A DNA stretch of 64,000 bases, from positions 4,774,001-4,838,000 of the forward strand of contig NZ_CP042968.1 in assembly GCF_001693515.2 (NCBI RefSeq). The letters are read 5' to 3'. Within the stretch, counting starts at the first letter, position 1. Each line of letters starts with the position of its first letter. The DNA comes from Bradyrhizobium paxllaeri. GTDB taxonomy: Bacteria > Pseudomonadota > Alphaproteobacteria > Rhizobiales > Xanthobacteraceae. The translations under genes were made by a program, and so were the position numbers. Below are positions 1 through 64,000 of this stretch, piece after piece. The notes below the pieces were generated by a model. That model worked only from the letters and a program-made list of their open reading frames with translations. It was not told the DNA's origin and did not search any database.

Positions 1-12
1 TTTAACTGCCGG

Positions 13-597
13 CTACTTGCCTTTGGGCTTCCTGGAGCGGGATTTTTTGGGCCCTACCTTGAGCGCCTTGAGCGCCGCGAACGGATGATCTTCGGGATCG
101 GCGGCCTCAACCATCGGCTCAAATACGGCCCCGGCTTTGCGCGGATAGGGATCGACGGCGAGATACAGTGCATCAGTGGCAACCCTGCCGAGGTCGATCA
201 TGCCGTTCTCGATCGGCTCGGGCGGATCGGGCGTTTCCTCGTCGCTCTCCTCGGCCTCGTCGACCAGCGCGGCCATCTGCGGGATCTGCTCGGGTGGCGC
301 GAAGATCAGATCGATCGGTTCGTCGATGTCGTTCTCGATCTCCTCCAGCGTCACCACACAGGTCTGCCCGATGCGTGCCCGCACGTGGCCGGCCACGTGG
401 AAGCGGCCGCCGCTCTTTGGGGTGACGTCGAACGTGGCCTGCGCCGACAGCACCTCGCGCAGACCGCCCATTTCGGCCATCGCGTTACGGATGGCCTGAT
501 CGGCCTCGATGTCGCGATGCAGGCCCGTTTCGGGGATCTGCGCGACGGCAACGGGGACGCGCCACGGGTCAGGCTTCTCTGTGCCGGTCTTGTTCAT
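13..597 (-). CDS. DUF177 (YceD family) protein
   Basis: 194-residue cytoplasmic protein of the DUF177/YceD family. In other bacteria this family is linked to 23S rRNA accumulation and the ribosomal protein L32 locus. Visible family features are the central RARIGQTCVVTLEEIEND stretch, an acidic middle part rich in Asp and Glu, and a C-terminal DPYPRKAGAVFEP motif before a basic tail. I chose the start at MNKTGTEKP because it gives an ATGA overlap with the upstream chaperone gene, so the two are probably translationally coupled. In alphaproteobacteria plsX and fabH usually follow, which would lie outside the left edge. The family call is firm and the exact role is inference. Confidence 0.85.
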   Translation of the reverse strand: MNKTGTEKPDPWRVPVAVAQIPETGLHRDIEADQAIRNAMAEMGGLREVLSAQATFDVTPKSGGRFHVAGHVRARIGQTCVVTLEEIENDIDEPIDLIFAPPEQIPQMAALVDEAEESDEETPDPPEPIENGMIDLGRVATDALYLAVDPYPRKAGAVFEPMVEAADPEDHPFAALKALKVGPKKSRSRKPKGK

Positions 598-1145
598 CGC
601 CGTGCGCCCGCCTTCTCCGGCACCGGAAACCTGGCCGAGCCGCTTAGCAGCGACGCCTCGTCGAGACTGTCCAGGGTGACGATCGCCGATTCGGCATAGG
701 CGGCAAGCAGCCGGGCTTTTTCGATATTCTCGCCGTTGAGGATATTCTTGCACATTGCCTGCGCCAGCGCCTCCCGCCCCTCGGTCAGCGCCATGTCATA
801 GGCCGCCGTCCGGCCATAGAAGGCCTCGCCGAAGGCCTGCATCCGCTTCGGCACCTTGAGGTCACTCACCCCCATCTCGCGCAGATTATCGTCCATATCG
901 TTGCAAAAATGGTCGAACAGCCCCTGCGACAGGGTCGTGGCACCCTCGACCGATTTCAACCGCCGCAGGACCAGCCACAAATGGACCAGAAGCAGGTCAA
1001 AACGGCCGTTAACCGTGTCCGGAACCCCAAAGTCCCGATAAAACAACGGTTCTCGCGCCTGCGTCACGATCATGCCATAGATGGCCTCGATGGTGCCGCG
1101 CAACGGCGGCCGGGGTTTCCTGAAGTGATTGAACGGCCAAAGCAT
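594..1145 (-). CDS. ubiquinol-cytochrome c chaperone family protein
   Basis: 183-residue protein related to the CBP3/UQCC1 assembly chaperones of the cytochrome bc1 complex. Family features are an N-terminal amphipathic stretch (MLWPFNHFRKPRPP), then YGMIVTQAREPLFYRDFGVPDT, a helical segment around VHLWLVLRRLK, and FDHFCNDMDDNLREMGVSDLKV. The frame is open about 80 codons further upstream, but that part overlaps the divergent lipoprotein gene, so the ATG at 1145 is preferred. Its stop overlaps the DUF177 start. The divergent pairing with a BamE gene is the usual alphaproteobacterial arrangement. Confidence 0.85.
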   Translation of the reverse strand: MLWPFNHFRKPRPPLRGTIEAIYGMIVTQAREPLFYRDFGVPDTVNGRFDLLLVHLWLVLRRLKSVEGATTLSQGLFDHFCNDMDDNLREMGVSDLKVPKRMQAFGEAFYGRTAAYDMALTEGREALAQAMCKNILNGENIEKARLLAAYAESAIVTLDSLDEASLLSGSARFPVPEKAGARR

Positions 1146-1266
1146 TGTGGGTTCCGCGAGCGAGCCCTCCAGATTCTTTGCCGGGAGCCCGCGCATGTTG
1201 CAATCCAGCGTGCTGCCCGGTACGTCAACGCACCGCGCGATGCAAGAGGACGGGCTAATTCCTGAC

Positions 1267-1752
1267 ATGACTGAAATGAGCCACCTGAGCACCAGCGTGC
1301 CCTCGCCTCGCAGCCTGTCCGCACGCCGGCGCGGTTTTCGCACAGCGGCGGCCGTGGCATTGATCTGCGCGGCGCTGGCCGGCTGCACCGGCGAGCAGTT
1401 CCAGAAGGGCTATATCCTGCCGCCCAATGCGCTGGAGCAGATTCCGATCGGCGCCAGCCAGGATCAGGTGCTGATCGTGATGGGAACGCCGTCGACGGTC
1501 GCGACCCTGAACGGCGAGGTGTTCTATTACATCTCGCAGCGCTCCGAGCGCAAAGTCGCCTTCATGAATCAGCAGGTCGTCGACCAGCGCGTGATCGCGA
1601 TCTATTTCGACAAGAACCGCCAGGTGACGCGGCTTGCCAATTACGGATTGCAGGACGGCAAGATCTTCGACTTCATCAGCCGCACCACGCCCACATCCGG
1701 CCAGGAGCTCAGCTACCTGACGCCGCTGTTCAAGCTGCTCAGCTTCAACTAG
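1267..1752 (+). CDS. bamE: BamE/OmlA (SmpA) outer membrane lipoprotein
   Basis: About 161 residues. A lipoprotein signal peptide is visible: basic SARRRGFRT, hydrophobic AAAVALICAALAGC, and a lipobox LAGC whose Cys should be acylated. The SmpA/OmlA domain follows, with LPPNALEQIPIGASQDQVLIVMGTPS and FYYISQRSERKVAF. In known family members this small lipoprotein stabilises the BAM complex that inserts outer-membrane beta-barrels. The start is uncertain: ATG at 1243, 1267 and 1276 are all in frame before the signal sequence. It is divergent from the cytochrome bc1 chaperone gene with almost no intergenic space. Confidence 0.85.
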   Translation: MTEMSHLSTSVPSPRSLSARRRGFRTAAAVALICAALAGCTGEQFQKGYILPPNALEQIPIGASQDQVLIVMGTPSTVATLNGEVFYYISQRSERKVAFMNQQVVDQRVIAIYFDKNRQVTRLANYGLQDGKIFDFISRTTPTSGQELSYLTPLFKLLSFN

Positions 1753-1946
1753 GCCCGCAAGCGAAAGCCGCTGCGTCCGCAGGAAATGCATGCGGCATTT
1801 TCAGGACTGCAGCTCGCCCGCTTCTGCGCGCACATTCATCTGCGTATGTTTGTCTCATTCGCAGGCACCATCTGTGGCGTTGACGCCGCAAATATTTTGA
1901 TGCAACCTAAAGATGCACGATCCAAACAACATATCGGTACCTGGCG

Positions 1947-2678
1947 ATGCTCGGCGAACCGGCTGCGGCGTCAGCGTGCGACCGCGCGCGACTGGAAACT
2001 CTGGAGCGCGAGATTCTTGCAATCGCCGACCACGAGAGACAGTGCCTCGGGCAGGAATTGCACGACGGACTCTGCCAGTCGCTCGCCGGCATCGCAGCCT
2101 TGACCGCGGTGCTGGCGCGCAATTTGGCGGTGAATGCCGAACCCGGTCCTGCCGCGGCCGCTGCCGAGATTGTCCGGCTGCTGAACCAGACGATCGGCGA
2201 GGCGCGAGACCTCGCCCACGGTCTTTGGCCGACCGGACTGAATGGCGCCGGGCTGGTGGATGCTCTCGATTCGCTGGCGCGCAATGTCAGCCGCGGGCAA
2301 GGCGCGTTCTGTGCGCTTGTGGAGGACGGGAGCACTTTCCGGCTTCACCCGGAAACAACGGCGCATCTCGTGCGCATTGCCCAGGAAGCCGTACGCAATG
2401 CGATCACTCACGGCCGCGCGAGCGAAATCGAGATCCGGTTGGCTTGCATCGACGGCTCGGGATCTCTGAGCATCCGGGACAATGGCATCGGTCTGCCCGA
2501 ACAGAACGGCGATGACGGCATTGGATTGCATACGATGAGCTACCGCGCCCGCGCGATCGGCGGCTCGCTCGAGGTAGCGGCGCAGCCCGGGCGCGGTGTC
2601 GTGGTGACATGCGTCTTTTCCCTGCCGCCGAGCGACGAACCGTCCGAAGGCGCCGAGAATGTCCGCGGGCCCTCTTGA
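1947..2678 (+). CDS. soluble NarL-type sensor histidine kinase
   Basis: 243-residue kinase of the HisKA_3/HATPase_c class. The dimerisation and phosphoacceptor motif ELHDGLCQSLAG places the phosphorylated His at about residue 39. The N box AQEAVRNAITHG is at about 145-156 and the G box RDNGIGL at about 177-183. There is no membrane segment and no sensor domain before the H box, only a short helix, so the input is cytoplasmic or comes from a partner protein. The 3' end overlaps the next response-regulator gene by 20 bases, which supports a cognate pair. The stimulus cannot be read from the sequence. Confidence 0.85.
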   Translation: MLGEPAAASACDRARLETLEREILAIADHERQCLGQELHDGLCQSLAGIAALTAVLARNLAVNAEPGPAAAAAEIVRLLNQTIGEARDLAHGLWPTGLNGAGLVDALDSLARNVSRGQGAFCALVEDGSTFRLHPETTAHLVRIAQEAVRNAITHGRASEIEIRLACIDGSGSLSIRDNGIGLPEQNGDDGIGLHTMSYRARAIGGSLEVAAQPGRGVVVTCVFSLPPSDEPSEGAENVRGPS

Positions 2679-3381
2679 ACCCTTGCCCACGGCCAGCAAA
2701 ACGCTGCTCGTTGTCGACGATCACCCGCTGCTACGTCGCGGATTGATGGCCCTGATCCAGTCGGAGCCCGGCCTCGCCGCCCATGATGCCGTCGGCACGC
2801 GGCTGGCTGCGCTTGAGGCCATCAGGAAAAGACCGCCAGATCTGGTGATTGTCGATCTTGTGCTTGGCGATGAGGATGGCCTGGATCTCGTCAAGGAAAT
2901 CAAGGCGCGCCATCCCGGCATTCCCTCGCTGGTGCTTTCGGTTCACGATGAAGCGGTCTATGCCGAGCGCGCCCTCGGCGCAGGCGCTCTCGGTTATGTC
3001 GCCAAGCATCAACTCGATGAGACCGTACTGGCGGCCATCCGCCAGGTGCTCGCCGGCGAAACTTACATGAGCGAAGCGCTGCAACGGCGGTTGGCGAAGC
3101 AATATATCGGCGGCCGGAGCCTCGAAACCGCCTCGCCGGTCCGCATGCTCAGCGACCGCCAATTGCAGATATTTCGCCTTGTGGGTCAGGGTCGGACCAC
3201 GCGCCAGATTGCGGGGGTCCTTAGCCGGAGCGTCAAGACGGTCGAATCCCACCTCGCGCACATCAAGGACAAGCTGGCGATCGAGACCGCCGCTGAACTC
3301 GCCCAGCGTGCGACCCAATGGGTCGAATCCGGCCGAATCGGGGGCAGCTCTCCGATTCGCCAAGATGGGGGGTTACCCTAA
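2659..3381 (+). CDS. LuxR/NarL family response regulator
   Basis: 240-residue two-domain regulator. The receiver has the acidic pair in VVDDHPLLRRGL (residues 20-21), the phosphoacceptor Asp near residue 66 in VIVDLVLGDEDG, a conserved Ser in LVLSVHDEA and Lys in GYVAKHQ. The C-terminal LuxR-type helix-turn-helix covers about 165-225 (LSDRQLQIFRLVGQGRTTRQ, then SRSVKTVESHLAHIKDKL). It overlaps the kinase gene and is the likely DNA-binding output of that pair. Targets are unknown. Confidence 0.88.
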   Translation: MSAGPLEPLPTASKTLLVVDDHPLLRRGLMALIQSEPGLAAHDAVGTRLAALEAIRKRPPDLVIVDLVLGDEDGLDLVKEIKARHPGIPSLVLSVHDEAVYAERALGAGALGYVAKHQLDETVLAAIRQVLAGETYMSEALQRRLAKQYIGGRSLETASPVRMLSDRQLQIFRLVGQGRTTRQIAGVLSRSVKTVESHLAHIKDKLAIETAAELAQRATQWVESGRIGGSSPIRQDGGLP

Positions 3382-3468
3382 CGTAAAGAATCCGCTCCGG
3401 CCTGATGACTTCCCGCCCGTGACGGCGCAGAGCCGGTTGCGGGTCGCGGGAGCCGAGCGGGCTGGGGC

Positions 3469-3897
3469 ATGTTGCGAAAGCGAACTGCACAATCAAGGCA
3501 GGGCCGGCGGCGGATCCTCATCGTCGACGATCACCCATTGATACGGCGCGGTCTTGTCGCTCTGATCAATGCCGAACCTGATCTCATCGTCTGCGCTGAG
3601 GCGGCTACCCTGCAGGATGGGCTGATCGCGATTGCCGTCGCGCGGCCCGACCTCGTGATCACTGACCTTTCGCTCATTCACGGCGACGATGGTTTGGAGT
3701 TGGTGAGAGACATTCGCTCCCGCCATCTGGGCCTGCGGATCCTGGTGCTGAGCACGCACGATTCCCCGCTCTACGTTCGCAGCGCCTTTGCCGCCGGCGC
3801 CGACGGTTACCTCGCCAAGCATCAGATGACCGAACTGCTGCTGCCCGCGGTCAGGAGCGTGCTGCGTGGCGAGGCCTACGGGACCCCCAAAAACTGA
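3469..3897 (+). CDS. receiver-only response regulator (no DNA-binding domain)
   Basis: 142 residues forming a complete receiver: ILIVDDHPLIRRGL at about 16-29, phosphoacceptor Asp near 66 in VITDLSLIHGDDG, Thr in VLSTHDSP and Lys in GYLAKHQ. It resembles the receiver of the preceding regulator, which suggests duplication. It stops just after the last receiver helix (SVLRGEAYGTPKN), and I found no LuxR helix-turn-helix in any frame downstream. It may be a phosphate sink or competitor for the same kinase, or a truncated regulator. It starts 87 bases after the previous gene on the same strand. Confidence 0.75.
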   Translation: MLRKRTAQSRQGRRRILIVDDHPLIRRGLVALINAEPDLIVCAEAATLQDGLIAIAVARPDLVITDLSLIHGDDGLELVRDIRSRHLGLRILVLSTHDSPLYVRSAFAAGADGYLAKHQMTELLLPAVRSVLRGEAYGTPKN

Positions 3898-4161
3898 CGG
3901 GGCCGCCGCCATCGGGAAATCCCCTACGCAAGAATCAGGGCGCGGCCCCGATGCAGATGACCAGGCATGGAGGGCATCGTCGCTCCAGGCACTGGCGTCG
4001 ATCCGAAGGAGCGACAAGGCCGGCGTGGGGCGATCAGCAACGCCCGCGACGCGCTTCGATTTCCCGAGGCAAGCCGCAAGGGCTTTGTGAAAAACAGCAA
4101 GCCCCGCAATCAAAAGCAGGCAACGCTGATTGCACGTCTTGCATCATCAGGAGGAACAACG

Positions 4162-5193
4162 ATGACCGATACTTACACCATTTACCTCGTCAACAAGTCG
4201 GCTGACTCACAGCTCTTTTGGTGTTTCCTGGCGCCTCCCCAGGAACTCATCAACGACCCCAAGGTGTATGCCAACTCCAGCGCCAATCTGGAAGTCGTGC
4301 CGAACAGTCCTGCGTCAAATTATTTCGAAGTCCCCGTTCAGTACGTGGTCGGCGCCGGTGCAAGCACGCATGCTGTCGGACTGAACGTCGTGGTCGTGTC
4401 CAACGTCACCAACGACGCCAGTTTACAGGATACGTGGCAGGCAAACTACGCGAACTGGCCGCCCAACGAAGGGCCTACAATGGCCAACAGCGGCGTGCAG
4501 GCTCCTGCAAATACAATCGCTCTCGTGTCCAACCCGTACGACAAGGTGAAAAACGAGAATAACGGCTGGTTTGCTAATCAGTCGTTCGGAATTCAAACCG
4601 AGGCAGGCTTCGTCGGCATGACCTGGGATCCCGAACCCAACCAAACGAGAACGCTGACGCCCAAGCTGACATTTTATGTGGCCACCGGGGACTACAGCGC
4701 CAATTCCCTTGCCAGCTGGAATGACGTTTCCAATGACGCTCAGCCGGTCAATGCCCCAGGCGACTTTCTATACAACAAATGTACGGTGACATATGGCGAG
4801 GACGGCGAATGGTCCGTAGCTCCGGGAGAACCGCCGACTCTTGCGCTTACGGAAGACCTCGACTGGTTCCTTTCAGAAGCACACAATGAACTGGTCGCGC
4901 TTGCCTATCTCAGCAAGGGAACGACTGACACCGACAGGCTCGAGTCCGTGCGCTGGGATTCAAGTCCGTTGGCGGCCGAGAAGGGTGAGATTTTCCTCGC
5001 TGGAACTCTTACCGTTCAAACAGCGCTGACCGCGACCTTTAGCTACTTCGTCCTCGCCGGGATCAAATTCCGCATCAAGCGCCAGCCAAGCGGAACAACT
5101 GTCGAATTCGACTACGACGGCAGCAAGGGCGCCACGCACATCAAGAGCCTCTTCAAGTGGGGAGCTAAATTGTTTTTCGGGGGGCCAAAATGA
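4162..5193 (+). CDS. hypothetical protein, possibly beta-rich, unknown function
   Basis: 343 residues; I do not recognise the family. The start is well supported by an AGGAGG site 7 bases before ATG (MTDTYTIYLVNKSADSQLFW). There is no signal peptide. Residues 1 to about 220 look beta-rich and polar (many Asn, Thr, Ser and Val, with repeated NVVVVSNV-like strands). Later parts include DLDWFLSEAHNELVALAYLS and a C-terminal SYFVLAGIKFRIKRQ followed by a basic, Gly-rich end (FKWGAKLFFGGPK). Base composition is visibly less GC-rich than its neighbours, with many A/T third positions, suggesting transfer. It lies downstream of the two-component genes, separated by 264 bases, so regulation by them is only a guess. 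Confidence 0.75.
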   Translation: MTDTYTIYLVNKSADSQLFWCFLAPPQELINDPKVYANSSANLEVVPNSPASNYFEVPVQYVVGAGASTHAVGLNVVVVSNVTNDASLQDTWQANYANWPPNEGPTMANSGVQAPANTIALVSNPYDKVKNENNGWFANQSFGIQTEAGFVGMTWDPEPNQTRTLTPKLTFYVATGDYSANSLASWNDVSNDAQPVNAPGDFLYNKCTVTYGEDGEWSVAPGEPPTLALTEDLDWFLSEAHNELVALAYLSKGTTDTDRLESVRWDSSPLAAEKGEIFLAGTLTVQTALTATFSYFVLAGIKFRIKRQPSGTTVEFDYDGSKGATHIKSLFKWGAKLFFGGPK

Positions 5194-5474
5194 ATTGACG
5201 CCGCCGCGCCGGGCACCGCGACCCGGCACCGGCATTCGAGCATTGAACAAACCGTTCGCATGAAGGTTTGGCCGCGGAGCAAGCATCCTGTGCTGTTCCG
5301 CGGCGCCGGTAGCTCTCTGCCGCAAGCGCCGGAGCGCTGGCAGCCTGCGCAGTTCTGCGAGCGTCTGACTGCGTTCCGCGACACGGAAATCATGCGCCAA
5401 GTCGCCCGCTTGCTCTCAGCGCGCGCGCTGCCTACGGTCCCTGCCAACAAGAATCCAAAGCAGGGAGTGAACTT
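5194..5474. other. intergenic region, no supported gene
   Basis: A 281-base gap between the unknown protein gene and the solute-receptor gene. It contains short open frames on both strands but none with a convincing start or recognisable sequence. An A-containing purine stretch (CAGGGAG) near 5461-5467 serves as the ribosome binding site of the next gene. Confidence 0.4.
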
Positions 5475-6479
5475 GTGACGATTAAAACTATTTCTCGACG
5501 CCGCGTTTTGACCGGAGCTGCAGCCGTTTCGGCGGCGGCAATCTTGCCGCGCTCGAGCTTCGGCTCCGACTGGCGGCCGACCGAGACTGTGCGTCTCATC
5601 GTACCGGCGGCGGCCGGCGGCAGCACTGACGTGATGGGCCGGCTGCTGGCCGCGCATCTGCAGACCGCTTGGGGCCAGTCGGCTGTCGTGGAAAACCGCT
5701 CCGGCGGCGGCGGCACCATCGGCACTGCCGAAGCCGTGCGAGGCAGGGCTGATGGCCACGTCATCCTGGTCGGCAATCCCGGTCCGAATGCGATCGCCTA
5801 CAGCATCTTCCGCAACATGACCTACAAGGCCGACCAGTTGCAGCCGGTCAGCAACATGATCCGCATTCCGAACATCGTGTCGGCGCATCCGTCGACCGGA
5901 ATCAAGTCGATCCCGGAGTTGATCGCCTACATCAAGGCCAATCCGGACAAGCTGACCTACGGCTCCTCCGGAGTCGGGCAGAGCCCTCACCTCACCGGCG
6001 CCTGGTTCCTGCAACTCACCGGCCTGAAGATGGTGCATGTGCCATTCCGCGGCGCAGGTCCGGCGCTGCAGGCAGCGCTTGCCGGCGACATTCAGATCCT
6101 GTTCGACAATCTCTACCCGACGCTGCCGCAAACCCAGGAAGGCAAGCTCACCGCGCTTTGCGTGACGACGCCTGAACGTACCCCGGCGGCGCCGAACATC
6201 CCGACGATCCGCGAGGGCGTACCCGAACTTGCGAAGTTCGACGTCTCCTCCTGGTTCGGCATCTTCCTGCCGAAGGCCACGCCCGCTCCCGTCATCGAGG
6301 CGCTCAACAAGGAGATCAAGGCGATGCTGGCGCGCGATGATGTGAAGAAGACTATCGCCAACATGGGCGCCACCGCCGACTGGGGCACGCCGCAGCAATT
6401 CTCTGACTTTGTGCAGGCCGAGACGGCGAAGTTCGGCGAGATCATCAAGCGCGAAGGCTTGCAGATGGATGTGAATTGA
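5475..6479 (+). CDS. Bug/TctC-type periplasmic solute-binding protein
   Basis: 334-residue extracytoplasmic receptor of the Bug (tripartite tricarboxylate transporter receptor) family. The N-terminus SRRRVLTGAAAVSAAAILP looks like a twin-arginine export signal. The mature protein begins with VRLIVPAAAGGSTDVMGRLLA and continues with VVENRSGGGGTIGTAEAVR and LTYGSSGVGQSPHLTG, all typical of the family. The start is GTG at 5475 with a purine-rich site before it. No TctA or TctB membrane subunit is nearby, which is common for Bug proteins in this group. The substrate is unknown, though carboxylates are usual. Confidence 0.85.
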   Translation: MTIKTISRRRVLTGAAAVSAAAILPRSSFGSDWRPTETVRLIVPAAAGGSTDVMGRLLAAHLQTAWGQSAVVENRSGGGGTIGTAEAVRGRADGHVILVGNPGPNAIAYSIFRNMTYKADQLQPVSNMIRIPNIVSAHPSTGIKSIPELIAYIKANPDKLTYGSSGVGQSPHLTGAWFLQLTGLKMVHVPFRGAGPALQAALAGDIQILFDNLYPTLPQTQEGKLTALCVTTPERTPAAPNIPTIREGVPELAKFDVSSWFGIFLPKATPAPVIEALNKEIKAMLARDDVKKTIANMGATADWGTPQQFSDFVQAETAKFGEIIKREGLQMDVN

Positions 6480-6491
6480 GAAGGTAGCTCC

Positions 6492-6527
6492 TGTAGCCCG
6501 GATGGAGCGAAGCGTAATCCGGGCTAC
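6492..6527. repeat. short palindromic repeat (GTAGCCCGGAT type)
   Basis: Inverted repeat GTAGCCCGGAT ... ATCCGGGCTAC around GGAGCGAAGCGTA. This sequence type is dispersed in Bradyrhizobium-like genomes. It lies just after the solute-receptor stop codon. Confidence 0.6.
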
Positions 6528-6546
6528 GAACTACACACCCCAAAGC

Positions 6547-6580
6547 AAAAACCCCGCGGCTCGCGCGCCGCGGGGTTTTC
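6547..6580 (-). terminator. rho-independent terminator after the 51-residue ORF
   Basis: Stem of CCCCGCGGC paired with GCCGCGGGG, flanked by AAAA and TTTT, so it could act in both directions. On the minus strand it is about 50 bases after the small gene at 6631-6786; on the plus strand it follows the solute-receptor gene. It is almost identical to the terminator at 6837-6868. Confidence 0.75.
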
Positions 6581-6630
6581 GTTTCGATCCGACGGGCGGA
6601 GATGGATCGCTCCGCATAATGCCCTAGTAC

Positions 6631-6786
6631 CTAGGACGACTTGTTGATCTTCTTGACCTTCGCATCCGTGGCTTCAATTGACAAAGCCAACTCCAGAATG
6701 GCCTTGGACAGCAGTTCGATGGCCTCCTTCTGGTCCTGCGATTTGGAGGCGCGGAGTGCATAATTCCGGGCAGATGAGAGCGACAT
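6631..6786 (-). CDS. small conserved-type hypothetical protein (51 aa)
   Basis: A 51-residue frame starting MSLSSARNYALRASKSQDQK and ending in the basic tail DAKVKKINKSS. It is predicted to be almost entirely helical and amphipathic (EAIELLSKAILELALSIE), like a small coiled-coil or four-helix protein. Support for a real gene is the compact frame, a helix-type composition unlike random GC-rich frames, and a terminator directly downstream on the same strand. It has its own space between the receptor gene and hppA. Function unknown. Confidence 0.65.
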   Translation of the reverse strand: MSLSSARNYALRASKSQDQKEAIELLSKAILELALSIEATDAKVKKINKSS

Positions 6787-6836
6787 AGATTGGTCTCCGT
6801 GTTGTCCGCTTACAACGAACGAGTTTCATGCCAAGC

Positions 6837-6868
6837 AAAAACCCCGCGGCTCGCACCGCGGGGTTTTC
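6837..6868 (-). terminator. rho-independent terminator of hppA
   Basis: Stem CCCCGCGG / CCGCGGGG with loop CTCGCA, followed on the minus strand by a T run. It begins about 20 bases past the hppA stop codon. The core is a near copy of the terminator at 6547-6580. Confidence 0.8.
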
Positions 6869-6887
6869 GTTTCCATCAGCTCGCAGC

Positions 6888-9008
<2,121 letters not shown>

Positions 9009-9261
9009 TGAATTTGCCTCAGATGCTCGTTTCCGCCCCACGCCATCCCGCGAGCGCGGCCGGCGCATTATTTAGGAGATTTAGGAGGCCTACCCTCCCC
9101 AAAAGGGTGACCTCAAATCGGCGGGGACCTTGCCAAAATCGCCACCCCCGCGCAACGCCGCCGGGGACAAAAACCGTCTAATTTTGAAAGGAATCACCGC
9201 TAATCGGTCTAAAAATTTGCCGCGTGGCGGGACCGCCGAAGAAGGCGCAGCCAGCCCGCCG

Positions 9262-10266
9262 TCAGAAGTGGCTGTAGGACAGCCGCTCCAGCGCGAGTTC
9301 TTTGCCCGCTTTGTCGACGAACGTCGGGGCGGCGCTCCCCGCCACCGCCGTTCCGATGGAACCGACTGATACACCAGCGCGCCGCGCAGCCTGCGCGAAG
9401 GCGTCGACGCGGGCCTCCGGCACCGTGCACAGGATCTCGTAATCGTCGCCGCCGGCCAGCAATGTTTCCATCCCGACAATACCGCGCGACACCAGATCCG
9501 CTGCCGCGCCGGACAGCGGGACCTGCTCCAGATCAATCACGGCCGAGATGCCCGACACGCCGCAGAGTTTTGCGAGATCACCGGCGAGGCCATCGGAAAC
9601 GTCCATCGACGCGCTCGCATATTCGCGCACGATTTCAGCCATCGCCAGACGCGGCTGCGGCACGCGATAGCGCCCGACCAGCGCCTCCCGGGCAGCATGA
9701 TCGGTGGCGGCGTGAATCTTCCCGCCCTTCAGAATAGCAAGCCCCAGCGCCGCGTCGCCGATCGTGCCGGTCACCATAACCCGCTCGCCGGCCTTGGCCC
9801 CGCTGCGATGAACCATCCTGCCCGGCGGCACGCGGCCGAAGGCGGTGACCGAGATCATCAGCGGTCCCGGGGTCGATACCGTGTCGCCGCCGAGCAGCGG
9901 ACAGCCGAACTGCCCGGCATCCTCGCCGAGCGCCGCCGCGAACGGTTTTAGCCAGGCTTCGTCGGTGGCACGGAGCGCCAGGGCCAGCACGAAGCCGGCC
10001 GGCCTGGCCCCCTTCGCCGCGAGATCGCTGAGATTCACCCGCAGCGCCTTGCGTGCGACGGTATCGGGCGGATCGTCGGGCAGGAAGTGCACGCCCTCGA
10101 CGATGGCATCCACCGTCACCACGATGTCGTCGCCATCGGGCTTCAGCGCGGCGGCGTCGTCGTCGAGGCGGAAGGCGCCGGGATCGGTTGCAAGCGGCCG
10201 GAAGTAGCGCGCGATCAGCGAGTCCTCGCCGGACGCGGGTTTGGCGCTAGCCACGCGCGAACTCAT
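9262..10266 (-). CDS. thiL: thiamine-monophosphate kinase
   Basis: 334-residue enzyme that phosphorylates thiamine monophosphate to thiamine diphosphate with ATP. Family motifs are GEDSLIARYFRPLA, the acidic metal site LDDDAAAL, VVTVDAIVEGVHFLPD, RVNLSDLAAKGARPAGF, LLGGDTVSTPG and the C-terminal GGDDYEILCTVP. I chose the ATG at 10266 (MSSRVASAKP). It overlaps the nusB stop by about 20 bases, a coupling typical of the alphaproteobacterial rib-nusB-thiL operon. Last gene of that operon. Confidence 0.95.
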   Translation of the reverse strand: MSSRVASAKPASGEDSLIARYFRPLATDPGAFRLDDDAAALKPDGDDIVVTVDAIVEGVHFLPDDPPDTVARKALRVNLSDLAAKGARPAGFVLALALRATDEAWLKPFAAALGEDAGQFGCPLLGGDTVSTPGPLMISVTAFGRVPPGRMVHRSGAKAGERVMVTGTIGDAALGLAILKGGKIHAATDHAAREALVGRYRVPQPRLAMAEIVREYASASMDVSDGLAGDLAKLCGVSGISAVIDLEQVPLSGAAADLVSRGIVGMETLLAGGDDYEILCTVPEARVDAFAQAARRAGVSVGSIGTAVAGSAAPTFVDKAGKELALERLSYSHF

Positions 10267-10741
10267 CGGCGCGGAACTGGCGCGCGATCTGGTCGAGCAC
10301 GGCGTTGACCATGCCGGTCTCGTCCTTTTCGACGAAGGCATGCGCGACGTCGACATATTCGGATACGACCACGCGGCCCGGCACGTCCTTGCGGTGCTCC
10401 AGCTCGTAGGAGCCGGCGCGCAGCACCGCACGCAAAATCGCGTCGATCCGCTTCAAGGGCCAGCCCTTGGAGAGTGCGTCGTCGATCAGGGGATCTAGCC
10501 TGGCCTGGTCGCGGACCACGCCCGATACGACGTCGCGGAAAAACGCGGCCTCCGCCGGCAGGTATTTGTCGCCCTCGACCTCGTTGCCGAGCCAGTGGCT
10601 CTCGAACTCGGCGAAGATGTCGTTGATCCCTGCGCCCGCGATGTCCATCTGGTAGAGCGCCTGCACGGCAGCGAGCCGCGCCGCGCCGCGGCGGTTGGCT
10701 TTCCTGTCGGGAGCTCTCGCTGGCTTCTTGTTGTCCGCCAT
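10247..10741 (-). CDS. nusB: transcription antitermination factor NusB
   Basis: 164-residue all-helical RNA-binding protein that acts with NusE in rRNA antitermination. Features are the basic Arg/Lys-rich N-terminal extension, RRGAARLAAVQALYQMDIAG, LIDDALSKGWPLKRIDAILRAVLRAGSYEL and the C-terminal VVSEYVDVAHAFVEKDETGMVN. It lies 3 bases after ribH and overlaps thiL, as in the conserved operon. Confidence 0.95.
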   Translation of the reverse strand: MADNKKPARAPDRKANRRGAARLAAVQALYQMDIAGAGINDIFAEFESHWLGNEVEGDKYLPAEAAFFRDVVSGVVRDQARLDPLIDDALSKGWPLKRIDAILRAVLRAGSYELEHRKDVPGRVVVSEYVDVAHAFVEKDETGMVNAVLDQIARQFRADEFARG

Positions 10742-10744
10742 CGC

Positions 10745-11236
10745 CTAAGCCTTTGCCAGCCGGCGTTTGATCCGCAGCATCGCCAGCGCCGCGCGCGCGG
10801 CGTCGCCGCCCTTGTTGAGTTCGCTGGCGCGCGCCCTCGCCCAGGCCTGCTCGTCGGTATTCACCGTAATGATGCCGTTGCCGAGCGGCATCTTGCGCGC
10901 GACCGCCAGGTCCATCAGCGCACGCGAGGATTCGATCGAGACGATTTCGAAATGGATGGTGTCGCCGCGGACCACGCAACCGAGCGCGATCGCCGCGTCA
11001 TAGGGCTTGCCGTTCCTCTCGGCGGCATCGAGTGCGATCGCGATGGCGGCCGGAATCTCCAGCGCGCCGGGAACCGTGATGACGTCATGCATCACGCCCG
11101 CGGCCTTCAGTTCGGCGACGGCGCCTTCCAGCAGTGCGTCCTGGATGTCGTCATAGAATCGCGCCTCGACGATCAGCGCGCGCGCGCCTGTGATGTCGGT
11201 CTGGTCCTTCAGCGGTGCGCGCCGTGCGTCTGCCAT
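10745..11236 (-). CDS. ribH: 6,7-dimethyl-8-ribityllumazine synthase
   Basis: 163 residues. Condenses 5-amino-6-ribitylaminouracil with dihydroxybutanone phosphate in riboflavin synthesis. Motifs are [34 protein letters not shown], the phosphate-binding [16 protein letters not shown] with catalytic His, and [19 protein letters not shown] palindromic repeat separates it from ribE, interrupting the otherwise tight operon. Confidence 0.95.
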
Positions 11237-11250
11237 TGTTTGCCTTCGTC

Positions 11251-11338
11251 GTCATTGCCGGGCTTGACCCGGCAATCCATCCTGCCAGGAAGCCATCTTG
11301 TTAAGAGGATGGATACGCGGGTCAAGCCCGCGTATGAC
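11251..11338. repeat. REP-like palindromic repeat pair inside the rib operon
   Basis: Two hairpins: GTCATTGCCGGG with CCCGGCAATCCATCC, then GGATGGATACGCGGG with CCCGCGTATGAC. The outer GTCAT/ATGAC ends also pair. The same type recurs at 59056-59128. It fills the 118-base gap between ribE and ribH. Confidence 0.8.
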
Positions 11339-11354
11339 ACAATTGTCCTTGCCG

Positions 11355-11963
11355 TCACTTCATTTCCGACAGCCGCGCCGCGTAGCGGGCCATCAGGTCG
11401 ACCTCGATATTGACCTCGCTGCCTGCCGCCCAGCCGCTGAGCGTGGTGACGCTGAGCGTATGCGGGATGATCAGCACCGAAAATGTGACATCCTCGACCG
11501 TATTCACGGTCAGCGACACGCCATCCAGCGTGACCGAACCCTTGGCCGCGATGAAGCGGGCCAGTTCGCGCGCGGTCCGCAGCTCGAACCGGGCCATATC
11601 GGGCAGATCGTCACGCTTGACGATGGTCGCAATGCCGTCGGCATGGCCCGCAACGATATGGCCGCCGAGTTCGTCGCCGATCTTCAGCGCCCGTTCGAGA
11701 TTTAGTTTGGTGCCTTTTGCCCAATGCGTGGCCGTGGTCATGCCGAGCGTTTCCGCGGCGGCATCGACGTCGAACCAGGTCTTGCCGCCCTCGACGCCGG
11801 AGGCCACCACCGTGAGGCAGACCCCGTTGCAGGCGATCGAGGCGCCGTCGGCGATGGTGGTCTGGTCATAGCGGCAGGCGATCCGCATGCGGTGCAACTG
11901 CCCCTGCGCCGTTGGCGTGAGGGCCGTGATCTCGCCGATGTCGGTGACAATTCCGGTGAACAT
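11355..11963 (-). CDS. ribE: riboflavin synthase (alpha chain)
   Basis: 202 residues with two lumazine-binding repeats. The first starts [15 protein letters not shown] with IACNGVCLTV, the second has GGHIVAGHADGIATI with VTLDGVSLTVN. It dismutates two 6,7-dimethyl-8-ribityllumazine molecules to riboflavin. The start directly abuts the ribD stop, so the pair is probably translationally coupled. Also called ribC in some genomes. Confidence 0.95.
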   Translation of the reverse strand: MFTGIVTDIGEITALTPTAQGQLHRMRIACRYDQTTIADGASIACNGVCLTVVASGVEGGKTWFDVDAAAETLGMTTATHWAKGTKLNLERALKIGDELGGHIVAGHADGIATIVKRDDLPDMARFELRTARELARFIAAKGSVTLDGVSLTVNTVEDVTFSVLIIPHTLSVTTLSGWAAGSEVNIEVDLMARYAARLSEMK

Positions 11964-13114
11964 TAAACGCGCTCGTAAACAGTGAGAGTGTCTTGGCCGA
12001 GTGGTTCGCTAGCACGTGTCCTGAACGCGGGCGACCCGGTGATTGCCGAGAGCGGCAATGCGTCCAGCGCGGGAATACCGTCCGCGCCGATCTTGTCAGG
12101 GCCGCGCAACAGCCAGATTTCATCGATCAGGCCGCCAGCGATGAAGGAGGATGCTACCCGGGAGCCGCCCTCAACCATCAGCCTTGTGATGCCCTTGCCG
12201 GACAGCGCATGCAGCACGGCCGGCAAGTCCAGTCCGGGTGGTTTGGCGGTGGCGGCGACGCGCACCACCTGCGCGCCGGCGGCGCCGAGCTTCATGGCCG
12301 CGGGAGCGTCGGCGAAATCCGAGGTCATCACCCAGAGCGGCGTCTGCCGCGCGGACTGAACCAGCTTGCTGGTGCCGGGCAGCCGCAGCGCGCGATCCAG
12401 CACCACGCGCACCGGTGAGACGCCCTCCATCCCCGGCAGGCGGCTGGTCAGATGCGGATCGTCCGCCAGCACGGTGCCGATCCCGACCAGGATGGCGTCG
12501 CATTGCGCGCGCAACAGATGCACGCGTGCCTTCGCCGCCTCTCCAGTGATCGCGACCGGCTTGTGGCCGGCGGCGCCGATCTTGTCGTCGGCGGACACGG
12601 CGAGTTTGAGGATCACATGCGGGCGCTTGTCGCGGATGCGGCGGAAATGCCCGGCGTGATCGCGCGCAGCTTCCTGGGCACCGAGGCCGACATCGACCGT
12701 CATGCCGGCGGCACGGAGTTTGGCGTGCCCCTGCCCGGCCACTTCGGGATTGGGATCCTCGATCGCCGAGACCACGCGCGCAATGCCGGAGGCAATTACC
12801 GCGTCGACGCAGGGCGGCGATTTGCCGAAGTGCGAGCAGGGTTCGAGCGTCACATAGAGTGTGGCGCCCCGTGCGGCCTCGCCGGCACGCTTCAGCGCCT
12901 CGGGCTCGGCATGCGGCCGTCCGCCGGGCTGAGTCCAGCCACGACCCACGATGACACCATCCTTCACCACGACCGCGCCAACCGCCGGGTTCGGCCAGGT
13001 CCGCCCCAGCCCGCGTCGGCCGAGCGCCAGCGCCAGCTGCATGAAGCGCTGGTCCGCGGCTTTGGACTCCCTGAGTTTCTGCCCGTACTGGTCTTCCAGA
13101 ATGCGGAAGATCAT
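11963..13114 (-). CDS. ribD: bifunctional diaminohydroxyphosphoribosylaminopyrimidine deaminase / 5-amino-6-(5-phosphoribosylamino)uracil reductase
   Basis: 383 residues. The N-terminal zinc deaminase domain (to about residue 150) has [26 protein letters not shown] and the zinc-binding [15 protein letters not shown]. The C-terminal reductase domain (about 165-383) has [31 protein letters not shown] and [17 protein letters not shown]. It performs two consecutive steps of riboflavin synthesis. Its start overlaps the nrdR stop as ATGA, and its stop touches ribE. Confidence 0.95.
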
Positions 13115-13593
13115 TTGCGCAACGTGGCGACCCGCGCGTCGTCTTCGCCGGTGAGTTCGCCGAGCACAGTCTCGAAATCCTTGGCCTCGCGGAAATTGCG
13201 ATAGACGGAGGCGAAGCGGACATAAGCGACGTCGTCGAGCTGGCGCAGATGCTCCATCACGATCTCGCCAATCGCCTCCGAGGAGACTTCCGCCTCGCCG
13301 CCGCTTTCGAGCTCGCGCACGATGGCGGAGACCATCTTCTCGACCCTTTCAGGATCGACTGGACGTTTGCGCAGACTGATCTGCAACGAGCGGACCAGCT
13401 TGTCGCGGTCGAACGGCACCCGGCGGCCGTTGCGCTTGATGACCGTCAACTCGCGCAACTGCACCCGCTCGAAGGTCGTGAAACGGAAGTTGCAGGCGAT
13501 GCACACCCGCCGCCGCCGGATCACGGCCGAATCCTCGGTCGGACGCGAATCCTTCACCTGCGTATCGAGACTGTTGCAGCTCGGACAGCGCAT
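13111..13593 (-). CDS. nrdR: transcriptional repressor NrdR
   Basis: 160 residues. The N-terminal zinc ribbon is [18 protein letters not shown] with the second Cys pair in [13 protein letters not shown]. The ATP-cone domain follows ([22 protein letters not shown]). The family senses (d)ATP and represses ribonucleotide reductase genes by binding NrdR boxes. It sits between glyA and ribD, as in most Rhizobiales. Confidence 0.96.
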
Positions 13594-13605
13594 CCAACAG
13601 AGCCT

Positions 13606-14907
13606 TTACTGATAGATCGGGAAGCGGTCGGTGAGTGCCTTGACGCGCTCCTTGATCGCGGCTTCCACCAGCGGCGCCTTGCCGTCCTCCGACTGCGCCA
13701 GCGCGTTGAGCACCTCGGCGATCATGCCGCCGACCTGCTTGAATTCGGCAACGCCAAAGCCGCGCGTGGTCGCCGCCGGCGTGCCGAGACGCAGGCCGGA
13801 GGTGACGAATGGCTTTTCGGGATCGAAGGGAATACCGTTCTTGTTACAGGTGATGGCGGCGCGCACCAGTGCCTTTTCCGACACGTTGCCCTTCAGGCCC
13901 TTCGGCCTGAGGTCGACCAGCATCAGATGATTGTCGGTGCCGCCGGAGACGATGTCGAGGCCGTGGCCGCGCAGCGTTTCCGCCAGCGCTTTCGCATTTT
14001 CGACGACGTTCTTGGCGTAGACCTTGAATTCCGGCCGCAGCGCCTCGGCGAACGCCACTGCCTTGGCGGCGATGACGTGCATCAAGGGACCGCCCTGCAG
14101 GCCCGGGAAAATCGCCGAATTCAGCTTCTTGGCGATCGTCTCGTCGTTGCACAGGATCAGGCCGCCGCGCGGACCGCGCAGCGACTTATGCGTGGTGGTA
14201 GTGGTGACGTGGGCATGCGGCACAGGCGAAGCATGGACGCCGCCGGCGACGAGGCCGGCGAAATGCGCCATGTCGACCAGGAGATAGGCGCCGACAGAGT
14301 CCGCGATCTCGCGGAAGCGCTTGAAGTCCCACGCGCGAGAATAGGCCGATCCGCCCGCGATGATCAGTTTCGGCTTCACCTGCTCGGCCTGCTTGGCCAC
14401 CTCGTCCATGTCGATGATCTGGTCCTCGCGCCGCACCGTGTAGTGCGAAGCCTTGAACCACTTGCCGGACATGTTGACTGGCGAGCCGTGGGTGAGGTGG
14501 CCGCCCGCGGCGAGGTCGAGGCCCATGAAGGTGTCGCCGGGCTGCAGCAGCGCCAGGAACGTCGCCTGGTTCATCTGGCTGCCGGAGTTCGGCTGCACGT
14601 TGGCAAACTGGGCGCCGAACAACTTTTTCGCGCGCTCGATCGCCAGCGTTTCGGCGACGTCGACCCATTCACAACCGCCGTAGTACCGCGCGCCCGGATA
14701 GCCTTCCGCGTATTTGTTGGTCATCACCGAACCCTGCGCTTCCAGCACGGCCCGGCTGACGATGTTTTCGGACGCGATCAGCTCGATCTCATGCTGCTGG
14801 CGGCCGAGTTCGCCCTTGATCGCGGCGGCGATTTCCGGGTCAGCCTGGGCAAGGCTGGCCGTGAAGAACGAGTCGGGCGCGGAGGCAGTCTTGGCGCTGG
14901 TGGTCAT
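13606..14907 (-). CDS. glyA: serine hydroxymethyltransferase
   Basis: 433-residue PLP enzyme converting serine and tetrahydrofolate to glycine and methylene-tetrahydrofolate. Motifs are [50 protein letters not shown] and the PLP-lysine motif [15 protein letters not shown]. The start at [12 protein letters not shown] (14907) is preferred over an ATG six codons upstream. First gene of the operon leading to nrdR and the rib genes. Confidence 0.96.
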
Positions 14908-14984
14908 AGGGCGAAATATCTCCACCGCCGCGGGCCCTTAGGGGCGTAGCGGGCGGTCTGGTGTGGCGGTCGAAAGAAGCGCCT

Positions 14985-15034
14985 GCGGGATACCATATCC
15001 GGGCCGGAATGGCCAAGCATTTGCGGTATCCCGC
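14985..15034. promoter_or_regulatory. perfect 10-bp inverted repeat upstream of glyA
   Basis: GCGGGATACC (14985-14994) and GGTATCCCGC (15025-15034) form a perfect inverted repeat around a 30-base spacer. Part of the spacer (CCATATC) pairs with GATATGG at 15048-15054, so two alternative hairpins are possible. It lies about 80-130 bases upstream of glyA in its probable leader or promoter. An operator or attenuator role is inference. Confidence 0.4.
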
Positions 15035-15120
15035 TGGTATTATGCCAGATATGGTGGGGATGTAGGGGGTTCCAAGGGGCGCCTGCTGCCCGTCATCTCC
15101 GGTCAGAAACTCCACTCACC

Positions 15121-15194
15121 GTCATTCCGGGGCGATGCAAAGCATCGAACCCGGAAATCTCGAGATTCCGGGTTCGCTTCGCGCCCCGGAATGA
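15121..15194. repeat. palindromic repeat (GTCATTCCGGGGCG type)
   Basis: Long imperfect palindrome beginning GTCATTCCGGGGCGATGC and ending GCGCCCCGGAATGAC, with internal CATCGAACCCGGAA / TTCCGGGTTCG. A near-identical copy is at 54562-54636. It lies between the glyA leader and the convergent GST stop. Confidence 0.8.
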
Positions 15195-15204
15195 CGACGC
15201 CCCC

Positions 15205-15828
15205 TCACGCAAACCGGTACGGCCCGCCCTTGGCGACCGAGTGCTGGAACGCCGGGCGGGCGTGCATGCGTGTCAGCCAGGCAGCGAGGTTCGGATAGGG
15301 ATCGAGCTTGCCGAACACTTTTGCCATCTCACCGACAAAGCTCATCTGGATGTCGGCGCCGGTCAGCGACGCCCCGACGAAGAATTCCCGGCCCTTCAGC
15401 GCGCCGTCGACATAGCCGAGGTGGTTGGCGAGTTCGCTGTCGATGCGCGGATGCAGGGGCGCGCCCGCCTCCTTCAGCCGGCCAACATAGAGGTTGAGCA
15501 TCAGCGGCAACATCGCCGAGCCTTCGGAATAATGCAGCCACTCGTTGTAGGATTCGTAGTCGGCGCTGCCGGGCGCCGGCATCATCGCGCCCTTGCCATA
15601 ACGGCGGATGATGTAATCGACGATCGCGCCCGACTCGGCAATCGTGGTGTCGCCGTCGGTGATAACAGGCGATTTGCCGAGCGGATGAACCGCTTTCAAC
15701 TCCGGCGGTGCGAGCCGCGTCTCGACGTTGCGCTGATAGCGCTTGATCTCGTGCGGGAGCGCGAGCTCTTCCAGCAACCACAGGATCCGCTGCGAGCGGG
15801 AGTCGTTGAGATGATGGAGCGTGAGCAT
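15205..15828 (-). CDS. glutathione S-transferase family protein
   Basis: 207 residues. The N-terminal thioredoxin-like domain has LHHLNDSRSQRILWLLEELA with the catalytic-region Ser, the cis-Pro in LGKSPVITDGDT and the glutathione-contacting ESGAIVDYIIRRYG. A helical C-terminal domain follows (LTGADIQMSF). It is cytoplasmic and likely detoxifies electrophiles or peroxides; the substrate is unknown. The start at 15828 has AGAGGAAA upstream. Confidence 0.88.
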   Translation of the reverse strand: MLTLHHLNDSRSQRILWLLEELALPHEIKRYQRNVETRLAPPELKAVHPLGKSPVITDGDTTIAESGAIVDYIIRRYGKGAMMPAPGSADYESYNEWLHYSEGSAMLPLMLNLYVGRLKEAGAPLHPRIDSELANHLGYVDGALKGREFFVGASLTGADIQMSFVGEMAKVFGKLDPYPNLAAWLTRMHARPAFQHSVAKGGPYRFA

Positions 15829-16135
15829 GGGGTTTCCTCTGGTTGTCGTTGGCACGCGGTTGGCTTGAGAGTGTCATTGCGAACGAAGTGACGCAATCAA
15901 CATCCCAGACCGTAGGATAAGTGGAGCGAAGCGATACCCATCAATGCCACTCATACGGCGCATGTCGTGATGGGTTTCGCTGCGCTCGCAATGACGAGGT
16001 GGTAGCAGCGCAACACACTATCGTCATCCCCCGCGCATGCGGGGGATCCAGTACGCCGCGGCCTCTCGGTTCTGTCATCAACGTCTCTGGAATACTAGAT
16101 CCCCGCCTTCGCGGGGATGACAACCGAATATGAGG
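15829..16135. repeat. tandem cluster of palindromic repeats upstream of the IS element
   Basis: No gene seen. Two repeat units are present. The first covers about 15872-16000: GTCATTGCGAACGAAG ... CTCGCAATGACGAGG, enclosing a GGAGCGAAGCGATACCCATCA part. The second covers 16022-16122: CGTCATCCCCCGCGCATGCG ... CCCCGCCTTCGCGGGGATGAC. The second belongs to the same family as 29584-29683 (shared GATCCAGTA and GCCGCGG parts). Confidence 0.7.
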
Positions 16136-16340
16136 ATGCACTCTCGCGACGTTCATCGCCCGAGGTTTGCATCTTCGTTTGCCCTCGCTCCAATCAAGAG
16201 GGCGCAGGGAAGACCGGGTGCTTGCCGCACCCGAGGTCTCGTGTGCCGTTGCGCATAGCAAAAAACGCACGCGAGCATACAGGTACAGCGGGAGCATCCC
16301 GGCCTTCCCTGCGCAATGGCTTTACGGCTTACTTCGTGCT
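16136..16340. repeat. left part of a long dispersed repeat, interrupted by the IS110 element
   Basis: Sequence around GAGGGCGCAGGGAAGACCGG and CCTTCCCTGCGCAATGGCTT, ending at TTTACGGCTTACTTCGTGCT, matches from memory a non-coding repeat common in Bradyrhizobium genomes. Frames in it are often annotated as spurious proteins. It continues on the far side of the IS at 17631. Its outer left limit is approximate. Confidence 0.65.
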
Positions 16341-16359
16341 CTTGTGTCCGCAAAATCTG

Positions 16360-16527
16360 CCAGAATGTGCGAACGGGCGGTTCTGACCAACCGCCCGTCG
16401 CTGGATCTGATCCCGTTCGTGCTCAAAGGCCGAGAGCCTGTCGGGGAGCGAGGGACAGATCCGGTGGTCTTCCTCAACCCGAACAGTTGCACGGGCTTCG
16501 AGCCCGAACCGAGCAAGGAAGGGAGTG
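16360..16527 (+). ncRNA. putative bridge RNA of the IS110 element
   Basis: Three ordered structures are visible. (1) A perfect 10-bp 5' hairpin, 16373-16382 with 16389-16398. (2) A target-binding arm closed by GGATCTG-A-TCCC (16403-16414) with GGGACAGATCC (16452-16462) and an inner AGGC/GCCT hairpin. (3) A donor-binding arm closed by CTTCCT (16469-16474) with AGGAAG (16516-16521) and tipped by CGGGCT/AGCCCG. TTCGTGCT at 16416-16423 equals the left target flank, CGGGGAGC at 16442-16449 is the reverse complement of the right flank, and ACAGTTGC at 16483-16490 equals the element's right end. The right donor guide is weak (CAAG at 16514-16517 against CTTG at 16341-16344). RNA ends are approximate. 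Confidence 0.65.
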
Positions 16528-16528
16528 G

Positions 16529-17527
16529 ATGATGGCACAAGATGAGGTCGTTGTCGTCGGTATTGATGTGGCCAAGGACAAGGTGGATGCGTGCATTCGC
16601 TCGCTGTCTCAATGGCAGACGTTCCCAAGTACCGCGGAGGGGCAGCGTGCCCTGATCCGCTGGCTTCGCAAACACAGGGGCGGCAAGGCAGCCATGGAGG
16701 CTTCCGGCGGTTATGAGCAGGACTGGGCCAAGGCGCTGCGCGAGGCCCGCATCGAAGTCCGGATCGTCGACCCGAAGCGGGTGCGCAGCTTCGCCCGCTC
16801 GGCCGGACGCCTCGCCAAGAACGATCCGATCGATGCGGAGATGATCGCCTGGTTCGCCGAGACCTTCACCGAAGCACCGGGCCAAGCCTACGACGCGGCA
16901 CGCGAGAGGTTGGTCAAGATCGTCAATGCACGCCAAGGACTGCTCGATCTACAGACTAGCTTGAAAAACAGTGGCGAGCATTCCGTGCCGGACGTCGTGC
17001 AGAAAATGCAGGCGCGGCTCTTGAAGAAGATTGCCGTCGAAGTCGCCAAGCTCGATACTGCGATCGCAGCCCAGGTCAAAGCGACACCGCATTTTGCCGA
17101 GCTCGCCGAGATCATCGAGAGCGTGCCGGGACTTGGCAAGATCACTTCCGCCGGACTGATCGCGACGATGCCGGAACTGGGCCAGGTGAACGACAATATC
17201 GTCGCGGCCTTGTTGGGGGTAGCACCTTACGATGACGATAGTGGCCAACGGCGGGGCAACCGCCACATCAAGGGCGGACGCCGAAAGGCCCGCAACCTCT
17301 TCTACATGCCTTGCATGGGAGCTGCGACCCAGCACAACCCCGTGCTCAAGGCGTTCTATGACCGCCTGATCGCCAAGGGAAAGGAGCCGAAGGTTGCGCT
17401 CACCGCCTGTATGCGCAAGCTCATCGTCATCCTCAACACCATGATCGCGCGACGCCAAAAATGGGACGCCAACCGCTACAAAGTGAGCGACCCCGCTCGG
17501 CTTCCGCCGAGCGCATGCCCAGCCTAA
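16529..17527 (+). CDS. IS110-family transposase (DEDD recombinase)
   Basis: 332 residues. The N-terminal RuvC-like DEDD domain shows Asp13 in VVVGIDVAKDKVDA, Glu57 in AAMEASGGYE, and Asp99 and Asp102 in KNDPIDAEMIAWFAE. The C-terminal Transposase_20 domain has IIESVPGLGKITSAGLIATM and YDDDSGQRRGNRHIKGGRRK, where Ser238 is the candidate nucleophile by analogy with characterised IS110 recombinases. An AAGGAAGGG site precedes the double start ATGATG (16529 or 16532). The frame is open further upstream but there it overlaps the structured RNA. Full length, with no frameshift. Confidence 0.93.
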   Translation: MMAQDEVVVVGIDVAKDKVDACIRSLSQWQTFPSTAEGQRALIRWLRKHRGGKAAMEASGGYEQDWAKALREARIEVRIVDPKRVRSFARSAGRLAKNDPIDAEMIAWFAETFTEAPGQAYDAARERLVKIVNARQGLLDLQTSLKNSGEHSVPDVVQKMQARLLKKIAVEVAKLDTAIAAQVKATPHFAELAEIIESVPGLGKITSAGLIATMPELGQVNDNIVAALLGVAPYDDDSGQRRGNRHIKGGRRKARNLFYMPCMGAATQHNPVLKAFYDRLIAKGKEPKVALTACMRKLIVILNTMIARRQKWDANRYKVSDPARLPPSACPA

Positions 17528-17630
17528 AGACCGGTGAGCGGATGGGGTCAAGGCCGTCAGCCGCCGGAGGCGGTGGCGCGTAGCGCCAGCCTTGAGGCCA
17601 GCCGATCACAGGGCTACATCAACACAGTTG

Positions 17631-17960
17631 CTCCCCGGAGAACGGCTCTTTTGCCTCCGTCGCCACGCGAAAAACTTCCACGCGACTTAACGCCAGCACC
17701 GCGGCGCCCGGACCACACGACTTCGCCGTACGCCTCACGTCACGTCCGTCGTCGTGACATCAGCGTCCATCGCATCTCACCGCACGTTCGTGACGATCGC
17801 GAGCCGCCCCTCCATCGGGTGAGACAAGCGGAGTTATGCGACTGATTTGGGTGAGAACGAAAGCGGAGAATTTTTGCGCGGGCGGCTGGACACAATATCT
17901 AGCTGATTTGCTCCTCAACCTGCGCGAGATTTTCGCCGGCCGCCGCGTGAACCAGATCAC
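17631..17960. repeat. right part of the long dispersed repeat after the IS element
   Basis: No gene supported. It resumes with CTCCCCGGAGAACGGCTC and continues through GGACCACACGACTTCGCC, TTCGTGACGATCGCGAG and GGCGGCTGGACACAATATCT. This is the order in which I remember the repeat in related genomes. Together with 16136-16340 it would form one uninterrupted unit. The right limit is approximate. Confidence 0.6.
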
Positions 17961-18021
17961 ATGCCGGCGTTTGGACTACGCCTATAACCCATCCGGGGTG
18001 CTGACAGATGGATTTTCCAAT

Positions 18022-18273
18022 ATGGCTAGCTCATTCCCACCAAACGAGCGCAAGGCCAAGACGCGGCGCGTGCTGATGACGGCCTTCCTGATTTACGGCG
18101 CGATGGTCGTCGGCCTGCTCGGATACTTTATCGTCTTTCCAGATACGAGCACCCACGGGACGCAAGGACAAGGCGCGCCCCTCCAGACTGCAGCGAAGGC
18201 GGTCAGATATGAGGCCGTGATCGCCAACTGGAACCGTTACCGCAACAAGGACGCCAGAGCGGACGCGCGCTAG
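18022..18273 (+). CDS. small single-span membrane protein (83 aa), unknown
   Basis: 83 residues: a short polar basic N-terminus (MASSFPPNERKAKTRRVL), one membrane helix (about 20-40, LMTAFLIYGAMVVGLLGYFIVF) and a polar C-terminus. The frame is open upstream to 17836, but that part is dispersed-repeat sequence, so the ATG at 18022 is preferred. There is no clear ribosome binding site. It is convergent with the histidine phosphatase gene 8 bases away. Function unknown. Confidence 0.5.
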   Translation: MASSFPPNERKAKTRRVLMTAFLIYGAMVVGLLGYFIVFPDTSTHGTQGQGAPLQTAAKAVRYEAVIANWNRYRNKDARADAR

Positions 18274-18280
18274 CATCGGC

Positions 18281-18856
18281 TCAATCGAGCAGCAAACGGC
18301 CGACCGGCTCGGCGCGATCGCTGCCGCCTTTGACGACGACGATCTCGCCGCTGGCGGGCGAGACGCCGGTCAGCGCCGAAATGTTCGCCCCGTGTGTCAC
18401 GACGAGCAGGTTTCCGCCTGCCGTCCATTTGGCGATCAGCGCACGCCCTCCCGCCGTCAGCGTATCCCTTTGATCACGCAACACCACGACATTGCCGAAC
18501 GTCGCCTCGGTCTCGACCGTGCCGAGGTTCATCAACATGCCCGTGTCGATGCATCGGCACCATGGCGAGCTCAGGATCTTTTGGAACGCGATCTCTTCCC
18601 GCTTGAGCCGCGCGCCGATCTTTTCCGCGTCCGCCCTGCCCTTGGCGCTGAGGTTGCGCTGGGTGGCGCAATCCTCGACGCGGAAGCCGGGCGGATCGCC
18701 GAAGCCTCCTGGTGCATCGGCATGCCGCATCAGCGCGACATGCCCGCCGGCGCGCAGGGCGTTCCAGGCCTTGGCGGCCTCGTCCGCGGTGGCGGTCTCC
18801 ACCGTGGCGCAGAAGCCGACAAAGACCGCGACGATGACGAAACGAATGAACGACAT
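18281..18856 (-). CDS. exported histidine phosphatase family protein
   Basis: 191 residues. A signal peptide (MSFIRFVIVAVFVGFCATVE) is followed by a phosphoglycerate-mutase-like fold: catalytic LMRHADAPG, a middle ILSSPWCRCIDTG and the second catalytic His in LVVTHGANISALTG. Probably a periplasmic phosphatase; the substrate is unknown. Third gene of a minus-strand run with 18871-19359 and 19366-19722, spaced by only 6-14 bases. Confidence 0.8.
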   Translation of the reverse strand: MSFIRFVIVAVFVGFCATVETATADEAAKAWNALRAGGHVALMRHADAPGGFGDPPGFRVEDCATQRNLSAKGRADAEKIGARLKREEIAFQKILSSPWCRCIDTGMLMNLGTVETEATFGNVVVLRDQRDTLTAGGRALIAKWTAGGNLLVVTHGANISALTGVSPASGEIVVVKGGSDRAEPVGRLLLD

Positions 18857-18870
18857 GGCCGCTGACCTCG

Positions 18871-19359
18871 CTAGAAGTAGGCAATCAGTCGTCCCGCACA
18901 GATGACGCCGAGCCACAGCAGGATCGAAAGCAGCGCCGTCGCCTTGGCGCCGCCAGAGGCTTCCTTTCCCCACTGCTCGACATGGCGCCATGGGATCGCA
19001 TGTGCGATCACGATGTTGGTAAGCGCCGCCGCAATCAGCAGCGCCTTGGCCTGGAATGCCGGGTTTTTCACGACATGCGAAGCATCGGCGCTGAACAGCA
19101 GAAACCCCATGCAGATCGCGAGCAGAAAGCCCGCGCGCGACACCGGCAACAGCAATTGCGCCATCGGCTGGATCGCAATCGCGCGCCCGAGCCCGAGCAG
19201 CCTCAAATCGAGCGCCAGGATCGATCCGACCAGCACCACAAACCCGATGATGTGTAAGATCTCGACCGCGGGATAAAGCGCGGGCGAAGCGCGCATCGTG
19301 TGCCCCAGCGCGCTTTCCTGCAGCGTCAGGAAGATCGATGCTGCCGGCTGCTGTTCCAC
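18871..19359 (-). CDS. multi-pass membrane protein (DUF6644-like)
   Basis: 162 residues with about four membrane helices: LHIIGFVVLVGSILALDLRL, a middle helix AGFLLAICMGFLLF, KALLIAAALTNIVIAHAIP and TALLSILLWLGVICAGRLIAY. The start is GTG (VEQQPAASIFLTL) with a GGTAGG site upstream. It begins 6 bases after the DUF6152 gene, so the two are probably cotranscribed and may work together at the envelope. The family name is from memory and less certain than the topology. Confidence 0.7.
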   Translation of the reverse strand: MEQQPAASIFLTLQESALGHTMRASPALYPAVEILHIIGFVVLVGSILALDLRLLGLGRAIAIQPMAQLLLPVSRAGFLLAICMGFLLFSADASHVVKNPAFQAKALLIAAALTNIVIAHAIPWRHVEQWGKEASGGAKATALLSILLWLGVICAGRLIAYF

Positions 19360-19365
19360 GCGCGC

Positions 19366-19722
19366 CTACCGCAACTCGATGCGCTTGCCGTCGAGCACGA
19401 TATATTCGATCCGCGCCTCGTCCGGCTTGGTTGTGTGAGGATAGCCGAACACGGTGCAGGTCTTGCCGGGCGCGATCAGGTCAGCGGTAGCACCACGCGC
19501 CTGCATGCGCGAGGGCGGCGCCAGGACGAAGTGCCAGTGCTTGCCGTCGACCACCATCTCGATCTCGCAATGCGGGTTCTCGAAGGTCGATTTCAGGATC
19601 TTGCCGGTGACGGTGAACGATTTCGACGTATCGTATCCGCCCCAGCCGTGATGGGCGATGGCCGAAGCCGGCACGAGCGCTGCCGCCAGCGACAACAACA
19701 AACGACGCGTGATCAAGGCCAT
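19366..19722 (-). CDS. exported DUF6152 family protein
   Basis: 118 residues. A signal peptide (ITRRLLLSLAAALVPASAIA) is followed by mature HHGWGGYDTSKSFTVTGKIL, the start typical of DUF6152. Later parts are FENPHCEIEMVVDGKHWHF and KTCTVFGYPHTTKPDEAR. It looks like a small beta-barrel (OB-like) periplasmic protein. The His-His start could bind metal, which is inference. First gene of the run leading to the membrane protein and the phosphatase. Confidence 0.75.
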   Translation of the reverse strand: MALITRRLLLSLAAALVPASAIAHHGWGGYDTSKSFTVTGKILKSTFENPHCEIEMVVDGKHWHFVLAPPSRMQARGATADLIAPGKTCTVFGYPHTTKPDEARIEYIVLDGKRIELR

Positions 19723-19826
19723 GGCGCGCCTCCGTCGATCAGATCGCGGAATCTATGGCGGCGCGCGCACGGCAGCAAGACCTGCTACTGCAATGGGCGC
19801 GTTGCGCCGATCAACCGTCCCTACCG

Positions 19827-20048
19827 TTACAGCCCCGTATATCCCGCCTTCACCGGATCGTTGCTGCCGTCGAGCTGGCGCAGGTAAGTCAGGCCGCACA
19901 CGGTCAGCCGGTGTGGATCCTTCTCGCCGGCCTCGACCAGCGTGGTGAGATAGGCCGTCACCTTGGCGCGCGCCTCATCGCTGGCCGCGGCCGTGCAGTT
20001 CAGAAGCAGATCATAGGTCTGCATGATGCGGTCGATCGCGGCTTCCAT
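19827..20048 (-). CDS. small helical protein (73 aa), unknown
   Basis: 73 residues starting MEAAIDRIMQTYDLLLNCTA, with AKVTAYLTTLVEAGEKDPHRL and the end VCGLTYLRQLDGSNDPVKAG. The start at 20048 has CAGGAGAATTCC directly upstream, a good ribosome binding site. It follows 20081-20305 on the same strand by 32 bases. No recognised domain and no membrane segment. Probably a conserved small protein of this genus. Confidence 0.65.
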   Translation of the reverse strand: MEAAIDRIMQTYDLLLNCTAAASDEARAKVTAYLTTLVEAGEKDPHRLTVCGLTYLRQLDGSNDPVKAGYTGL

Positions 20049-20080
20049 GGAATTCTCCTGTAGGGATGACACTGTTGCGG

Positions 20081-20305
20081 TCAGGCCGGTACGCCGGCTT
20101 CGAATCTGCTGATCGCCCGGTTGGCGAGCCTGATCCGGTTGAATTCGCCGAGCTGGAACATCTTGACGATGATTTCGAGCAGCCGCTCGTCGGTGGCGAA
20201 GCTGTCGGCGATGGCGCCGGTCCTGCGGAGGTAGTTCAAGGCGATGGCATAGGCACCGTCCACCACCCCGAAGTTCATGACCTGCAACCCACGCTCGACC
20301 AGCAT
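20081..20305 (-). CDS. small protein (74 aa), unknown
   Basis: Up to 74 residues: MNFGVVDGAYAIALNYLRRT, then DERLLEIIVKMFQLGEFNRI and RLANRAISRFEAG. It is helical and amphipathic. The start is either 20305, with AGGTGG upstream, or 20278. It is probably cotranscribed with the 73-residue gene that follows. It lies 110 bases after the ABC transporter ATPase gene and may be the tail of that transcript. Function unknown. Confidence 0.55.
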   Translation of the reverse strand: MLVERGLQVMNFGVVDGAYAIALNYLRRTGAIADSFATDERLLEIIVKMFQLGEFNRIRLANRAISRFEAGVPA

Positions 20306-20415
20306 GCCCCACCTGTTTTATGGCCGGGCCGACAATGCGCAAGGAGCGGAATGGTTCCTTTTTTTGGAACCCGGAACTCAGGCAGCCGAAACAAAATGCT
20401 TCGGCCTGATTTCAC

Positions 20416-21510
20416 TCAGGAAATCGGCAGTTCGGTCTCCGGATCGAAGAAATGCAGGCGGCCGGCCTGCGCCGACAGGCGGACCTGATCGCCGCGCGCA
20501 ACGGCACTTTCCGCCGGCACGCGCGCGGCGGTAACGGTGGCGCCGCCGACTCGCGTCTCCAGCAGGATTTCCGAGCCGAGCTGTTCGACGACCTCGACAT
20601 GGGCATCGAAACCAAGGCCCGGGGCGCCGGTGCCGAGTGAGAGGTGCTCCGGCCGCATGCCCATGATCACGCGGCGGCCGCTATGCGCCGCGAGTGCGGA
20701 CGCATCCGCGGGCCCGATCGTCAGCCGAAGGCCCTCCGTCTCGACCGACGTCACACCCGCCGCGCTGCGCACGTTGACGTCGATAAAATTCATCGCGGGC
20801 GCGCCGATGAAACCGGCGACGAACTTGTTGGCCGGCTTGCCGTAGACCTGCAGCGGCGTGCCGATCTGCTGAATGCGGCCGTCGCGCATGATGACGACGC
20901 GGTCCCCGAGTGTCATGGCTTCGACCTGGTCGTGGGTCACGAACACCGAGGTGGTCGGGATCTCCGCATGCAGGCGCTTGATCTCGATGCGCATCTGGGC
21001 ACGCAGCTTGGCGTCGAGATTGGACAGCGGCTCGTCGAACAAAAACACCTGCGGATTGCGGACGATGCAGCGGCCGAGCGCGACGCGCTGCTGCTGGCCG
21101 CCGGACAATTGCTTCGGCTTGCGCTGCAGCAGATCATGCAGCCCGAGCATGCCGGCAGCGCGGTCGATCGCCGTCTTGATCTCGGCTTCCGGCGTCTTCT
21201 TGTTGCGCAGGCCGAAGGCGAGATTGTCGTAGACGCTCATGTGCTGGTAGAGCGCGTAGTTCTGGAACACCATGGCGACGTCGCGGTCGCGCGGCGGCAG
21301 GTGATTGACCACCTTGTTGCCGATACGGATGTCGCCGCTGCTGATGTCCTCCAGCCCTGCGATCATGCGCAGCGTGGTCGACTTGCCGCAGCCGGACGGG
21401 CCGACCAGCGCCACGAACTCCTTGTCGGCAATCTCGAGATCGACGTCCTTCACGGCGTGAAACAGCGAGCCATAATGCTTGTTGAGCTTGCTCAGTGAGA
21501 TTGCTGCCAT
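20416..21510 (-). CDS. sugar ABC transporter ATP-binding protein (MalK/UgpC type)
   Basis: 364 residues. Walker A GPSGCGKST at about 37-45, Q-loop VFQNYALYQHMSV, ABC signature LSGGQQQRVALGR, Walker B VFLFDEPLSNLDA and switch His in VFVTHDQVEAMTLGD. A C-terminal TOBE/OB regulatory domain follows (about 235-364), as in importers for carbohydrates and polyols. It is the last subunit gene of the importer: permeases 24672-22935, receptor 22873-21587, ATPase. Confidence 0.92.
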   Translation of the reverse strand: MAAISLSKLNKHYGSLFHAVKDVDLEIADKEFVALVGPSGCGKSTTLRMIAGLEDISSGDIRIGNKVVNHLPPRDRDVAMVFQNYALYQHMSVYDNLAFGLRNKKTPEAEIKTAIDRAAGMLGLHDLLQRKPKQLSGGQQQRVALGRCIVRNPQVFLFDEPLSNLDAKLRAQMRIEIKRLHAEIPTTSVFVTHDQVEAMTLGDRVVIMRDGRIQQIGTPLQVYGKPANKFVAGFIGAPAMNFIDVNVRSAAGVTSVETEGLRLTIGPADASALAAHSGRRVIMGMRPEHLSLGTGAPGLGFDAHVEVVEQLGSEILLETRVGGATVTAARVPAESAVARGDQVRLSAQAGRLHFFDPETELPIS

Positions 21511-21546
21511 CGCCTCGCCGCTATCGAACCTGCTGCTGTTTTTGGA

Positions 21547-21574
21547 AAGCCCGCCGCAAGCTGCGCGGCGGGCT
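21547..21574 (-). terminator. hairpin between the ABC receptor and ATPase genes
   Basis: AAGCCCGCCGC paired with GCGGCGGGCTT in the 76-base gap. On the minus strand it is followed only by a weak T/A stretch, so it may act as a partial terminator or RNA-end stabiliser that keeps receptor mRNA in excess. That role is inference. Confidence 0.5.
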
Positions 21575-21586
21575 TCATGTTGTTGA

Positions 21587-22873
21587 CTACTGTGCCGCCT
21601 TGCTGACCAGCGGGGCGTTCTCGGCGAGCACTTTTGCGATGTCCTCGCGCTTGCCGGTGACGGCCTTGGTGACGGCGTCGTTGAACGCCTTGTGCACGGC
21701 GGGCCATTGCGGGAAGTAATAGGCGCCGCGCACCTTGTCAGGGGAGTCGAGCACAGCCTCCTTCAACAGCTTCATGAAGGGATCCTGCTCGGCGATCTTC
21801 GGCCAGAACGTGGTGTTGGGCGGCGGCGCGCCGGTCGCCTTGAACATTTTGGCCTGGCCTTCCTCGTCCAGCATCATCGCATTCAGCATCTGCTTGGCGA
21901 GCTTCTTGCGCTCTTCCGGTATGGATTTCGGGATTGCCCAGCCCCAGATGTCGTCCCAGCCGAACGGCTTCTTCCGGTCGGGACCGAGTGGGAAGCGCGC
22001 GGCGGCGATCTTGCCGGCAACCTTCGACTTGTTGGGATCGTTGAATTGGCCCCACCACAACGTGTCAGCCACCGTGAACGCGGCGTCGCCAGCCATGAAG
22101 ATGGCGTTGGCTTCGTTGCGGTCATAGGCCGGCATGCCGCGCGGCGAGATCTTGTGGGTGTTGATCGCATCCCACCAATACTCCACCGTCTTCTGCATGC
22201 AGGGGTCGGTCAAGCCCGATTTCCAGCCGGCTTCCGCGAGCTTCTTGTTGTCGCGCTCGTAGGCCGGCAGCAGCACGTCGCAATTGTTGGCCCACATCGA
22301 CCAGAACCAGCTGAACCAGGAGTGGTTCATCGACATGCCGCCGACATAGCCGAACTTCACCTTGCCATCGGCCTGCAGCTTCTTGCTCACCGTGACGAGC
22401 TCTTCCAGCGTCTTCGGCACTTCCTCTGGCTTGACGAGGTCGGATCGGTAGAAGAACACGCTGAAAGTCTGGCCCATCGGCACGACCGTGTTCTGCCCCT
22501 GCGCGTTGGCAAACACGATGGGCGACATGCTCCATTTGGAGCCAAACTTGTTGGCTTCGACATCGTCGGTCGGCTCCAGCAGATGCGCCCAGGTCTGACC
22601 CCAGTCGTCATTGTGCCAGATCACGTCATACTGATCCGAGTTCGAGGTCAGCGACGCCGTCATCTTCTCGACATAGACGCCGTAGGAGTTCGGCACCTTG
22701 ACGATCTTGACGCCGTTCTTGGCGCCCCAGGCCTCGAACATCGCGATCGAGGCGTCCTGGATCGGGCTCGGCTGGTAGCCGATCCGCAGCTCTTTCACCT
22801 GTGCGACGGCACTGCCGGTCACAGCCACCAGGGCCGCAGCCGCCGCCATCAACCATCTCGCCAGTCCCTGCAT
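21587..22873 (-). CDS. ABC transporter extracellular sugar-binding protein
   Basis: 428 residues. A signal peptide (MQGLARWLMAAAAALVAVTG, cleaved near AVAQV) is followed by a family-1 solute-binding fold. Typical parts are YDVIWHNDDWGQTWAHLLEP, VVPMGQTFSVFFYRSDLV, NEANAIFMAGDAAFTVADTL and KPFGWDDIWGWAIPK. Many Trp and Tyr in the cleft region fit a carbohydrate or polyol ligand, which cannot be named from sequence. Located between the permease genes and the ATPase gene. Confidence 0.9.
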   Translation of the reverse strand: MQGLARWLMAAAAALVAVTGSAVAQVKELRIGYQPSPIQDASIAMFEAWGAKNGVKIVKVPNSYGVYVEKMTASLTSNSDQYDVIWHNDDWGQTWAHLLEPTDDVEANKFGSKWSMSPIVFANAQGQNTVVPMGQTFSVFFYRSDLVKPEEVPKTLEELVTVSKKLQADGKVKFGYVGGMSMNHSWFSWFWSMWANNCDVLLPAYERDNKKLAEAGWKSGLTDPCMQKTVEYWWDAINTHKISPRGMPAYDRNEANAIFMAGDAAFTVADTLWWGQFNDPNKSKVAGKIAAARFPLGPDRKKPFGWDDIWGWAIPKSIPEERKKLAKQMLNAMMLDEEGQAKMFKATGAPPPNTTFWPKIAEQDPFMKLLKEAVLDSPDKVRGAYYFPQWPAVHKAFNDAVTKAVTGKREDIAKVLAENAPLVSKAAQ

Positions 22874-22934
22874 CGCCTCTCCTCCTCCTTTTATTGTGTC
22901 TTTCGTTGCCTCGGCTTGGTCTTTCCTTCGGTAG

Positions 22935-23771
22935 TCAGATCCTCAATCCCCTGATCACGTATTTCTGGCCGAACAGCGCGATCAGGAAGGCCGGCAGCAG
23001 GGCCATCACGGCAGTCGCTGCCATCAGATTCCAGTGCAGGCCCATTTCCGTGACAAACTGCGCCATCACGACCGTGATCACCGGTACGCGGTTTCCGGTC
23101 AGGATCAGCGCGAACAAAAATTCGTTCCAGGTGAACAGCCAGCACAGCACGGCAAGTGCGGAAATGGCCGGCAGCGCGGAGGGAATGGCGACGCGGATGA
23201 ACGCGCCCCAGCGACTGCAGCCGTCGATCATGGCGGCATATTCCATGGAGGGATCGATGCCATCGAAAAAGCCCTTCATCAGCCAGGAGAAGAAGCAGAT
23301 GTGGACGGCGATATGCGGCAGCAGCAGCCCGACATAGGTGTCGTAAATGCCCCAGCTCTGTACCACGAAGTAGAGCGGCAGGACCCAGGAGATGTAGGGC
23401 ACGCAGCGGAACACGTAGATGGTACCGAACCACATCCGCGCCGCGGGTCCGGTGAAGCGCGACAGCATGTAGCCGCTCGATACGGTCACCAGCAGTGAAA
23501 ACACCGTCGCCAGCGTCGAGATGACGGCGCTATTGATGAAGGCCTCGACGATGCGTTCCTGGCCGAGCACCTCCTTGAAATTGCCCAGGGTGAACTCGGT
23601 GCCGCGGTGCACGTAATAGACACCGGACTCCGGGCGCAGCGAGGTCAGGATCAGCCACAGCACCGGAAAGGCGAAGGCGAAGCAGATCGCAGCCAGCGCG
23701 AGGGCAAAGAAAGTCTTGCGGCTCCAGTTCGGCAGGCCGGGGAGGAATGCGGGGCGTGTCACCATCGGCAT
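22935..23771 (-). CDS. carbohydrate ABC transporter permease (MalG type)
   Basis: About 278 residues with six predicted helices. It has the cytoplasmic EAA-type loop MEYAAMIDGCSRWGAFIRVA, which docks on the ATPase, and the C-terminal GQKYVIRGLRI typical of MalG-like subunits. Starts are possible at 23771 (MPMVTRPAF) and 23765. It starts 7 bases after the other permease gene. Confidence 0.9.
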   Translation of the reverse strand: MPMVTRPAFLPGLPNWSRKTFFALALAAICFAFAFPVLWLILTSLRPESGVYYVHRGTEFTLGNFKEVLGQERIVEAFINSAVISTLATVFSLLVTVSSGYMLSRFTGPAARMWFGTIYVFRCVPYISWVLPLYFVVQSWGIYDTYVGLLLPHIAVHICFFSWLMKGFFDGIDPSMEYAAMIDGCSRWGAFIRVAIPSALPAISALAVLCWLFTWNEFLFALILTGNRVPVITVVMAQFVTEMGLHWNLMAATAVMALLPAFLIALFGQKYVIRGLRI

Positions 23772-23778
23772 GAGCGGT

Positions 23779-24672
23779 CTAAGCCTTCGCAATGCGGTCG
23801 ACGAGACGGTACATCACCACGCCGAGTACGAGGATGATCAGCCCGCCGACGATCGCCGCCGCCGAGCCGCGGCCGAGATCGAGATTGAGGAAGGCGAGCA
23901 CGTAGGCATAGAGGCTGAACAGCTCCGTGGAGCGGCCGGGCCCGCCGCCGGTCAGCGTCCACACGATATCGAAGGTGCGGAAGGCATCGATGGCGCGGAT
24001 CACCACGCAGACCACGATGACAGGGCGTAACATCGGCAGCGTGAGGTAGCGGAACACACGCCAGGTGGTGGTGCCGTCGATCGCGGCGGCCTCGAACGGC
24101 TCCTTCGGCAGGCTCTGCAGGCCCGCCAGCAGCAACAGCGTGAACCACGGCGTCCACAGCCAGATGTCGGTCAGAAGGATGATGCCGAAGGCGCTCCAGC
24201 GCTGCACCAGCCAGGGCTGGCCTTCGAGGCCAATGGCTTCCAGCACCACATTCGCAATGCCGAACTGGTCGTTGAAGATCCATCGGATCATGATCGCTGC
24301 AACCACCGGCGCCACCATCAAGGGCACCAGCAGGATCGTCTGCACCAGCTTCTGCCCGCGGAATGGACGATTGAGCAGCAGCGCCAGCGCCAGCCCCGTC
24401 ACCAGCGCGCCGGCGACGCTGAGCACCATGAACAGGAACGTGTTCGGCAGCACCACGTAGAGAAACGCCGGATCCGATATCACGGCCGCATAGTGGTCGA
24501 AGCCGATCCAGGTCTTTTTGGGATTGTAGAGCGCCCAGTCGCGAAAGCTGGCGTTGGCGCCGATCACGATCGGCACGACCTGAAACAGCAACATCAACAG
24601 CGCAGCCGGCGCGATCAGAAGCAGCACGAAGCGCTGTTGCTCGCCGAACATGGGACGCCGTGATGCCGACAA
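23779..24672 (-). CDS. carbohydrate ABC transporter permease (MalF/UgpA type)
   Basis: 297 residues with six predicted helices. The EAA loop is FEAAAIDGTTTWRVFRYLTL, and the long periplasmic segment FRDWALYNPKKTWIGFDHYA is typical of the MalF/UgpA group. First gene of the importer operon, so the promoter should be in the gap upstream of 24672. Confidence 0.9.
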   Translation of the reverse strand: MSASRRPMFGEQQRFVLLLIAPAALLMLLFQVVPIVIGANASFRDWALYNPKKTWIGFDHYAAVISDPAFLYVVLPNTFLFMVLSVAGALVTGLALALLLNRPFRGQKLVQTILLVPLMVAPVVAAIMIRWIFNDQFGIANVVLEAIGLEGQPWLVQRWSAFGIILLTDIWLWTPWFTLLLLAGLQSLPKEPFEAAAIDGTTTWRVFRYLTLPMLRPVIVVCVVIRAIDAFRTFDIVWTLTGGGPGRSTELFSLYAYVLAFLNLDLGRGSAAAIVGGLIILVLGVVMYRLVDRIAKA

Positions 24673-24883
24673 GCCCGTTTCCCCATTTTGGGCGTCAAGC
24701 CGTCACGACTCTTATTATCGGCCGCTACGTGCGTGAAGCCTGTATTTTTTTGGGATTATGGGCGGGGCGTCGAAGGCTAGTCAATCCGGATTATGCAACG
24801 GGCACAATCAGATGGTGCGAGGGAAGTGTGAACGCCCGGCGGTACTGCAAAGCATCCGCGAGCAGCGACGCGACTTGAGGTTG
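24673..24883. other. intergenic region upstream of the ABC importer
   Basis: Together with the terminator and repeat to 25086 this is a 414-base gap without a gene. It is locally A/T-rich (TGTATTTTTTTGGGATTATG near 24740-24760) and probably holds the importer promoter on the minus strand. No operator recognised. Confidence 0.4.
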
Positions 24884-24928
24884 GCAAAAAAACAAAACGC
24901 ACCGGCTCCGGAAAACCGGGGCCGATGC
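24884..24928 (-). terminator. rho-independent terminator downstream of the ldtR-type gene
   Basis: On the minus strand a 13-bp stem (GCATCGGCCCCGG with CCGGAGCCGGTGC, one mismatch) and TTTT loop is followed by GTTTTGTTTTTTTG. It is about 160 bases after the regulator's stop codon, with a dispersed repeat in between. Confidence 0.75.
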
Positions 24929-25029
24929 GCTTTGAGCAAGGCTTACTGCCTTGCCAGTTCATTGTCCGCTGTTGGCTGCCTGCCGGTCTTCTGAATGGCC
25001 GGCTTGACCGCGGAAGAGTCTTCTTATTC

Positions 25030-25080
25030 TGACGCGTTTTCCTGACGCGACCGGCGTCCACTTCGCTCGAAAACGCTACG
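25030..25080. repeat. dispersed repeat (TGACGCGTTTTCCTGACGCG type), copy 1
   Basis: TGACGCGTTTTCCTGACGCG, ACCGGCGTCCACTTCGCTCG and AAAACGCTACG in order. Related copies are at 28704-28757, 45492-45567, 57597-57640 and 63181-63246. Confidence 0.7.
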
Positions 25081-25086
25081 TAATTC

Positions 25087-25602
25087 TCAGAGCCGATACA
25101 GGATCTGGTCGGTCCAGAAGCGCTCGAGGCGGTGCAGCGACTTGTTCAGCGTCGCGAACTCCTCGTTCGAGATGCCACCGACCTGCTCCACCGTCTTGAC
25201 GTGCTTCTGGTAGAGCGCGTCCACGATCTTGCGGATCTCCTGGCCCTGCGCGGTGAGGCGGATGCGGACCGAGCGACGATCAACACGAGAGCGCTGATGA
25301 TCGAGGAAGCCGAGTTCGACGAGCTTCTTCAAATTATAGGAGACGTTGGAGCCGAGGTAGTAACCGCGCGTGCGCAGTTCGCCCGCGGTCAGTTCCTTGT
25401 CGCCGATGTTGTAGAGCAGCAGAGCCTGCACCGAATTGATGTCGGCGCGGCCGCGGCGATCGAATTCGTCCTTGATGACATCGAGCAGCCGGCGGTGAAG
25501 CCGCTCCACCAAAGTCAACGCTTCCAGATAGAGCGGCTGCACCGGAGTTTGGCCGGCAGAGCGCTCAGCGGTTTCCACCGCCGTTGCAACGGCTTTGATC
25601 AT
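25087..25602 (-). CDS. ldtR: MarR-family winged-helix regulator, LdtR-like
   Basis: 171 residues. A helical dimerisation part (LYLEALTLVERLHRRLLDVI) and a winged helix-turn-helix: INSVQALLLYNIGDKELTAG, recognition region LRTRGYYLGSNVSYNLKKLV and wing RSRVDRRSVRIRLT. This sequence type matches LdtR of Rhizobiales, known to activate an L,D-transpeptidase gene and stress-tolerance genes. In this window it lies near DUF6163 and hemB, its usual neighbours. The upstream region is A/T-rich and may contain an autoregulatory site. Confidence 0.85.
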   Translation of the reverse strand: MIKAVATAVETAERSAGQTPVQPLYLEALTLVERLHRRLLDVIKDEFDRRGRADINSVQALLLYNIGDKELTAGELRTRGYYLGSNVSYNLKKLVELGFLDHQRSRVDRRSVRIRLTAQGQEIRKIVDALYQKHVKTVEQVGGISNEEFATLNKSLHRLERFWTDQILYRL

Positions 25603-26055
25603 GACACTTCCCCTGTCGTCGTTTTTCGACTTATTTCGACGAAACTTCTGTCCCGCCTGATAGCTTCAACTTAAGGGGCCCGTTTGAAGATCCGCTTAAA
25701 TAAGACAATAAAGAGATCATGAATTTAACAGAGTGAATTGTGCATTAAGCCCTATGGATCAAGGCTTTTTGCAACATTTCGTTGAGGCTGGAAGCGCCCT
25801 GTTCACGCTTCGTCTGCATCCCCTGTCGCATTCGGAAACAGGTGGGTCTGAAATCGAAACGCTCGCGTAAGATGTGTGGTGGAACCCTTTACGGCCCTTA
25901 ACGGTGTGCGAAACGTTACCGGGAAAATTCCGGAAAATTGTACGGGATGGCGTGGCGGTTTCTGCACGCGAATGGATTATGGCGAAAAACTGACGCGTTG
26001 CTTCCCCTCTCCTTCTGCCCGCAAGAGCGGGGCGAGAGAAGCATATCGGAGCCTG
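25603..26055. other. intergenic region, probable ldtR promoter
   Basis: 453 bases without a supported gene. The part next to ldtR (about 25680-25760) is markedly A/T-rich, for example TTAAATAAGACAATAAAGAG and GAATTTAACAGAGTGAATTG, and is the best candidate for its promoter and operators. The rest shows only short frames without family resemblance. Confidence 0.45.
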
Positions 26056-26577
26056 CTACGGCGGACGTTCGCGGGCGGCCATCCAGGCGAGCATGAGATA
26101 GGCGCCGAGCATCACGGCTTCGAGCGCCACCACCGTCAGGCTGCCGCCATAGATCCCCGGGAACATCAGTTCGATTACCGCCATCGACACCACGGTGGTG
26201 AGCCACACCACCGCGCCCCAGGGCGTGGCGAGCCAGAGGCCGACGGCGGCGACGAGTTCGATGACGGCGAAATAGACGGTCGCGGTCTGCCAGGCCATCG
26301 ACTGATTCTCGAACGCCTCCTCCTCGCCGCCGATGAAACCCGTGACCTGCGCCCAGTGGTACAGGCCCTTCATGATCGATACGATCGCCATGATGCGCAG
26401 GAACAGCACGAGGCGCCGCGTCCACACATTCTCGTCGGGTTCGATCCGCTCCGACGACATCGCCCCGACGGACATCGCACTGTCCCTGGCCCGCGCCTGA
26501 TCGCGCGCCGAAAGGTCAGACATGGCAACCGGCCCACGGGCTGATTTGGGAGCCCCGGGGATCGGAGCTGAATGCAT
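26056..26577 (-). CDS. DUF6163 family membrane protein
   Basis: 173 residues with a polar N-terminal part and four predicted helices: LFLRIMAIVSIMKGLYHWAQ, TVYFAVIELVAAVGLWLATP, VVWLTTVVSMAVIELMFPG and VALEAVMLGAYLMLAWMAA. The start at 26577 has AAGGAG about 6 bases upstream. A later ATG at 26523 lacks a good site. It is divergent from hemB, its usual neighbour in Rhizobiales. Function unknown. Confidence 0.75.
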   Translation of the reverse strand: MHSAPIPGAPKSARGPVAMSDLSARDQARARDSAMSVGAMSSERIEPDENVWTRRLVLFLRIMAIVSIMKGLYHWAQVTGFIGGEEEAFENQSMAWQTATVYFAVIELVAAVGLWLATPWGAVVWLTTVVSMAVIELMFPGIYGGSLTVVALEAVMLGAYLMLAWMAARERPP

Positions 26578-26704
26578 GCTGGAATCTCCTTATCGCCTCA
26601 TGTCTTGGCCCGCCGGGGCGGCAAAATCAATTGCCGATGAGATGGATCAAGGCGCGGTGACGGGCGGCGGGCAAGGTGCTAGAACTGGAACAAATCAAAA
26701 TTGA

Positions 26705-27793
<1,089 letters not shown>

Positions 27794-27816
27794 GACCCCC
27801 GCCCCCGCTCTCCCAG

Positions 27817-27903
27817 CGTCATTGCGAGGAGCGAAAGTGACGAAGCAATCCATCTATCCGGTATGCGGCACTATGGATTGCTTCGCTGCGCTCGCAATGA
27901 CGG
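27817..27903. repeat. palindromic repeat (GTCATTGCGAGGAGCGAA type)
   Basis: CGTCATTGCGAGGAGCGAA ... TTCGCTGCGCTCGCAATGACG with an inner GAAGCAATCCAT / ATGGATTGCTTC hairpin. It sits between hemB and the RDD gene and could act as an mRNA 3' end stabiliser or weak terminator. Confidence 0.8.
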
Positions 27904-28025
27904 GGTAAGAGCGGTGAATCTCTCACCACCCCGAATATTGCACGCTGTTAATGGTCGCAGGCCCTTGGCGCGGCCCCCGCCGGTTCCCATGTCTCGATCG
28001 GGAATATCGGCCTGGAGGACGAACC

Positions 28026-28613
28026 ATGTCTTATAGCGGCTCTGGCAATAGCGGCGGCGGCTCTTCTGCCGGCGGCGCCTCAAATGCTGGCGGCGCTTGG
28101 CGGAACGACGGCGGGGTGCCGCCGCATGCGTTCGATCCCGATTCACAGCCGGAACTGTTTCGCGGCGTGCTGACGCGGCGGGTGTTTGCGTTCCTGATCG
28201 ACCTCGTGGTGCTGTCGGTGCCGGTCATCCTCGGCTACATCTTTATCTTCGTGTTCGGCATCGTGACGCTGGGGCTTGGCTGGATGCTGTTCTGGCTGGC
28301 GTGGCCGGCTACCATCGTGTGGGCGATCGTCTATTACGGCGCCTCGATCGGCGGGCCGCATTCGGCCACGTTCGGCATGCGCGCGATGGATCTGGAGCTA
28401 CGCACCTGGTACGGCGCGCCCGGCTATTTCGTGCTCGGCGCCTGCCATGCCGTGCTGTACTGGGTCTCGGTGTCGTTCCTGACACCGCTGGTGCTGTTGG
28501 TCGGCCTGTTCAACGGCCGCCGCCGGCTGCTGCATGACATCATCCTGGGAACTGTGATCGTCAACAGCTCGGTTCGTACCCAGGTAGTTCCTTCGGCCCG
28601 CAGCAGCTACTGA
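28026..28613 (+). CDS. RDD family membrane protein
   Basis: 195 residues. A Gly/Ser-rich N-terminus (SYSGSGNSGGGSSAGGAS) is followed by the RDD motif LTRRVFAFLIDLVVLSVPVI in the first helix, a long second helix around GLGWMLFWLAWPATIVWAIV and SATFGMRAMDLELR, then a C-terminal RRRLLHDIILGTVIV. RDD proteins are small transport-related membrane proteins; the substrate is unknown. GGAGGACGAACC precedes the ATG. Located between hemB and bpt. Confidence 0.85.
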   Translation: MSYSGSGNSGGGSSAGGASNAGGAWRNDGGVPPHAFDPDSQPELFRGVLTRRVFAFLIDLVVLSVPVILGYIFIFVFGIVTLGLGWMLFWLAWPATIVWAIVYYGASIGGPHSATFGMRAMDLELRTWYGAPGYFVLGACHAVLYWVSVSFLTPLVLLVGLFNGRRRLLHDIILGTVIVNSSVRTQVVPSARSSY

Positions 28614-28656
28614 GCGAGCCGCAAACTATTTGACCTGCAGCCTTCGGAGCGCAATG

Positions 28657-28705
28657 CTGCCGGTCCGACCCTGAATCGGGGCCGGGCCGGCACTTTTACT
28701 TTTTT
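28657..28705 (+). terminator. rho-independent terminator after the RDD gene
   Basis: TGCCGGTCCGACCC pairs with the GGGGCCGGGCCGGCA side (imperfect), followed by CTTTTACTTTTTT. It lies about 45 bases after the RDD stop codon. Confidence 0.75.
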
Positions 28706-28757
28706 GACGCGTTTTCTTAACGGGAACTGGTGTCTACTTTGTTCGAAAGCGCTATGG
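28704..28757. repeat. dispersed repeat (TGACGCGTTTTC type), copy 2
   Basis: TGACGCGTTTTCTTAACGGG, AACTGGTGTCTACTTTGTTC and GAAAGCGCTATGG in order; a diverged copy of 25030-25080. It lies immediately upstream of the bpt ribosome binding site and may carry part of its promoter. Confidence 0.65.
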
Positions 28758-28787
28758 TTGATTGTTTCGGAGGCCTCACGAACCGAC

Positions 28788-29564
28788 GTGACCCAGCATT
28801 CGCGTGATACCCCGCAGTTCTACCTGACGGCGCCCTCGCCTTGCCCCTATCTGCCGGGCCGGCATGAGCGCAAGGTGTTCACGCATCTGGTCGGCGACAA
28901 GGCCGGCGACCTCAACGACCTCCTGACCCATGGCGGCTTCCGCCGCAGCCAGTCGATCGCCTACCGCCCGGCTTGCGACCAGTGCCGGGCCTGCGTTTCC
29001 GTGCGCGTGATCGCCAACGAATTTCGTCCCTCGCGCAACTTCAAGAAAGTCCTGGCGCGCAATGCCGACATCGTCGGCGAGCAGCGCAGCGCGGTGCCGA
29101 CCTCGGAGCAGTATTCGGTATTCCGAGCCTATCTCGACAAGCGGCACCGCCATGGCGGCATGGCCGACATGACCGTGCTCGACTACGCGATGATGGTGGA
29201 AGACAGCCATGTCGAGACCCGCATCATCGAGTATCGCAAGCGCGGCGTCGACACCGGCATTACCGGGCACGGCGAGGAGCTGATCGCGGTGGCGCTGACG
29301 GACGTGCTCAGCGACGGGCTATCGATGGTGTACTCGTTCTTCGAGCCGTCGCAGCAGAGCCGCTCGCTCGGCACCTTCATGATCCTCGACCACATCACCC
29401 GCGCCCGCAGGCTCGGGCTACCTTACGTCTATCTCGGCTACTGGATCGAGGGCTCCAAGAAGATGGACTACAAGGGCCGCTTCCTGCCGCAGCAGCGGCT
29501 GGCGCCGTCGGGCTGGCTGCGGGTGGATGCGACGGGCGAGATGTTGGCCGAGCCGCAGGATTAG
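28788..29564 (+). CDS. bpt: aspartate/glutamate leucyltransferase (Bpt)
   Basis: 258 residues. It transfers Leu from Leu-tRNA to proteins with N-terminal Asp or Glu, marking them for ClpAP degradation (N-degron pathway). The N-terminal ATE domain has [14 protein letters not shown] and the Cys-rich [18 protein letters not shown]. The C-terminal part has [20 protein letters not shown]. The start is GTG at 28788 with GGAGGC upstream; the longer frame would run into a repeat. Confidence 0.9.
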
Positions 29565-29583
29565 GTAGCCACAACACTCCTTG

Positions 29584-29683
29584 TCGTCACCCGCGAAGGC
29601 GGGTGATCCAGTATTCCAGAGACAGCAGTGATGAATCGAGAGGCCGCGGCGTACTGGGTCGCCCGGTCAAGCCGGGCGATGAC
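29584..29683. repeat. palindromic repeat pair (GTCACCCGCGAAGGCGGGTGA type)
   Basis: Hairpin CACCCGCGAAGGCGGGTG, a linker with GATCCAGTATTCCAGAGAC and GAGAGGCCGCGGCGTACTGG, then hairpin CGCCCGGTCAAGCCGGGCG ending GATGAC. Same family as 16022-16122. It lies between the convergent bpt and mntH genes. Confidence 0.8.
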
Positions 29684-29698
29684 AGTGGTGTATGCGTC

Positions 29699-31093
29699 TC
29701 ACCCGAAGAAGGTCTCGATCAGCAGCTTCACGTTCAGCGCCACGATGATGCCGGCGACGATCCAGGCCACGACCGCCACGCCGCGGGGGATGACGAACTC
29801 GCCCATCTTGCGCTTGTCGGAAACGAACTTGACCAGCGGGATCACGGCGAACGGCAATTGCATCGACAGGATGACCTGGCTGAACACCAGGAGCTGGCTG
29901 GTGCCGCGCTCGCCATAGATCGCGGTGACGATCACGACCGGAACGATGGCGATGCCGCGCGTGAGCAGCCGCCGCGCCCAGTTCGGCAGCCGCAAGTGCA
30001 AAAAGCCTTCCATCACGATCTGGCCAGCCAGCGTAGCCGTCACCGTCGAATTGAGGCCGGAGGCGAGCAGCGCCACCGCGAACAGCGTCGAGGCGATGCC
30101 GAGGCCGAGCAGCGGCGACAGCAATTCATAGGCCTGGCCGATCTCGGCAACCTCGGTGCGTCCGCTCGAATAGAAGGTGGCGGCGGCAACGATCAGGATC
30201 GCGGCGTTGATGAACAGCGCCAGCATCAGCGCAATCGTCGAATCCGTCGTCGCCCATTTGATCGCCTCGCGGCGGCCCTTGTCGTTACGTTCATAGGCGC
30301 GGGTCTGCACGATCGCGGAATGCAGATAGAGATTATGCGGCATCACGGTCGCGCCGATGATGCCGATCGCGATGTAGAGCATTTCAGGATTGGTGACGAT
30401 CTCGGGCGACGGCACAAACCCCTTCAGGACGGCAGCCACCGGCGGCGCCGCAGCCACGATCTGAATCGAAAAGCAGATCGCGATCACGATCAGGAGCGAG
30501 ATGACAAAGGCTTCGAGGAAGCGAAAACCCTTGTTCATCAGGAGGAGCAGCAGGAAGGCATCGAGCGCAGTTATCAGCGCCCCATAGATCAGGGGAATGC
30601 CGAACAGCAGATTGAGCGCGATCGCGGTGCCGATCACCTCGGCGAGATCGCAGGCGATGATCGCGGCCTCGCAGGCCACCCACAGCATGAAGTTGACGGG
30701 CCGCGAAAAGCTGGCGCGGCAGGCCTGCGCCAGATCGCGGTCGGTGACGATGCCAAGCCGCGCGGCCAGCGCCTGCAACAGGATCGCCATCAGGTTCGAC
30801 AGCAGGATGACCGCCAGCAGCGTGTAGCCGAACTTCGAACCACCCGCGAGGTCGGTCGCCCAGTTGCCGGGGTCCATGTAGCCGACCGAGACCAGATAGC
30901 CGGGACCGAGGAAGGCCAGCAGCCGGCGCGACCAATGCCCGCCAAATGGCACCGAGATGGTCGAATTGACTTCAGGCAGGCTGCGCTGGGCACCAGCGGC
31001 GGCATCGGCGCGCCAGCCGGTGGCGGTCGTATCGGTCATGGTCAAACTCTGGGTCGGGGTTTCGGCACCCAAACCGGGCGTGCGTGCGTCCAT
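29699..31093 (-). CDS. mntH: Nramp-family Mn(II)/divalent metal-proton symporter
   Basis: 464 residues with about 11 helices. Transport signatures are [16 protein letters not shown] (DPGN in helix 1) and [20 protein letters not shown] (MPH in helix 6). In Bradyrhizobium the Nramp protein MntH is the main Mn importer. Starts are possible at 31093 (MDARTPGLG) and 31039. A candidate Mur operator lies just upstream. Divergent from the PspA operon. Confidence 0.92.
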
Positions 31094-31123
31094 TGTCAAA
31101 GGGATAGCCGAGGTTCGGCCTTA

Positions 31124-31145
31124 TTGCAACTCACTTGCAACTGCA
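31124..31145 (-). promoter_or_regulatory. candidate Mur/Fur-type operator upstream of mntH
   Basis: TTGCAACTCACTTGCAACTG: two direct TTGCAACT units 11 bases apart, with a further TGCA. This resembles the TGCAA-rich Mn-responsive sites of rhizobial Mur proteins. It is about 30-50 bases upstream of the mntH start. The regulator assignment is inference. Confidence 0.45.
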
Positions 31146-31182
31146 TCTAGCCATCACGAAAATGATACCGTCGCCACCCCCT

Positions 31183-31207
31183 GTAAAGCACTGAAGAAGT
31201 GCTTTAC
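31183..31207. promoter_or_regulatory. perfect 10-bp inverted repeat before the PspA-fusion gene
   Basis: GTAAAGCACT, loop GAAGA, AGTGCTTTAC, ending 9 bases before the ATG at 31217. It takes the place of a ribosome binding site. It could be an operator shared with mntH, or a hairpin controlling use of the upstream start. Confidence 0.45.
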
Positions 31208-31216
31208 GTTACGATC

Positions 31217-32344
31217 ATGATCAAGCTTCCGGTCGAAACACCTACGGCCACGCTGCGATACGCCCTCGCGCCCGACGAGGCCGGCATTGCCGCCATCGAA
31301 GCGACCTTTGCCGACTACGATCGGATGATGGCTATCCTCGCCGAGGTGGCGCCGGTTGGCGCCAACCTCGTCGCACTCCACGCCCAGGCCTATGAGCGGA
31401 TCCGCACCGAGACCGGACTGCCCGCCCGCCTGGTGACGCTCGGCCTGCGGGACCGCGCTAGCTATGTGGCCGATGCGGCGGTGCGCAAGATTCCGCTCGA
31501 CGACAAGCTGTTTGCGATCAAGGGACCGACGTCCGTGACCATCAGCACAGTCCGCGGACGTGTTTTGGTGCCCTTCCATATCCCCGGCTATCTCGATGGC
31601 TGGGAAAGCCCCTTCCCGGCGCATCTCGTCTCGGATGGCCGCGGCTACGAAATCCACATCGCCGTCAAATCGAAATCACCACCGGAGGAGAAGACCATGG
31701 TTCACGAGGGTATCCTTGCACGTATGGGTAGACTTCTTGCCGCTATCGCCAGCGAGACCATCGACAATGCCGAGAACAGCAACAAGGTCGCGCTGGTCAA
31801 ACAGGCGATCCGCGAGATCGATGCTGGCGCCGACGAAGCACGCCATGCGCTCGGCAAGTCGCGCGCGGAGGAATTCCGCCTCAAGCGGCGGCGCGAGGAG
31901 CTGGATGCCGAAATCGGCGGGTTGACGGAAAAGATTCGTCTTGCGGTTGCAGAAAGCCGCGAGGACCTCGCGCGCGCCGGCGTCGCACGGCAAATTGATC
32001 TGGAATCGCAGGGCACCGCGCTCGAACGTGCGATGGATTTTATCGAACTCGAAATCGACGAGCAGACCAAGGCCTTGCAGGCGATGCTTGGCGCGCGACG
32101 TGAAGCCGAAACCCGCCTGGCCGACCTCGAGGCCAGCCTCGCAAAACATGCGCCGCAGGAAACCGGACGCGCGGCTGGTGCGACTAAAACTGTGAGTCCC
32201 GATCGGGCCATGGCGGCAATCGCACGCGTCACCGGCGTGCCGGCGGCCGGCGTGCCCGGCGACAAGGAACTCGATGAACTCGACCGGCTGCACCGCGAAA
32301 AGGAAATCGCGGCCCGCCTTGAAAGGATCAAATCGCAGCAATGA
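31217..32344 (+). CDS. PspA/IM30 family protein with a TnpB-like N-terminal domain
   Basis: 375 residues in one frame. Residues 161-375 are a PspA/IM30 coiled coil (MVHEGILARMGRLLAAIASE, VALVKQAIREIDAG, then long Arg/Glu/Lys helices), a membrane-stress protein that binds inner-membrane lipids. Residues 1-160 look like the start of TnpB/OrfB proteins: strand LRYALAPDEAG, helix ATFADYDRMMAILAEV, LHAQAYERIRTETGLPARL and the beta part SVTISTVRGRVLVPFHIPGY followed by AHLVSDGRGYEIHIAV. No RuvC Asp/Glu residues or zinc ribbon are present. GGAGGAG at 31684 before ATG 31697 would give a normal 215-residue PspA. The stop overlaps the next start as ATGA. Confidence 0.75.
   Translation: MIKLPVETPTATLRYALAPDEAGIAAIEATFADYDRMMAILAEVAPVGANLVALHAQAYERIRTETGLPARLVTLGLRDRASYVADAAVRKIPLDDKLFAIKGPTSVTISTVRGRVLVPFHIPGYLDGWESPFPAHLVSDGRGYEIHIAVKSKSPPEEKTMVHEGILARMGRLLAAIASETIDNAENSNKVALVKQAIREIDAGADEARHALGKSRAEEFRLKRRREELDAEIGGLTEKIRLAVAESREDLARAGVARQIDLESQGTALERAMDFIELEIDEQTKALQAMLGARREAETRLADLEASLAKHAPQETGRAAGATKTVSPDRAMAAIARVTGVPAAGVPGDKELDELDRLHREKEIAARLERIKSQQ
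31684..31690 (+). promoter_or_regulatory. internal ribosome binding site before PspA-domain ATG 31697
   Basis: GGAGGAG, 6 bases before an in-frame ATG coding MVHEGILARMG, exactly at the start of the PspA domain. It is much stronger than anything before the 31217 start and suggests a second, shorter product. Confidence 0.7.
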
Positions 32345-33000
32345 GTGCCGTGTCCGACCTCCTGCTGGCGCCCGACGTACGTCCCTTCGCAATTGCCGCT
32401 GCAATCATGCTGGCGCTCGGCGGCATCGAACTGCTGGCGACGCTGGTCGGCTTCTCGATCAGCGAACTGTTCGGCAAGGAATTCGCCGTCGACTCTGACA
32501 GCGGCAATGGATTGGGCGGCCTGTTCCTGTGGATCAATGCAGGGCGCCTGCCCCTTCTGATCCTGATCATCCTCGCGCTCGGCGTGTTCTCCGTGGCGGG
32601 ATTTTTCCTGCAGGGGCTGGCGCACGGCGTGGGGCTTTCGGTACCCACCCCGATCGCAGCGCTCGCCGCAGCGGCCGGAAGCGTACCCGTCATCCGGGTT
32701 ACCAGCCGCGGCATCGCCAAGATTATCCCGCGTGACGAGACCTACGCCGTCGATGAGGCCGACTTCATCGGCCACGTCGCCGAAGTTTCGATCGGCCCGC
32801 TCGACCAGGGATTGCCCGGCCGCGTCCGTCTCAAGGATGTCTTCGGCAACTGGCATTCTCTCGTCGCACGGGCCAGTCCCGAATCCGCACCGCTTCCGGT
32901 CGGCGCCAGCGTGTTGCTGGTCGACCGCGACGCAAAAAGCTTCATCGCCATTTCCGCACCAGCCGACCTCATTGCGCAACAACGTTCAGACAGGGCTTAA
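32341..33000 (+). CDS. YqiJ-like OB-fold membrane protein
   Basis: 219 residues. Three predicted membrane helices in the first half (IAAAIMLALGGIELLATLVG, LPLLILIILALGVFSVAGFF and PIAALAAAAGSVPVIRV) are followed by a beta-rich OB-type domain (DEADFIGHVAEVSIGPLDQG, PGRVRLKDVFGNWHSLVA, VGASVLLVDRDAKSFIAI). YqiJ is the usual partner of the flotillin YqiK in enterobacteria, and related NfeD-type OB proteins pair with flotillins. It overlaps the PspA gene by 4 bases and lies 3 bases before the flotillin gene. Confidence 0.8.
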   Translation: MSAVSDLLLAPDVRPFAIAAAIMLALGGIELLATLVGFSISELFGKEFAVDSDSGNGLGGLFLWINAGRLPLLILIILALGVFSVAGFFLQGLAHGVGLSVPTPIAALAAAAGSVPVIRVTSRGIAKIIPRDETYAVDEADFIGHVAEVSIGPLDQGLPGRVRLKDVFGNWHSLVARASPESAPLPVGASVLLVDRDAKSFIAISAPADLIAQQRSDRA

Positions 33001-33003
33001 AAC

Positions 33004-34773
33004 ATGTGGGAACTTGCAATACCCGTTACGATTGGCGTCATTGTCGTTCTTGTTATCGGTCTCCTGCTCGCCAAACTCTATCGCCGCTCAACGCGTGACG
33101 AGGCCTATGTCCGCACCGGGCTTGGTGGGCAGAGGGTTGTCCTCGACGGCGGTTCGATGGTGCTTCCGGTGTTCCACTCCGTCGCATCGGTCAATCTGAA
33201 GACGCTCCGGCTGGAGGTCGCTCGCGGTGGTCCGGATTCGATGATCACCAAGGACCGCATGCGCGTCGACATCGGCGCCGAATTCTATCTGCGCGTCAAG
33301 CCCGATAGCTCCTCGATCGCGCTCGCCGCCCAGACGCTGGGCAGCCGCACTCAGAATGGAGGCGAGCTGCGCGAGCTGATTGAGGCCAAATTCGTCGACG
33401 GCCTGCGTTCGGTCGCCGCCACCATGAACCTCGAAGAGCTGCAGGAGCAGCGTGCGACCTTCGTCAAATCGGTGCAAGAGGCGGTCGGCGCCGATATCCA
33501 GAACAACGGCCTCGAACTCGAATCGGTGTCGCTGACGCGGCTCGACCAGAGCGACATCAAGCATTTCAACCCGAGCAATTTCTTCGACGCGCACGGCCTG
33601 ACGACGCTGACCAAGATCACAAGGGAGCGCGAACAGGAGCGCAACCAGATCGTCCGCACCACCGAAGTGAACATCGCGCAGCAGGATCTCGTGGCACGCC
33701 AGACCACGCTGACGATCGAGGCCACCAAGCGCGAGGCGGAGCTGGCGCAACAGCGCGACATCGCCAACAAGACCGCGGCCATGCGTGCGCAGACCGCGCA
33801 GGTCGAGCAGACCGCGGTGCAGAACGAAGCCGAGTATCGCATCCAGCAGGAACTGGCGGTCGCCAACAAGCAGACCGAAGCCAATCAGGCCCGCGACACC
33901 CGCAAAATCGAAGCCGATCTCGCGGTCAAACGCCGCAATACCGAAATGGAGCGCGATCTGCAGATCGTGGCGCAGGAAAGCGCGATCGCGGTGGCCAACA
34001 AGAGCAAGGAACAATCCGAGGCGCAGACGGTTGCCGAAACCGCCCGTGCGCTGGCGATTGCGGCTGAAGAAAAGGTCACCACCGCCAAGGCCGTCGAAAT
34101 CGCCGAGCGCGACAAGATCATCAACGTGATCGCCGCGCGCAAGGCCGCCGAAACCGAGGCGATGCCGATCACCGTGATGGCGGAAGCCGAGAACCAGGCT
34201 GCGACCAACAAGGCGGAGGCCATCACCATGCTGGCCAAGGCCGACGCCGATGCCGCAACCACCCGCGCTGCCGGCGTCAAATCGCTCGGCCAGGCCGAGG
34301 CCGAGGTGGCGGCGCTGAAGGCGGAAGCCCGCAACAAGCTCTCGCAGGCGCTGATCGAGTACGATCTCACGCTGGCGCGGATCAACGTGATCCCGAGCGC
34401 GCTGGCCGAAGCGGTCAAGCCGATCGAGAAGATTTCCGATATCCGGATCTTCGACACCGGCGGCATGCTTGGCCGCGGCGGCGGCAACGGCGCCATGAAC
34501 GGCCACAGCAACGGGCTTGGTCTTGGCGACGGCCTCGCCGCGCAGTTGCTGTCGGTCTCGGCGTTCAAGCCGATCATCGACAAGATTCTGGCCGAAGGCG
34601 GCTTCGCCGCCGGTCCGGACGCGCTGACCAGCCTGACCAACGCGCTGGCCGCGCAGCAACTGGCCACTCCGGCGGAGCTGCCCGCCGTGCTTGATGAAGA
34701 TGACGATGAGGTGGCGACGCCACCCGCAACCATCTCCGGAACGGGCAAGGCGACGCTCGGCCCGAAATCCTGA
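33004..34773 (+). CDS. yqiK: flotillin family protein (YqiK-like)
   Basis: 589 residues. An N-terminal membrane anchor (VTIGVIVVLVIGLLLAKLYR) is followed by a SPFH/PHB domain (about 40-190: RVVLDGGSMVLPVFHSVASV, RMRVDIGAEFYLRVKP, IQNNGLELESVSLTRLDQ), then a long Ala/Glu-rich coiled coil (about 200-460), and a Gly-rich C-terminus (GGMLGRGGGNGAMNG). Flotillins organise membrane microdomains. The operon with PspA and YqiJ points to envelope stress or membrane fluidity control. Confidence 0.9.
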   Translation: MWELAIPVTIGVIVVLVIGLLLAKLYRRSTRDEAYVRTGLGGQRVVLDGGSMVLPVFHSVASVNLKTLRLEVARGGPDSMITKDRMRVDIGAEFYLRVKPDSSSIALAAQTLGSRTQNGGELRELIEAKFVDGLRSVAATMNLEELQEQRATFVKSVQEAVGADIQNNGLELESVSLTRLDQSDIKHFNPSNFFDAHGLTTLTKITREREQERNQIVRTTEVNIAQQDLVARQTTLTIEATKREAELAQQRDIANKTAAMRAQTAQVEQTAVQNEAEYRIQQELAVANKQTEANQARDTRKIEADLAVKRRNTEMERDLQIVAQESAIAVANKSKEQSEAQTVAETARALAIAAEEKVTTAKAVEIAERDKIINVIAARKAAETEAMPITVMAEAENQAATNKAEAITMLAKADADAATTRAAGVKSLGQAEAEVAALKAEARNKLSQALIEYDLTLARINVIPSALAEAVKPIEKISDIRIFDTGGMLGRGGGNGAMNGHSNGLGLGDGLAAQLLSVSAFKPIIDKILAEGGFAAGPDALTSLTNALAAQQLATPAELPAVLDEDDDEVATPPATISGTGKATLGPKS

Positions 34774-34814
34774 TCCCACGCGGGAACGTTTCCGCCGTTT
34801 CCATCAAGATCGAA

Positions 34815-34850
34815 AGAGGCCTGCCGCGATTCGCGGCGGGCCTTTTTCTT
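34815..34850 (+). terminator. rho-independent terminator of the PspA-YqiJ-YqiK operon
   Basis: GGCCTGCCGCG ATT CGCGGCGGGCC stem followed by TTTTTCTTG, about 45 bases after the flotillin stop codon. Confidence 0.85.
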
Positions 34851-34939
34851 GTTCCCCACCCTTGTCGGGAAACGGGTGGGTTGGATCGTCCTCGGGCCGG
34901 ACAATGCAGCCAGATCGATTCAAGCCCGAGGATTCCGTC

Positions 34940-36184
34940 ATGTCTGCCGCCGAACCAACGCGCCTGCCCGCGACCTTCAACCGTTTGGCCTGGTCGAACC
35001 TCGCCGCCCAATCGGCCGAGCAGATTGCGCTCGCCGCAGCGCCCATCGTCGCCGTGCTCCTGCTCGGCGTCGGCGAGGGCCAGACCGGTCTGTTGCAGAC
35101 CGCGCTGACGCTGCCCTTCATCCTGTTTGCGATTCCGGCCGGCCTGCTGGCTGACCGCGTCTCGCGGCGCTGGGTGATGGCGGGCTCGGAGGCGCTGCGC
35201 GCAGCTGCGCTTGCCGGAATTCTATTGCTGCTCTGGTTCGGCGCAATCACGCTGCCGCTGCTGTCGCTGCTCGGCTTCATCGCGGTATGCGGCACGGTCG
35301 CCTACAGCGTGGCCGCGCCGGCGCTGGTGCCATCGCTGGTAAATTCGGAGCAATTGCCCGCAGCGAATGCGCGGATCGAACTGGCGCGCACGGTGGCGTT
35401 TGCGAGCGGCCCCGCGCTCGGCGGCGTGCTGGTCGGATGGGTGGGCGCAGCGCCTGCGTTCGGCGTCGCCGCGGCGCTGTCCGTGATCGCGGTGGTGTTG
35501 CTGTCTGGCATCTATGAACCAGCGCGCGCCCCTGCTCCGCGCCGCCATCCACTGCAGGAGATCAGGGAAGGCGCGGCGTTCGTGCTGCACCACCCGCTGC
35601 TGCGGCCGGTGTTCATCACGCAGTTCATCTTCAACACGGCCTCGTTCCTGCTGCTCGCCGTGTTCGTGCCCTACGCCGTGCGCCATCTCGGCCTGTCGGC
35701 TACCGGCGTCGGCGTGACACTCGGGATGTATGGTGTCGGCATGGTGGCCGGCGCACTCTCGGCCACGCGGGTGATGAAACGCCTCGCCTTCGGCACCGTG
35801 ATCGGGCTTGGACCCGTAACCGGTTTCGTCGCAGCGACCGTGATGGCGCTGACCACGATCGTCCCCGCAGCCTGGCTTGCAGGCGCAAGCTTCTTCCTGC
35901 TCGGCGCCGGCCCAATCCTGTGGGTGATCTCGACCACGACGCTGCGCCAATCGGTGACGCCGCCCTCGCTGCTCGGCCGCGTCTCCGCCATCAATATCAT
36001 GAGCTACGGCGCCCGCCCGCTCGGCTCGGCGCTGGGCGCCATCGTCGGTGGCCTCTACAGCGCCGAAGCCTGCCTCTATCTGGCAGCCGCCATCTTCGCC
36101 GCGCAGGCGCTGGTGATCCTGCTGTCACCTGCGGTGTCGCTGGCGCGGCAGCCGGACATGGTGGGGGAAGCAGCGCGCTGCTAG
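34940..36184 (+). CDS. MFS exporter (EntS/MFS_3-like)
   Basis: 414 residues with 10-12 helices. The loop motif LLADRVSRRWVMAGSEALRA between helices 2 and 3 is the MFS signature A. The whole resembles the enterobactin-exporter/MFS_3 group (LAAQSAEQIALAAAPIVAVL; SVTPPSLLGRVSAINIMSYG). It probably exports a small molecule; the substrate is unknown. The start at 34940 (MSAAEPTRLP) has CCGAGGA upstream. Monocistronic. Confidence 0.82.
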   Translation: MSAAEPTRLPATFNRLAWSNLAAQSAEQIALAAAPIVAVLLLGVGEGQTGLLQTALTLPFILFAIPAGLLADRVSRRWVMAGSEALRAAALAGILLLLWFGAITLPLLSLLGFIAVCGTVAYSVAAPALVPSLVNSEQLPAANARIELARTVAFASGPALGGVLVGWVGAAPAFGVAAALSVIAVVLLSGIYEPARAPAPRRHPLQEIREGAAFVLHHPLLRPVFITQFIFNTASFLLLAVFVPYAVRHLGLSATGVGVTLGMYGVGMVAGALSATRVMKRLAFGTVIGLGPVTGFVAATVMALTTIVPAAWLAGASFFLLGAGPILWVISTTTLRQSVTPPSLLGRVSAINIMSYGARPLGSALGAIVGGLYSAEACLYLAAAIFAAQALVILLSPAVSLARQPDMVGEAARC

Positions 36185-36209
36185 TGGGCTGGGTAGCGCG
36201 AAAGCTCGC

Positions 36210-36425
36210 TTACGGCCGCATGAACATGAAGTCCGTATCGGAATCGCAATTGTCAGCGACAAAGCGCAGCTCCGACTGAACGTCGGCGACGGGGCGGCTT
36301 TCAAGATATTTCGAGACGATGAGACTTAGCAGCGCGCGGCAGACGCCGTCGGCGTCATGCCCGGCGGCCTCAGCGTCCGCTATCGCGGCCGTAAAATGGC
36401 GGGTGGCAATCTCGGTTGCCGACAT
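36210..36425 (-). CDS. small conserved-type protein (71 aa), unknown
   Basis: MSATEIATRHFTAAIADAEA, then HDADGVCRALLSLIVSKYLE and SELRFVADNCDSDTDFMFMR. An all-helical soluble protein with an acidic end. GGAAG lies about 8 bases before this ATG; in-frame ATGs at 36437 and 36446 are alternatives. It lies 106 bases downstream of the cyclase gene on the same strand. No known domain. Confidence 0.6.
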   Translation of the reverse strand: MSATEIATRHFTAAIADAEAAGHDADGVCRALLSLIVSKYLESRPVADVQSELRFVADNCDSDTDFMFMRP

Positions 36426-36531
36426 GTTGGCTTCCATCTCATGCATGACCGCATCATGCGGTCGTCCGACGCAATTGAGACCGGCAGCGGCGGCAGCGCA
36501 TTGACGTGAATCAAGCGAGCAAGCTCGCCCA

Positions 36532-37791
36532 TCAACTCGCCAGATACCGCTCGTACTTCCCCGCCACCACCTCATCCGCGGCGATATCCGGATCGAGCGT
36601 GTACAGATCCTGCGCGCGGCCGATGCCGCGGAGCGCATAGCGGCCGGTGGAGACGAGGTAGTTTCGCCCGGCGGCGTCGAGGCCGGCGCGGAAGGCCGAT
36701 GACATCAATAGTTCGCGGTCGACCGAGCGGCACATCGAGGCGATGCGGCTGACTTCGTTCACCGCCGGGCCCACCACGGTGAAGTCGAGCCGGTCATCGC
36801 TGCCGATATTGCCGTAGAAGACTTCGCCGACATGCAGGCCGACATGGGCCGATGTCACAGGCCGCCCCTCCGCCGTGCGGCGGGTGGTGAGCGCCTTCAT
36901 GTTGCGGCGGAAGCGATGCTCGGCGCGCAGCGCGGCGCGGTTTGCCTTCGCCATGTTCTCGTGCGTGAACATCGCCAGCACGCCGTCGCCGATCAGCTTC
37001 AGCACCTCGCCGCCGGCGTCGTGGATGGCATCGATCGAGGCCTGCGCGTAATCGTTGAGGAAGGGAATGATCTCGCCGGGATCGATGCTCTCGCTGATCG
37101 CGGTCGAGCCGCGCAGATCGGAGAACCACAGCACCGTGTTGATGCGCTCGGTGACGCCGCGCGTCATCCGTCCGCGCAGCACCTGCTCCGCGGTATCGCG
37201 CCCGAGATAGACGCGCCCCAGCGTCTTGGTGATATCGGCCTGCGCCGCGGATTTGATCGCAAGCCCCAGCACCGGCACAAGATCGCGCAGCGCCGCGAGC
37301 CCCTGCGCGCCAAAGCCCTCGTCGCGCCTTGTCACCCAATAGGAATAGACGCAATCCATCTGCCCCATGGTACCGGCCTCGCCGAACTGATGCACATAGG
37401 CTACGAGGTGCTTGTGGCCCTTGTCGGCGAGTTCGTTCACGAACTTGAACCGTTGGGCCGCGCCGTCGGCGAGGTTGATCGGCAGTTCGTCATGGCCCTG
37501 TTCGAGCATGTGATAGAAGATCGAGCTGCGCCAGGCCGCCGCGGCTTCGCCCTCATTGGTCGAGCCATATTCGAACACGTCGCTTTCGTTGGTCTCGGCA
37601 TCGTTCCAGCGGAAGCCGCGGCCCTCGAAAATCGGATGCAGCGTATCGATGAAGACCATGCCGCGCGACACATGAAGGCCTTCGGCGCGGCAGCGCTCGC
37701 AAAAGCCGCGGATCAGATCGTTTTGGGGCAGGCCTGTGAGGCCCTGGCTGACCAGCCAGTTCGTCAGGCGCAAACGGGGAGTGAGTTCCAT
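36532..37791 (-). CDS. class III adenylate/guanylate cyclase with N-terminal sensor-like domain
   Basis: 419 residues. The cyclase domain is C-terminal: the first metal Asp in VLWFSDLRGSTAISESIDPG, the second in LKLIGDGVLAMF with its purine-selecting Lys, and LDFTVVGPAVNEVSRIASM, where Thr in the second selectivity position favours ATP. Residues 1 to about 200 form a soluble domain (GMVFIDTLHPIFEGRGFRWN) found with this cyclase type in Rhizobiales; its ligand is unknown. No membrane helices. The product is likely cAMP. Confidence 0.85.
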   Translation of the reverse strand: MELTPRLRLTNWLVSQGLTGLPQNDLIRGFCERCRAEGLHVSRGMVFIDTLHPIFEGRGFRWNDAETNESDVFEYGSTNEGEAAAAWRSSIFYHMLEQGHDELPINLADGAAQRFKFVNELADKGHKHLVAYVHQFGEAGTMGQMDCVYSYWVTRRDEGFGAQGLAALRDLVPVLGLAIKSAAQADITKTLGRVYLGRDTAEQVLRGRMTRGVTERINTVLWFSDLRGSTAISESIDPGEIIPFLNDYAQASIDAIHDAGGEVLKLIGDGVLAMFTHENMAKANRAALRAEHRFRRNMKALTTRRTAEGRPVTSAHVGLHVGEVFYGNIGSDDRLDFTVVGPAVNEVSRIASMCRSVDRELLMSSAFRAGLDAAGRNYLVSTGRYALRGIGRAQDLYTLDPDIAADEVVAGKYERYLAS

Positions 37792-37838
37792 GCGCTGATT
37801 ATGCCGCGCAATCGTGACGAGTGAAAGCCTCGCGCCCT

Positions 37839-38246
37839 TCAACGTTTCGCGCGCGTCACCGCCTCGCCGTCTTCCTTGACAAAGGAATCGACGGGGTTGT
37901 CGAGCAGGTCGAGCACCAGCTCCGAAGGCCGGCACAGCCGGACGCCCTTCGATGTCACCACGATCGGCCGCTGGATCAGGATGGGATGCGCAAGCATGAC
38001 ATCGATCAGCTCGTCGTCGCTCCATTTGGGATCGGCAAGGCCGAGCTCGGCATAGGGCGTCCCCTTTTCGCGCAACAGCTCGCGCGGCGAGATGCCGAGC
38101 GCCCCGATCAATTCGACCAGCTGCGCGCGGCTCGGCGGCGTCTTCAGATATTCGATCACCTCGGGCTCCTCGCCGCTCTGCCGGATCATTGCCAGCGTGT
38201 TTCGCGAGGTGCCGCAGGCGGGGTTGTGATAGATCGTGACGGTCAT
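37839..38246 (-). CDS. arsC: arsenate reductase, glutaredoxin-dependent (ArsC/Spx fold)
   Basis: 135 residues. The catalytic Cys is in IYHNPACGTSRNTLAMIRQS at about residue 11. Further family residues are EPEVIEYLKTPPSRAQL, ELLREKGTPYAELGL and HPILIQRPIVVTSKGVRLCR. It reduces As(V) to As(III) with glutathione and glutaredoxin. The start at 38246 has GGAGG upstream and overlaps the aquaporin stop as ATGA. Last gene of the arsR-arsC-aqpS-arsC operon. Confidence 0.93.
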   Translation of the reverse strand: MTVTIYHNPACGTSRNTLAMIRQSGEEPEVIEYLKTPPSRAQLVELIGALGISPRELLREKGTPYAELGLADPKWSDDELIDVMLAHPILIQRPIVVTSKGVRLCRPSELVLDLLDNPVDSFVKEDGEAVTRAKR

Positions 38247-38938
38247 GGTCGGGCCTCCTTCGCTGCTGCCGCCTCGCCTGCCCCACGCAGCAGCCACGTC
38301 ATGAAGATCAAGGCAATCACCGCGCCGCAAAGCTCCGCTGCGATAAAGCCGGGCAGATCGGCGGGGCGAATGCCGGAGAACGTATTGGTCATCGAGCGCG
38401 CGATTGCAACGGCCGGATTGGCAAAGGACGTTGACGCGGTGAACCAATAGGCCGCGGTGATGTAGAGGCCGACCAGCCACGGCACCGCGGCGGCGTTGAA
38501 CCGGATGCCGCCGAGAATGGTGACGAGCAGGCCGAAGGCGGCGATGCCTTCGGCAAACCATTGCGCCCCGCCGGTTCGCATTTTCAGGGAGGCATCGATC
38601 AAAGGCAACGCGAACATCGCATGCGCAATGATCGTCCCCGCAATTCCACCCGCGACCTGAGCGGCCACATAGGCCACCGCATCGCGCGGCGCGAGCTCGC
38701 GCCTCAGCGCGAAGACCAGCGACACTGCCGGATTGAAATGCGCGCCCGAAACAGGCCCGAGAATGGTGATGAGAACCACCAGGATCGCGCCGGTCGGCAG
38801 CGTATTGCCAAGCAGCGCCAGCGCGACATCCTTGGTCAGGGTCTCGGCCATGATGCCGGAGCCGACCACGGTCGCAACGAGCAGCGCGGTGCCGAGCGCT
38901 TCGGCCGCGAGGCGGCGCGGCAGATCAAATTCGGACAT
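38243..38938 (-). CDS. aqpS: MIP-family channel, aquaglyceroporin (AqpS-like)
   Basis: 231 residues, six helices and two half helices with NPA motifs: SGAHFNPAVSLVFALRRE and STSFANPAVAIARSMTN. In rhizobial ars operons AqpS lets arsenite made by ArsC flow out down its gradient. Location between two arsC genes and overlap with both strongly support this role. The start codon overlaps the preceding stop (TAATG). Confidence 0.92.
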   Translation of the reverse strand: MSEFDLPRRLAAEALGTALLVATVVGSGIMAETLTKDVALALLGNTLPTGAILVVLITILGPVSGAHFNPAVSLVFALRRELAPRDAVAYVAAQVAGGIAGTIIAHAMFALPLIDASLKMRTGGAQWFAEGIAAFGLLVTILGGIRFNAAAVPWLVGLYITAAYWFTASTSFANPAVAIARSMTNTFSGIRPADLPGFIAAELCGAVIALIFMTWLLRGAGEAAAAKEARP

Positions 38939-39465
38939 TAGCTGGCCTTCTCCTGGCCTGAGGTCGAACCGTCGGTGCGGCCGATGTCGCGCAGCTTCGT
39001 CCCCAGCGACAGACGGTCGATGCTTTCCAGCGGCAGGCTGGCAAAGGCGGTAATTCGATTTTTGAGATAGCGGAAGGCCGCGACAAACGCGGCTTCCTTC
39101 TCGATGTCGGTGCCGTCAACGGCGGCCGGGTCTTCGATCCCCCAATGCGCCGTCATCGGCTGACCCGGCCACACCGGACAGGATTCACCGGCGGCGTTGT
39201 CGCAAACCGTGAAAACGAAATCCATCACGGGCGCATCGCTGCGCGCGAACTCTTCCCAGCTCTTCGAACGCAACCCGTCCGTGGGGTAGTCGAGACGATT
39301 CAGGACCTTGATCGCAAACGGATTGACCGTCCCCTTCGGCTGGCTGCCGGCGGAGTAGGCGCGAAAATGGCGGCGACCGTCCTTGCGCAGGATGGATTCC
39401 GCCAGGACGGAGCGGGCTGTATTGCCGGTGCACAGGAAAAGAACGTTGTAGATGCGCTCAGACAT
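38938..39465 (-). CDS. arsC: arsenate reductase, low-molecular-weight phosphatase type
   Basis: 175 residues. The P-loop is LFLCTGNTARSVLAESIL, with the catalytic Cys near residue 12. Later parts are FRAYSAGSQPKGTVNPFA and DFVFTVCDNAAGESCPVWPG, with the Cys residues used for redox relay. It is a second, unrelated arsenate reductase in the same operon as the Spx-fold ArsC. Its ribosome binding site GGAGGAAA lies inside the end of arsR, which it overlaps by 8 bases. Confidence 0.93.
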   Translation of the reverse strand: MSERIYNVLFLCTGNTARSVLAESILRKDGRRHFRAYSAGSQPKGTVNPFAIKVLNRLDYPTDGLRSKSWEEFARSDAPVMDFVFTVCDNAAGESCPVWPGQPMTAHWGIEDPAAVDGTDIEKEAAFVAAFRYLKNRITAFASLPLESIDRLSLGTKLRDIGRTDGSTSGQEKAS

Positions 39466-39820
39466 GCGCTTTCCTCCTCGACTTCGGGGGACAACACGGC
39501 GTGAGGTCTGCAATCAGCGGGCCGCAGATTTCCGGGCGACCGTGGCAACAATCCCTGAGCATGAACAGCACCACGGACTGAAAGGCCTTCAGATCGGCGC
39601 GATAAACAATCGAGCGGCTGAAACGCCGCGCCGTCACCAGCCCGGCCCGCGACAGGATCGCCAGATGCGACGACATGGTGTTTTGCGGCACGGCGAGCGC
39701 CTTGGCGATGTCGCCGGCGGCCAGCCCCTCCGGCTCGTGTTTCGCCAGCAGGCGAAACACGTCGAGCCGGGTCGATTGCGCCAGCGCCGCCAGCGCCAGA
39801 ATGGCTTGCTCGGATTCCAT
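39458..39820 (-). CDS. arsR: ArsR-family transcriptional repressor (first gene of ars operon)
   Basis: 120 residues. Winged helix: ALAALAQSTRLDVFRLLAKH, recognition region LAVPQNTMSSHLAILSRAGL and wing VTARRFSRSIVYRAD. A C-terminal Cys cluster (RDCCHGRPEICGP and LTPCCPP) is the likely As(III) site, unlike the classic CVC in the recognition helix. An A/T-rich palindrome directly before the start is its likely operator. Confidence 0.92.
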   Translation of the reverse strand: MESEQAILALAALAQSTRLDVFRLLAKHEPEGLAAGDIAKALAVPQNTMSSHLAILSRAGLVTARRFSRSIVYRADLKAFQSVVLFMLRDCCHGRPEICGPLIADLTPCCPPKSRRKAHV

Positions 39821-39828
39821 ATATCTGG

Positions 39829-39890
39829 ATATATCGATATATGGCCGCATCGTCAACGGATTCAGACTTCATATTTCGATAATTCTGGAA
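39829..39890. promoter_or_regulatory. ArsR operator region between the divergent arsR genes
   Basis: A 14-bp palindrome ATATATCGATATAT (39829-39842) lies 9 bases upstream of arsR on the minus strand. A second element, TATTTCGATAATTCTGG (39872-39888), lies upstream of the other arsR gene and recurs as TATTTCGATATTTCTAG at 40272-40288 (15 of 17 identical). Both look like ArsR binding sites in a bidirectional promoter. Confidence 0.6.
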
Positions 39891-39931
39891 ATACCGTTGA
39901 CGAGCCGCAACCTCCATGTCATGATCCCCTC

Positions 39932-40249
39932 ATGAAACTCGACGACGCCGCCGCCCATCTGGAAGCGCTGGGTAATCCAACCCGGCTGAAAATCTACCGC
40001 GCGCTGATCCGCGCCGGCGGCGCCGGGCTTGCCGTCGGCCGGCTGCAGGAGAAATTGAAAATCGCGCCCTCCACCCTCTCCCATCACATCAAGGCGCTGG
40101 TGGTGGTGGGGCTGGTCACCCAGGTACGCGATGCCACCACGCTGATCTGCCACGCCAACTATGAGGTGATGCGGGAGCTGGTGGGTTTTCTCGTTGCCGA
40201 ATGCTGCACCGAAAGTGCTGAGACCAAGGACGCCAAGACCGCGGCCTGA
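39932..40249 (+). CDS. arsR: second ArsR-family regulator
   Basis: 105 residues. Winged helix: HLEALGNPTRLKIYRALIRA, recognition region LKIAPSTLSHHIKALVVVGL, wing VTQVRDATTLICHAN. C-terminal metal ligands may be AECCTESAE. It starts the plus-strand half of the island (arsR - flavoprotein - MFS - MFS) and is divergent from the other arsR. It is clearly different in sequence from it. Confidence 0.9.
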   Translation: MKLDDAAAHLEALGNPTRLKIYRALIRAGGAGLAVGRLQEKLKIAPSTLSHHIKALVVVGLVTQVRDATTLICHANYEVMRELVGFLVAECCTESAETKDAKTAA

Positions 40250-40271
40250 ATGCTGCGTTTTTATCGACCCC

Positions 40272-40288
40272 TATTTCGATATTTCTAG
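40272..40288 (+). promoter_or_regulatory. ArsR-type operator upstream of the flavoprotein gene
   Basis: TATTTCGATATTTCTAG, 15 of 17 bases identical to 39872-39888. It lies 18 bases before the ATG at 40306 and just before the ribosome binding site GGGAGGAGAG, so an additional regulated promoter may start here. Confidence 0.5.
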
Positions 40289-40305
40289 TTTTATGGGAGG
40301 AGAGC

Positions 40306-41670
40306 ATGAGCGGAGCCAAGACGGTAGCCATCATCGGAGCCGGGCCGGTCGGCCTCGCCGCCGCAGCCCATGTGCTGGAGCGCGGGCTGGAGCCGATCGT
40401 GCTGGAGGCCGGAGACAGTGTCGGCCACGCCATGCGGCAGTGGGGTCACGTCCAGCTGTTCTCGCCCTGGGAATACAATGTCGACAAGGCAGCGGCGCGC
40501 CTGCTCGCGGCGGCGGGCTGGAATTCGCCCGAGCCAGACCAGTATCCGACTGGCGCGGAGATGGTTGAACACTACCTCGAACCGCTCGCCGGCAATACCG
40601 CGCTGAAATCCCGCATTCAGACCTCGAGCCGCGTCACCGGCATCAGCCGAACCGGCTTCGACAGGATGAAGACCAACGGCCGCGAAAAGGCGCCGTTCGA
40701 AATCCGCTATCAGAACGGTCTGGGTCCGAAGGTCGTCAAGGCCGATGCTGTCATCGACGCCTCCGGCACCTGGCATGTGCCGAACCCGGCGGGCGCCAAT
40801 GGCCTCCCCGCCATCGGCGAACCCGAGACGTCCAACCGGATCGCTTATGGCATGCCCGACGTTTTGGGCAGGGAACGCGCGCGCTATGCCGGCAAGACCG
40901 TCGCGGTGCTGGGCGCGGGGCATTCGGCGATCGGCACGCTGACCGATCTGGCGAAACTTGCACAGGAGGTGCCGGGCACCGCGCCGATCTGGCTGCTGCG
41001 CGGCAGCGATCCCGCCAAGGCGTTCGGCGGCGGCGCCAACGACAAGCTGACAGCGCGCGGCGAACTCGGTGCGGCCTTTGCCGCGCTGGTGACCGCAGGC
41101 CGGATCAAGGTGGAAAGCGAGTTTCGTGTGTCGCATCTGATCGCCGACGGCCCTCGCCTCATCGTCGGCGCTATCTCCGCCTGCTCGGCGCGGCAGGTCG
41201 TGGTCGACGAGTTGATCGTCGCAACCGGTTTCCGGCCGGATCTCGATTTCGTCCGCGAGCTTCGCATCCGGCTCGATTCCGCGATCGAATGTCCGGTGGC
41301 GCTGGCGCCGCTGATCGATCCCAATATTCACAGTTGCGGCACAGTACGCCCGCACGGCGCCCGTGAGCTGGCGCAGGACGAGCCGGGCTTCTACTTCGCC
41401 GGCATCAAATCTTACGGCCGCGCGCCGACCTTCCTGATGCTCACCGGCTACGAACAGGTGCGCTCGATTGCCGCCGACATCGCCGGCGACCGAGCCGCCG
41501 CCGAGCGGGTCGAACTGGTGCTGCCCGAGACCGGAGTTTGCAGCCGTTCGCTCGCGCCAGATGCCAGCAATTGCTGCGGCGGCCCTGCATTATCGGATGT
41601 TGACGCTTGTTGCGTCGCGGATGAAAAAGCAAAGCAGCAAGGCAAGACGGGATGCGGTTGCGCATCCTGA
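40306..41670 (+). CDS. ArsO-like FAD/NAD(P)-dependent monooxygenase with Cys-rich tail
   Basis: 454 residues. The FAD Rossmann motif is VAIIGAGPVGLAAAAHVLE at about 7-25, the NAD(P) motif VAVLGAGHSAIGTLTDLA at about 200, and a flavin-monooxygenase-like VVDELIVATGFRPDLDFV. The last about 50 residues are Cys-rich (SNCCGGPALSDVDACCVADE and GKTGCGCAS) and could bind As(III). Position in the ars island supports a role in arsenical oxidation or handling. The ribosome binding site GGGAGGAGAG is strong. It overlaps the next gene by 19 bases. Confidence 0.82.
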   Translation: MSGAKTVAIIGAGPVGLAAAAHVLERGLEPIVLEAGDSVGHAMRQWGHVQLFSPWEYNVDKAAARLLAAAGWNSPEPDQYPTGAEMVEHYLEPLAGNTALKSRIQTSSRVTGISRTGFDRMKTNGREKAPFEIRYQNGLGPKVVKADAVIDASGTWHVPNPAGANGLPAIGEPETSNRIAYGMPDVLGRERARYAGKTVAVLGAGHSAIGTLTDLAKLAQEVPGTAPIWLLRGSDPAKAFGGGANDKLTARGELGAAFAALVTAGRIKVESEFRVSHLIADGPRLIVGAISACSARQVVVDELIVATGFRPDLDFVRELRIRLDSAIECPVALAPLIDPNIHSCGTVRPHGARELAQDEPGFYFAGIKSYGRAPTFLMLTGYEQVRSIAADIAGDRAAAERVELVLPETGVCSRSLAPDASNCCGGPALSDVDACCVADEKAKQQGKTGCGCAS

Positions 41671-42890
41671 AACAGGGAGTGAACGGAATCTCGCTGGAAG
41701 GTCGATCCGTCATTGTCGCGATGTGCGTGGGGCAACTCGGCAGCCTGCTTCCGCACGTCGTCGTGCCCTCGATTCTGGCCGCATTCCTGATCCCGGAATG
41801 GCATCTGAGCGGCGCGCAAGCCGGCCTGCTGGCGGGCTCGGGCGCTGCCGGCTACATGCTGACCGTGCCGGTGCTGGCGACGCTCACCGATCGCATCGAT
41901 GCGCGCAAGATCCTGATCGCGGGCTCGGCGGTCAGCGCGCTCGGCACGCTGCTGTTCGGCGCCTTCGCCACCGGCCTGTGGTCGGGCGTCCTCTTCAACG
42001 CGATTGCCGGCATCGGCTTTGCCGGCGCCTACATGCCCGGGCTCAAGGCGCTGACGGACCGGCTCGCACCGGGCGATTCGTCCCGCGCGATCACGCTGTA
42101 CACGTCGAGTTTCTCGTTCGGCGTCGGTATGTCATTCCTGGTTTCGCAGCTCGTGGCCGAAGCCTGGGGTTGGCGTAGCGCGTTCTTTGTGACCGCCACC
42201 GGGCCGCTCATCATGCTCACGGTCTGCTTCCTGTTGCGGCCGGTCGAGCCAAAACCGGCGTCGGGGCGGCTTCTGGATTTTGGTCCGGTGTTCCAGAACC
42301 GGAAAGCCATGGGCTTTGTGCTCGGCTACGGTGCGCACTGTTTCGAGCTGTATGGCATCAGGACCTGGATCGTGGCGTTCTGGACCTTTGTCGCCGCGAG
42401 AAATTCCGACGCGCCGATCCTGACACCGATCGTGGTCAGCGTTGTGTTCTCGCTTCTTGCCATGCCCGCGAGCATACTCGGTAACGAATTCGCGCTCCGG
42501 TTCGGCCGTCACCGCGCCATCACGGCCGTCATGCTCGCCTCCGCCGCCGTGGCACTCCTGATCGGCTTCTTCGCCGACAAGTCGCCGTGGATGCTGCTGC
42601 CCCTGATCCTCATCTATGCCATCACGGTGCCTGCTGATTCAGGCGCGTTGACCTCGGGCATGTCGATGGCGGCGGACCCGAGCTATCGTGGCGCGACCAT
42701 GGCGATGCATTCCACCGTCGGCTTCAGCCTGTCCGCGCTTGGCGCGTGGGCGCTGGGTGTCGCGCTGGATGCGACCGGCGGTCCGCAGAGCGCGTCGGCA
42801 TGGATGGCCGCCTTCTCGGTGCTGGCCGCCGGCATCCTGCTCGGCCCGCTGGCGCTGATGTGGTCGAGGAAAGAGATGCGACAATCGTGA
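41652..42890 (+). CDS. MFS transporter in the ars island
   Basis: 412 residues with 12 predicted helices. MFS signature A is LATLTDRIDARKILIAGSAV, and helix 4-5 has GFAGAYMPGLKALTDRLAPG. It overlaps the flavoprotein gene (19 bases) and the next MFS gene (GTGA), so all three are one translation-coupled unit. A role in arsenical efflux is inferred from context. The exact start is uncertain; a GTG at 41682 with AGGG upstream is also possible. Confidence 0.8.
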   Translation: MRLRILKQGVNGISLEGRSVIVAMCVGQLGSLLPHVVVPSILAAFLIPEWHLSGAQAGLLAGSGAAGYMLTVPVLATLTDRIDARKILIAGSAVSALGTLLFGAFATGLWSGVLFNAIAGIGFAGAYMPGLKALTDRLAPGDSSRAITLYTSSFSFGVGMSFLVSQLVAEAWGWRSAFFVTATGPLIMLTVCFLLRPVEPKPASGRLLDFGPVFQNRKAMGFVLGYGAHCFELYGIRTWIVAFWTFVAARNSDAPILTPIVVSVVFSLLAMPASILGNEFALRFGRHRAITAVMLASAAVALLIGFFADKSPWMLLPLILIYAITVPADSGALTSGMSMAADPSYRGATMAMHSTVGFSLSALGAWALGVALDATGGPQSASAWMAAFSVLAAGILLGPLALMWSRKEMRQS

Positions 42891-44041
42891 ACCAGCTTCC
42901 CATCATTTTGGCCCTCGGCACGACGCAGACGCTGGCCTGGGCGTCGAGCTATTACCTGCCGGCGATCCTCGCCGATCCCATCGCGCGCGATCTCGGCGTT
43001 TCCTCAAGCTGGGTGTTTGGCGCGTTCTCGGCATCGTTGGTGCTCTCCGCCCTGCTCGCCCCACGGATCGGACGTCAGATTGATCTCGTTGGCGGCAGAC
43101 CTGTGCTGTCGATGTCGAATCTGATGCTGGCGGCGGGTCTCGTGCTGCTCGGCATGAGCACATCGATCCCGCTCATGATCGTCGCCTGGCTCCTGCTCGG
43201 CATCGGCATGACCGCAGGCCTGTACGACGCCGCCTTTGCCGCGCTTGGACGCATCTATGGCGATTCGGCCCGCCGCGCGATCACCGGCATCACGCTGCTG
43301 GCCGGCTTTGCCTCGACGGTCGGATGGCCGCTATCGGCGTGGGGCCTGGAGACCATCGGCTGGCGCAACACCTGCTTTGCCTGGGCGGCGGCCCATATCC
43401 TGATCGGCCTGCCGATCAATTTGCTGATGCTGCCGGCGGTGAAGGGCGCGAAAGCCGCGGTGGCGGCGGCCGTCAAGCCGCATATTCCCATCGACCGGAC
43501 CATGATCGTGCTGGCGTTCGTATTTGCCGCGGCCTGGACCGTCACCGGCGCGATGGCGGCGCATCTGCCGCGCATCATGGAAGCGGCCGGCGCGACCACC
43601 GCGCAGGCGGTGTTTGCCGGCGCGTTGATCGGCCCCGCGCAGGTGGCCGCACGGATCTTCGAGGCGGGCTTTCTTAGCCGCTACCATCCGCTGGTCTCGA
43701 CCAAGCTCGCCTGCATCACGAATCCCATCGGCGCTGTTATCCTGGGGCTGGCGGGCGGCGGCGCGGCCAGCGTGTTCGCGGTCTTTTACGGCTCGGGCAA
43801 CGGCATCCTGACGATTGCACGCGGCACGCTGCCGCTGGCAATCTTCGGCCCCGAGAATTACGGCTATCGCCTCGGCATCATCGGGGCGCCGGCGCGGATG
43901 GCGCAGGCGGCAGCACCGCTGCTGTTCGGGCTATTGATCGAGGCCATGGGCGCGCGGGTGCTGATCGTCTCCTCCGCGCTCAGCATCGCAGCGCTGCTGG
44001 CGCTGTTCCTGCTGCGGAAAGGACCGCGGACAGAGACCTGA
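42887..44041 (+). CDS. second MFS transporter in the ars island (ArsK-like)
   Basis: 384 residues with 12 predicted helices, starting GTG at 42887 (VNQLPIILALGTTQTLAWAS) with a GTGA overlap to the previous stop. Segments LADPIARDLGVSSSWVFGAF and AALGRIYGDSARRAITGITL are typical of the MFS subgroup common in rhizobial ars operons, one member of which (ArsK) exports trivalent arsenicals. No arsB or acr3 is seen in the island, so this may be the main exporter. Substrate is inference. Confidence 0.8.
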   Translation: MNQLPIILALGTTQTLAWASSYYLPAILADPIARDLGVSSSWVFGAFSASLVLSALLAPRIGRQIDLVGGRPVLSMSNLMLAAGLVLLGMSTSIPLMIVAWLLLGIGMTAGLYDAAFAALGRIYGDSARRAITGITLLAGFASTVGWPLSAWGLETIGWRNTCFAWAAAHILIGLPINLLMLPAVKGAKAAVAAAVKPHIPIDRTMIVLAFVFAAAWTVTGAMAAHLPRIMEAAGATTAQAVFAGALIGPAQVAARIFEAGFLSRYHPLVSTKLACITNPIGAVILGLAGGGAASVFAVFYGSGNGILTIARGTLPLAIFGPENYGYRLGIIGAPARMAQAAAPLLFGLLIEAMGARVLIVSSALSIAALLALFLLRKGPRTET

Positions 44042-44070
44042 GGAAGGCTAATCCTGGCGGTACAAAACTA

Positions 44071-44943
44071 TCAGGCCGCTTCCGATGTCGCGATCCATAT
44101 CCCCGCAAACACCGCGATCAGTCCGATGACGAGATTTGGCGTAATCGGTTCGCCGACAAGCTGGGTGGCGAGCAGCCCCGCGGCGATCGGGTTGACGGTC
44201 ATGGTATTGGCGACGCGCGTCGGCGAGGCCCGCTCCAGCGCCAGTACCCACAGGATGAACGCCAGCGCGCCGCCGGCGACGCCGAGATAGATGCCCGCGA
44301 TCCATTGAGGCGTGCCGAATCCATTCAAGGCCGCGATGCTGCCGGTGAACAAGCCGACCAGGATCAGCGCCGCAGCGCCGGTGCCCATCCCCACGGTGAG
44401 AAAGCCGAGCGCGCTGGAGCGGCGGATGAACGGGCGGGACCACACATTGTAGAACGCCATGCACAGCACCGCGCCCGTCATGATCAGTTCGCCTCGCCAC
44501 GCCCCCGCCGGCGCCGCCGCAAGCCCGGAGGCGAGTGCTGCGACGACACCGAGCACGGCGACGCACACGCCGATCGTTTTCCGCTTCGTCAGCGGCTCAA
44601 TGCCGAGCAGCGCCCCCACCACCATGGTCTGCAGCGGCAACGTCGCCAGCGCGAGCGAGGCGCGCGCCGCGGTCGTGAACGTCATCGCGATGTTATAGAA
44701 AACGAAAAACACGCCGAAGAACGCAAAGCCGAGCGCGGCGACCGCGGGCCAGTCTTCCCGCTGCGGCCATCTCGCCCTGAGCAGCAATGCCGCCGGCAGC
44801 ACGCAGAGAAAGCCGATACCCCAGCGCAGGATGGAGAGCGTGATCGGATCGGCATTGCCGGCGAGATAACGCGTGATCGCGGCCGCGCTGCCACCGAGGC
44901 AACTCGAGACCAGTGCGATGGCAACGCCGACCCATTCGCTCAA
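44071..44943 (-). CDS. DMT superfamily (EamA) transporter
   Basis: About 290 residues with ten predicted helices and two EamA repeats (LGGSAAAITRYLAGNADPIT ... FFVFYNIAMTFTTAARASLA; second repeat LCMAFYNVWSRPFIRRSSAL ... IAAGLLATQLVGEPITPNLV). Probably a metabolite exporter. I prefer a TTG start at 44943 (LSEWVGVAIALVSS), as the 32 codons upstream to an ATG at 45039 do not look like a membrane protein start. It is convergent with the MFS gene of the ars island. Confidence 0.8.
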   Translation of the reverse strand: MSEWVGVAIALVSSCLGGSAAAITRYLAGNADPITLSILRWGIGFLCVLPAALLLRARWPQREDWPAVAALGFAFFGVFFVFYNIAMTFTTAARASLALATLPLQTMVVGALLGIEPLTKRKTIGVCVAVLGVVAALASGLAAAPAGAWRGELIMTGAVLCMAFYNVWSRPFIRRSSALGFLTVGMGTGAAALILVGLFTGSIAALNGFGTPQWIAGIYLGVAGGALAFILWVLALERASPTRVANTMTVNPIAAGLLATQLVGEPITPNLVIGLIAVFAGIWIATSEAA

Positions 44944-45230
44944 TGTTGCCCCCGTCTTCGCGCTCGGCCGCGTGGACAAGATGCGCCTTGCACGACGCCA
45001 GAGCAAATGGCGGCAAGTGTCAGCAGAACGATCGGCCAACTACACCTTCCGCGTGTATCGTCTGGCTCTACCTCCACACCTGCAAATTACGCCTCAATCC
45101 ATTCCAAAATTTCAATCAATTGCACCGAACCGGCATAGCACGCTGTCAAGAAGTTTTTGTCATGAGGACAATAGCCGGAACTCGTTACCGGTGGTTTCGG
45201 ATGAAGCTCCCAGGCGCTGTGGAATCGACA

Positions 45231-45479
45231 ATGCAAGAAGCGACCCGCCTACGTGAATTGGAAGCCGAGTGCCGGCAGCGCGCGCTGAGCGAACCGGACA
45301 AGAAATGGTACTGGCTCGCGCAGGCCGCCAAGTACCAGGTGCAGGCCAGCCAGAAAATCGCCTTCCACGCCGAGGAGGCCAACACTACCGACTCACCGGA
45401 AGTGAAGCTGGCGCAATGGTCGCATGGCCGTGACGAGCGACGGCTGGCGGGTCCCTACGCCGTGAAGGGCGAACGATAG
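45231..45479 (+). CDS. small hydrophilic helical protein (82 aa), unknown
   Basis: MQEATRLRELEAECRQRALS, then EPDKKWYWLAQAAKYQVQAS and QKIAFHAEEAN. Proteins with a similar RELAEQCRxRALxEPxxKWYWLxQAAKY pattern are frequent in Bradyrhizobium as short, possibly stress-related proteins. In-frame ATGs at 45162 and 45201 are alternatives. No known domain. It is followed by a dispersed repeat. Confidence 0.6.
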   Translation: MQEATRLRELEAECRQRALSEPDKKWYWLAQAAKYQVQASQKIAFHAEEANTTDSPEVKLAQWSHGRDERRLAGPYAVKGER

Positions 45480-45491
45480 CGCGGCTCTTGT

Positions 45492-45567
45492 TTGACGCGT
45501 TTTCCTGACGCGAACCGGTGTTCACCCCCCGGATCAAGTCCGAGGGCATGCTTCGCTTGAAAATGCT
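45492..45567. repeat. dispersed repeat (TGACGCGTTTTCCTGACGCG type), copy 3
   Basis: TGACGCGTTTTCCTGACGCG, AACCGGTGTTCACCCCCCGG, then GATCAAGTCCGAGGGCATGC and TTCGCTTGAAAATGC. Longer than copy 1 because of an inserted middle part that resembles copy 5. It lies at the 3' ends of two convergent genes. Confidence 0.7.
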
Positions 45568-45568
45568 T

Positions 45569-46798
45569 CTAACGCCCCTGCTCTTCCGGCGGCTTGATGT
45601 GTCGGAACGAGAACAGGAGCGCCAGATCGTAAGCGATCTTGAGCGTGCCGCAGACCACCAAAGGCAAACCCGTAAACGACGTCATCAGCAGCGCGCCCGC
45701 GATTGCCGGGCTGATCGCCGATGCAAGGCTGCGCGGCACGGCGGTGACGCTGGCGGCCGCGGGCCGCTCGGCCGGCGTCACCACAGCCATGACGTAGGAG
45801 GTGCGGGTCGGCACGTCCATCTGCGACAGCGCCGAGCGCAGCAGCAATAGGCCGAGCGCCACGTAGAGGTTCGGCGCAAACGCCGCCAGGATCAGGAAGA
45901 CGCTGGAGGGGATATGCGTAAACACCATGGTGTTGACGAGGCCGATGCGTTTCGCGATCCAGGCCGCGACCGGATAGGAGAACGCGCTCAGCGTGCCCGA
46001 CCAGAAGAAAAACAATCCAGCCGCCGACAGTGACAGGTCGAAACGCTCGAACAGCCAGAGCACCAGCAGGGATTGCGCGACGAAGCCGCCGGCGAAGGCA
46101 TCGATGCTGAACAGCGCCGCGAGCTTGTAGACCGTGCCGCGCGACGGCCCGAGCGGCGTCGGCGGCGCCTTCTCCTCGCCGCGCTGGTGCGGCACATAGC
46201 GATAGAGCGCCGCGCAGGCGATGCCGAGCGCGGCATAGGCATAGAACATCAGGCGGAATGCGGCGAGTTGCGTGCCGCCGCCGGCGACGAGGAAATCGGG
46301 CAGCGAAGCCGCAAGCGAGCCCGCCGCGGTGCAGAGCGCGCCGATCAGGCTATAACGCGCGAACACCTGCGTGCGGCGCTCGTCGCTGGCGCCGTGCGCC
46401 AGCACCGCATGCTCCAGCGGCACCAACACGCCGAGATCACCGCCAGAAGCATTGATGGTGCCGATGAACGCGACCAGCGCGATCAGCACAAAATGCTCGA
46501 CAGCCGGAAAGCCGATGCCGGTCGCCGCCATCAGGCTGGCGCCCGCGATCAATAGCGGCCGCAGATCGTGACGCGGCGCGATCCAGCCCGTGATCAGCGT
46601 CAGCAGCGCGGTGCCGAGCAGCGACGCGGTCGCGACGATGCCGACGGCCACGGCGTCATAGCCGAGCGCGGTCATGTAGGCCGGCAGAATGATGATGGCA
46701 AAACCATCGCCGAAGCCGCGCAGGCCGCGCGCGATGTAGAGCAGCCGGATCAGCGCGGAGCCGGTCGAGGCCTTCGGTTCAATCGCGATATCAGTCAT
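45569..46798 (-). CDS. MFS transporter
   Basis: 409 residues with 12 predicted helices. MFS features: FGDGFAIIILPAYMTALGYD, LITGWIAPRHDLRPLLIAGA, VPLEHAVLAHGASDERRTQV and LRSALSQMDVPTRTSYVMAV. The substrate is unknown. It begins 10 bases before the end of the DUF1080-like gene upstream on the same strand, so the two may be cotranscribed. Confidence 0.82.
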   Translation of the reverse strand: MTDIAIEPKASTGSALIRLLYIARGLRGFGDGFAIIILPAYMTALGYDAVAVGIVATASLLGTALLTLITGWIAPRHDLRPLLIAGASLMAATGIGFPAVEHFVLIALVAFIGTINASGGDLGVLVPLEHAVLAHGASDERRTQVFARYSLIGALCTAAGSLAASLPDFLVAGGGTQLAAFRLMFYAYAALGIACAALYRYVPHQRGEEKAPPTPLGPSRGTVYKLAALFSIDAFAGGFVAQSLLVLWLFERFDLSLSAAGLFFFWSGTLSAFSYPVAAWIAKRIGLVNTMVFTHIPSSVFLILAAFAPNLYVALGLLLLRSALSQMDVPTRTSYVMAVVTPAERPAAASVTAVPRSLASAISPAIAGALLMTSFTGLPLVVCGTLKIAYDLALLFSFRHIKPPEEQGR

Positions 46799-46808
46799 CC
46801 CGACGTCC

Positions 46809-47498
46809 TTATGGCAAGGTGGTGATCGTTATCTGGTCGAACCGCGTCACGCTGTCGGCCTTGGTCCATAGCGCGACGCCGCCAGCGTCCCCGAACGTAT
46901 CGTCCTTGACCTCGAACAGCACCACTCCGTCATAACTAACCGTGAACCGGTCGCCTTCGGCCCGCAGGGCAAGGATGTGCCATTCATTGGAAGTGACGCG
47001 AATGTTTGACGTGCCGAGCTGCTGCCGCCGGCCGGCGACGATACGATAGAAGCGGACATTGTGCTCGAGCGCGTTGGCGCGGGCGACGTAGTAATTGTCG
47101 GGATCCGCAAACCGCACGACAATGCCGCCGGCCTGGTCGACCCTGCCTGCGACGGGCTTGAAGCGGACCTGCATGATGAGATCCTTCGCCGAAAAGTTTT
47201 CGTGGATGGCGAGCGGAAAGCGGTAATCTGTGCGGTCCGCGCTCTGCTGCTCGATGGCGCGGCCTGTCTTGGCCGTCGGATCGGCGACGACGCTCCATTC
47301 GCCTTCCGCGCCGCCGCCGGTCCGCGCAAACGAGAAGCCGGCCGGCGGGGAACCTATACTCATGCGGTCGATGGCAATCATGACGGCTTCTCCTGCCGTG
47401 GACGCCGAGAGGCCAGCGCATGCCAGGGCGGCAGCCGCGAGCGCTGCGCGCAGTATTGACCTGATGGGACAAAAAAATATCGGCCCTGAACCATCCAT
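46809..47498 (-). CDS. exported DUF1080 / LamG-like protein
   Basis: 229 residues. A signal peptide (ILRAALAAAALACAGLSAST, cleaved near AGEAV) is followed by a concanavalin-like beta-sandwich: EGEWSVVADPTAKTGRAIEQ, IMQVRFKPVAGRVDQAGGIV, VRFADPDNYYVARANALEHN, TSNEWHILALRAEGDRFTVS and GVALWTKADSVTRFDQI. This pattern is that of 3-keto-disaccharide hydrolase/DUF1080-like proteins, which bind or cleave glycans. GGAGAAG precedes the ATG at 47498. Confidence 0.8.
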   Translation of the reverse strand: MDGSGPIFFCPIRSILRAALAAAALACAGLSASTAGEAVMIAIDRMSIGSPPAGFSFARTGGGAEGEWSVVADPTAKTGRAIEQQSADRTDYRFPLAIHENFSAKDLIMQVRFKPVAGRVDQAGGIVVRFADPDNYYVARANALEHNVRFYRIVAGRRQQLGTSNIRVTSNEWHILALRAEGDRFTVSYDGVVLFEVKDDTFGDAGGVALWTKADSVTRFDQITITTLP

Positions 47499-47858
47499 GT
47501 GCGCTTCTCCCGACACGTCGGGTGTGCGCAGAGCTTGGACGATGGGCCGTCTGACGGGGAGCCTGCTTTGTCCCCGGTGGGGCAAAGCTACGACCGAAAC
47601 CGGTGTGACGCAAGGTGTGATCGCGCAGGATGGTGGAGCCAACGGCTCCGGCCTTCGGCCGGCCCGATGATAAACTCCGCGATACCCATCCTTTCGTGCA
47701 TTGGGGCCAAATCGATGGGGTTCGCTGCGCTCTACCCACCCTACAGATTGACAGCCGAACCAGCGCGCGCTTAATTCGGCGCATGGGGATGTTGCGATCT
47801 CCCCACGAGGCGACATGCCCAAGTATCGCGTCCCGTTTTATTTGACGAGGGCGCAGCC
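47499..47858. other. intergenic region with a palindromic repeat
   Basis: 360 bases without a gene. Around 47630-47751 a repeat unit has GGTGGAGCCAACGGCTCCGG, GCCTTCGGCCGGCCCGATGA and an end GCTGCGCTCTACCCACCCTA, related to 50091-50186. The last 100 bases carry a GGGGATGTTGCGATCTCCCC hairpin (about 47787-47806) and probably the chrB promoter. Confidence 0.5.
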
Positions 47859-48677
47859 ATGTCATCCTACACCACGATATCTCCAGACAAACTTTCCAAA
47901 CTGATCGGCACGGCAAACATGCCGGCCTTGATCGACGTTCGCACCGACGAGGATTTCGCCGCCGACCCACGGCTCATTCCGGGCGCGGTCAGGCGCAATC
48001 ACGAGGAAGCCGCTGATTGGGGCGAAGCGTTTTCCGGCCGCCCGGCGATCGTCGTCTGCCTGCGCGGCCAGAAACTGGCGCAAGGCACCGCTGCCTGGCT
48101 GCGGCATCTCGACGTCGCGGCCGAGGCACTCGATGGCGGTTTTGAAGGCTGGAAGGCGGCAAAACTGCCGCTGGTGCCGGCCGCTAGGCTTCCCGCGCCC
48201 GACGCGAAAGGCCGCACCGTCTGGGTCACCCGCGCCCGGCCGAAGATCGATCGCATCGCTTGCCCGTGGCTGATCCGCCGCTTCGTCGATCCGAACGCGG
48301 TATTCCTGTTCGTCACGCCGGCGGAAGTGCTCGCGGTCGGCGAGCGCTTCAAAGCGGCGCCGTTCGACGTGGAAAATGTGTTCTGGAGCCACCGCGGCGA
48401 GCTCTGCACCTTCGATGTCATGATCGAAGAGTTTGGTCTGGCGACGCCGCCCCTGCTGCGGTTGGCGACGATGGTACGCGGCGCCGACACCGGACGGCTC
48501 GATCTGTCGCTGGAAGCGCCCGGACTGCTCGCAGCCTCCCTCGGCCTGTCGCGGATGTTCGACGACGACCTCGAACAGCTCGAGGCCGGCATGACGCTGT
48601 ACGACGCCTTCTACCGATGGTGCCGCGATGCGACCGGCGAGACCCACAACTGGCCGACCAACAAGGCGAAGCCATGA
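47859..48677 (+). CDS. chrB: chromate resistance protein ChrB-type with rhodanese domain
   Basis: 272 residues. The N-terminal rhodanese domain (about 10-108) has LIDVRTDEDFAADPRLIPGA and the active loop IVVCLRGQKLAQGTA with its Cys; DGGFEGWKAAKLPL closes it. The C-terminal ChrB domain (about 125-265) has WVTRARPKIDRIACPWLIRR, FVDPNAVFLFVTPAEV and GELCTFDVMIEEFGL. It is a sensor or accessory protein for the adjacent chromate exporter. The stop overlaps the chrA start as ATGA. Confidence 0.9.
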   Translation: MSSYTTISPDKLSKLIGTANMPALIDVRTDEDFAADPRLIPGAVRRNHEEAADWGEAFSGRPAIVVCLRGQKLAQGTAAWLRHLDVAAEALDGGFEGWKAAKLPLVPAARLPAPDAKGRTVWVTRARPKIDRIACPWLIRRFVDPNAVFLFVTPAEVLAVGERFKAAPFDVENVFWSHRGELCTFDVMIEEFGLATPPLLRLATMVRGADTGRLDLSLEAPGLLAASLGLSRMFDDDLEQLEAGMTLYDAFYRWCRDATGETHNWPTNKAKP

Positions 48678-50077
48678 TGGATGCCACGATGGAAAAGACG
48701 ATCGACGCCGGCGCAAGCCGGCATCTCGATCACGGCATCAGCATCAGTGAAGCCTTTCGGGTCTGGCTGCGGGTCGCCGTACTTAGCTTCGGCGGCCCGG
48801 CCGGGCAGATCGCGGTGATGCACCGCATCCTGGTGGAAGAGAAGAACTGGATCTCCGAGAGCCGGTTTCTGCATGCACTGAACTACTGCATGCTGCTGCC
48901 GGGTCCGGAGGCGCAGCAGCTCGCGACCTATATCGGCTGGCTGCTGCATCGGACGGCCGGTGGCATCATGGCCGGCGGGCTGTTCATCCTGCCCGGCATC
49001 ATCGCCATCATGGGGCTGAGCTACGTGTACGCGGCCTATGGCAATGTCGGCTTCGTCGAGGCGGTGTTCTTCGGGCTGAAAGCCGCCGTGCTTGCGATCG
49101 TGGTGCAGGCGGTCGTCCGCGTCGGCAAGCGCGCGTTGCGCAATCGGGTGATGATCGCGCTCGCGGCGATCGCTTTTGTGGCGATCTTCTTTTTCAACGT
49201 CCCCTTCCCGATCATCATCATCGCGGCCGGCGTGATCGGCTATTTCGGCGCGCGCAGCGGACGGCCGGAATTTGCCGCCATCGAACATGGCGGCGGCAAG
49301 AAGACTGCGGCGGTTGACAGCCTGCTCGGCGAAGAGCTGCCGGAGCATGTCCGCCCGAGCGTGGCGCGGGCGCTGAAGGTGAGTTCGGTATGGCTGTTGC
49401 TATGGGTCATTCCCGTCGCAGCGCTGCTGATCGGGCTCGGCCAGGCCAACGTGTTCAGCCAGATCGCGCTGTTCTTTTCCAAGATGGCGATGGTGACGTT
49501 CGGCGGCGCCTATGCCGTGCTGGCCTATGTCGCCCAGCAGGCGGTCGAGCATTATCACTGGCTGCAGCCGAGCGAGATGCTCGACGGCCTCGGCATGGCC
49601 GAAACCACACCGGGGCCGCTGATCATGGTGCTGCAGTTCGTGGGCTTCATGGCCGCCTATCGCGATCCCGGCACTTTGTCGCCAATGGTCGCGGCGACAC
49701 TCGGCGGACTGCTGGCGACCTGGGTCACCTTCGTCCCCTGCTTCCTCTGGATATTCCTCGGCGCGCCCTACATCGAGACCTTGCGCGGCAACAGGGGACT
49801 GGCGGGCGCACTCTCCGCGATCACCGCCGCGGTCGTCGGCGTGATCCTCAACCTCTCGATCTGGTTCGGGTTGCACACGCTGTTCCGGCAGACCACGCCG
49901 ATTCGCTCGTTCGGGCTATCGTTCGACATGCCGGTGTGGGGAAGCCTCGATATCGCGGCCTTCGTGCTGGCGGCAGCCGCGGCGACCGCGATCTTCCGGC
50001 TCAATATCGGGATGCTCTGGGTGCTGGCGGGATCGTGCGCGGTTGGTGTGGCGCTCAGGTTTGCGGGGATGGCGTGA
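48674..50077 (+). CDS. chrA: chromate efflux transporter ChrA (CHR family, two-domain)
   Basis: 467 residues with two homologous halves. Each half has the CHR motif: first FRVWLRVAVLSFGGPAGQIA and NYCMLLPGPEAQQLATYIGW, second FSKMAMVTFGGAYAVLAYVA and DGLGMAETTPGPLIMVLQFV. Members export chromate taken up by sulfate transporters. Translationally coupled to chrB. Confidence 0.93.
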   Translation: MMDATMEKTIDAGASRHLDHGISISEAFRVWLRVAVLSFGGPAGQIAVMHRILVEEKNWISESRFLHALNYCMLLPGPEAQQLATYIGWLLHRTAGGIMAGGLFILPGIIAIMGLSYVYAAYGNVGFVEAVFFGLKAAVLAIVVQAVVRVGKRALRNRVMIALAAIAFVAIFFFNVPFPIIIIAAGVIGYFGARSGRPEFAAIEHGGGKKTAAVDSLLGEELPEHVRPSVARALKVSSVWLLLWVIPVAALLIGLGQANVFSQIALFFSKMAMVTFGGAYAVLAYVAQQAVEHYHWLQPSEMLDGLGMAETTPGPLIMVLQFVGFMAAYRDPGTLSPMVAATLGGLLATWVTFVPCFLWIFLGAPYIETLRGNRGLAGALSAITAAVVGVILNLSIWFGLHTLFRQTTPIRSFGLSFDMPVWGSLDIAAFVLAAAAATAIFRLNIGMLWVLAGSCAVGVALRFAGMA

Positions 50078-50090
50078 GTAAAGCGAAGAT

Positions 50091-50186
50091 TCGTAGGGTG
50101 GGCAAAGGCGCGTAGCGACGTGCCCACCATCTATCGGCGTGTTCATCGCGAATGGTGGGCACGCTGCGCTTTGCCCACCCTACGGC
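50091..50186. repeat. palindromic repeat (GTAGGGTGGGCAAAG type)
   Basis: GTAGGGTGGGCAAAGGCGCG ... GCGCTTTGCCCACCCTACGG with an inner GTGCCCACCAT / ATGGTGGGCAC hairpin. It lies between the convergent chrA and CDF genes. Related units are at 51207-51328, 47630-47751 and 63919-63946. Confidence 0.8.
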
Positions 50187-50187
50187 A

Positions 50188-51135
50188 TTACACCCTCTCC
50201 GCCGGTGCCAGCCGGCAGGCCTCGGCGGCGGTCTCGATCTGCAGCGTGGGATGATGAATGTTGAACCGGTGCGAAAGCTCTTCGCACACGCGGTGCAGGA
50301 ACGCATCATCGGTGCCACCCGGCCGCACCAGATGCGCGGTCAGCGCGGTCTCGTTGGTGCTCATCGCCCAGATATGCAGGTCATGCACCTCGGAGACGCC
50401 TTCGAGCCCGGCGAGATAGTCCCGCACCTCGACAAGTTCGATACCGCGCGGCACGCCGTCCAGCGCAAGATTGACGCTGTCGCGCGCCAGCCCCCAGCCG
50501 CTCCAGAACACCACGGCCGCAATGACGAGGCTGATCGCGGGATCGAGCCACAACCATCCCGTCAGCATGATGATGCCGGCGGCAACCACCACGCCGAGCG
50601 AAACGCCCGCGTCCCCGACCATGTGGAGATAGGCGCCGCGAATGTTGAGATCGCCATGACGGCCGCGCATGAACAGCAGCGCCGTAAAACCGTTGATGAC
50701 GACGCCGAGCGCTGCGACCAGGATGACGGTCATCCCCGCGACCGGCGCCGGGCTATAGAACCGATTGACCGCCTCGACGACGATGCCGCCGACCGCGACC
50801 AGCAATAGCCCGGCATTGAACAGCGCCGCCAGGATCGAGGCGCGGCGATAGCCGTACGTGTGCCGCTGCGTCGGCTTCCTCTGCGAAAGCCACGCCGCGC
50901 CCCACGCCAGCAGGAGCGCAATCACGTCGGAGAGGTTGTGAACGGCGTCGGAAATCAGCGCCAGCGAGTTCGCAGCATAGCCGAAGATCAGTTCGGCGAT
51001 GACGAAAGCGGTGTTGAGCGTGGCGCCGATGGCGAAGGCCGCACCGAAATTGTCCGGCGCATGGCTATGGCCGGCGTGACCATGGGAATGATCATGGGCG
51101 TGGGAATGATCGTGATGAGCGTGATCGTGCGCCAT
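50188..51135 (-). CDS. cation diffusion facilitator (CDF) metal exporter
   Basis: 315 residues. A His-rich N-terminus (MAHDHAHHDHSHAHDHSHGH) is followed by six helices with metal-site residues ALISDAVHNLSDVIALLLAW in helix 2 and AYLHMVGDAGVSLGVVVAAG in helix 5 (HxxxD and DxxxD types), and a C-terminal cytoplasmic domain (EVHDLHIWAMSTNETALTAH). CDF proteins export Zn, Co or Ni by proton antiport; the His-rich end fits Co/Ni/Zn. GAGGCGAA precedes the ATG. Confidence 0.92.
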   Translation of the reverse strand: MAHDHAHHDHSHAHDHSHGHAGHSHAPDNFGAAFAIGATLNTAFVIAELIFGYAANSLALISDAVHNLSDVIALLLAWGAAWLSQRKPTQRHTYGYRRASILAALFNAGLLLVAVGGIVVEAVNRFYSPAPVAGMTVILVAALGVVINGFTALLFMRGRHGDLNIRGAYLHMVGDAGVSLGVVVAAGIIMLTGWLWLDPAISLVIAAVVFWSGWGLARDSVNLALDGVPRGIELVEVRDYLAGLEGVSEVHDLHIWAMSTNETALTAHLVRPGGTDDAFLHRVCEELSHRFNIHHPTLQIETAAEACRLAPAERV

Positions 51136-51206
51136 TTCGCCTCGGCTGGTTCGACGGCGACTTATATAGCGCGCGGAATTTCGAATACTATTACAGCGCC
51201 GAACTC

Positions 51207-51328
51207 GTAGGGTGGGCAAAGCGACATGTCCGCCGTAGCTCAACGAGCGAAGGCGGAAGCGTGCCCACCATTCTCGACGCGGATGCCCATAGATGGTGGG
51301 CACGGCGCTGGCGCGCCTTTGCCCACCT
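51207..51328. repeat. palindromic repeat (GTAGGGTGGGCAAAG type), second copy
   Basis: GTAGGGTGGGCAAAGCGACA ... GCCTTTGCCCACCTACG with inner GTGCCCACCAT / ATGGTGGGCAC parts. It sits between the CDF start and the parC stop. Confidence 0.75.
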
Positions 51329-51333
51329 ACGTC

Positions 51334-53589
51334 CTACTCCACGCCGCGCAGGAACTTGTTCGACTTCGGTAGGCCGTGGGCGAGACGGCCGGCGTCGGCG
51401 CGGGTGCCGCGCCAGTCGGACAATTCCTTGGCGCTCATGCTCTGCTCACGGCCGGCGGAATCTTTCCAGGTCAAGCCAGCCTTGAATTCGAACACGGCGA
51501 CGTCGGAGAGTTTCGCGCTGGAGTATTTCTGCAGCCGCACGCCGCGGCCGCGCGCCATCTCCGGCACCTGATCAAGCGGGAACAGCACCATCTTGTGGTT
51601 GGTGCCGATCGCCGCAACCGTGTCGCCTTGCACGGTCGCGATCGCGCAGGCCTCGTTCGGCATGGTGACGTTGAGCACCTGCTTGCCCTTGCGGGTATTG
51701 CTGACGCAGTCCTCTTCCTTGACCACAAAGCCCTGACCTTCGCTGCTCGCGATCAGGAACTTGCGCTCGCCCTTGTTGACGAACAGCGACACGATCGCCG
51801 CGTCCTGCTCCAGGTCGATGAACATGCGGATCGGCTCGCCATGGCCGCGGCCGCCCGGCAGTTTTGCGACGTCGAGCGAGTAGAACTTGCCGTTGGTGGC
51901 GAACAGCAGCAACTTTGAGGTGGTCTCGGCGAAGAAGGCGTGGTCGAGCTTGTCGTCGGTCTTGAAGGCAAGGCCCGAGATATCCTCGACATGGCCCTTC
52001 AGCGTCCGAACCCAGCCCTTCTCGGAGATCACCACCGTGCACGGCTCGCGCTCGACAAAAGCTTCCTCGATCGCGGCGAGGTCATGCTCGGGCGCGTCGG
52101 CGAATTGCGTGCGGCGCTTGCCGAGCGGCGTCTTCGGCCCGAAGATGTCGCGTACTTTCCGGACCTGCTCACCGACCTTGGACCATTGCTCGGCTTCCGA
52201 GCCGAGCAGCGACTTGATGCCCTTCAATTCGTTGCGAAGGTTCTTGTCCTCGGTGCGGATCTCGAATTCCTCGAGCTTGCGCAAGGAGCGCAGGCGCATG
52301 TTGAGGATGGCATCGGCTTGGACTTCGGTGAGCTTGAACGCCTTGATCAGCGCCGGCTTCGGCTCATCCTCGGTGCGGATGATCTTGATCACCTTGTCGA
52401 TGTTCAAGTACGCGATCAGGTAACCGCCAAGAATTTCCAGTCGGTTCTCGATCTGGGTCTTGCGGTAGTTGGAGCGGCGCACCAGCACGTCGCGCAGATG
52501 GTCGAGCCATTCGCGCAAGCACTCGGCAAGCCCCACCACCTTGGGGATCTTGCCCTTGATCAGCACGTTGAGGTTCAGCGAAATCTTGCTCTCGAGCTCG
52601 GTGAGCCGGAACAGCGATTCCATCATCAGCGCCGGATCGACCGCGCGGGATTTCGGCTCGATGATCAGACGAACGTCCTCGGCGGATTCGTCACGGACGT
52701 CGCCGACCAGCGGCAGCTTCTTCTCGTTGAGCAGTTCGGCGATCTTCTCGACCAGCCGCGACTTCTGCACCAGCCATGGAATTTCAGTAATGACCACGAC
52801 CCAGGTGCCGCGGGCGCCCTCTTCCTGGGTCCATTTGGCGCGGGTGCGGAACGAGCCGCGTCCGGTGGTATAGGCCTCGGTGATGGCCTCCTTGGAATCG
52901 ACGATGATGCCGCCGGTCGGGAAGTCCGGGCCCTTGACCCACTTCAACAGTGACTTCGACTTGGCGTCGGGCTTGTCGATCAGATGCAGCGCGGCGTCGC
53001 AGAGTTCGGCGGCATTGTGCGGCGGGATCGAGGTGGCCATGCCGACCGCGATGCCCTGTGCGCCGTTGGCGAGCAGGTTCGGGAAGCCGCCGGGCAAGAC
53101 CACCGGTTCCTTGCTCTGCCCGTCGTAATTCGGGCGGAACTCGACGCCGTCCTCGTCGATGCCCTCCAGCAGGAGCCGCGCAACCTCGGTCATGCGCGCT
53201 TCGGTGTAGCGGTAGGCGGCCGGGTTATCGCCGTCGATATTGCCAAAGTTGCCCTGGCCGTCGACCAGCGGGTAGCGCGAGGAGAAATCCTGCGCGAGAC
53301 GTACCATGGCGTCGTAGATCGCCTGGTCGCCATGCGGATGGAACGAGCCCATCACGTCGCCGACGATTTTCGCCGACTTCTTGAACGCCGTACCGGGGTC
53401 AAGCCGCAGCAGGCGCATGCCGTAGAGGATGCGCCGGTGCACCGGCTTCAACCCGTCGCGGGCGTCCGGCAGGGCGCGGTGCATGATGGTCGAGAGCGCA
53501 TAGGCGAGATAGCGCTCTTCCAGCGCATCGCGCAGCATCACCTCGTGGATTTCGGCCGGTTCTTCCGGCGGCAGCTGTCGTTTTCCCAT
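51334..53589 (-). CDS. parC: DNA topoisomerase IV subunit A
   Basis: 751 residues. The breakage-reunion domain starts [20 protein letters not shown], with the quinolone-region [20 protein letters not shown] and the catalytic Tyr in [18 protein letters not shown]-terminal beta-pinwheel domain follows ([15 protein letters not shown]). With ParE it decatenates chromosomes. The length fits ParC rather than GyrA. It follows recO on the same strand after a repeat. Confidence 0.95.
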
Positions 53590-53639
53590 GGGGAGGCGTT
53601 AAACTTTTCGGCTGAATCGAGCAAGAAGTGAATCGGGGC

Positions 53640-53765
53640 AGCCGTCGCCCCTGTGAACGCAGGGGCCCATAACCACAGGTGTTTGCGGCGAAAAAGGCTG
53701 GCACCGCAGCGCCAAACGACCGCCGCGGCGTATGGGTCCCTGCGTTCGCAGGGACGACCGGCTAG
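53640..53765. repeat. palindromic repeat between recO and parC
   Basis: GTCGCCCCTGTGAACGCAGG GGCCCATA ... GTATGGGTCCCTGCGTTCGC AGGGACGAC with an inner TTTGCGGCG / CGCCGCGGCG part. No gene in this stretch. Confidence 0.65.
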
Positions 53766-53772
53766 GGGCCGG

Positions 53773-54525
53773 TCAGGCCGAGGAACTGATTCGCGCCAGC
53801 TGCCGCGTGACCGCGTTGATAAATCCAGCCCTGGCGTCGGAATGGCCCTGCCCGCGCGGCTCCAGCACGTGGCGGAGCAGGAACAGTCCGGTCAGCCGGA
53901 ACCCGTCCTGCAGGTCCTGGTCCGACCAGCTATTGGGGCCGCCCTCGCCTTCGCGCAGGAAGTTCGGCAGCCGCAATAGCCGATCGCGATAGGGCTCGCC
54001 AGCTGTGCGCGAGACCGCGCAGCCGGACTTCGGCGAGACGTAGATCAGGTCCGTCGTCTCGCCGGTGGCCGCGCAGTTTTCCAGGTCGAGGCCGAAGCCG
54101 AGTTCGGCCAGCATCGCGAGCTCGAACCGGATCAGGTGCGCCGCCGCGCCGCCGGCATCGTCAAAATCGTCCAGCGTGCGGTCGAGCATCTCGTAGATGT
54201 CCTCATGCGGGTCCCGCTCCGGCAACAGCCGCGCCAGCGACGCGAGATGGGTGACACCGTAGACCGCATGCGAGGATGCGAGCAGCGTTGCCGCGCGCAG
54301 CCGCGTGCCTTCGATGGCGTAGGTGCCGAGGTGCTCGTCGAGCCGCGCCCGCCACACCGCGGTGACACTGTTGCCAGGCTGCAGCAACGGCCGCATCCGC
54401 GATCCGGCGCCGCCACGCACCAGGCCGAGGTGGCGGCCGTGCTCGCGCGTCAACAGCTCGACGATGGCGGAGGATTCGCCATGCCGCCGCACGCCCAGCA
54501 CGATGCCTTCGTCGGTCCATTCCAT
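53773..54525 (-). CDS. recO: DNA repair protein RecO
   Basis: 250 residues. The N-terminal OB fold starts [20 protein letters not shown] with [21 protein letters not shown] helical middle part and the C-terminal [28 protein letters not shown] complete the fold; the zinc Cys cluster is reduced (C...C only), which is usual in alphaproteobacteria. It loads RecA on SSB-coated DNA with RecR. Confidence 0.93.
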
Positions 54526-54561
54526 GAGCAGAGTTTACAGGATTTCGTAGTTATGCGCTGC

Positions 54562-54636
54562 CGTCATTCCGGGGCGATGCGCAGCATCGAACCCGGAATC
54601 TCGAGATTCCGGGTTCGCTTCGCGCCCCGGAATGAT
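54562..54636. repeat. palindromic repeat (GTCATTCCGGGGCG type), second copy
   Basis: Nearly identical to 15121-15194: GTCATTCCGGGGCGATGCGC ... CGCGCCCCGGAATGA. It lies between recO and the small membrane protein gene. Confidence 0.8.
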
Positions 54637-54646
54637 GGCGTAGACG

Positions 54647-55027
54647 TCACGCGTTGAACCAGCCCACCGCGTCGCCGGTGAAGGAAAAATACAACCCCAT
54701 CGCGGTCAGCGCGCAGGAGATCACCTCGATGCCGCTGTCGAACTGAATACCCTTCTCGCCGATGATCTGCACCAGCGAGATCACCGACAGCACCAGCGCC
54801 GCCGTCAGCACCCAGCGCGGCCAGTTCTTGCGGTGCTCGGCGGCGAGCCGGACGAAATAGACCAGCAGCAGGATCAGGCCGGCCGCCATCAGCGTTCCGG
54901 TGTTGATCATCTGCTCCGTCATCTTCGCCGTCGGCGTGCGGTCCTGGAACGCGACCGAGATGGCATCCAGCGTCAGCGATAGATACAGCAGGACTTCAAA
55001 CCAAACGACGTTGCGAGGTACGTTCAT
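54647..55027 (-). CDS. four-helix membrane protein (126 aa), unknown
   Basis: 126 residues with four predicted helices: VVWFEVLLYLSLTLDAISVA, INTGTLMAAGLILLLVYFVR, WVLTAALVLSVISLVQIIGE and IEVISCALTAMGLYFSFTGD. It lies between era and recO on the same strand, 37 bases after era, and may ride on that transcript. No known function. Confidence 0.7.
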   Translation of the reverse strand: MNVPRNVVWFEVLLYLSLTLDAISVAFQDRTPTAKMTEQMINTGTLMAAGLILLLVYFVRLAAEHRKNWPRWVLTAALVLSVISLVQIIGEKGIQFDSGIEVISCALTAMGLYFSFTGDAVGWFNA

Positions 55028-55064
55028 CGGGCTGGTTCTTCGTTATTGCCTGAGCGCTGACTAC

Positions 55065-55991
55065 TCATTCCTTGGGGAATTCCAGTCCCATTTCCCGGTA
55101 GCGATCAGGGTCGTCGCCCCAGTTTTCACGCACCTTGACGAACAGGAACAAATGCACGGGCACGCCCAGAATCTCCGCGATCTCCTTGCGCGAATCCGCT
55201 CCGATCGACTTGATGGTGGCGCCGCCCTTGCCGAGCACGATCTTGCGCTGGCTCTCGCGCTCGACAAAAATCGTCTGCTCGATGCGAACCGACTTGTCCT
55301 TGCGCTCGGTCCAGGTGTCGGTCTCAACAGTCGATTGATACGGCAGCTCCTGATGGAGCTGGCGATAGATCTTTTCCCGGGTGATTTCGGCTGCCAGATG
55401 CCGCAGCGGCGCATCCGACATCTGGTCCTCGGGATAGTGAAACGGTCCCGCCGGCACGCCATTCGCCAGCGTCTTGCGCAGGTCGTCGACGCCGTCGCCC
55501 GACAGCGCCGAGATCATGAACGTGTGTTCGAACTTCATGCGCTCGTTGGCGGCCTGCGCCAACGCCAAAAGCTTCTCGCGCGGGATCAGGTCGATCTTGT
55601 TCAGGACCAGGATTTTCGGGTGCGCAACCGTCACCAGCTTGTTCAGGATCGCGTCGGCCTCCTCGTCCAATCCGGCCTTGGCGTCGAGCAGCACGCAGAC
55701 GAGATCGGCGTCATGCGCCCCGCTCCACGCGGTGGAGACCATGGCGCGGTCGAGCCTGCGCTTCGGCGAGAAGATGCCGGGCGTATCGACCAGAATGATC
55801 TGCGCATTGTCCTCGATCACAATGCCGCGGATCAGCGCGCGCGTGGTCTGCACTTTGCGCGAGACGATCGTGACCTTGGAGCCGACCAGCGCGTTGACAA
55901 GCGTCGACTTGCCGACATTGGGGGCGCCGATCAGCGCGACGAAGCCGCAGCGGGTCTCGCCGGGCGCGCCGGGTGCGGGTTCAACTGTCAT
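55065..55991 (-). CDS. era: GTPase Era (16S rRNA / 30S assembly)
   Basis: 308 residues. G1 GAPNVGKSTLVNALVGSK, G3 VDTPGIFSPKRRLD, G4 LVLNKIDLIPREKL and G5-region SALSGDGVDDLRKTL. The C-terminal KH domain has VERESQRKIVLGKGGATIKS. Era binds the 3' end of 16S rRNA during small-subunit assembly. It overlaps the rnc stop by 11 bases, the conserved rnc-era coupling. Confidence 0.96.
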   Translation of the reverse strand: MTVEPAPGAPGETRCGFVALIGAPNVGKSTLVNALVGSKVTIVSRKVQTTRALIRGIVIEDNAQIILVDTPGIFSPKRRLDRAMVSTAWSGAHDADLVCVLLDAKAGLDEEADAILNKLVTVAHPKILVLNKIDLIPREKLLALAQAANERMKFEHTFMISALSGDGVDDLRKTLANGVPAGPFHYPEDQMSDAPLRHLAAEITREKIYRQLHQELPYQSTVETDTWTERKDKSVRIEQTIFVERESQRKIVLGKGGATIKSIGADSRKEIAEILGVPVHLFLFVKVRENWGDDPDRYREMGLEFPKE

Positions 55992-56799
55992 TGCTGCCGC
56001 CGCCCACGCCTTCGCGCTCGATCATCACGGAGGCCGCGACCTTCTCGGCCGCGCGCTTGGAGCCGCCGACGCCTTCGGCCGGCGCCAGGCCCGGCAGATC
56101 GACGGCGACGCGGAATTGCGGGTCGTGATGCGGCCCGGTGCGCTCGATCTCGCGGTAGACCGGCGTCGGCAAACCCTTGCTCTGGGCCCATTCCTGCAGC
56201 ACGGTCTTGGGATCGCGCAGCGGCCGGCGCGGCTTGCGCATCCGTTCCAGCCAATTGCGCTCGACGAATTGCGACGCCGCCGCATAGCCGCCGTCGAGAT
56301 AGATCGCCCCGATCACCGCCTCGCAGATGTCGCCGAGCACGGATTTGCGCAGGCGCGCGCCTGCGCCAGCGCCTACCGCACCGAGCTTGATGTCGTCGAG
56401 CAGCCCGAGCGACTTGGCAACGTCGGCGCAGCTTTCCTTGCGCACGAGATCGGCGAGGCGTTTCGACAATTCGCCCTCGTCGGCCCGCGGATAGGCGCGA
56501 TACAGCATGTCGGAGATGATCAGCCCGAGCACGTGATCGCCGAGGAATTCCAGCCGCTGATAGCTGTCAGCACGATGGCGGGTCGCGGGCTTCAGCGCGG
56601 AGACGTGCGTGAAAGCCGTCGTCAGCAGCGCCGGATCCGAGAACTTGTAGCCGATGCGGCCCTCGATTGCAGTGGCCGCAGCCTTGGCCCCGGCCTTGCC
56701 GCGCTTCTTCTTCGGCGCAGCGGCGCTCGGCGCATCCGCCGGCTGACTCGCCTCGCCTGAGGCCGGTGCGTCGGGAATGGTCGCGGTGTCGTCGTTCAT
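55981..56799 (-). CDS. rnc: ribonuclease III
   Basis: 272 residues. An Ala/Lys-rich N-terminal extension (about 40 residues) precedes the catalytic domain with the signature RLEFLGDHVLGLIISDMLYR and the second acidic motif VLGDICEAVIGAIYLDGGYA. The C-terminal dsRNA-binding domain follows (PKTVLQEWAQSKGLPTPVYR ... GVGGSKRAAEKVAASVMIE). It processes rRNA precursors. The start overlaps the lepB stop by 4 bases. Confidence 0.96.
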   Translation of the reverse strand: MNDDTATIPDAPASGEASQPADAPSAAAPKKKRGKAGAKAAATAIEGRIGYKFSDPALLTTAFTHVSALKPATRHRADSYQRLEFLGDHVLGLIISDMLYRAYPRADEGELSKRLADLVRKESCADVAKSLGLLDDIKLGAVGAGAGARLRKSVLGDICEAVIGAIYLDGGYAAASQFVERNWLERMRKPRRPLRDPKTVLQEWAQSKGLPTPVYREIERTGPHHDPQFRVAVDLPGLAPAEGVGGSKRAAEKVAASVMIEREGVGGGSNDS

Positions 56800-57554
56800 C
56801 GCACGATTGTGAATAGGCGATTCCAGCGCACGGCGGTCGGCCAGCGCCAGAACATCCAGGCATGTTCGCCCTCGGCAATGGAGAAGAAGATCATCTGCGC
56901 CCGGCCGACGATGTTCTCGAACGGCACATAGCCGACGGCGGACAGCACGCGGCTGTCGGTCGAGTTGTCACGGTTGTCGCCCATCATGAAGAAGTGGCCG
57001 GGGGGCACGGTGTAGACGCTGGTATTGTCGTAGAAACCGTTGTCGACGCAGTCGAGCGATTCATAGCTGACGCCGTTCGGCAGCGTTTCCCTCCAGCGCT
57101 TGACGCGCGCGGTGGCGTCGGAGCCGCAGGGGTCCTCCCCGATGAAATCGGAAAGCCGCTCGCGCTTAACCGGCTTGTCGTTGATGTAAAGCAGGCCTTC
57201 CCGCATCTGGATACGGTCACCCGGCAGGCCGATCACCCGCTTGATGTAGTCGGTGGAATCGTCCTTCGGCAGGCGGAACACCACGATGTCGCCCCGGTTC
57301 GGCTCGGAGCCGAAAATACGCCCCGAGAACAGAGGCGGCGACAATGGAATGGAGTAGTGGCTGTAGCCGTAGGAATATTTCGAGACGAACAGGTAATCGC
57401 CGACCAGCAGCGTCGCCTTCATCGATCCCGAAGGGATGTTGAACGGCTGGAACAGGAAGGTGCGGATCACCAGCGCGATCAGGAGAGCATGGATGACGAC
57501 GCGGATGGTTTCGCCCAAGCCGCTTTCAGATTTTGTGCTGGAGGTCACGCTCAT
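56796..57554 (-). CDS. lepB: signal peptidase I
   Basis: 252 residues. One N-terminal helix (VIHALLIALVIRTFLFQPFN), the catalytic Ser in NIPSGSMKATLLVGDYLFVS, the catalytic Lys in STDYIKRVIGLPGDRIQMRE, and the later box HFFMMGDNRDNSTDSRVLSA. It removes signal peptides in the periplasm. Conserved acpS-lepB-rnc-era order. Confidence 0.96.
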   Translation of the reverse strand: MSVTSSTKSESGLGETIRVVIHALLIALVIRTFLFQPFNIPSGSMKATLLVGDYLFVSKYSYGYSHYSIPLSPPLFSGRIFGSEPNRGDIVVFRLPKDDSTDYIKRVIGLPGDRIQMREGLLYINDKPVKRERLSDFIGEDPCGSDATARVKRWRETLPNGVSYESLDCVDNGFYDNTSVYTVPPGHFFMMGDNRDNSTDSRVLSAVGYVPFENIVGRAQMIFFSIAEGEHAWMFWRWPTAVRWNRLFTIVR

Positions 57555-57596
57555 CGCTTTCCCAATTCCCGCGAGCGTTGGCCCGCACGGTGGCAG

Positions 57597-57640
57597 AACG
57601 TTTTCCGCACGCGAATCGCCTGGTTCGCGTCAGGAAAATG
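57597..57640. repeat. dispersed repeat (TGACGCG type), partial copy 4, inverted
   Basis: AACGTTTTCCGCACGCGAAT and CCTGGTTCGCGTCAGGAAAA. Reading the minus strand gives TTTTCCTGACGCGAACCAGG as in the other copies. It lies in the lepB-acpS gap, 43 bases or more before the lepB start. The rest of this 276-base gap shows no gene. Confidence 0.6.
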
Positions 57641-57830
57641 GTCTCAATACTGATGTTGAGGGCCAATTCCGGCGCTAACCTGAATCGGCCCTGGCTCGAA
57701 CTAGTTGCTGCGCGTTTTAGACGGTTGTTCGTGGGGGCGCAATCAAGTGCCGCCTCAAAACTTCATAATCCATTGAAAAACAATGATTTTTAGTTTTGCT
57801 CCGCTTCCCCGGCGCAAACGCCTGCGCGGC

Positions 57831-58250
57831 TCATGATTTGGCGGGCGTGACCGCCGAAATTATGACGAAGGCCTGCGCCAGCGGCCAGTCATCGGTGATC
57901 GACAGATCGATCCGCGCCTCGAACCCCTCCGGCGTCAGCGCTTCCAGCCGGGCCAGCGCGCCGCCGGTGAGTTTCATGGTCGGGCGGCCCCCGGGCAGGT
58001 TCACCACCCCCATGTCCCGCCACCAGACGCCGCGGCGGATTCCGGTGCCGAGTGCCTTGGAGCAGGCCTCCTTGGCCGCGAATCGCTTGGCGTAGGTCGC
58101 GACCACCATCTTTTCGTTGTTGGCCCGGCGCGCCGCTTTGGCGCGCTCGGCGTCGGTGAAGATGCGGTCGAGGAAGCGGTCGCCGTGACGCTCGATCACC
58201 TTGGCAACCCGGGTGATGTCGACCAGGTCGGAACCGATGCCGATGATCAT
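57831..58250 (-). CDS. acpS: holo-[acyl-carrier-protein] synthase
   Basis: 139 residues. The start is [20 protein letters not shown] with the metal-binding Asp; [15 protein letters not shown] holds the second acidic site. It transfers 4'-phosphopantetheine from CoA to ACP. The start overlaps the pdxJ stop (ATGA). Confidence 0.96.
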
Positions 58251-59011
58251 GGCCGGCCCGTAATCTTCTGGCGGCCGCGGTCCATCGCCGCGCGCATCTG
58301 CCGCACGGTCTCGCCAAGGCCGACGAACAGCGCCTCCCCCATCATGAAATAGCCGATGTTGAGTTCGGCGATCTCGGGCAGCGCGGCAATCGTCTCGGCG
58401 GTCTGGTAGTCGAGCCCGTGGCCGGCATGAACCTCCAGCCCTGCGGCGCGGCCCAAAGCAGCTCCCTGGACGATTCGCTGCCATTCCGCCTCGGCCTTGG
58501 CAGAATGGCCGTCGACCACGGCGTCGCACCAGCCGCCGGTATGGATCTCGATGACCGGCGCGCGCAGTTTTGCGGCCATCTCGATCTGCCGCGGGTCGGC
58601 GGCGATGAACAGCGACACCCTTATGCCGGCGTCATTCAGCCGGGCGATAAACGGCGCCAGCGCATTGTGCTGGCCGACCACGTCGAGCCCGCCCTCGGTG
58701 GTCAATTCTTCGCGACGCTCCGGCACCAGGCACACCGCGTGCGGCTTGGTGGCCAGCGAAATCCGCAGCATGTCCTCGGTCGCCGCCATCTCGAAATTCA
58801 GCGGCTTCGATATCTGGGCCTTCAGGCGCGCCATGTCGCTGTCGCGGATATGCCGGCGGTCCTCGCGCAGATGCGCGGTGATGCCGTCGGCGCCGGCCTC
58901 GATCGCGGCGAGTGCCGCCCGCACCGGATCCGGCCGCTCGCCGCCCCGCGCGTTGCGAAGGGTTGCGACGTGGTCGACATTGACGCCGAGGCGGAGCGGA
59001 GGAACGGGCAT
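58247..59011 (-). CDS. pdxJ: pyridoxine 5'-phosphate synthase
   Basis: 254-residue TIM barrel making pyridoxine phosphate from aminoacetone phosphate and deoxyxylulose phosphate. Motifs: [66 protein letters not shown] and [19 protein letters not shown]. The start at 59011 (MPVPPLRLG) is preferred over a longer frame that runs into the upstream repeat. Confidence 0.96.
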
Positions 59012-59055
59012 AACGGTCTCACAGACTGACTTGCAGGCAGAAAGGATAGCACGTG

Positions 59056-59128
59056 TCATGCGCGGGCGTGCCCCGCGCATCCATCTAATTGAGAAGGATG
59101 GATTGCCGGGTCAAGCCCGGCAATGACG
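59056..59128. repeat. REP-like palindromic repeat between rsh and pdxJ
   Basis: TCATGCGCGGGCGTGCCCCG CGCATCCATC, then GATGGATTGCCGGGTCAAGC CCGGCAATGACGA. Same family as 11251-11338. Confidence 0.75.
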
Positions 59129-59135
59129 ATACAGC

Positions 59136-61427
59136 CTACCCGTTGACCCGCTCAACCTTGGCGACGACGGCCTTGGCGCGCAATTGTGCGATAATTGCAC
59201 TGAGATGCTTGAGGTCATAGACCTCAAGATCGATGGTCAGCTCGGTGAAATCGGGCGAGCGGCGCGACATGCTGATATTGTCGATATTGCCGTCATGCTC
59301 GGCGATCACGGTGGCGACCTGGGCGAGGCTGCCAGGCTCGTTGACGTTGTGCACGAGTATCCGCGCCGGAAAACGCTGCGGCATGGTCTCGTCGATATCC
59401 CAGCGCACGTCGAGCCAGCGCTCCGGCTCTTCCTCGAAATCCTTCAGGGCCGGCGACTGGATCGGATAGATCGTTATCCCCTCGCCCGGCGTGACGATGC
59501 CGACGATGCGGTCGCCGGGCACGGCGCCGCCGTTCGGCGCGAACTTCACCGGCAGGTCCGAATTGATGCCACGCACCGGGATCACGGAGGTAGAGCGCGC
59601 CGGGTGCGACTCCGACTTCAGCTTCAATTTGACGGCGAGGCTCTTCTTGGCCCCGTACTTTACCAGCCGTTCTTCCTTGTAGTCCGGATACATGGCGCGG
59701 GCGACGTCGGAAGCCTTCAGCTCGCCGCGCCCGACGGAGGCCATCACGTCCTCGATCGAGGTGCGGGCCAGCCGCGGCAATGCGCCCGTCAGCTTGTCGT
59801 CGGCATATTCAATCTTGGCGCGGGCGAACAGGCGATCGACGATGCGGCGGCCGAGGCCGGCATATTGGTCGCGCACCGCAGTGCGGGTCGCGCGCCGAAT
59901 CGCCGCGCGCGCCTTGCCGGTGATCGCAAGCGATTCCCAGGCCGACGGCGGCGCCGACTGCGCTTTCGAGGTCAAAACCTCGACCTCGTCGCCGTTCTGC
60001 AGTTCCGACGACAGCGGCGCGAACTTGCCGTTGATCTTGCAGCCGACCGCCGAGTTGCCGACGTCAGTATGCACGGCATAGGCGAAGTCGATCACGTTGG
60101 CCTGCCGCGGCAGCGCGATCAGCTTGCCCTTCGGGGTGAAGCAGAACACCTGGTCGTGGAACAGCTCCAGCTTGGTGTGCTCCAGAAACTCTTCCGGATT
60201 GGCGCTTTCGGAGAGGATGCCGACGGTGTGACGGAGCCAGGCAAAGGCGTTGGATTCGTGCTTGAGCCGCTCGGTCGGCGAGCCTGCGCCCTCTTTGTAG
60301 AAGGCATGCGCGGCGATGCCGAATTCCGCGATCTGGTTCATCTCCTCGGTGCGGATCTGCAGTTCGACGCGCTGGTTGCCGGGACCGATCACCGTGGTGT
60401 GGAGCGAGCGGTAGTCGTTCTGCTTCGGCGTCGAGATGTAGTCCTTGAAGCGGCCCGGCACCACCGGCCAGGTGGTGTGCACCACGCCGAGCGCGGCGTA
60501 GCAGTCTTCGACTTCGCTCAGGATGATGCGGAAGCCGTAGATATCGGACAATTGCTCGAAGCCGACCGACTTGCGCTCCATCTTGGTCCAGATCGAGAAC
60601 GGTTGCTTGCGGCGGCCATAGACGCGCGCGATGATCCCGTTCTTCTGCAGGTTCTTGGAAAGCTGACTTTCGATCTCGCCGATCAGATTGCGGTTGCGGT
60701 CGGCCAGCGCGTCGAGCCGCTGCTTCACCACCGCATAGGCTTCGGGATCGAGCACGTGGAAGGACAGATCTTCCAGCTCCTCGCGCATCTCATGCATACC
60801 CATGCGGCCGGCGAGCGGCGCATAGATGTCGAGTGTCTCCTCGGCGATGCGGCGGCGCGAGGCGTGCGGCACGAATTCCAGCGTGCGCATGTTGTGCAGG
60901 CGGTCTGCAAGCTTGATCAGGAGCACGCGGACGTCGTCGGCGATCGCCAACAACAGCTTGCGCAGGTTCTCGGCCTGCTTGGCTTCGCGCGAGACCAGCT
61001 CCAACCGTTTCAGCTTGGTGAGCCCTTCGACCAGCGCGCCGATCTCATGGCCGAAGATGTTGTCGATCTCGGCCCGCGTCGCCTCGGTATCCTCGATGGT
61101 GTCGTGCAGCAGCGCCGCAACGATGGTGGCATCGTCGAGCTTGAGGTTGGTCAGGATCGCCGCGACCTCGAGCGGATGCGAGAAATAGGGATCGCCGGAG
61201 GCGCGCGTCTGCGTGCCGTGCGCCTTCATGGCGTAGACATAGGCGCGGTTGAGCAGGTCTTCGTTGGTATCAGGGTTGTACGAGCGGACGCGCTCGACCA
61301 GGTCGTATTGGCGCATCATCCGCGAGCGCGGCGATTTCGGCTTCTCCGCCACCGGCGATGTCGGGGCGACCGCGACCCCGCCGGTTGCGGCCTGCATCTG
61401 CCTTGAACTGCGGCGCCAATACGCCAT
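59136..61427 (-). CDS. rsh: bifunctional (p)ppGpp synthetase/hydrolase (Rsh)
   Basis: 763 residues. Hydrolase HD domain: PYFSHPLEVAAILTNLKLDD, LLHDTIEDTEATRAEI and LIKLADRLHNMRTLEFVP. Synthetase domain: SVGFEQLSDIYGFRIILSEV, GRFKDYISTPKQNDYRSLHT and RVELQIRTEEMNQIAEFGIA. A TGS domain (LFHDQVFCFTPKGKLIALPR) and a C-terminal ACT domain (ARILVHNVNEPGSLAQVATV) follow. It is the main stringent-response enzyme of alphaproteobacteria. The start is ATG 61427 (MAYWRRSSRQ); GTG 61448 and ATG 61319 are alternatives. Confidence 0.95.
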   Translation of the reverse strand: MAYWRRSSRQMQAATGGVAVAPTSPVAEKPKSPRSRMMRQYDLVERVRSYNPDTNEDLLNRAYVYAMKAHGTQTRASGDPYFSHPLEVAAILTNLKLDDATIVAALLHDTIEDTEATRAEIDNIFGHEIGALVEGLTKLKRLELVSREAKQAENLRKLLLAIADDVRVLLIKLADRLHNMRTLEFVPHASRRRIAEETLDIYAPLAGRMGMHEMREELEDLSFHVLDPEAYAVVKQRLDALADRNRNLIGEIESQLSKNLQKNGIIARVYGRRKQPFSIWTKMERKSVGFEQLSDIYGFRIILSEVEDCYAALGVVHTTWPVVPGRFKDYISTPKQNDYRSLHTTVIGPGNQRVELQIRTEEMNQIAEFGIAAHAFYKEGAGSPTERLKHESNAFAWLRHTVGILSESANPEEFLEHTKLELFHDQVFCFTPKGKLIALPRQANVIDFAYAVHTDVGNSAVGCKINGKFAPLSSELQNGDEVEVLTSKAQSAPPSAWESLAITGKARAAIRRATRTAVRDQYAGLGRRIVDRLFARAKIEYADDKLTGALPRLARTSIEDVMASVGRGELKASDVARAMYPDYKEERLVKYGAKKSLAVKLKLKSESHPARSTSVIPVRGINSDLPVKFAPNGGAVPGDRIVGIVTPGEGITIYPIQSPALKDFEEEPERWLDVRWDIDETMPQRFPARILVHNVNEPGSLAQVATVIAEHDGNIDNISMSRRSPDFTELTIDLEVYDLKHLSAIIAQLRAKAVVAKVERVNG

Positions 61428-61643
61428 TACATCACTGCCTTCTTCCACCAGACCCGGACGGGTCCCGCCTTACGTATCTAATGCGTTTTTGGACGACGAT
61501 GCACGCCGCCGGGACCGCGAAACGGTTCAATTTCGCTTGGGGCCAGCGGCCCATCCAACGCCCACCCCGGTGACCAGCCGGCTGGCCTACGTCAGCCGCG
61601 CCCGCCAAGGACGCATTGTAACCGCAAAAATGTCAACAAAAGC

Positions 61644-61671
61644 AAAGGCCCGGACAGATGTCCGGGCCTTT
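61644..61671 (-). terminator. rho-independent terminator of rpoZ
   Basis: Perfect 12-bp stem AAAGGCCCGGAC / GTCCGGGCCTTT. On the minus strand it is followed by GCTTTTGTTGAC. It lies 40 bases after the rpoZ stop codon, separating it from rsh. Confidence 0.8.
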
Positions 61672-61710
61672 GGCAGATCGGGGAGTTCGGGACGGCCGAA
61701 ATGTTCCGGA

Positions 61711-62103
61711 TTACTCGTCCTCTTCGGGCTGCTCTTCCGGCGGCGCCAGGCCTTCCAGGCCCTTGAGGAGCTCTTCCTCGGTCATGCGCTCAACCGCAAC
61801 CTCGGTGTCGTCGGCATCGACGCTGGCGCCGGCCGAGCCGATCAAAGGCACGGTATCGGGCTCTGGCTCGTCGACCTCCACGAATTTCTGCAGGGAATGA
61901 ACCAGTTCCTCGCGCAGGTCTTCCGGAGAGATCGTGGAATCGGCAATTTCCCGCAACGAAACGACCGGGTTCTTGTCGTTGTCCCGATCAACCGTTAGTT
62001 GCGATCCGGATGAGATCATACGGGCGCGATGTGCCGCCAGCAACACCAGGTCGAACCGGTTGTCGACCTTATCAATGCAATCTTCCACGGTGACGCGCGC
62101 CAT
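61711..62103 (-). CDS. rpoZ: RNA polymerase omega subunit
   Basis: 130 residues. [20 protein letters not shown] and [20 protein letters not shown] are the omega signature, with [20 protein letters not shown]; an acidic C-terminal extension (EEQPEEDE) is usual in alphaproteobacteria. It assists polymerase assembly and, with ppGpp, its regulation. It lies upstream of rsh, its common neighbour. Confidence 0.96.
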
Positions 62104-62478
62104 AGACTGTCGCTCCGTTATCTGGGGCCAAATATGTCGGTATTGGGGGCTAGTTATAGGGCCAAGGGCCGTTTCGCAAGACTAAATTTGTGATTTGCCT
62201 TCCTAATGGGCTCTGATACCCCAGCTTCGGGGCCAGAATGGCCGGAGCGTCCAGGACGCGGCGAGGTTGCCGTAGACGCGGCAAGGTTGCCGCACGGGAC
62301 AAGTAAATCTCTTCATTGCACTGTCAAAAGTATAGGTTTTTCGCCCTCGCCTCACCATAATTGCAGTGGTGACTGTCGTGGGGCACGATTCACCGAACTT
62401 TAGGCAACAGAACTAGAAAGTGCGCGCGCTCGACGGCCGCTGCGCTAGAAGAGCTAACAACAACGTGAGAACCATTTG
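62104..62478. other. intergenic region, divergent promoters of rpoZ and the NYN gene
   Basis: 375 bases without a gene. A short direct repeat, GCGGCGAGGTTGCCGTAGAC and GCGGCAAGGTTGCCGCACGG, lies at about 62258-62298. TGTCAAAAGTATAGG (62321 on) is locally A/T-rich. No recognised operator. Confidence 0.45.
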
Positions 62479-63108
62479 ATGTCACCGACCTCCAACAAGA
62501 TTGCGCTCTTCATCGATGGCGCAAACCTCTATGCAACCGCCAAGACGCTCGGCTTCGACATCGACTACAAGCGCCTTCTCAAGGAATTTCAGAGCCGAGG
62601 GACGCTGTTGCGTGCGTTCTACTACACGGCGATCATCGAAGATCAGGAATACTCCTCGATCCGTCCGCTGATCGACTGGCTCGACTACAACGGCTACACC
62701 GTCGTCACCAAGGCAACGAAGGAATTCATCGACGCATCCGGCCGGCGCAAGGTGAAGGGCAACATGGATATCGAACTCGCCGTCGATGCCATGGAACTCG
62801 CCGAGCATGTCGACCAGATCGTTCTGTTTTCGGGCGATGGCGATTTCCGCTCGCTGGTGGAAGCGGTGCAACGTCGGGGCGTTCGCGTCACGGTAGTGTC
62901 GACCATTTCGAGCCAGCCGCCGATGATCGCCGACGAACTGCGCCGCCAAGCCGACGTTTTCACCGACCTCGTCGAGTTGCAATCAAAGCTCGGCCGCGAT
63001 CCCTCCGAGCGTCCTGCCCCGCGCGAGCCGCGCCACCACTCCCCGCAATTCCTGCAGCGCGCGACCACGGTTGCGACACGGGCCGGGGATGACGATTTCG
63101 ACGATTGA
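62479..63108 (+). CDS. NYN domain protein (LabA/DUF88 family)
   Basis: 209 residues with a PIN-like NYN fold. Acidic catalytic-site residues are in KIALFIDGANLYATAKTLGF, GNMDIELAVDAMELAEHVDQ and IVLFSGDGDFRSLVEAVQRR. Such proteins are probable RNA nucleases. A basic, Pro-rich and then acidic tail (ERPAPREPRHHSPQ ... DDDFDD) follows. The ATG at 62479 is chosen; a TTG lies one codon earlier. It has its own terminator. Confidence 0.9.
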   Translation: MSPTSNKIALFIDGANLYATAKTLGFDIDYKRLLKEFQSRGTLLRAFYYTAIIEDQEYSSIRPLIDWLDYNGYTVVTKATKEFIDASGRRKVKGNMDIELAVDAMELAEHVDQIVLFSGDGDFRSLVEAVQRRGVRVTVVSTISSQPPMIADELRRQADVFTDLVELQSKLGRDPSERPAPREPRHHSPQFLQRATTVATRAGDDDFDD

Positions 63109-63130
63109 GAACAGGCCAATACGCTGCTAG

Positions 63131-63170
63131 AGCCTCGGTTCTGATTGAAAACAGAACCGGGGCTTTTTGT
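63131..63170 (+). terminator. rho-independent terminator of the NYN gene
   Basis: AGCCTCGGTTCTG / CAGAACCGGGGCT (13 bp, one mismatch), loop ATTGAAAA, then TTTTTGTTTG. It begins 22 bases after the stop codon. Confidence 0.88.
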
Positions 63171-63180
63171 TTGCCGCGCG

Positions 63181-63246
63181 CATCTGACGCGAACCGGTTT
63201 CCATCCCGGACAGATCCGTGGCTGGCTTTCGCTCGAAGACGCTTTG
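63181..63246. repeat. dispersed repeat (TGACGCG type), copy 5
   Basis: CATCTGACGCGAACCGGTTT, CCATCCCGGACAGATCCGTG and GCTTTCGCTCGAAGACGCTT in order. It lies just upstream of the uracil-DNA glycosylase start. Confidence 0.65.
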
Positions 63247-63267
63247 GACAGAAAACGCTTTGGACAC

Positions 63268-63921
63268 ATGGCTAGCCTCCCTGCCCCTGCTGCCGCCGAA
63301 CCCGATCGCAACTGCCCGCTCTGTCCGAGGCTCGCCGAATTTCGCAGCCAGGCGCGCGCCCGCGAGCCCGATTGGCACAACTCGCCGGTCGCTTCTTTCG
63401 GCGAAGCAAATGCGCAACTGTTGATTGTCGGGCTGGCGCCGGGCCTACAGGGCGCCAACCGGACCGGGCGTCCGTTCACCGGCGACTACGCCGGCGATCT
63501 CCTATATGCCACCTTGCTCGAATACGGCTTTGCCAAGGGCGTCTATCAGGCGCGGCCGGACGACGGCCTCAAGCTGGTCGACTGCCGGATCAGCAACGCG
63601 GTGCGCTGCGTGCCACCGCAGAACAAGCCGCTGCCGGCCGAGATCAACACCTGCCGGCAATTTCTCGCGACGACAATCGCGACCATGCCCAAGCTGCGCG
63701 CAGTCGTCCTGCTTGGCAGGATTGCGCATGACTCTACGCTCAAGGCGCTCACCCTTCGCAGTGCAGCCGCACCGTTTTCGCACGGCGCCGTGCACAAGGC
63801 CGGCAAGATCAAGCTCTACGACAGCTACCACTGCTCGCGCTACAACACGAATACGAGGGTGCTGACGCCGGAGATGTTTCGTAACGTGTTTGCGAAAGTG
63901 CGGAAGGATCTGGATTCGTAG
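63268..63921 (+). CDS. uracil-DNA glycosylase, family 5-like (UDGb)
   Basis: 217 residues. CPLCPRLAEFRSQARAREPD with the iron-sulfur-type Cys pair, active-site motif LLIVGLAPGLQGANRTGRPF, TGDYAGDLLYATLLEYG, and SNAVRCVPPQNKPLPAEINT; the C-terminal motif is DSYHCSRYNTNTRVLTP. It removes uracil and related deaminated bases from DNA. The start at 63268 (MASLPAPAAAEP) is chosen because the longer frame runs through the dispersed repeat and has no ribosome binding site. Confidence 0.9.
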   Translation: MASLPAPAAAEPDRNCPLCPRLAEFRSQARAREPDWHNSPVASFGEANAQLLIVGLAPGLQGANRTGRPFTGDYAGDLLYATLLEYGFAKGVYQARPDDGLKLVDCRISNAVRCVPPQNKPLPAEINTCRQFLATTIATMPKLRAVVLLGRIAHDSTLKALTLRSAAAPFSHGAVHKAGKIKLYDSYHCSRYNTNTRVLTPEMFRNVFAKVRKDLDS

Positions 63922-63946
63922 GGTGGCCGCAGCGTGCCCACCCTCA
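63919..63946. repeat. partial GTAGGGTGGGCAAAG-type repeat
   Basis: GTAGGGTGGCCGCAGCGTGC CCACCCTC directly at the glycosylase stop codon; a shortened unit of the 50091-50186 family. The remaining bases to 64000 hold no supported gene. Confidence 0.55.
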
Positions 63947-64000
63947 TATGAGGCCTTTTGAGTCAAGCGTCCGGACCGGGGCTTGGATGTGATTTTTACG

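Follow-up and report, generated by a model that had tools for sequence, protein, structure and literature searches.

Bridge RNAs that guide insertion sequences of the IS110 group were described by Durrant et al. 2024 (PMC11208160), whose available sections also describe how IS621 of E. coli was retargeted on a plasmid by changing only the RNA loop. For the seekRNA systems, natural reprogramming between relatives is reported in the accessible part of Siddiquee et al. 2024 (PMC11187229), there for the IS1111-family elements ISEc11 and ISXne4. Targeting of REP repeats by IS110 elements had been reported by 2006: in the excerpted text of PMC1525189, ISRm19, ISPpu9, ISPpu10 and ISPa11 have copies in such repeats (4/4 for ISRm19), and no guide is mentioned there. 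Repeats of Bradyrhizobium are likewise described in the available parts of PMC5082802 and PMC3733652.

We analyzed a window of 64,000 nucleotides from an 8.38-Mb Bradyrhizobium genome in a single contig, which contains an element that agrees with the bridge-RNA description. As IS621 is presented in the available sections of PMC11208160, the two are alike in having a left-end RNA (predicted here) with a 5' stem-loop, a target arm and a donor arm, and in the order and strands of the guides. They are also alike in their CT core, junction promoter (a candidate here), REP-type repeat targets and DEDD plus Ser-Gly recombinase (PMC11208160, PMC11208158, in part). With ISEc21 and the IS110/IS1111 seekRNA systems the element shares a longer non-coding region upstream of the gene and a bottom-strand match that precedes the top-strand match, whereas its targets are others; donor guides do not come up in that text (PMC11187229, in part). 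As for the four REP-associated elements above, its copies lie in repeats, and the apparent reprogramming between its relatives recalls that of ISEc11 and ISXne4. In contrast to IS621, the target program is CGNGCT-CT-CCCCG, and the right target guide including the core has 7 nt, versus 4 (7 when extended) in the accessible account of IS621. The element is not named in the titles and abstract openings listed by searches of one open-access library on IS110, bridge RNA, seekRNA, ISCro4 and Bradyrhizobium repeats. We are highly confident that it belongs to the IS110 group of insertion sequences and that a bridge RNA guides the site-specific recombination by which it moves, with target guides that address one segment of a chromosomal repeat. 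The features of the locus, by position in the window, are as follows.

16230..16340, + strand: portion of the interrupted repeat to the left of the element, some 100 bp; 23 genome matches, 6 interrupted by the insertion sequence
16334..16340, + strand: left target TCGTGCT, with its bottom strand read by the left target guide
16341..17632, + strand: whole insertion sequence, core to core, from the comparison of copies in the genome
16341..16342, + strand: CT core, left copy (in empty copies of the repeat, ...CT-CCC or CT-TCC)
16361..16366, + strand: -10-like CAGAAT, 4/6 bases of the sigma-70 consensus
16373..16398, + strand: 5' stem-loop of the predicted bridge RNA (predicted fold; 9/10 pairs invariant in 37 sequences)
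16399..16466, + strand: target-binding arm (predicted fold)
16416..16424, + strand: left target guide TTCGTGCTC, that is TTCGTGCT plus the core C; effective from -7 to -1 plus the core C
16442..16448, + strand: right target guide CGGGGAG, 7 nt, pairing with CTCCCCG at 17631-17637
16469..16525, + strand: donor-binding arm (predicted fold)
16483..16490, + strand: left donor guide ACAGTTGC; the same eight bases stand at 17624-17631 (ACAGTTG of the right end and the core C)
16508..16517, + strand: right donor guide; CAAG (16514-16517) with CTTG (16341-16344), wobble G16513-T16345
16529..17527, + strand: IS110 DEDD recombinase, 332 aa, motifs D13, E57, D99, D102 and S238-G239
17528..17630, + strand: short right end, last bases ACAGTTG (left donor half)
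17631..17632, + strand: right copy of the CT core
17633..17637, + strand: right target CCCCG

The recombinase scores above the gathering score for both PF01548 and PF02371 (Pfam) and above the cut-off of the NCBIfam model 'IS110 family RNA-guided transposase'. A phmmer search of the PDB sequences (E <= 0.001) retrieved only IS621 (5.9e-33) and ISCro4 (2.1e-32). The IS110 identity proposed in the initial annotation is thus supported by Pfam, NCBIfam and IS621 homology together. The catalytic D, E, D and D and the Ser-Gly residues are all present; the Ser was placed by eye, two columns off HMMER's own alignment. Non-coding ends of 186 bases upstream of the gene and 103 downstream put the longer end upstream, as in the IS110 group; in IS1111 it is downstream. 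The features of IS1111 elements, long subterminal inverted repeats and an RNA in the right end, were not found: the RNA-like structure and the guides lie in the left end, and near the joined core only an ACACA/TGTGT inverted pair (5 bp) was seen by eye. Elsewhere in the genome, two adjoining partial IS110 recombinase matches, 43% and 40% identical (L018/L019, genome 2056229-2057163), look like a split gene, and a single 49-bp match of 86% to the element's right end (L007, genome 7965160-7965208) is a relic or a related repeat. The window also contains two matches to Rfam families of cis-regulatory RNAs, on opposite strands with about 200 bases between them, chrB-b at 47528-47576 (-) and chrB-a at 47780-47861 (+).

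The strings and coordinates of the initial annotation are right: TTCGTGCT at 16416-16423 recurs at 16333-16340, CGGGGAGC lies at 16442-16449, and ACAGTTGC at 16483-16490 recurs at 17624-17631. Its guides stand, with the core and the right target guide redrawn. The core had been included in a stretch at 17630-17637, opposite an eight-base right guide at 16442-16449. In the empty copies of the repeat, CCC or TCC comes directly after CT; the relative L035 shows TTCGTGCTCTCCCCGG uninterrupted. Because empty sites read GCT-CT-CCC, the core is CT (16341-16342/17631-17632) and not the wider GCTC that is common to both junctions. The eighth base formerly counted in the right guide would pair with the element's own G17630. 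A first model of the empty site, GCTCCCCGG, had no matches and was rejected, the repeat copies showing GCT-CT-CCC instead.

For the right donor guide, described before as 4-5 pairs, we found four Watson-Crick pairs and a G-T pair. It may be longer and interrupted: C16509 and A16508 possibly pair with G16346 and T16347 after three looped-out bases, which would resemble the interrupted pairing of IS621 in the accessible part of PMC11208158. The evidence for these outer two pairs is weak; they fit in 22/24 unique pairs when four loop lengths and wobbles are allowed, under which chance fits are common.

Among 20,000 dinucleotide-shuffled versions of the left end, 21 contained TTCGTGCTC, 761 CGGGGAG and 39 ACAGTTGC, and none had any two of them together. 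This bears on an alternative in which the repeat is read by the recombinase protein by itself, and the matches in the left end are chance or remnants of targets captured at transposition. Besides failing to co-occur in the shuffles, the matches sit in the two predicted arms, sense then antisense, 75-150 bases from the left end, which argues against that explanation.

The left end, 188 bases long (16341-16528), resembles a bridge RNA of the IS110 type and is placed upstream of the recombinase gene. The fold of 157 nt from 16372 has a z of -3.23, with 0/200 shuffles as stable, and that of the full 188 nt, with 31 extra 5' bases, has a z of -2.18 (5/200 shuffles). The predicted fold (16373-16398; 16399-16466 and 16469-16525) reproduces the 5' hairpin and two arms proposed before. 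A search of Rfam returned no bridge-RNA family at the gathering score. Among 37 unique left ends, 3/38 named pairs change on both sides (as many in 16/500 shuffles), and 92.6% of cells are paired, versus 92.0% in shuffles and at most 56% when slid. RNAalifold's own structure has a both-side change in 1/42 pairs, and in the inner target hairpin only 48% of the cells of the 37-sequence alignment pair. Covariation of the arms, a check named in the initial annotation, is therefore weak, because the stems hardly vary; the covariation that is seen is that of the guides with the target DNA. Variation in the stems neither proves nor contradicts the fold, and with so little of it we dropped stem covariation as proof of an RNA.

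A left end with a strongly structured predicted fold, immediately ahead of the start codon, would also suit a leader regulating transposase translation, as an attenuator or antisense target and not as a guide. Such a role could coexist with guiding. It does not explain the donor-guide match, nor why the columns most variable between target classes match the insertion site, and we give it almost no weight.

For the bridge-RNA reading that we prefer, we infer the circle, transcript, binding and chemistry from IS621. Excision as a circle would join the ends and place TTGCTT (17628-17632 plus 16343) 17 bases upstream of CAGAAT, with the -35-like hexamer spanning the core. TTGCTT-17-CAGAAT is a weak sigma-70-like candidate promoter, matching the consensus at 3/6 and 4/6 bases. 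CAGAAT is found at that spacing in 18/22 subfamily-1 rows with both ends (CAAGAT, CAAGAT, CAGAAC and CAGGAT in the others), and three rows of subfamily 2 have TAGGAT, TAAAGT or TATACT at the -10-like place. Conservation of TTGCTT carries little since it follows from the conservation of the ends anyway. From the left end, the rebuilt promoter would give a bridge RNA some 155 nt long. The first arm of this RNA would read the target, its left guide on the bottom strand and its right guide on the top strand, each in contact with the core; the second arm would read the element's own joined ends. The DEDD/Ser recombinase would then exchange strands at the CT core, within the repeat segment that the target guides address.

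Six copies of the element are present in the genome, and any two of them show no more than one difference, at position 16648. All six are in the same repeat and in the same orientation. Their outer flanks are unrelated except for two matches of 93 and 134 bp, and they were therefore taken as independent insertions. The left flanks vary at -8, -7 and -4 and keep C G. G C T; the right flanks all read CCCCGG directly past the core. The comparison of copies and flanks that the initial annotation had proposed as a check thus came out in its favor, with 6/6 genome copies in one repeat and matched at the guide bases near the core, and with the flanks of 86 relative insertions following the guides. 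As the six copies have identical protein and guides, the two are inseparable inside one genome, which suits reading by protein alone equally.

Using the 111 bases left of the element as query, we found 23 places with the repeat, 22 of them with a site that the pattern could read (all but L130), of which 6 are occupied and 16 empty. The motif CGNGCT-CT-CCCCG is present in 6/6 occupied and 0/16 empty copies (p 1.3e-5, for a motif defined after seeing the occupied sites). None of the 16 empty copies has CGNGCTCTCCCCG: its left half is found in 10, its right half in 6 and both in 0. A plain count of mismatches over 12 positions did not separate the groups significantly (0, 0, 1, 2, 2 and 2 in occupied versus 1-3 in empty copies; 6,138/100,000 shuffles). 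Position penalties from relatives only, learnt from 18 unique guide-site pairs of class A relatives with the host genome left out, gave 0-0.41 for occupied and 1.73-2.6 for empty copies (2/100,000 label shuffles). Because the weighted test separates the groups and the plain count does not, we conclude that the position of a mismatch is what matters. The six genome sites suggest a seed of -6, -5, -3, -2 and -1 on the left and +1 to +5 on the right.

Genome-wide there is one empty CGNGCTCTCCCCG (at 6267114), with no trace of the repeat in the bases around it. The pattern GGCTTAN{3,9}GCTCTCCCCGG has 0 intact matches in the host genome. It is present in 237/265 genomes of the genus and so absent in 28/265; the zero is therefore not rare by itself. 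Relatives of the same target class keep empty sites (three in G237, thirty-seven in G039), and saturation is therefore not general. Five of the empty copies (L110, L111, L113-L115) match at all 8 left bases and on the right read TCCCG in place of CCCCG. TCCCG is not an absolute bar, because three relatives (L022, L024, L029) sit at TCCCG with a CCCCG-type guide.

A recombinase match at E <= 0.001, in some cases weak or partial, was found in 144/265 genus genomes. With at most 8 candidates scored per genome, we used part of the matches listed, 91 loci at 60% protein identity or more, six of them from the host genome. Guides could be read in 91/91 loci, 89 by the pattern and 2 by a looser one. 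Five loci lacking a flank (L021, L022, L037, L045 and L048) were left out beforehand, and 86 insertions with both flanks, representing 22 unique guide pairs, were counted. For L030 and L027 the left guide was read one base out of phase and stands uncorrected in the match count. Left guides match their own targets at 5.89/7 positions, versus 3.45 (sd 0.41) with guides shuffled among elements, and right guides at 3.66/6 versus 2.32 (sd 0.25), with 0/20,000 shuffles as high in either case. Shuffling only within target classes, which does not fully remove the relatedness of elements, reached the observed match in 89 (left) and 26 (right) of 20,000. Sliding the target by 1-5 bases lowered the left match from 6.12 to 1.67-2.24 and the right from 3.98 to 1.31-2.16.

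Among the 67 unique guide-site pairs, matches are seen at left positions -1 to -6 in 67, 64, 63, 55, 62 and 57, and at right positions +1 to +6 in 64, 57, 48, 40, 40 and 6. Position -7 matches in 38/67 and -8 in 8/54. Thus the left guide of the initial annotation is borne out except for its outermost T (-8), which does not track the targets. Covariation extends to single bases: L023 and L026, with right guide CGGGAAG, sit at CTTCCCG. Against the guide reading we counted the insertions at poor sites (L020, L024 and L049 on the left, L085 on the right), and in L022, L024 and L029 the right guide has not followed the TCCCG target. L020 and L049, both of G237, are two of five copies of a 95%-identical element and lie outside the repeat, with right target CCCCG and a left target that is one-base-shifted or poor. 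The sequence shows the guides, core, targets, predicted architecture and a covariation of guide and target; as expected of the IS110 group, the target guides can pair with both strands of the target and covary with it.

The relatives fall under several target programs beneath a nearly constant donor guide. The target is CGTGCT-CT-CCCCG in class A, ACGCCC or GCGCCC-CT-CT.. in class B and TGCGCC-CT-CT.. in class C, and a single element (L027) has CCGAC-CT-CTCCC. The composite repeat that holds the class A target also has sequences resembling the class C target, on its other strand (L109-L111, L113-L115). Two class C copies (L080, L081) have left flanks without the repeat's CGGTCTTCCC and still read CTGCGCC-CT-CT. 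In class B the left guide is nearly always matched and the right one often not (for example, guide CTGATA versus CATCTC, CGTAGG and CGTGCC). In the window, a sequence much like the class B target (CGTGACGATCGCGAGCCGCCC-CT-CCATC) occurs at 17789-17816, about 160 bases past the class A insertion.

The four target classes need 6 changes (minimum 3, shuffled mean 18.5) when placed on a recombinase tree that has 43 distinct members of >=280 aa, with 3 rows as outgroup. That guide class largely follows the tree would be expected if the protein read the repeat. The starred branches alone force 2 changes for class A. The class A address would then stand in at least two recombinase lineages, by convergence or by exchange of left ends.

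A second IS110 subfamily has three copies in the host genome (L015-L017), with a recombinase 37% identical, at GCCCACC-CT-AC; GCCCACC is also found in the place of their left guide. Its left end has a similar predicted architecture (z -1.86, 10/200 shuffles). By script, guide and flank agree in all 7 bases at 19/22 loci of this subfamily. For L153 the pattern gave a misreading, and by eye its flank is GCCCACC, the same as its guide; L157 has a changed guide without a change of flank, and the flank of L159 is one base shorter. At three loci (L160, L162, L163) guide and flank both read ACCCATC instead of the GCCCACC of most others. A joint change is also seen in the left donor guide and the right end, with ATGGTTG in both in three subfamily-2 rows versus ACAGTTG in both in subfamily 1. 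L093 has a partial donor change on both sides, and the donor of L162 fits less well (ATTGTTG versus ATAGTTG). A third, differently built IS110 group comprises 5/20 loci (L158, L161, L164, L170, L171). Its leader has CCCTGTGTCT, preceded by GGGT or GGAT, and farther along TTGGGTCC and ACAGTTGCA; the pattern used did not detect the right end of this group.

Guide differences between relatives are mirrored at the flanks, also within target classes, down to the single-base covariation of L023/L026 and the changes in L160/L162/L163. These observations argue against reading by the protein alone, which we consider very improbable. Under bridge-RNA guidance, we put at about an even chance a more specific account in which a fixed guide pair filled every CGNGCT-CT-CCCCG copy of the repeat and left empty the 16 copies mismatched near the core. 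In the subfamily, by the same account, the target arm would be an evolving cassette under a nearly fixed donor arm, with several programs on closely related recombinases and CGTGCT-CT-CCCCG in at least two recombinase lineages, through convergence or left-end exchange.

The kind of element is already known; what is added is this element, its address and a natural record of occupancy. Bridge RNAs are under development as programmable recombination tools, for which natural mismatch tolerance and the history of retargeting are of direct use. The host genome lets occupied and empty copies of a repeat be compared base by base, and the subfamily supplies, in genomes that are well sampled, a large set of near-identical elements whose addresses differ, as well as new orthologues for testing. 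Together they record with unusual clarity how guide specificity and retargeting look in nature: among the copies and relatives, where the predicted address RNA has changed, the landing place has usually changed too.
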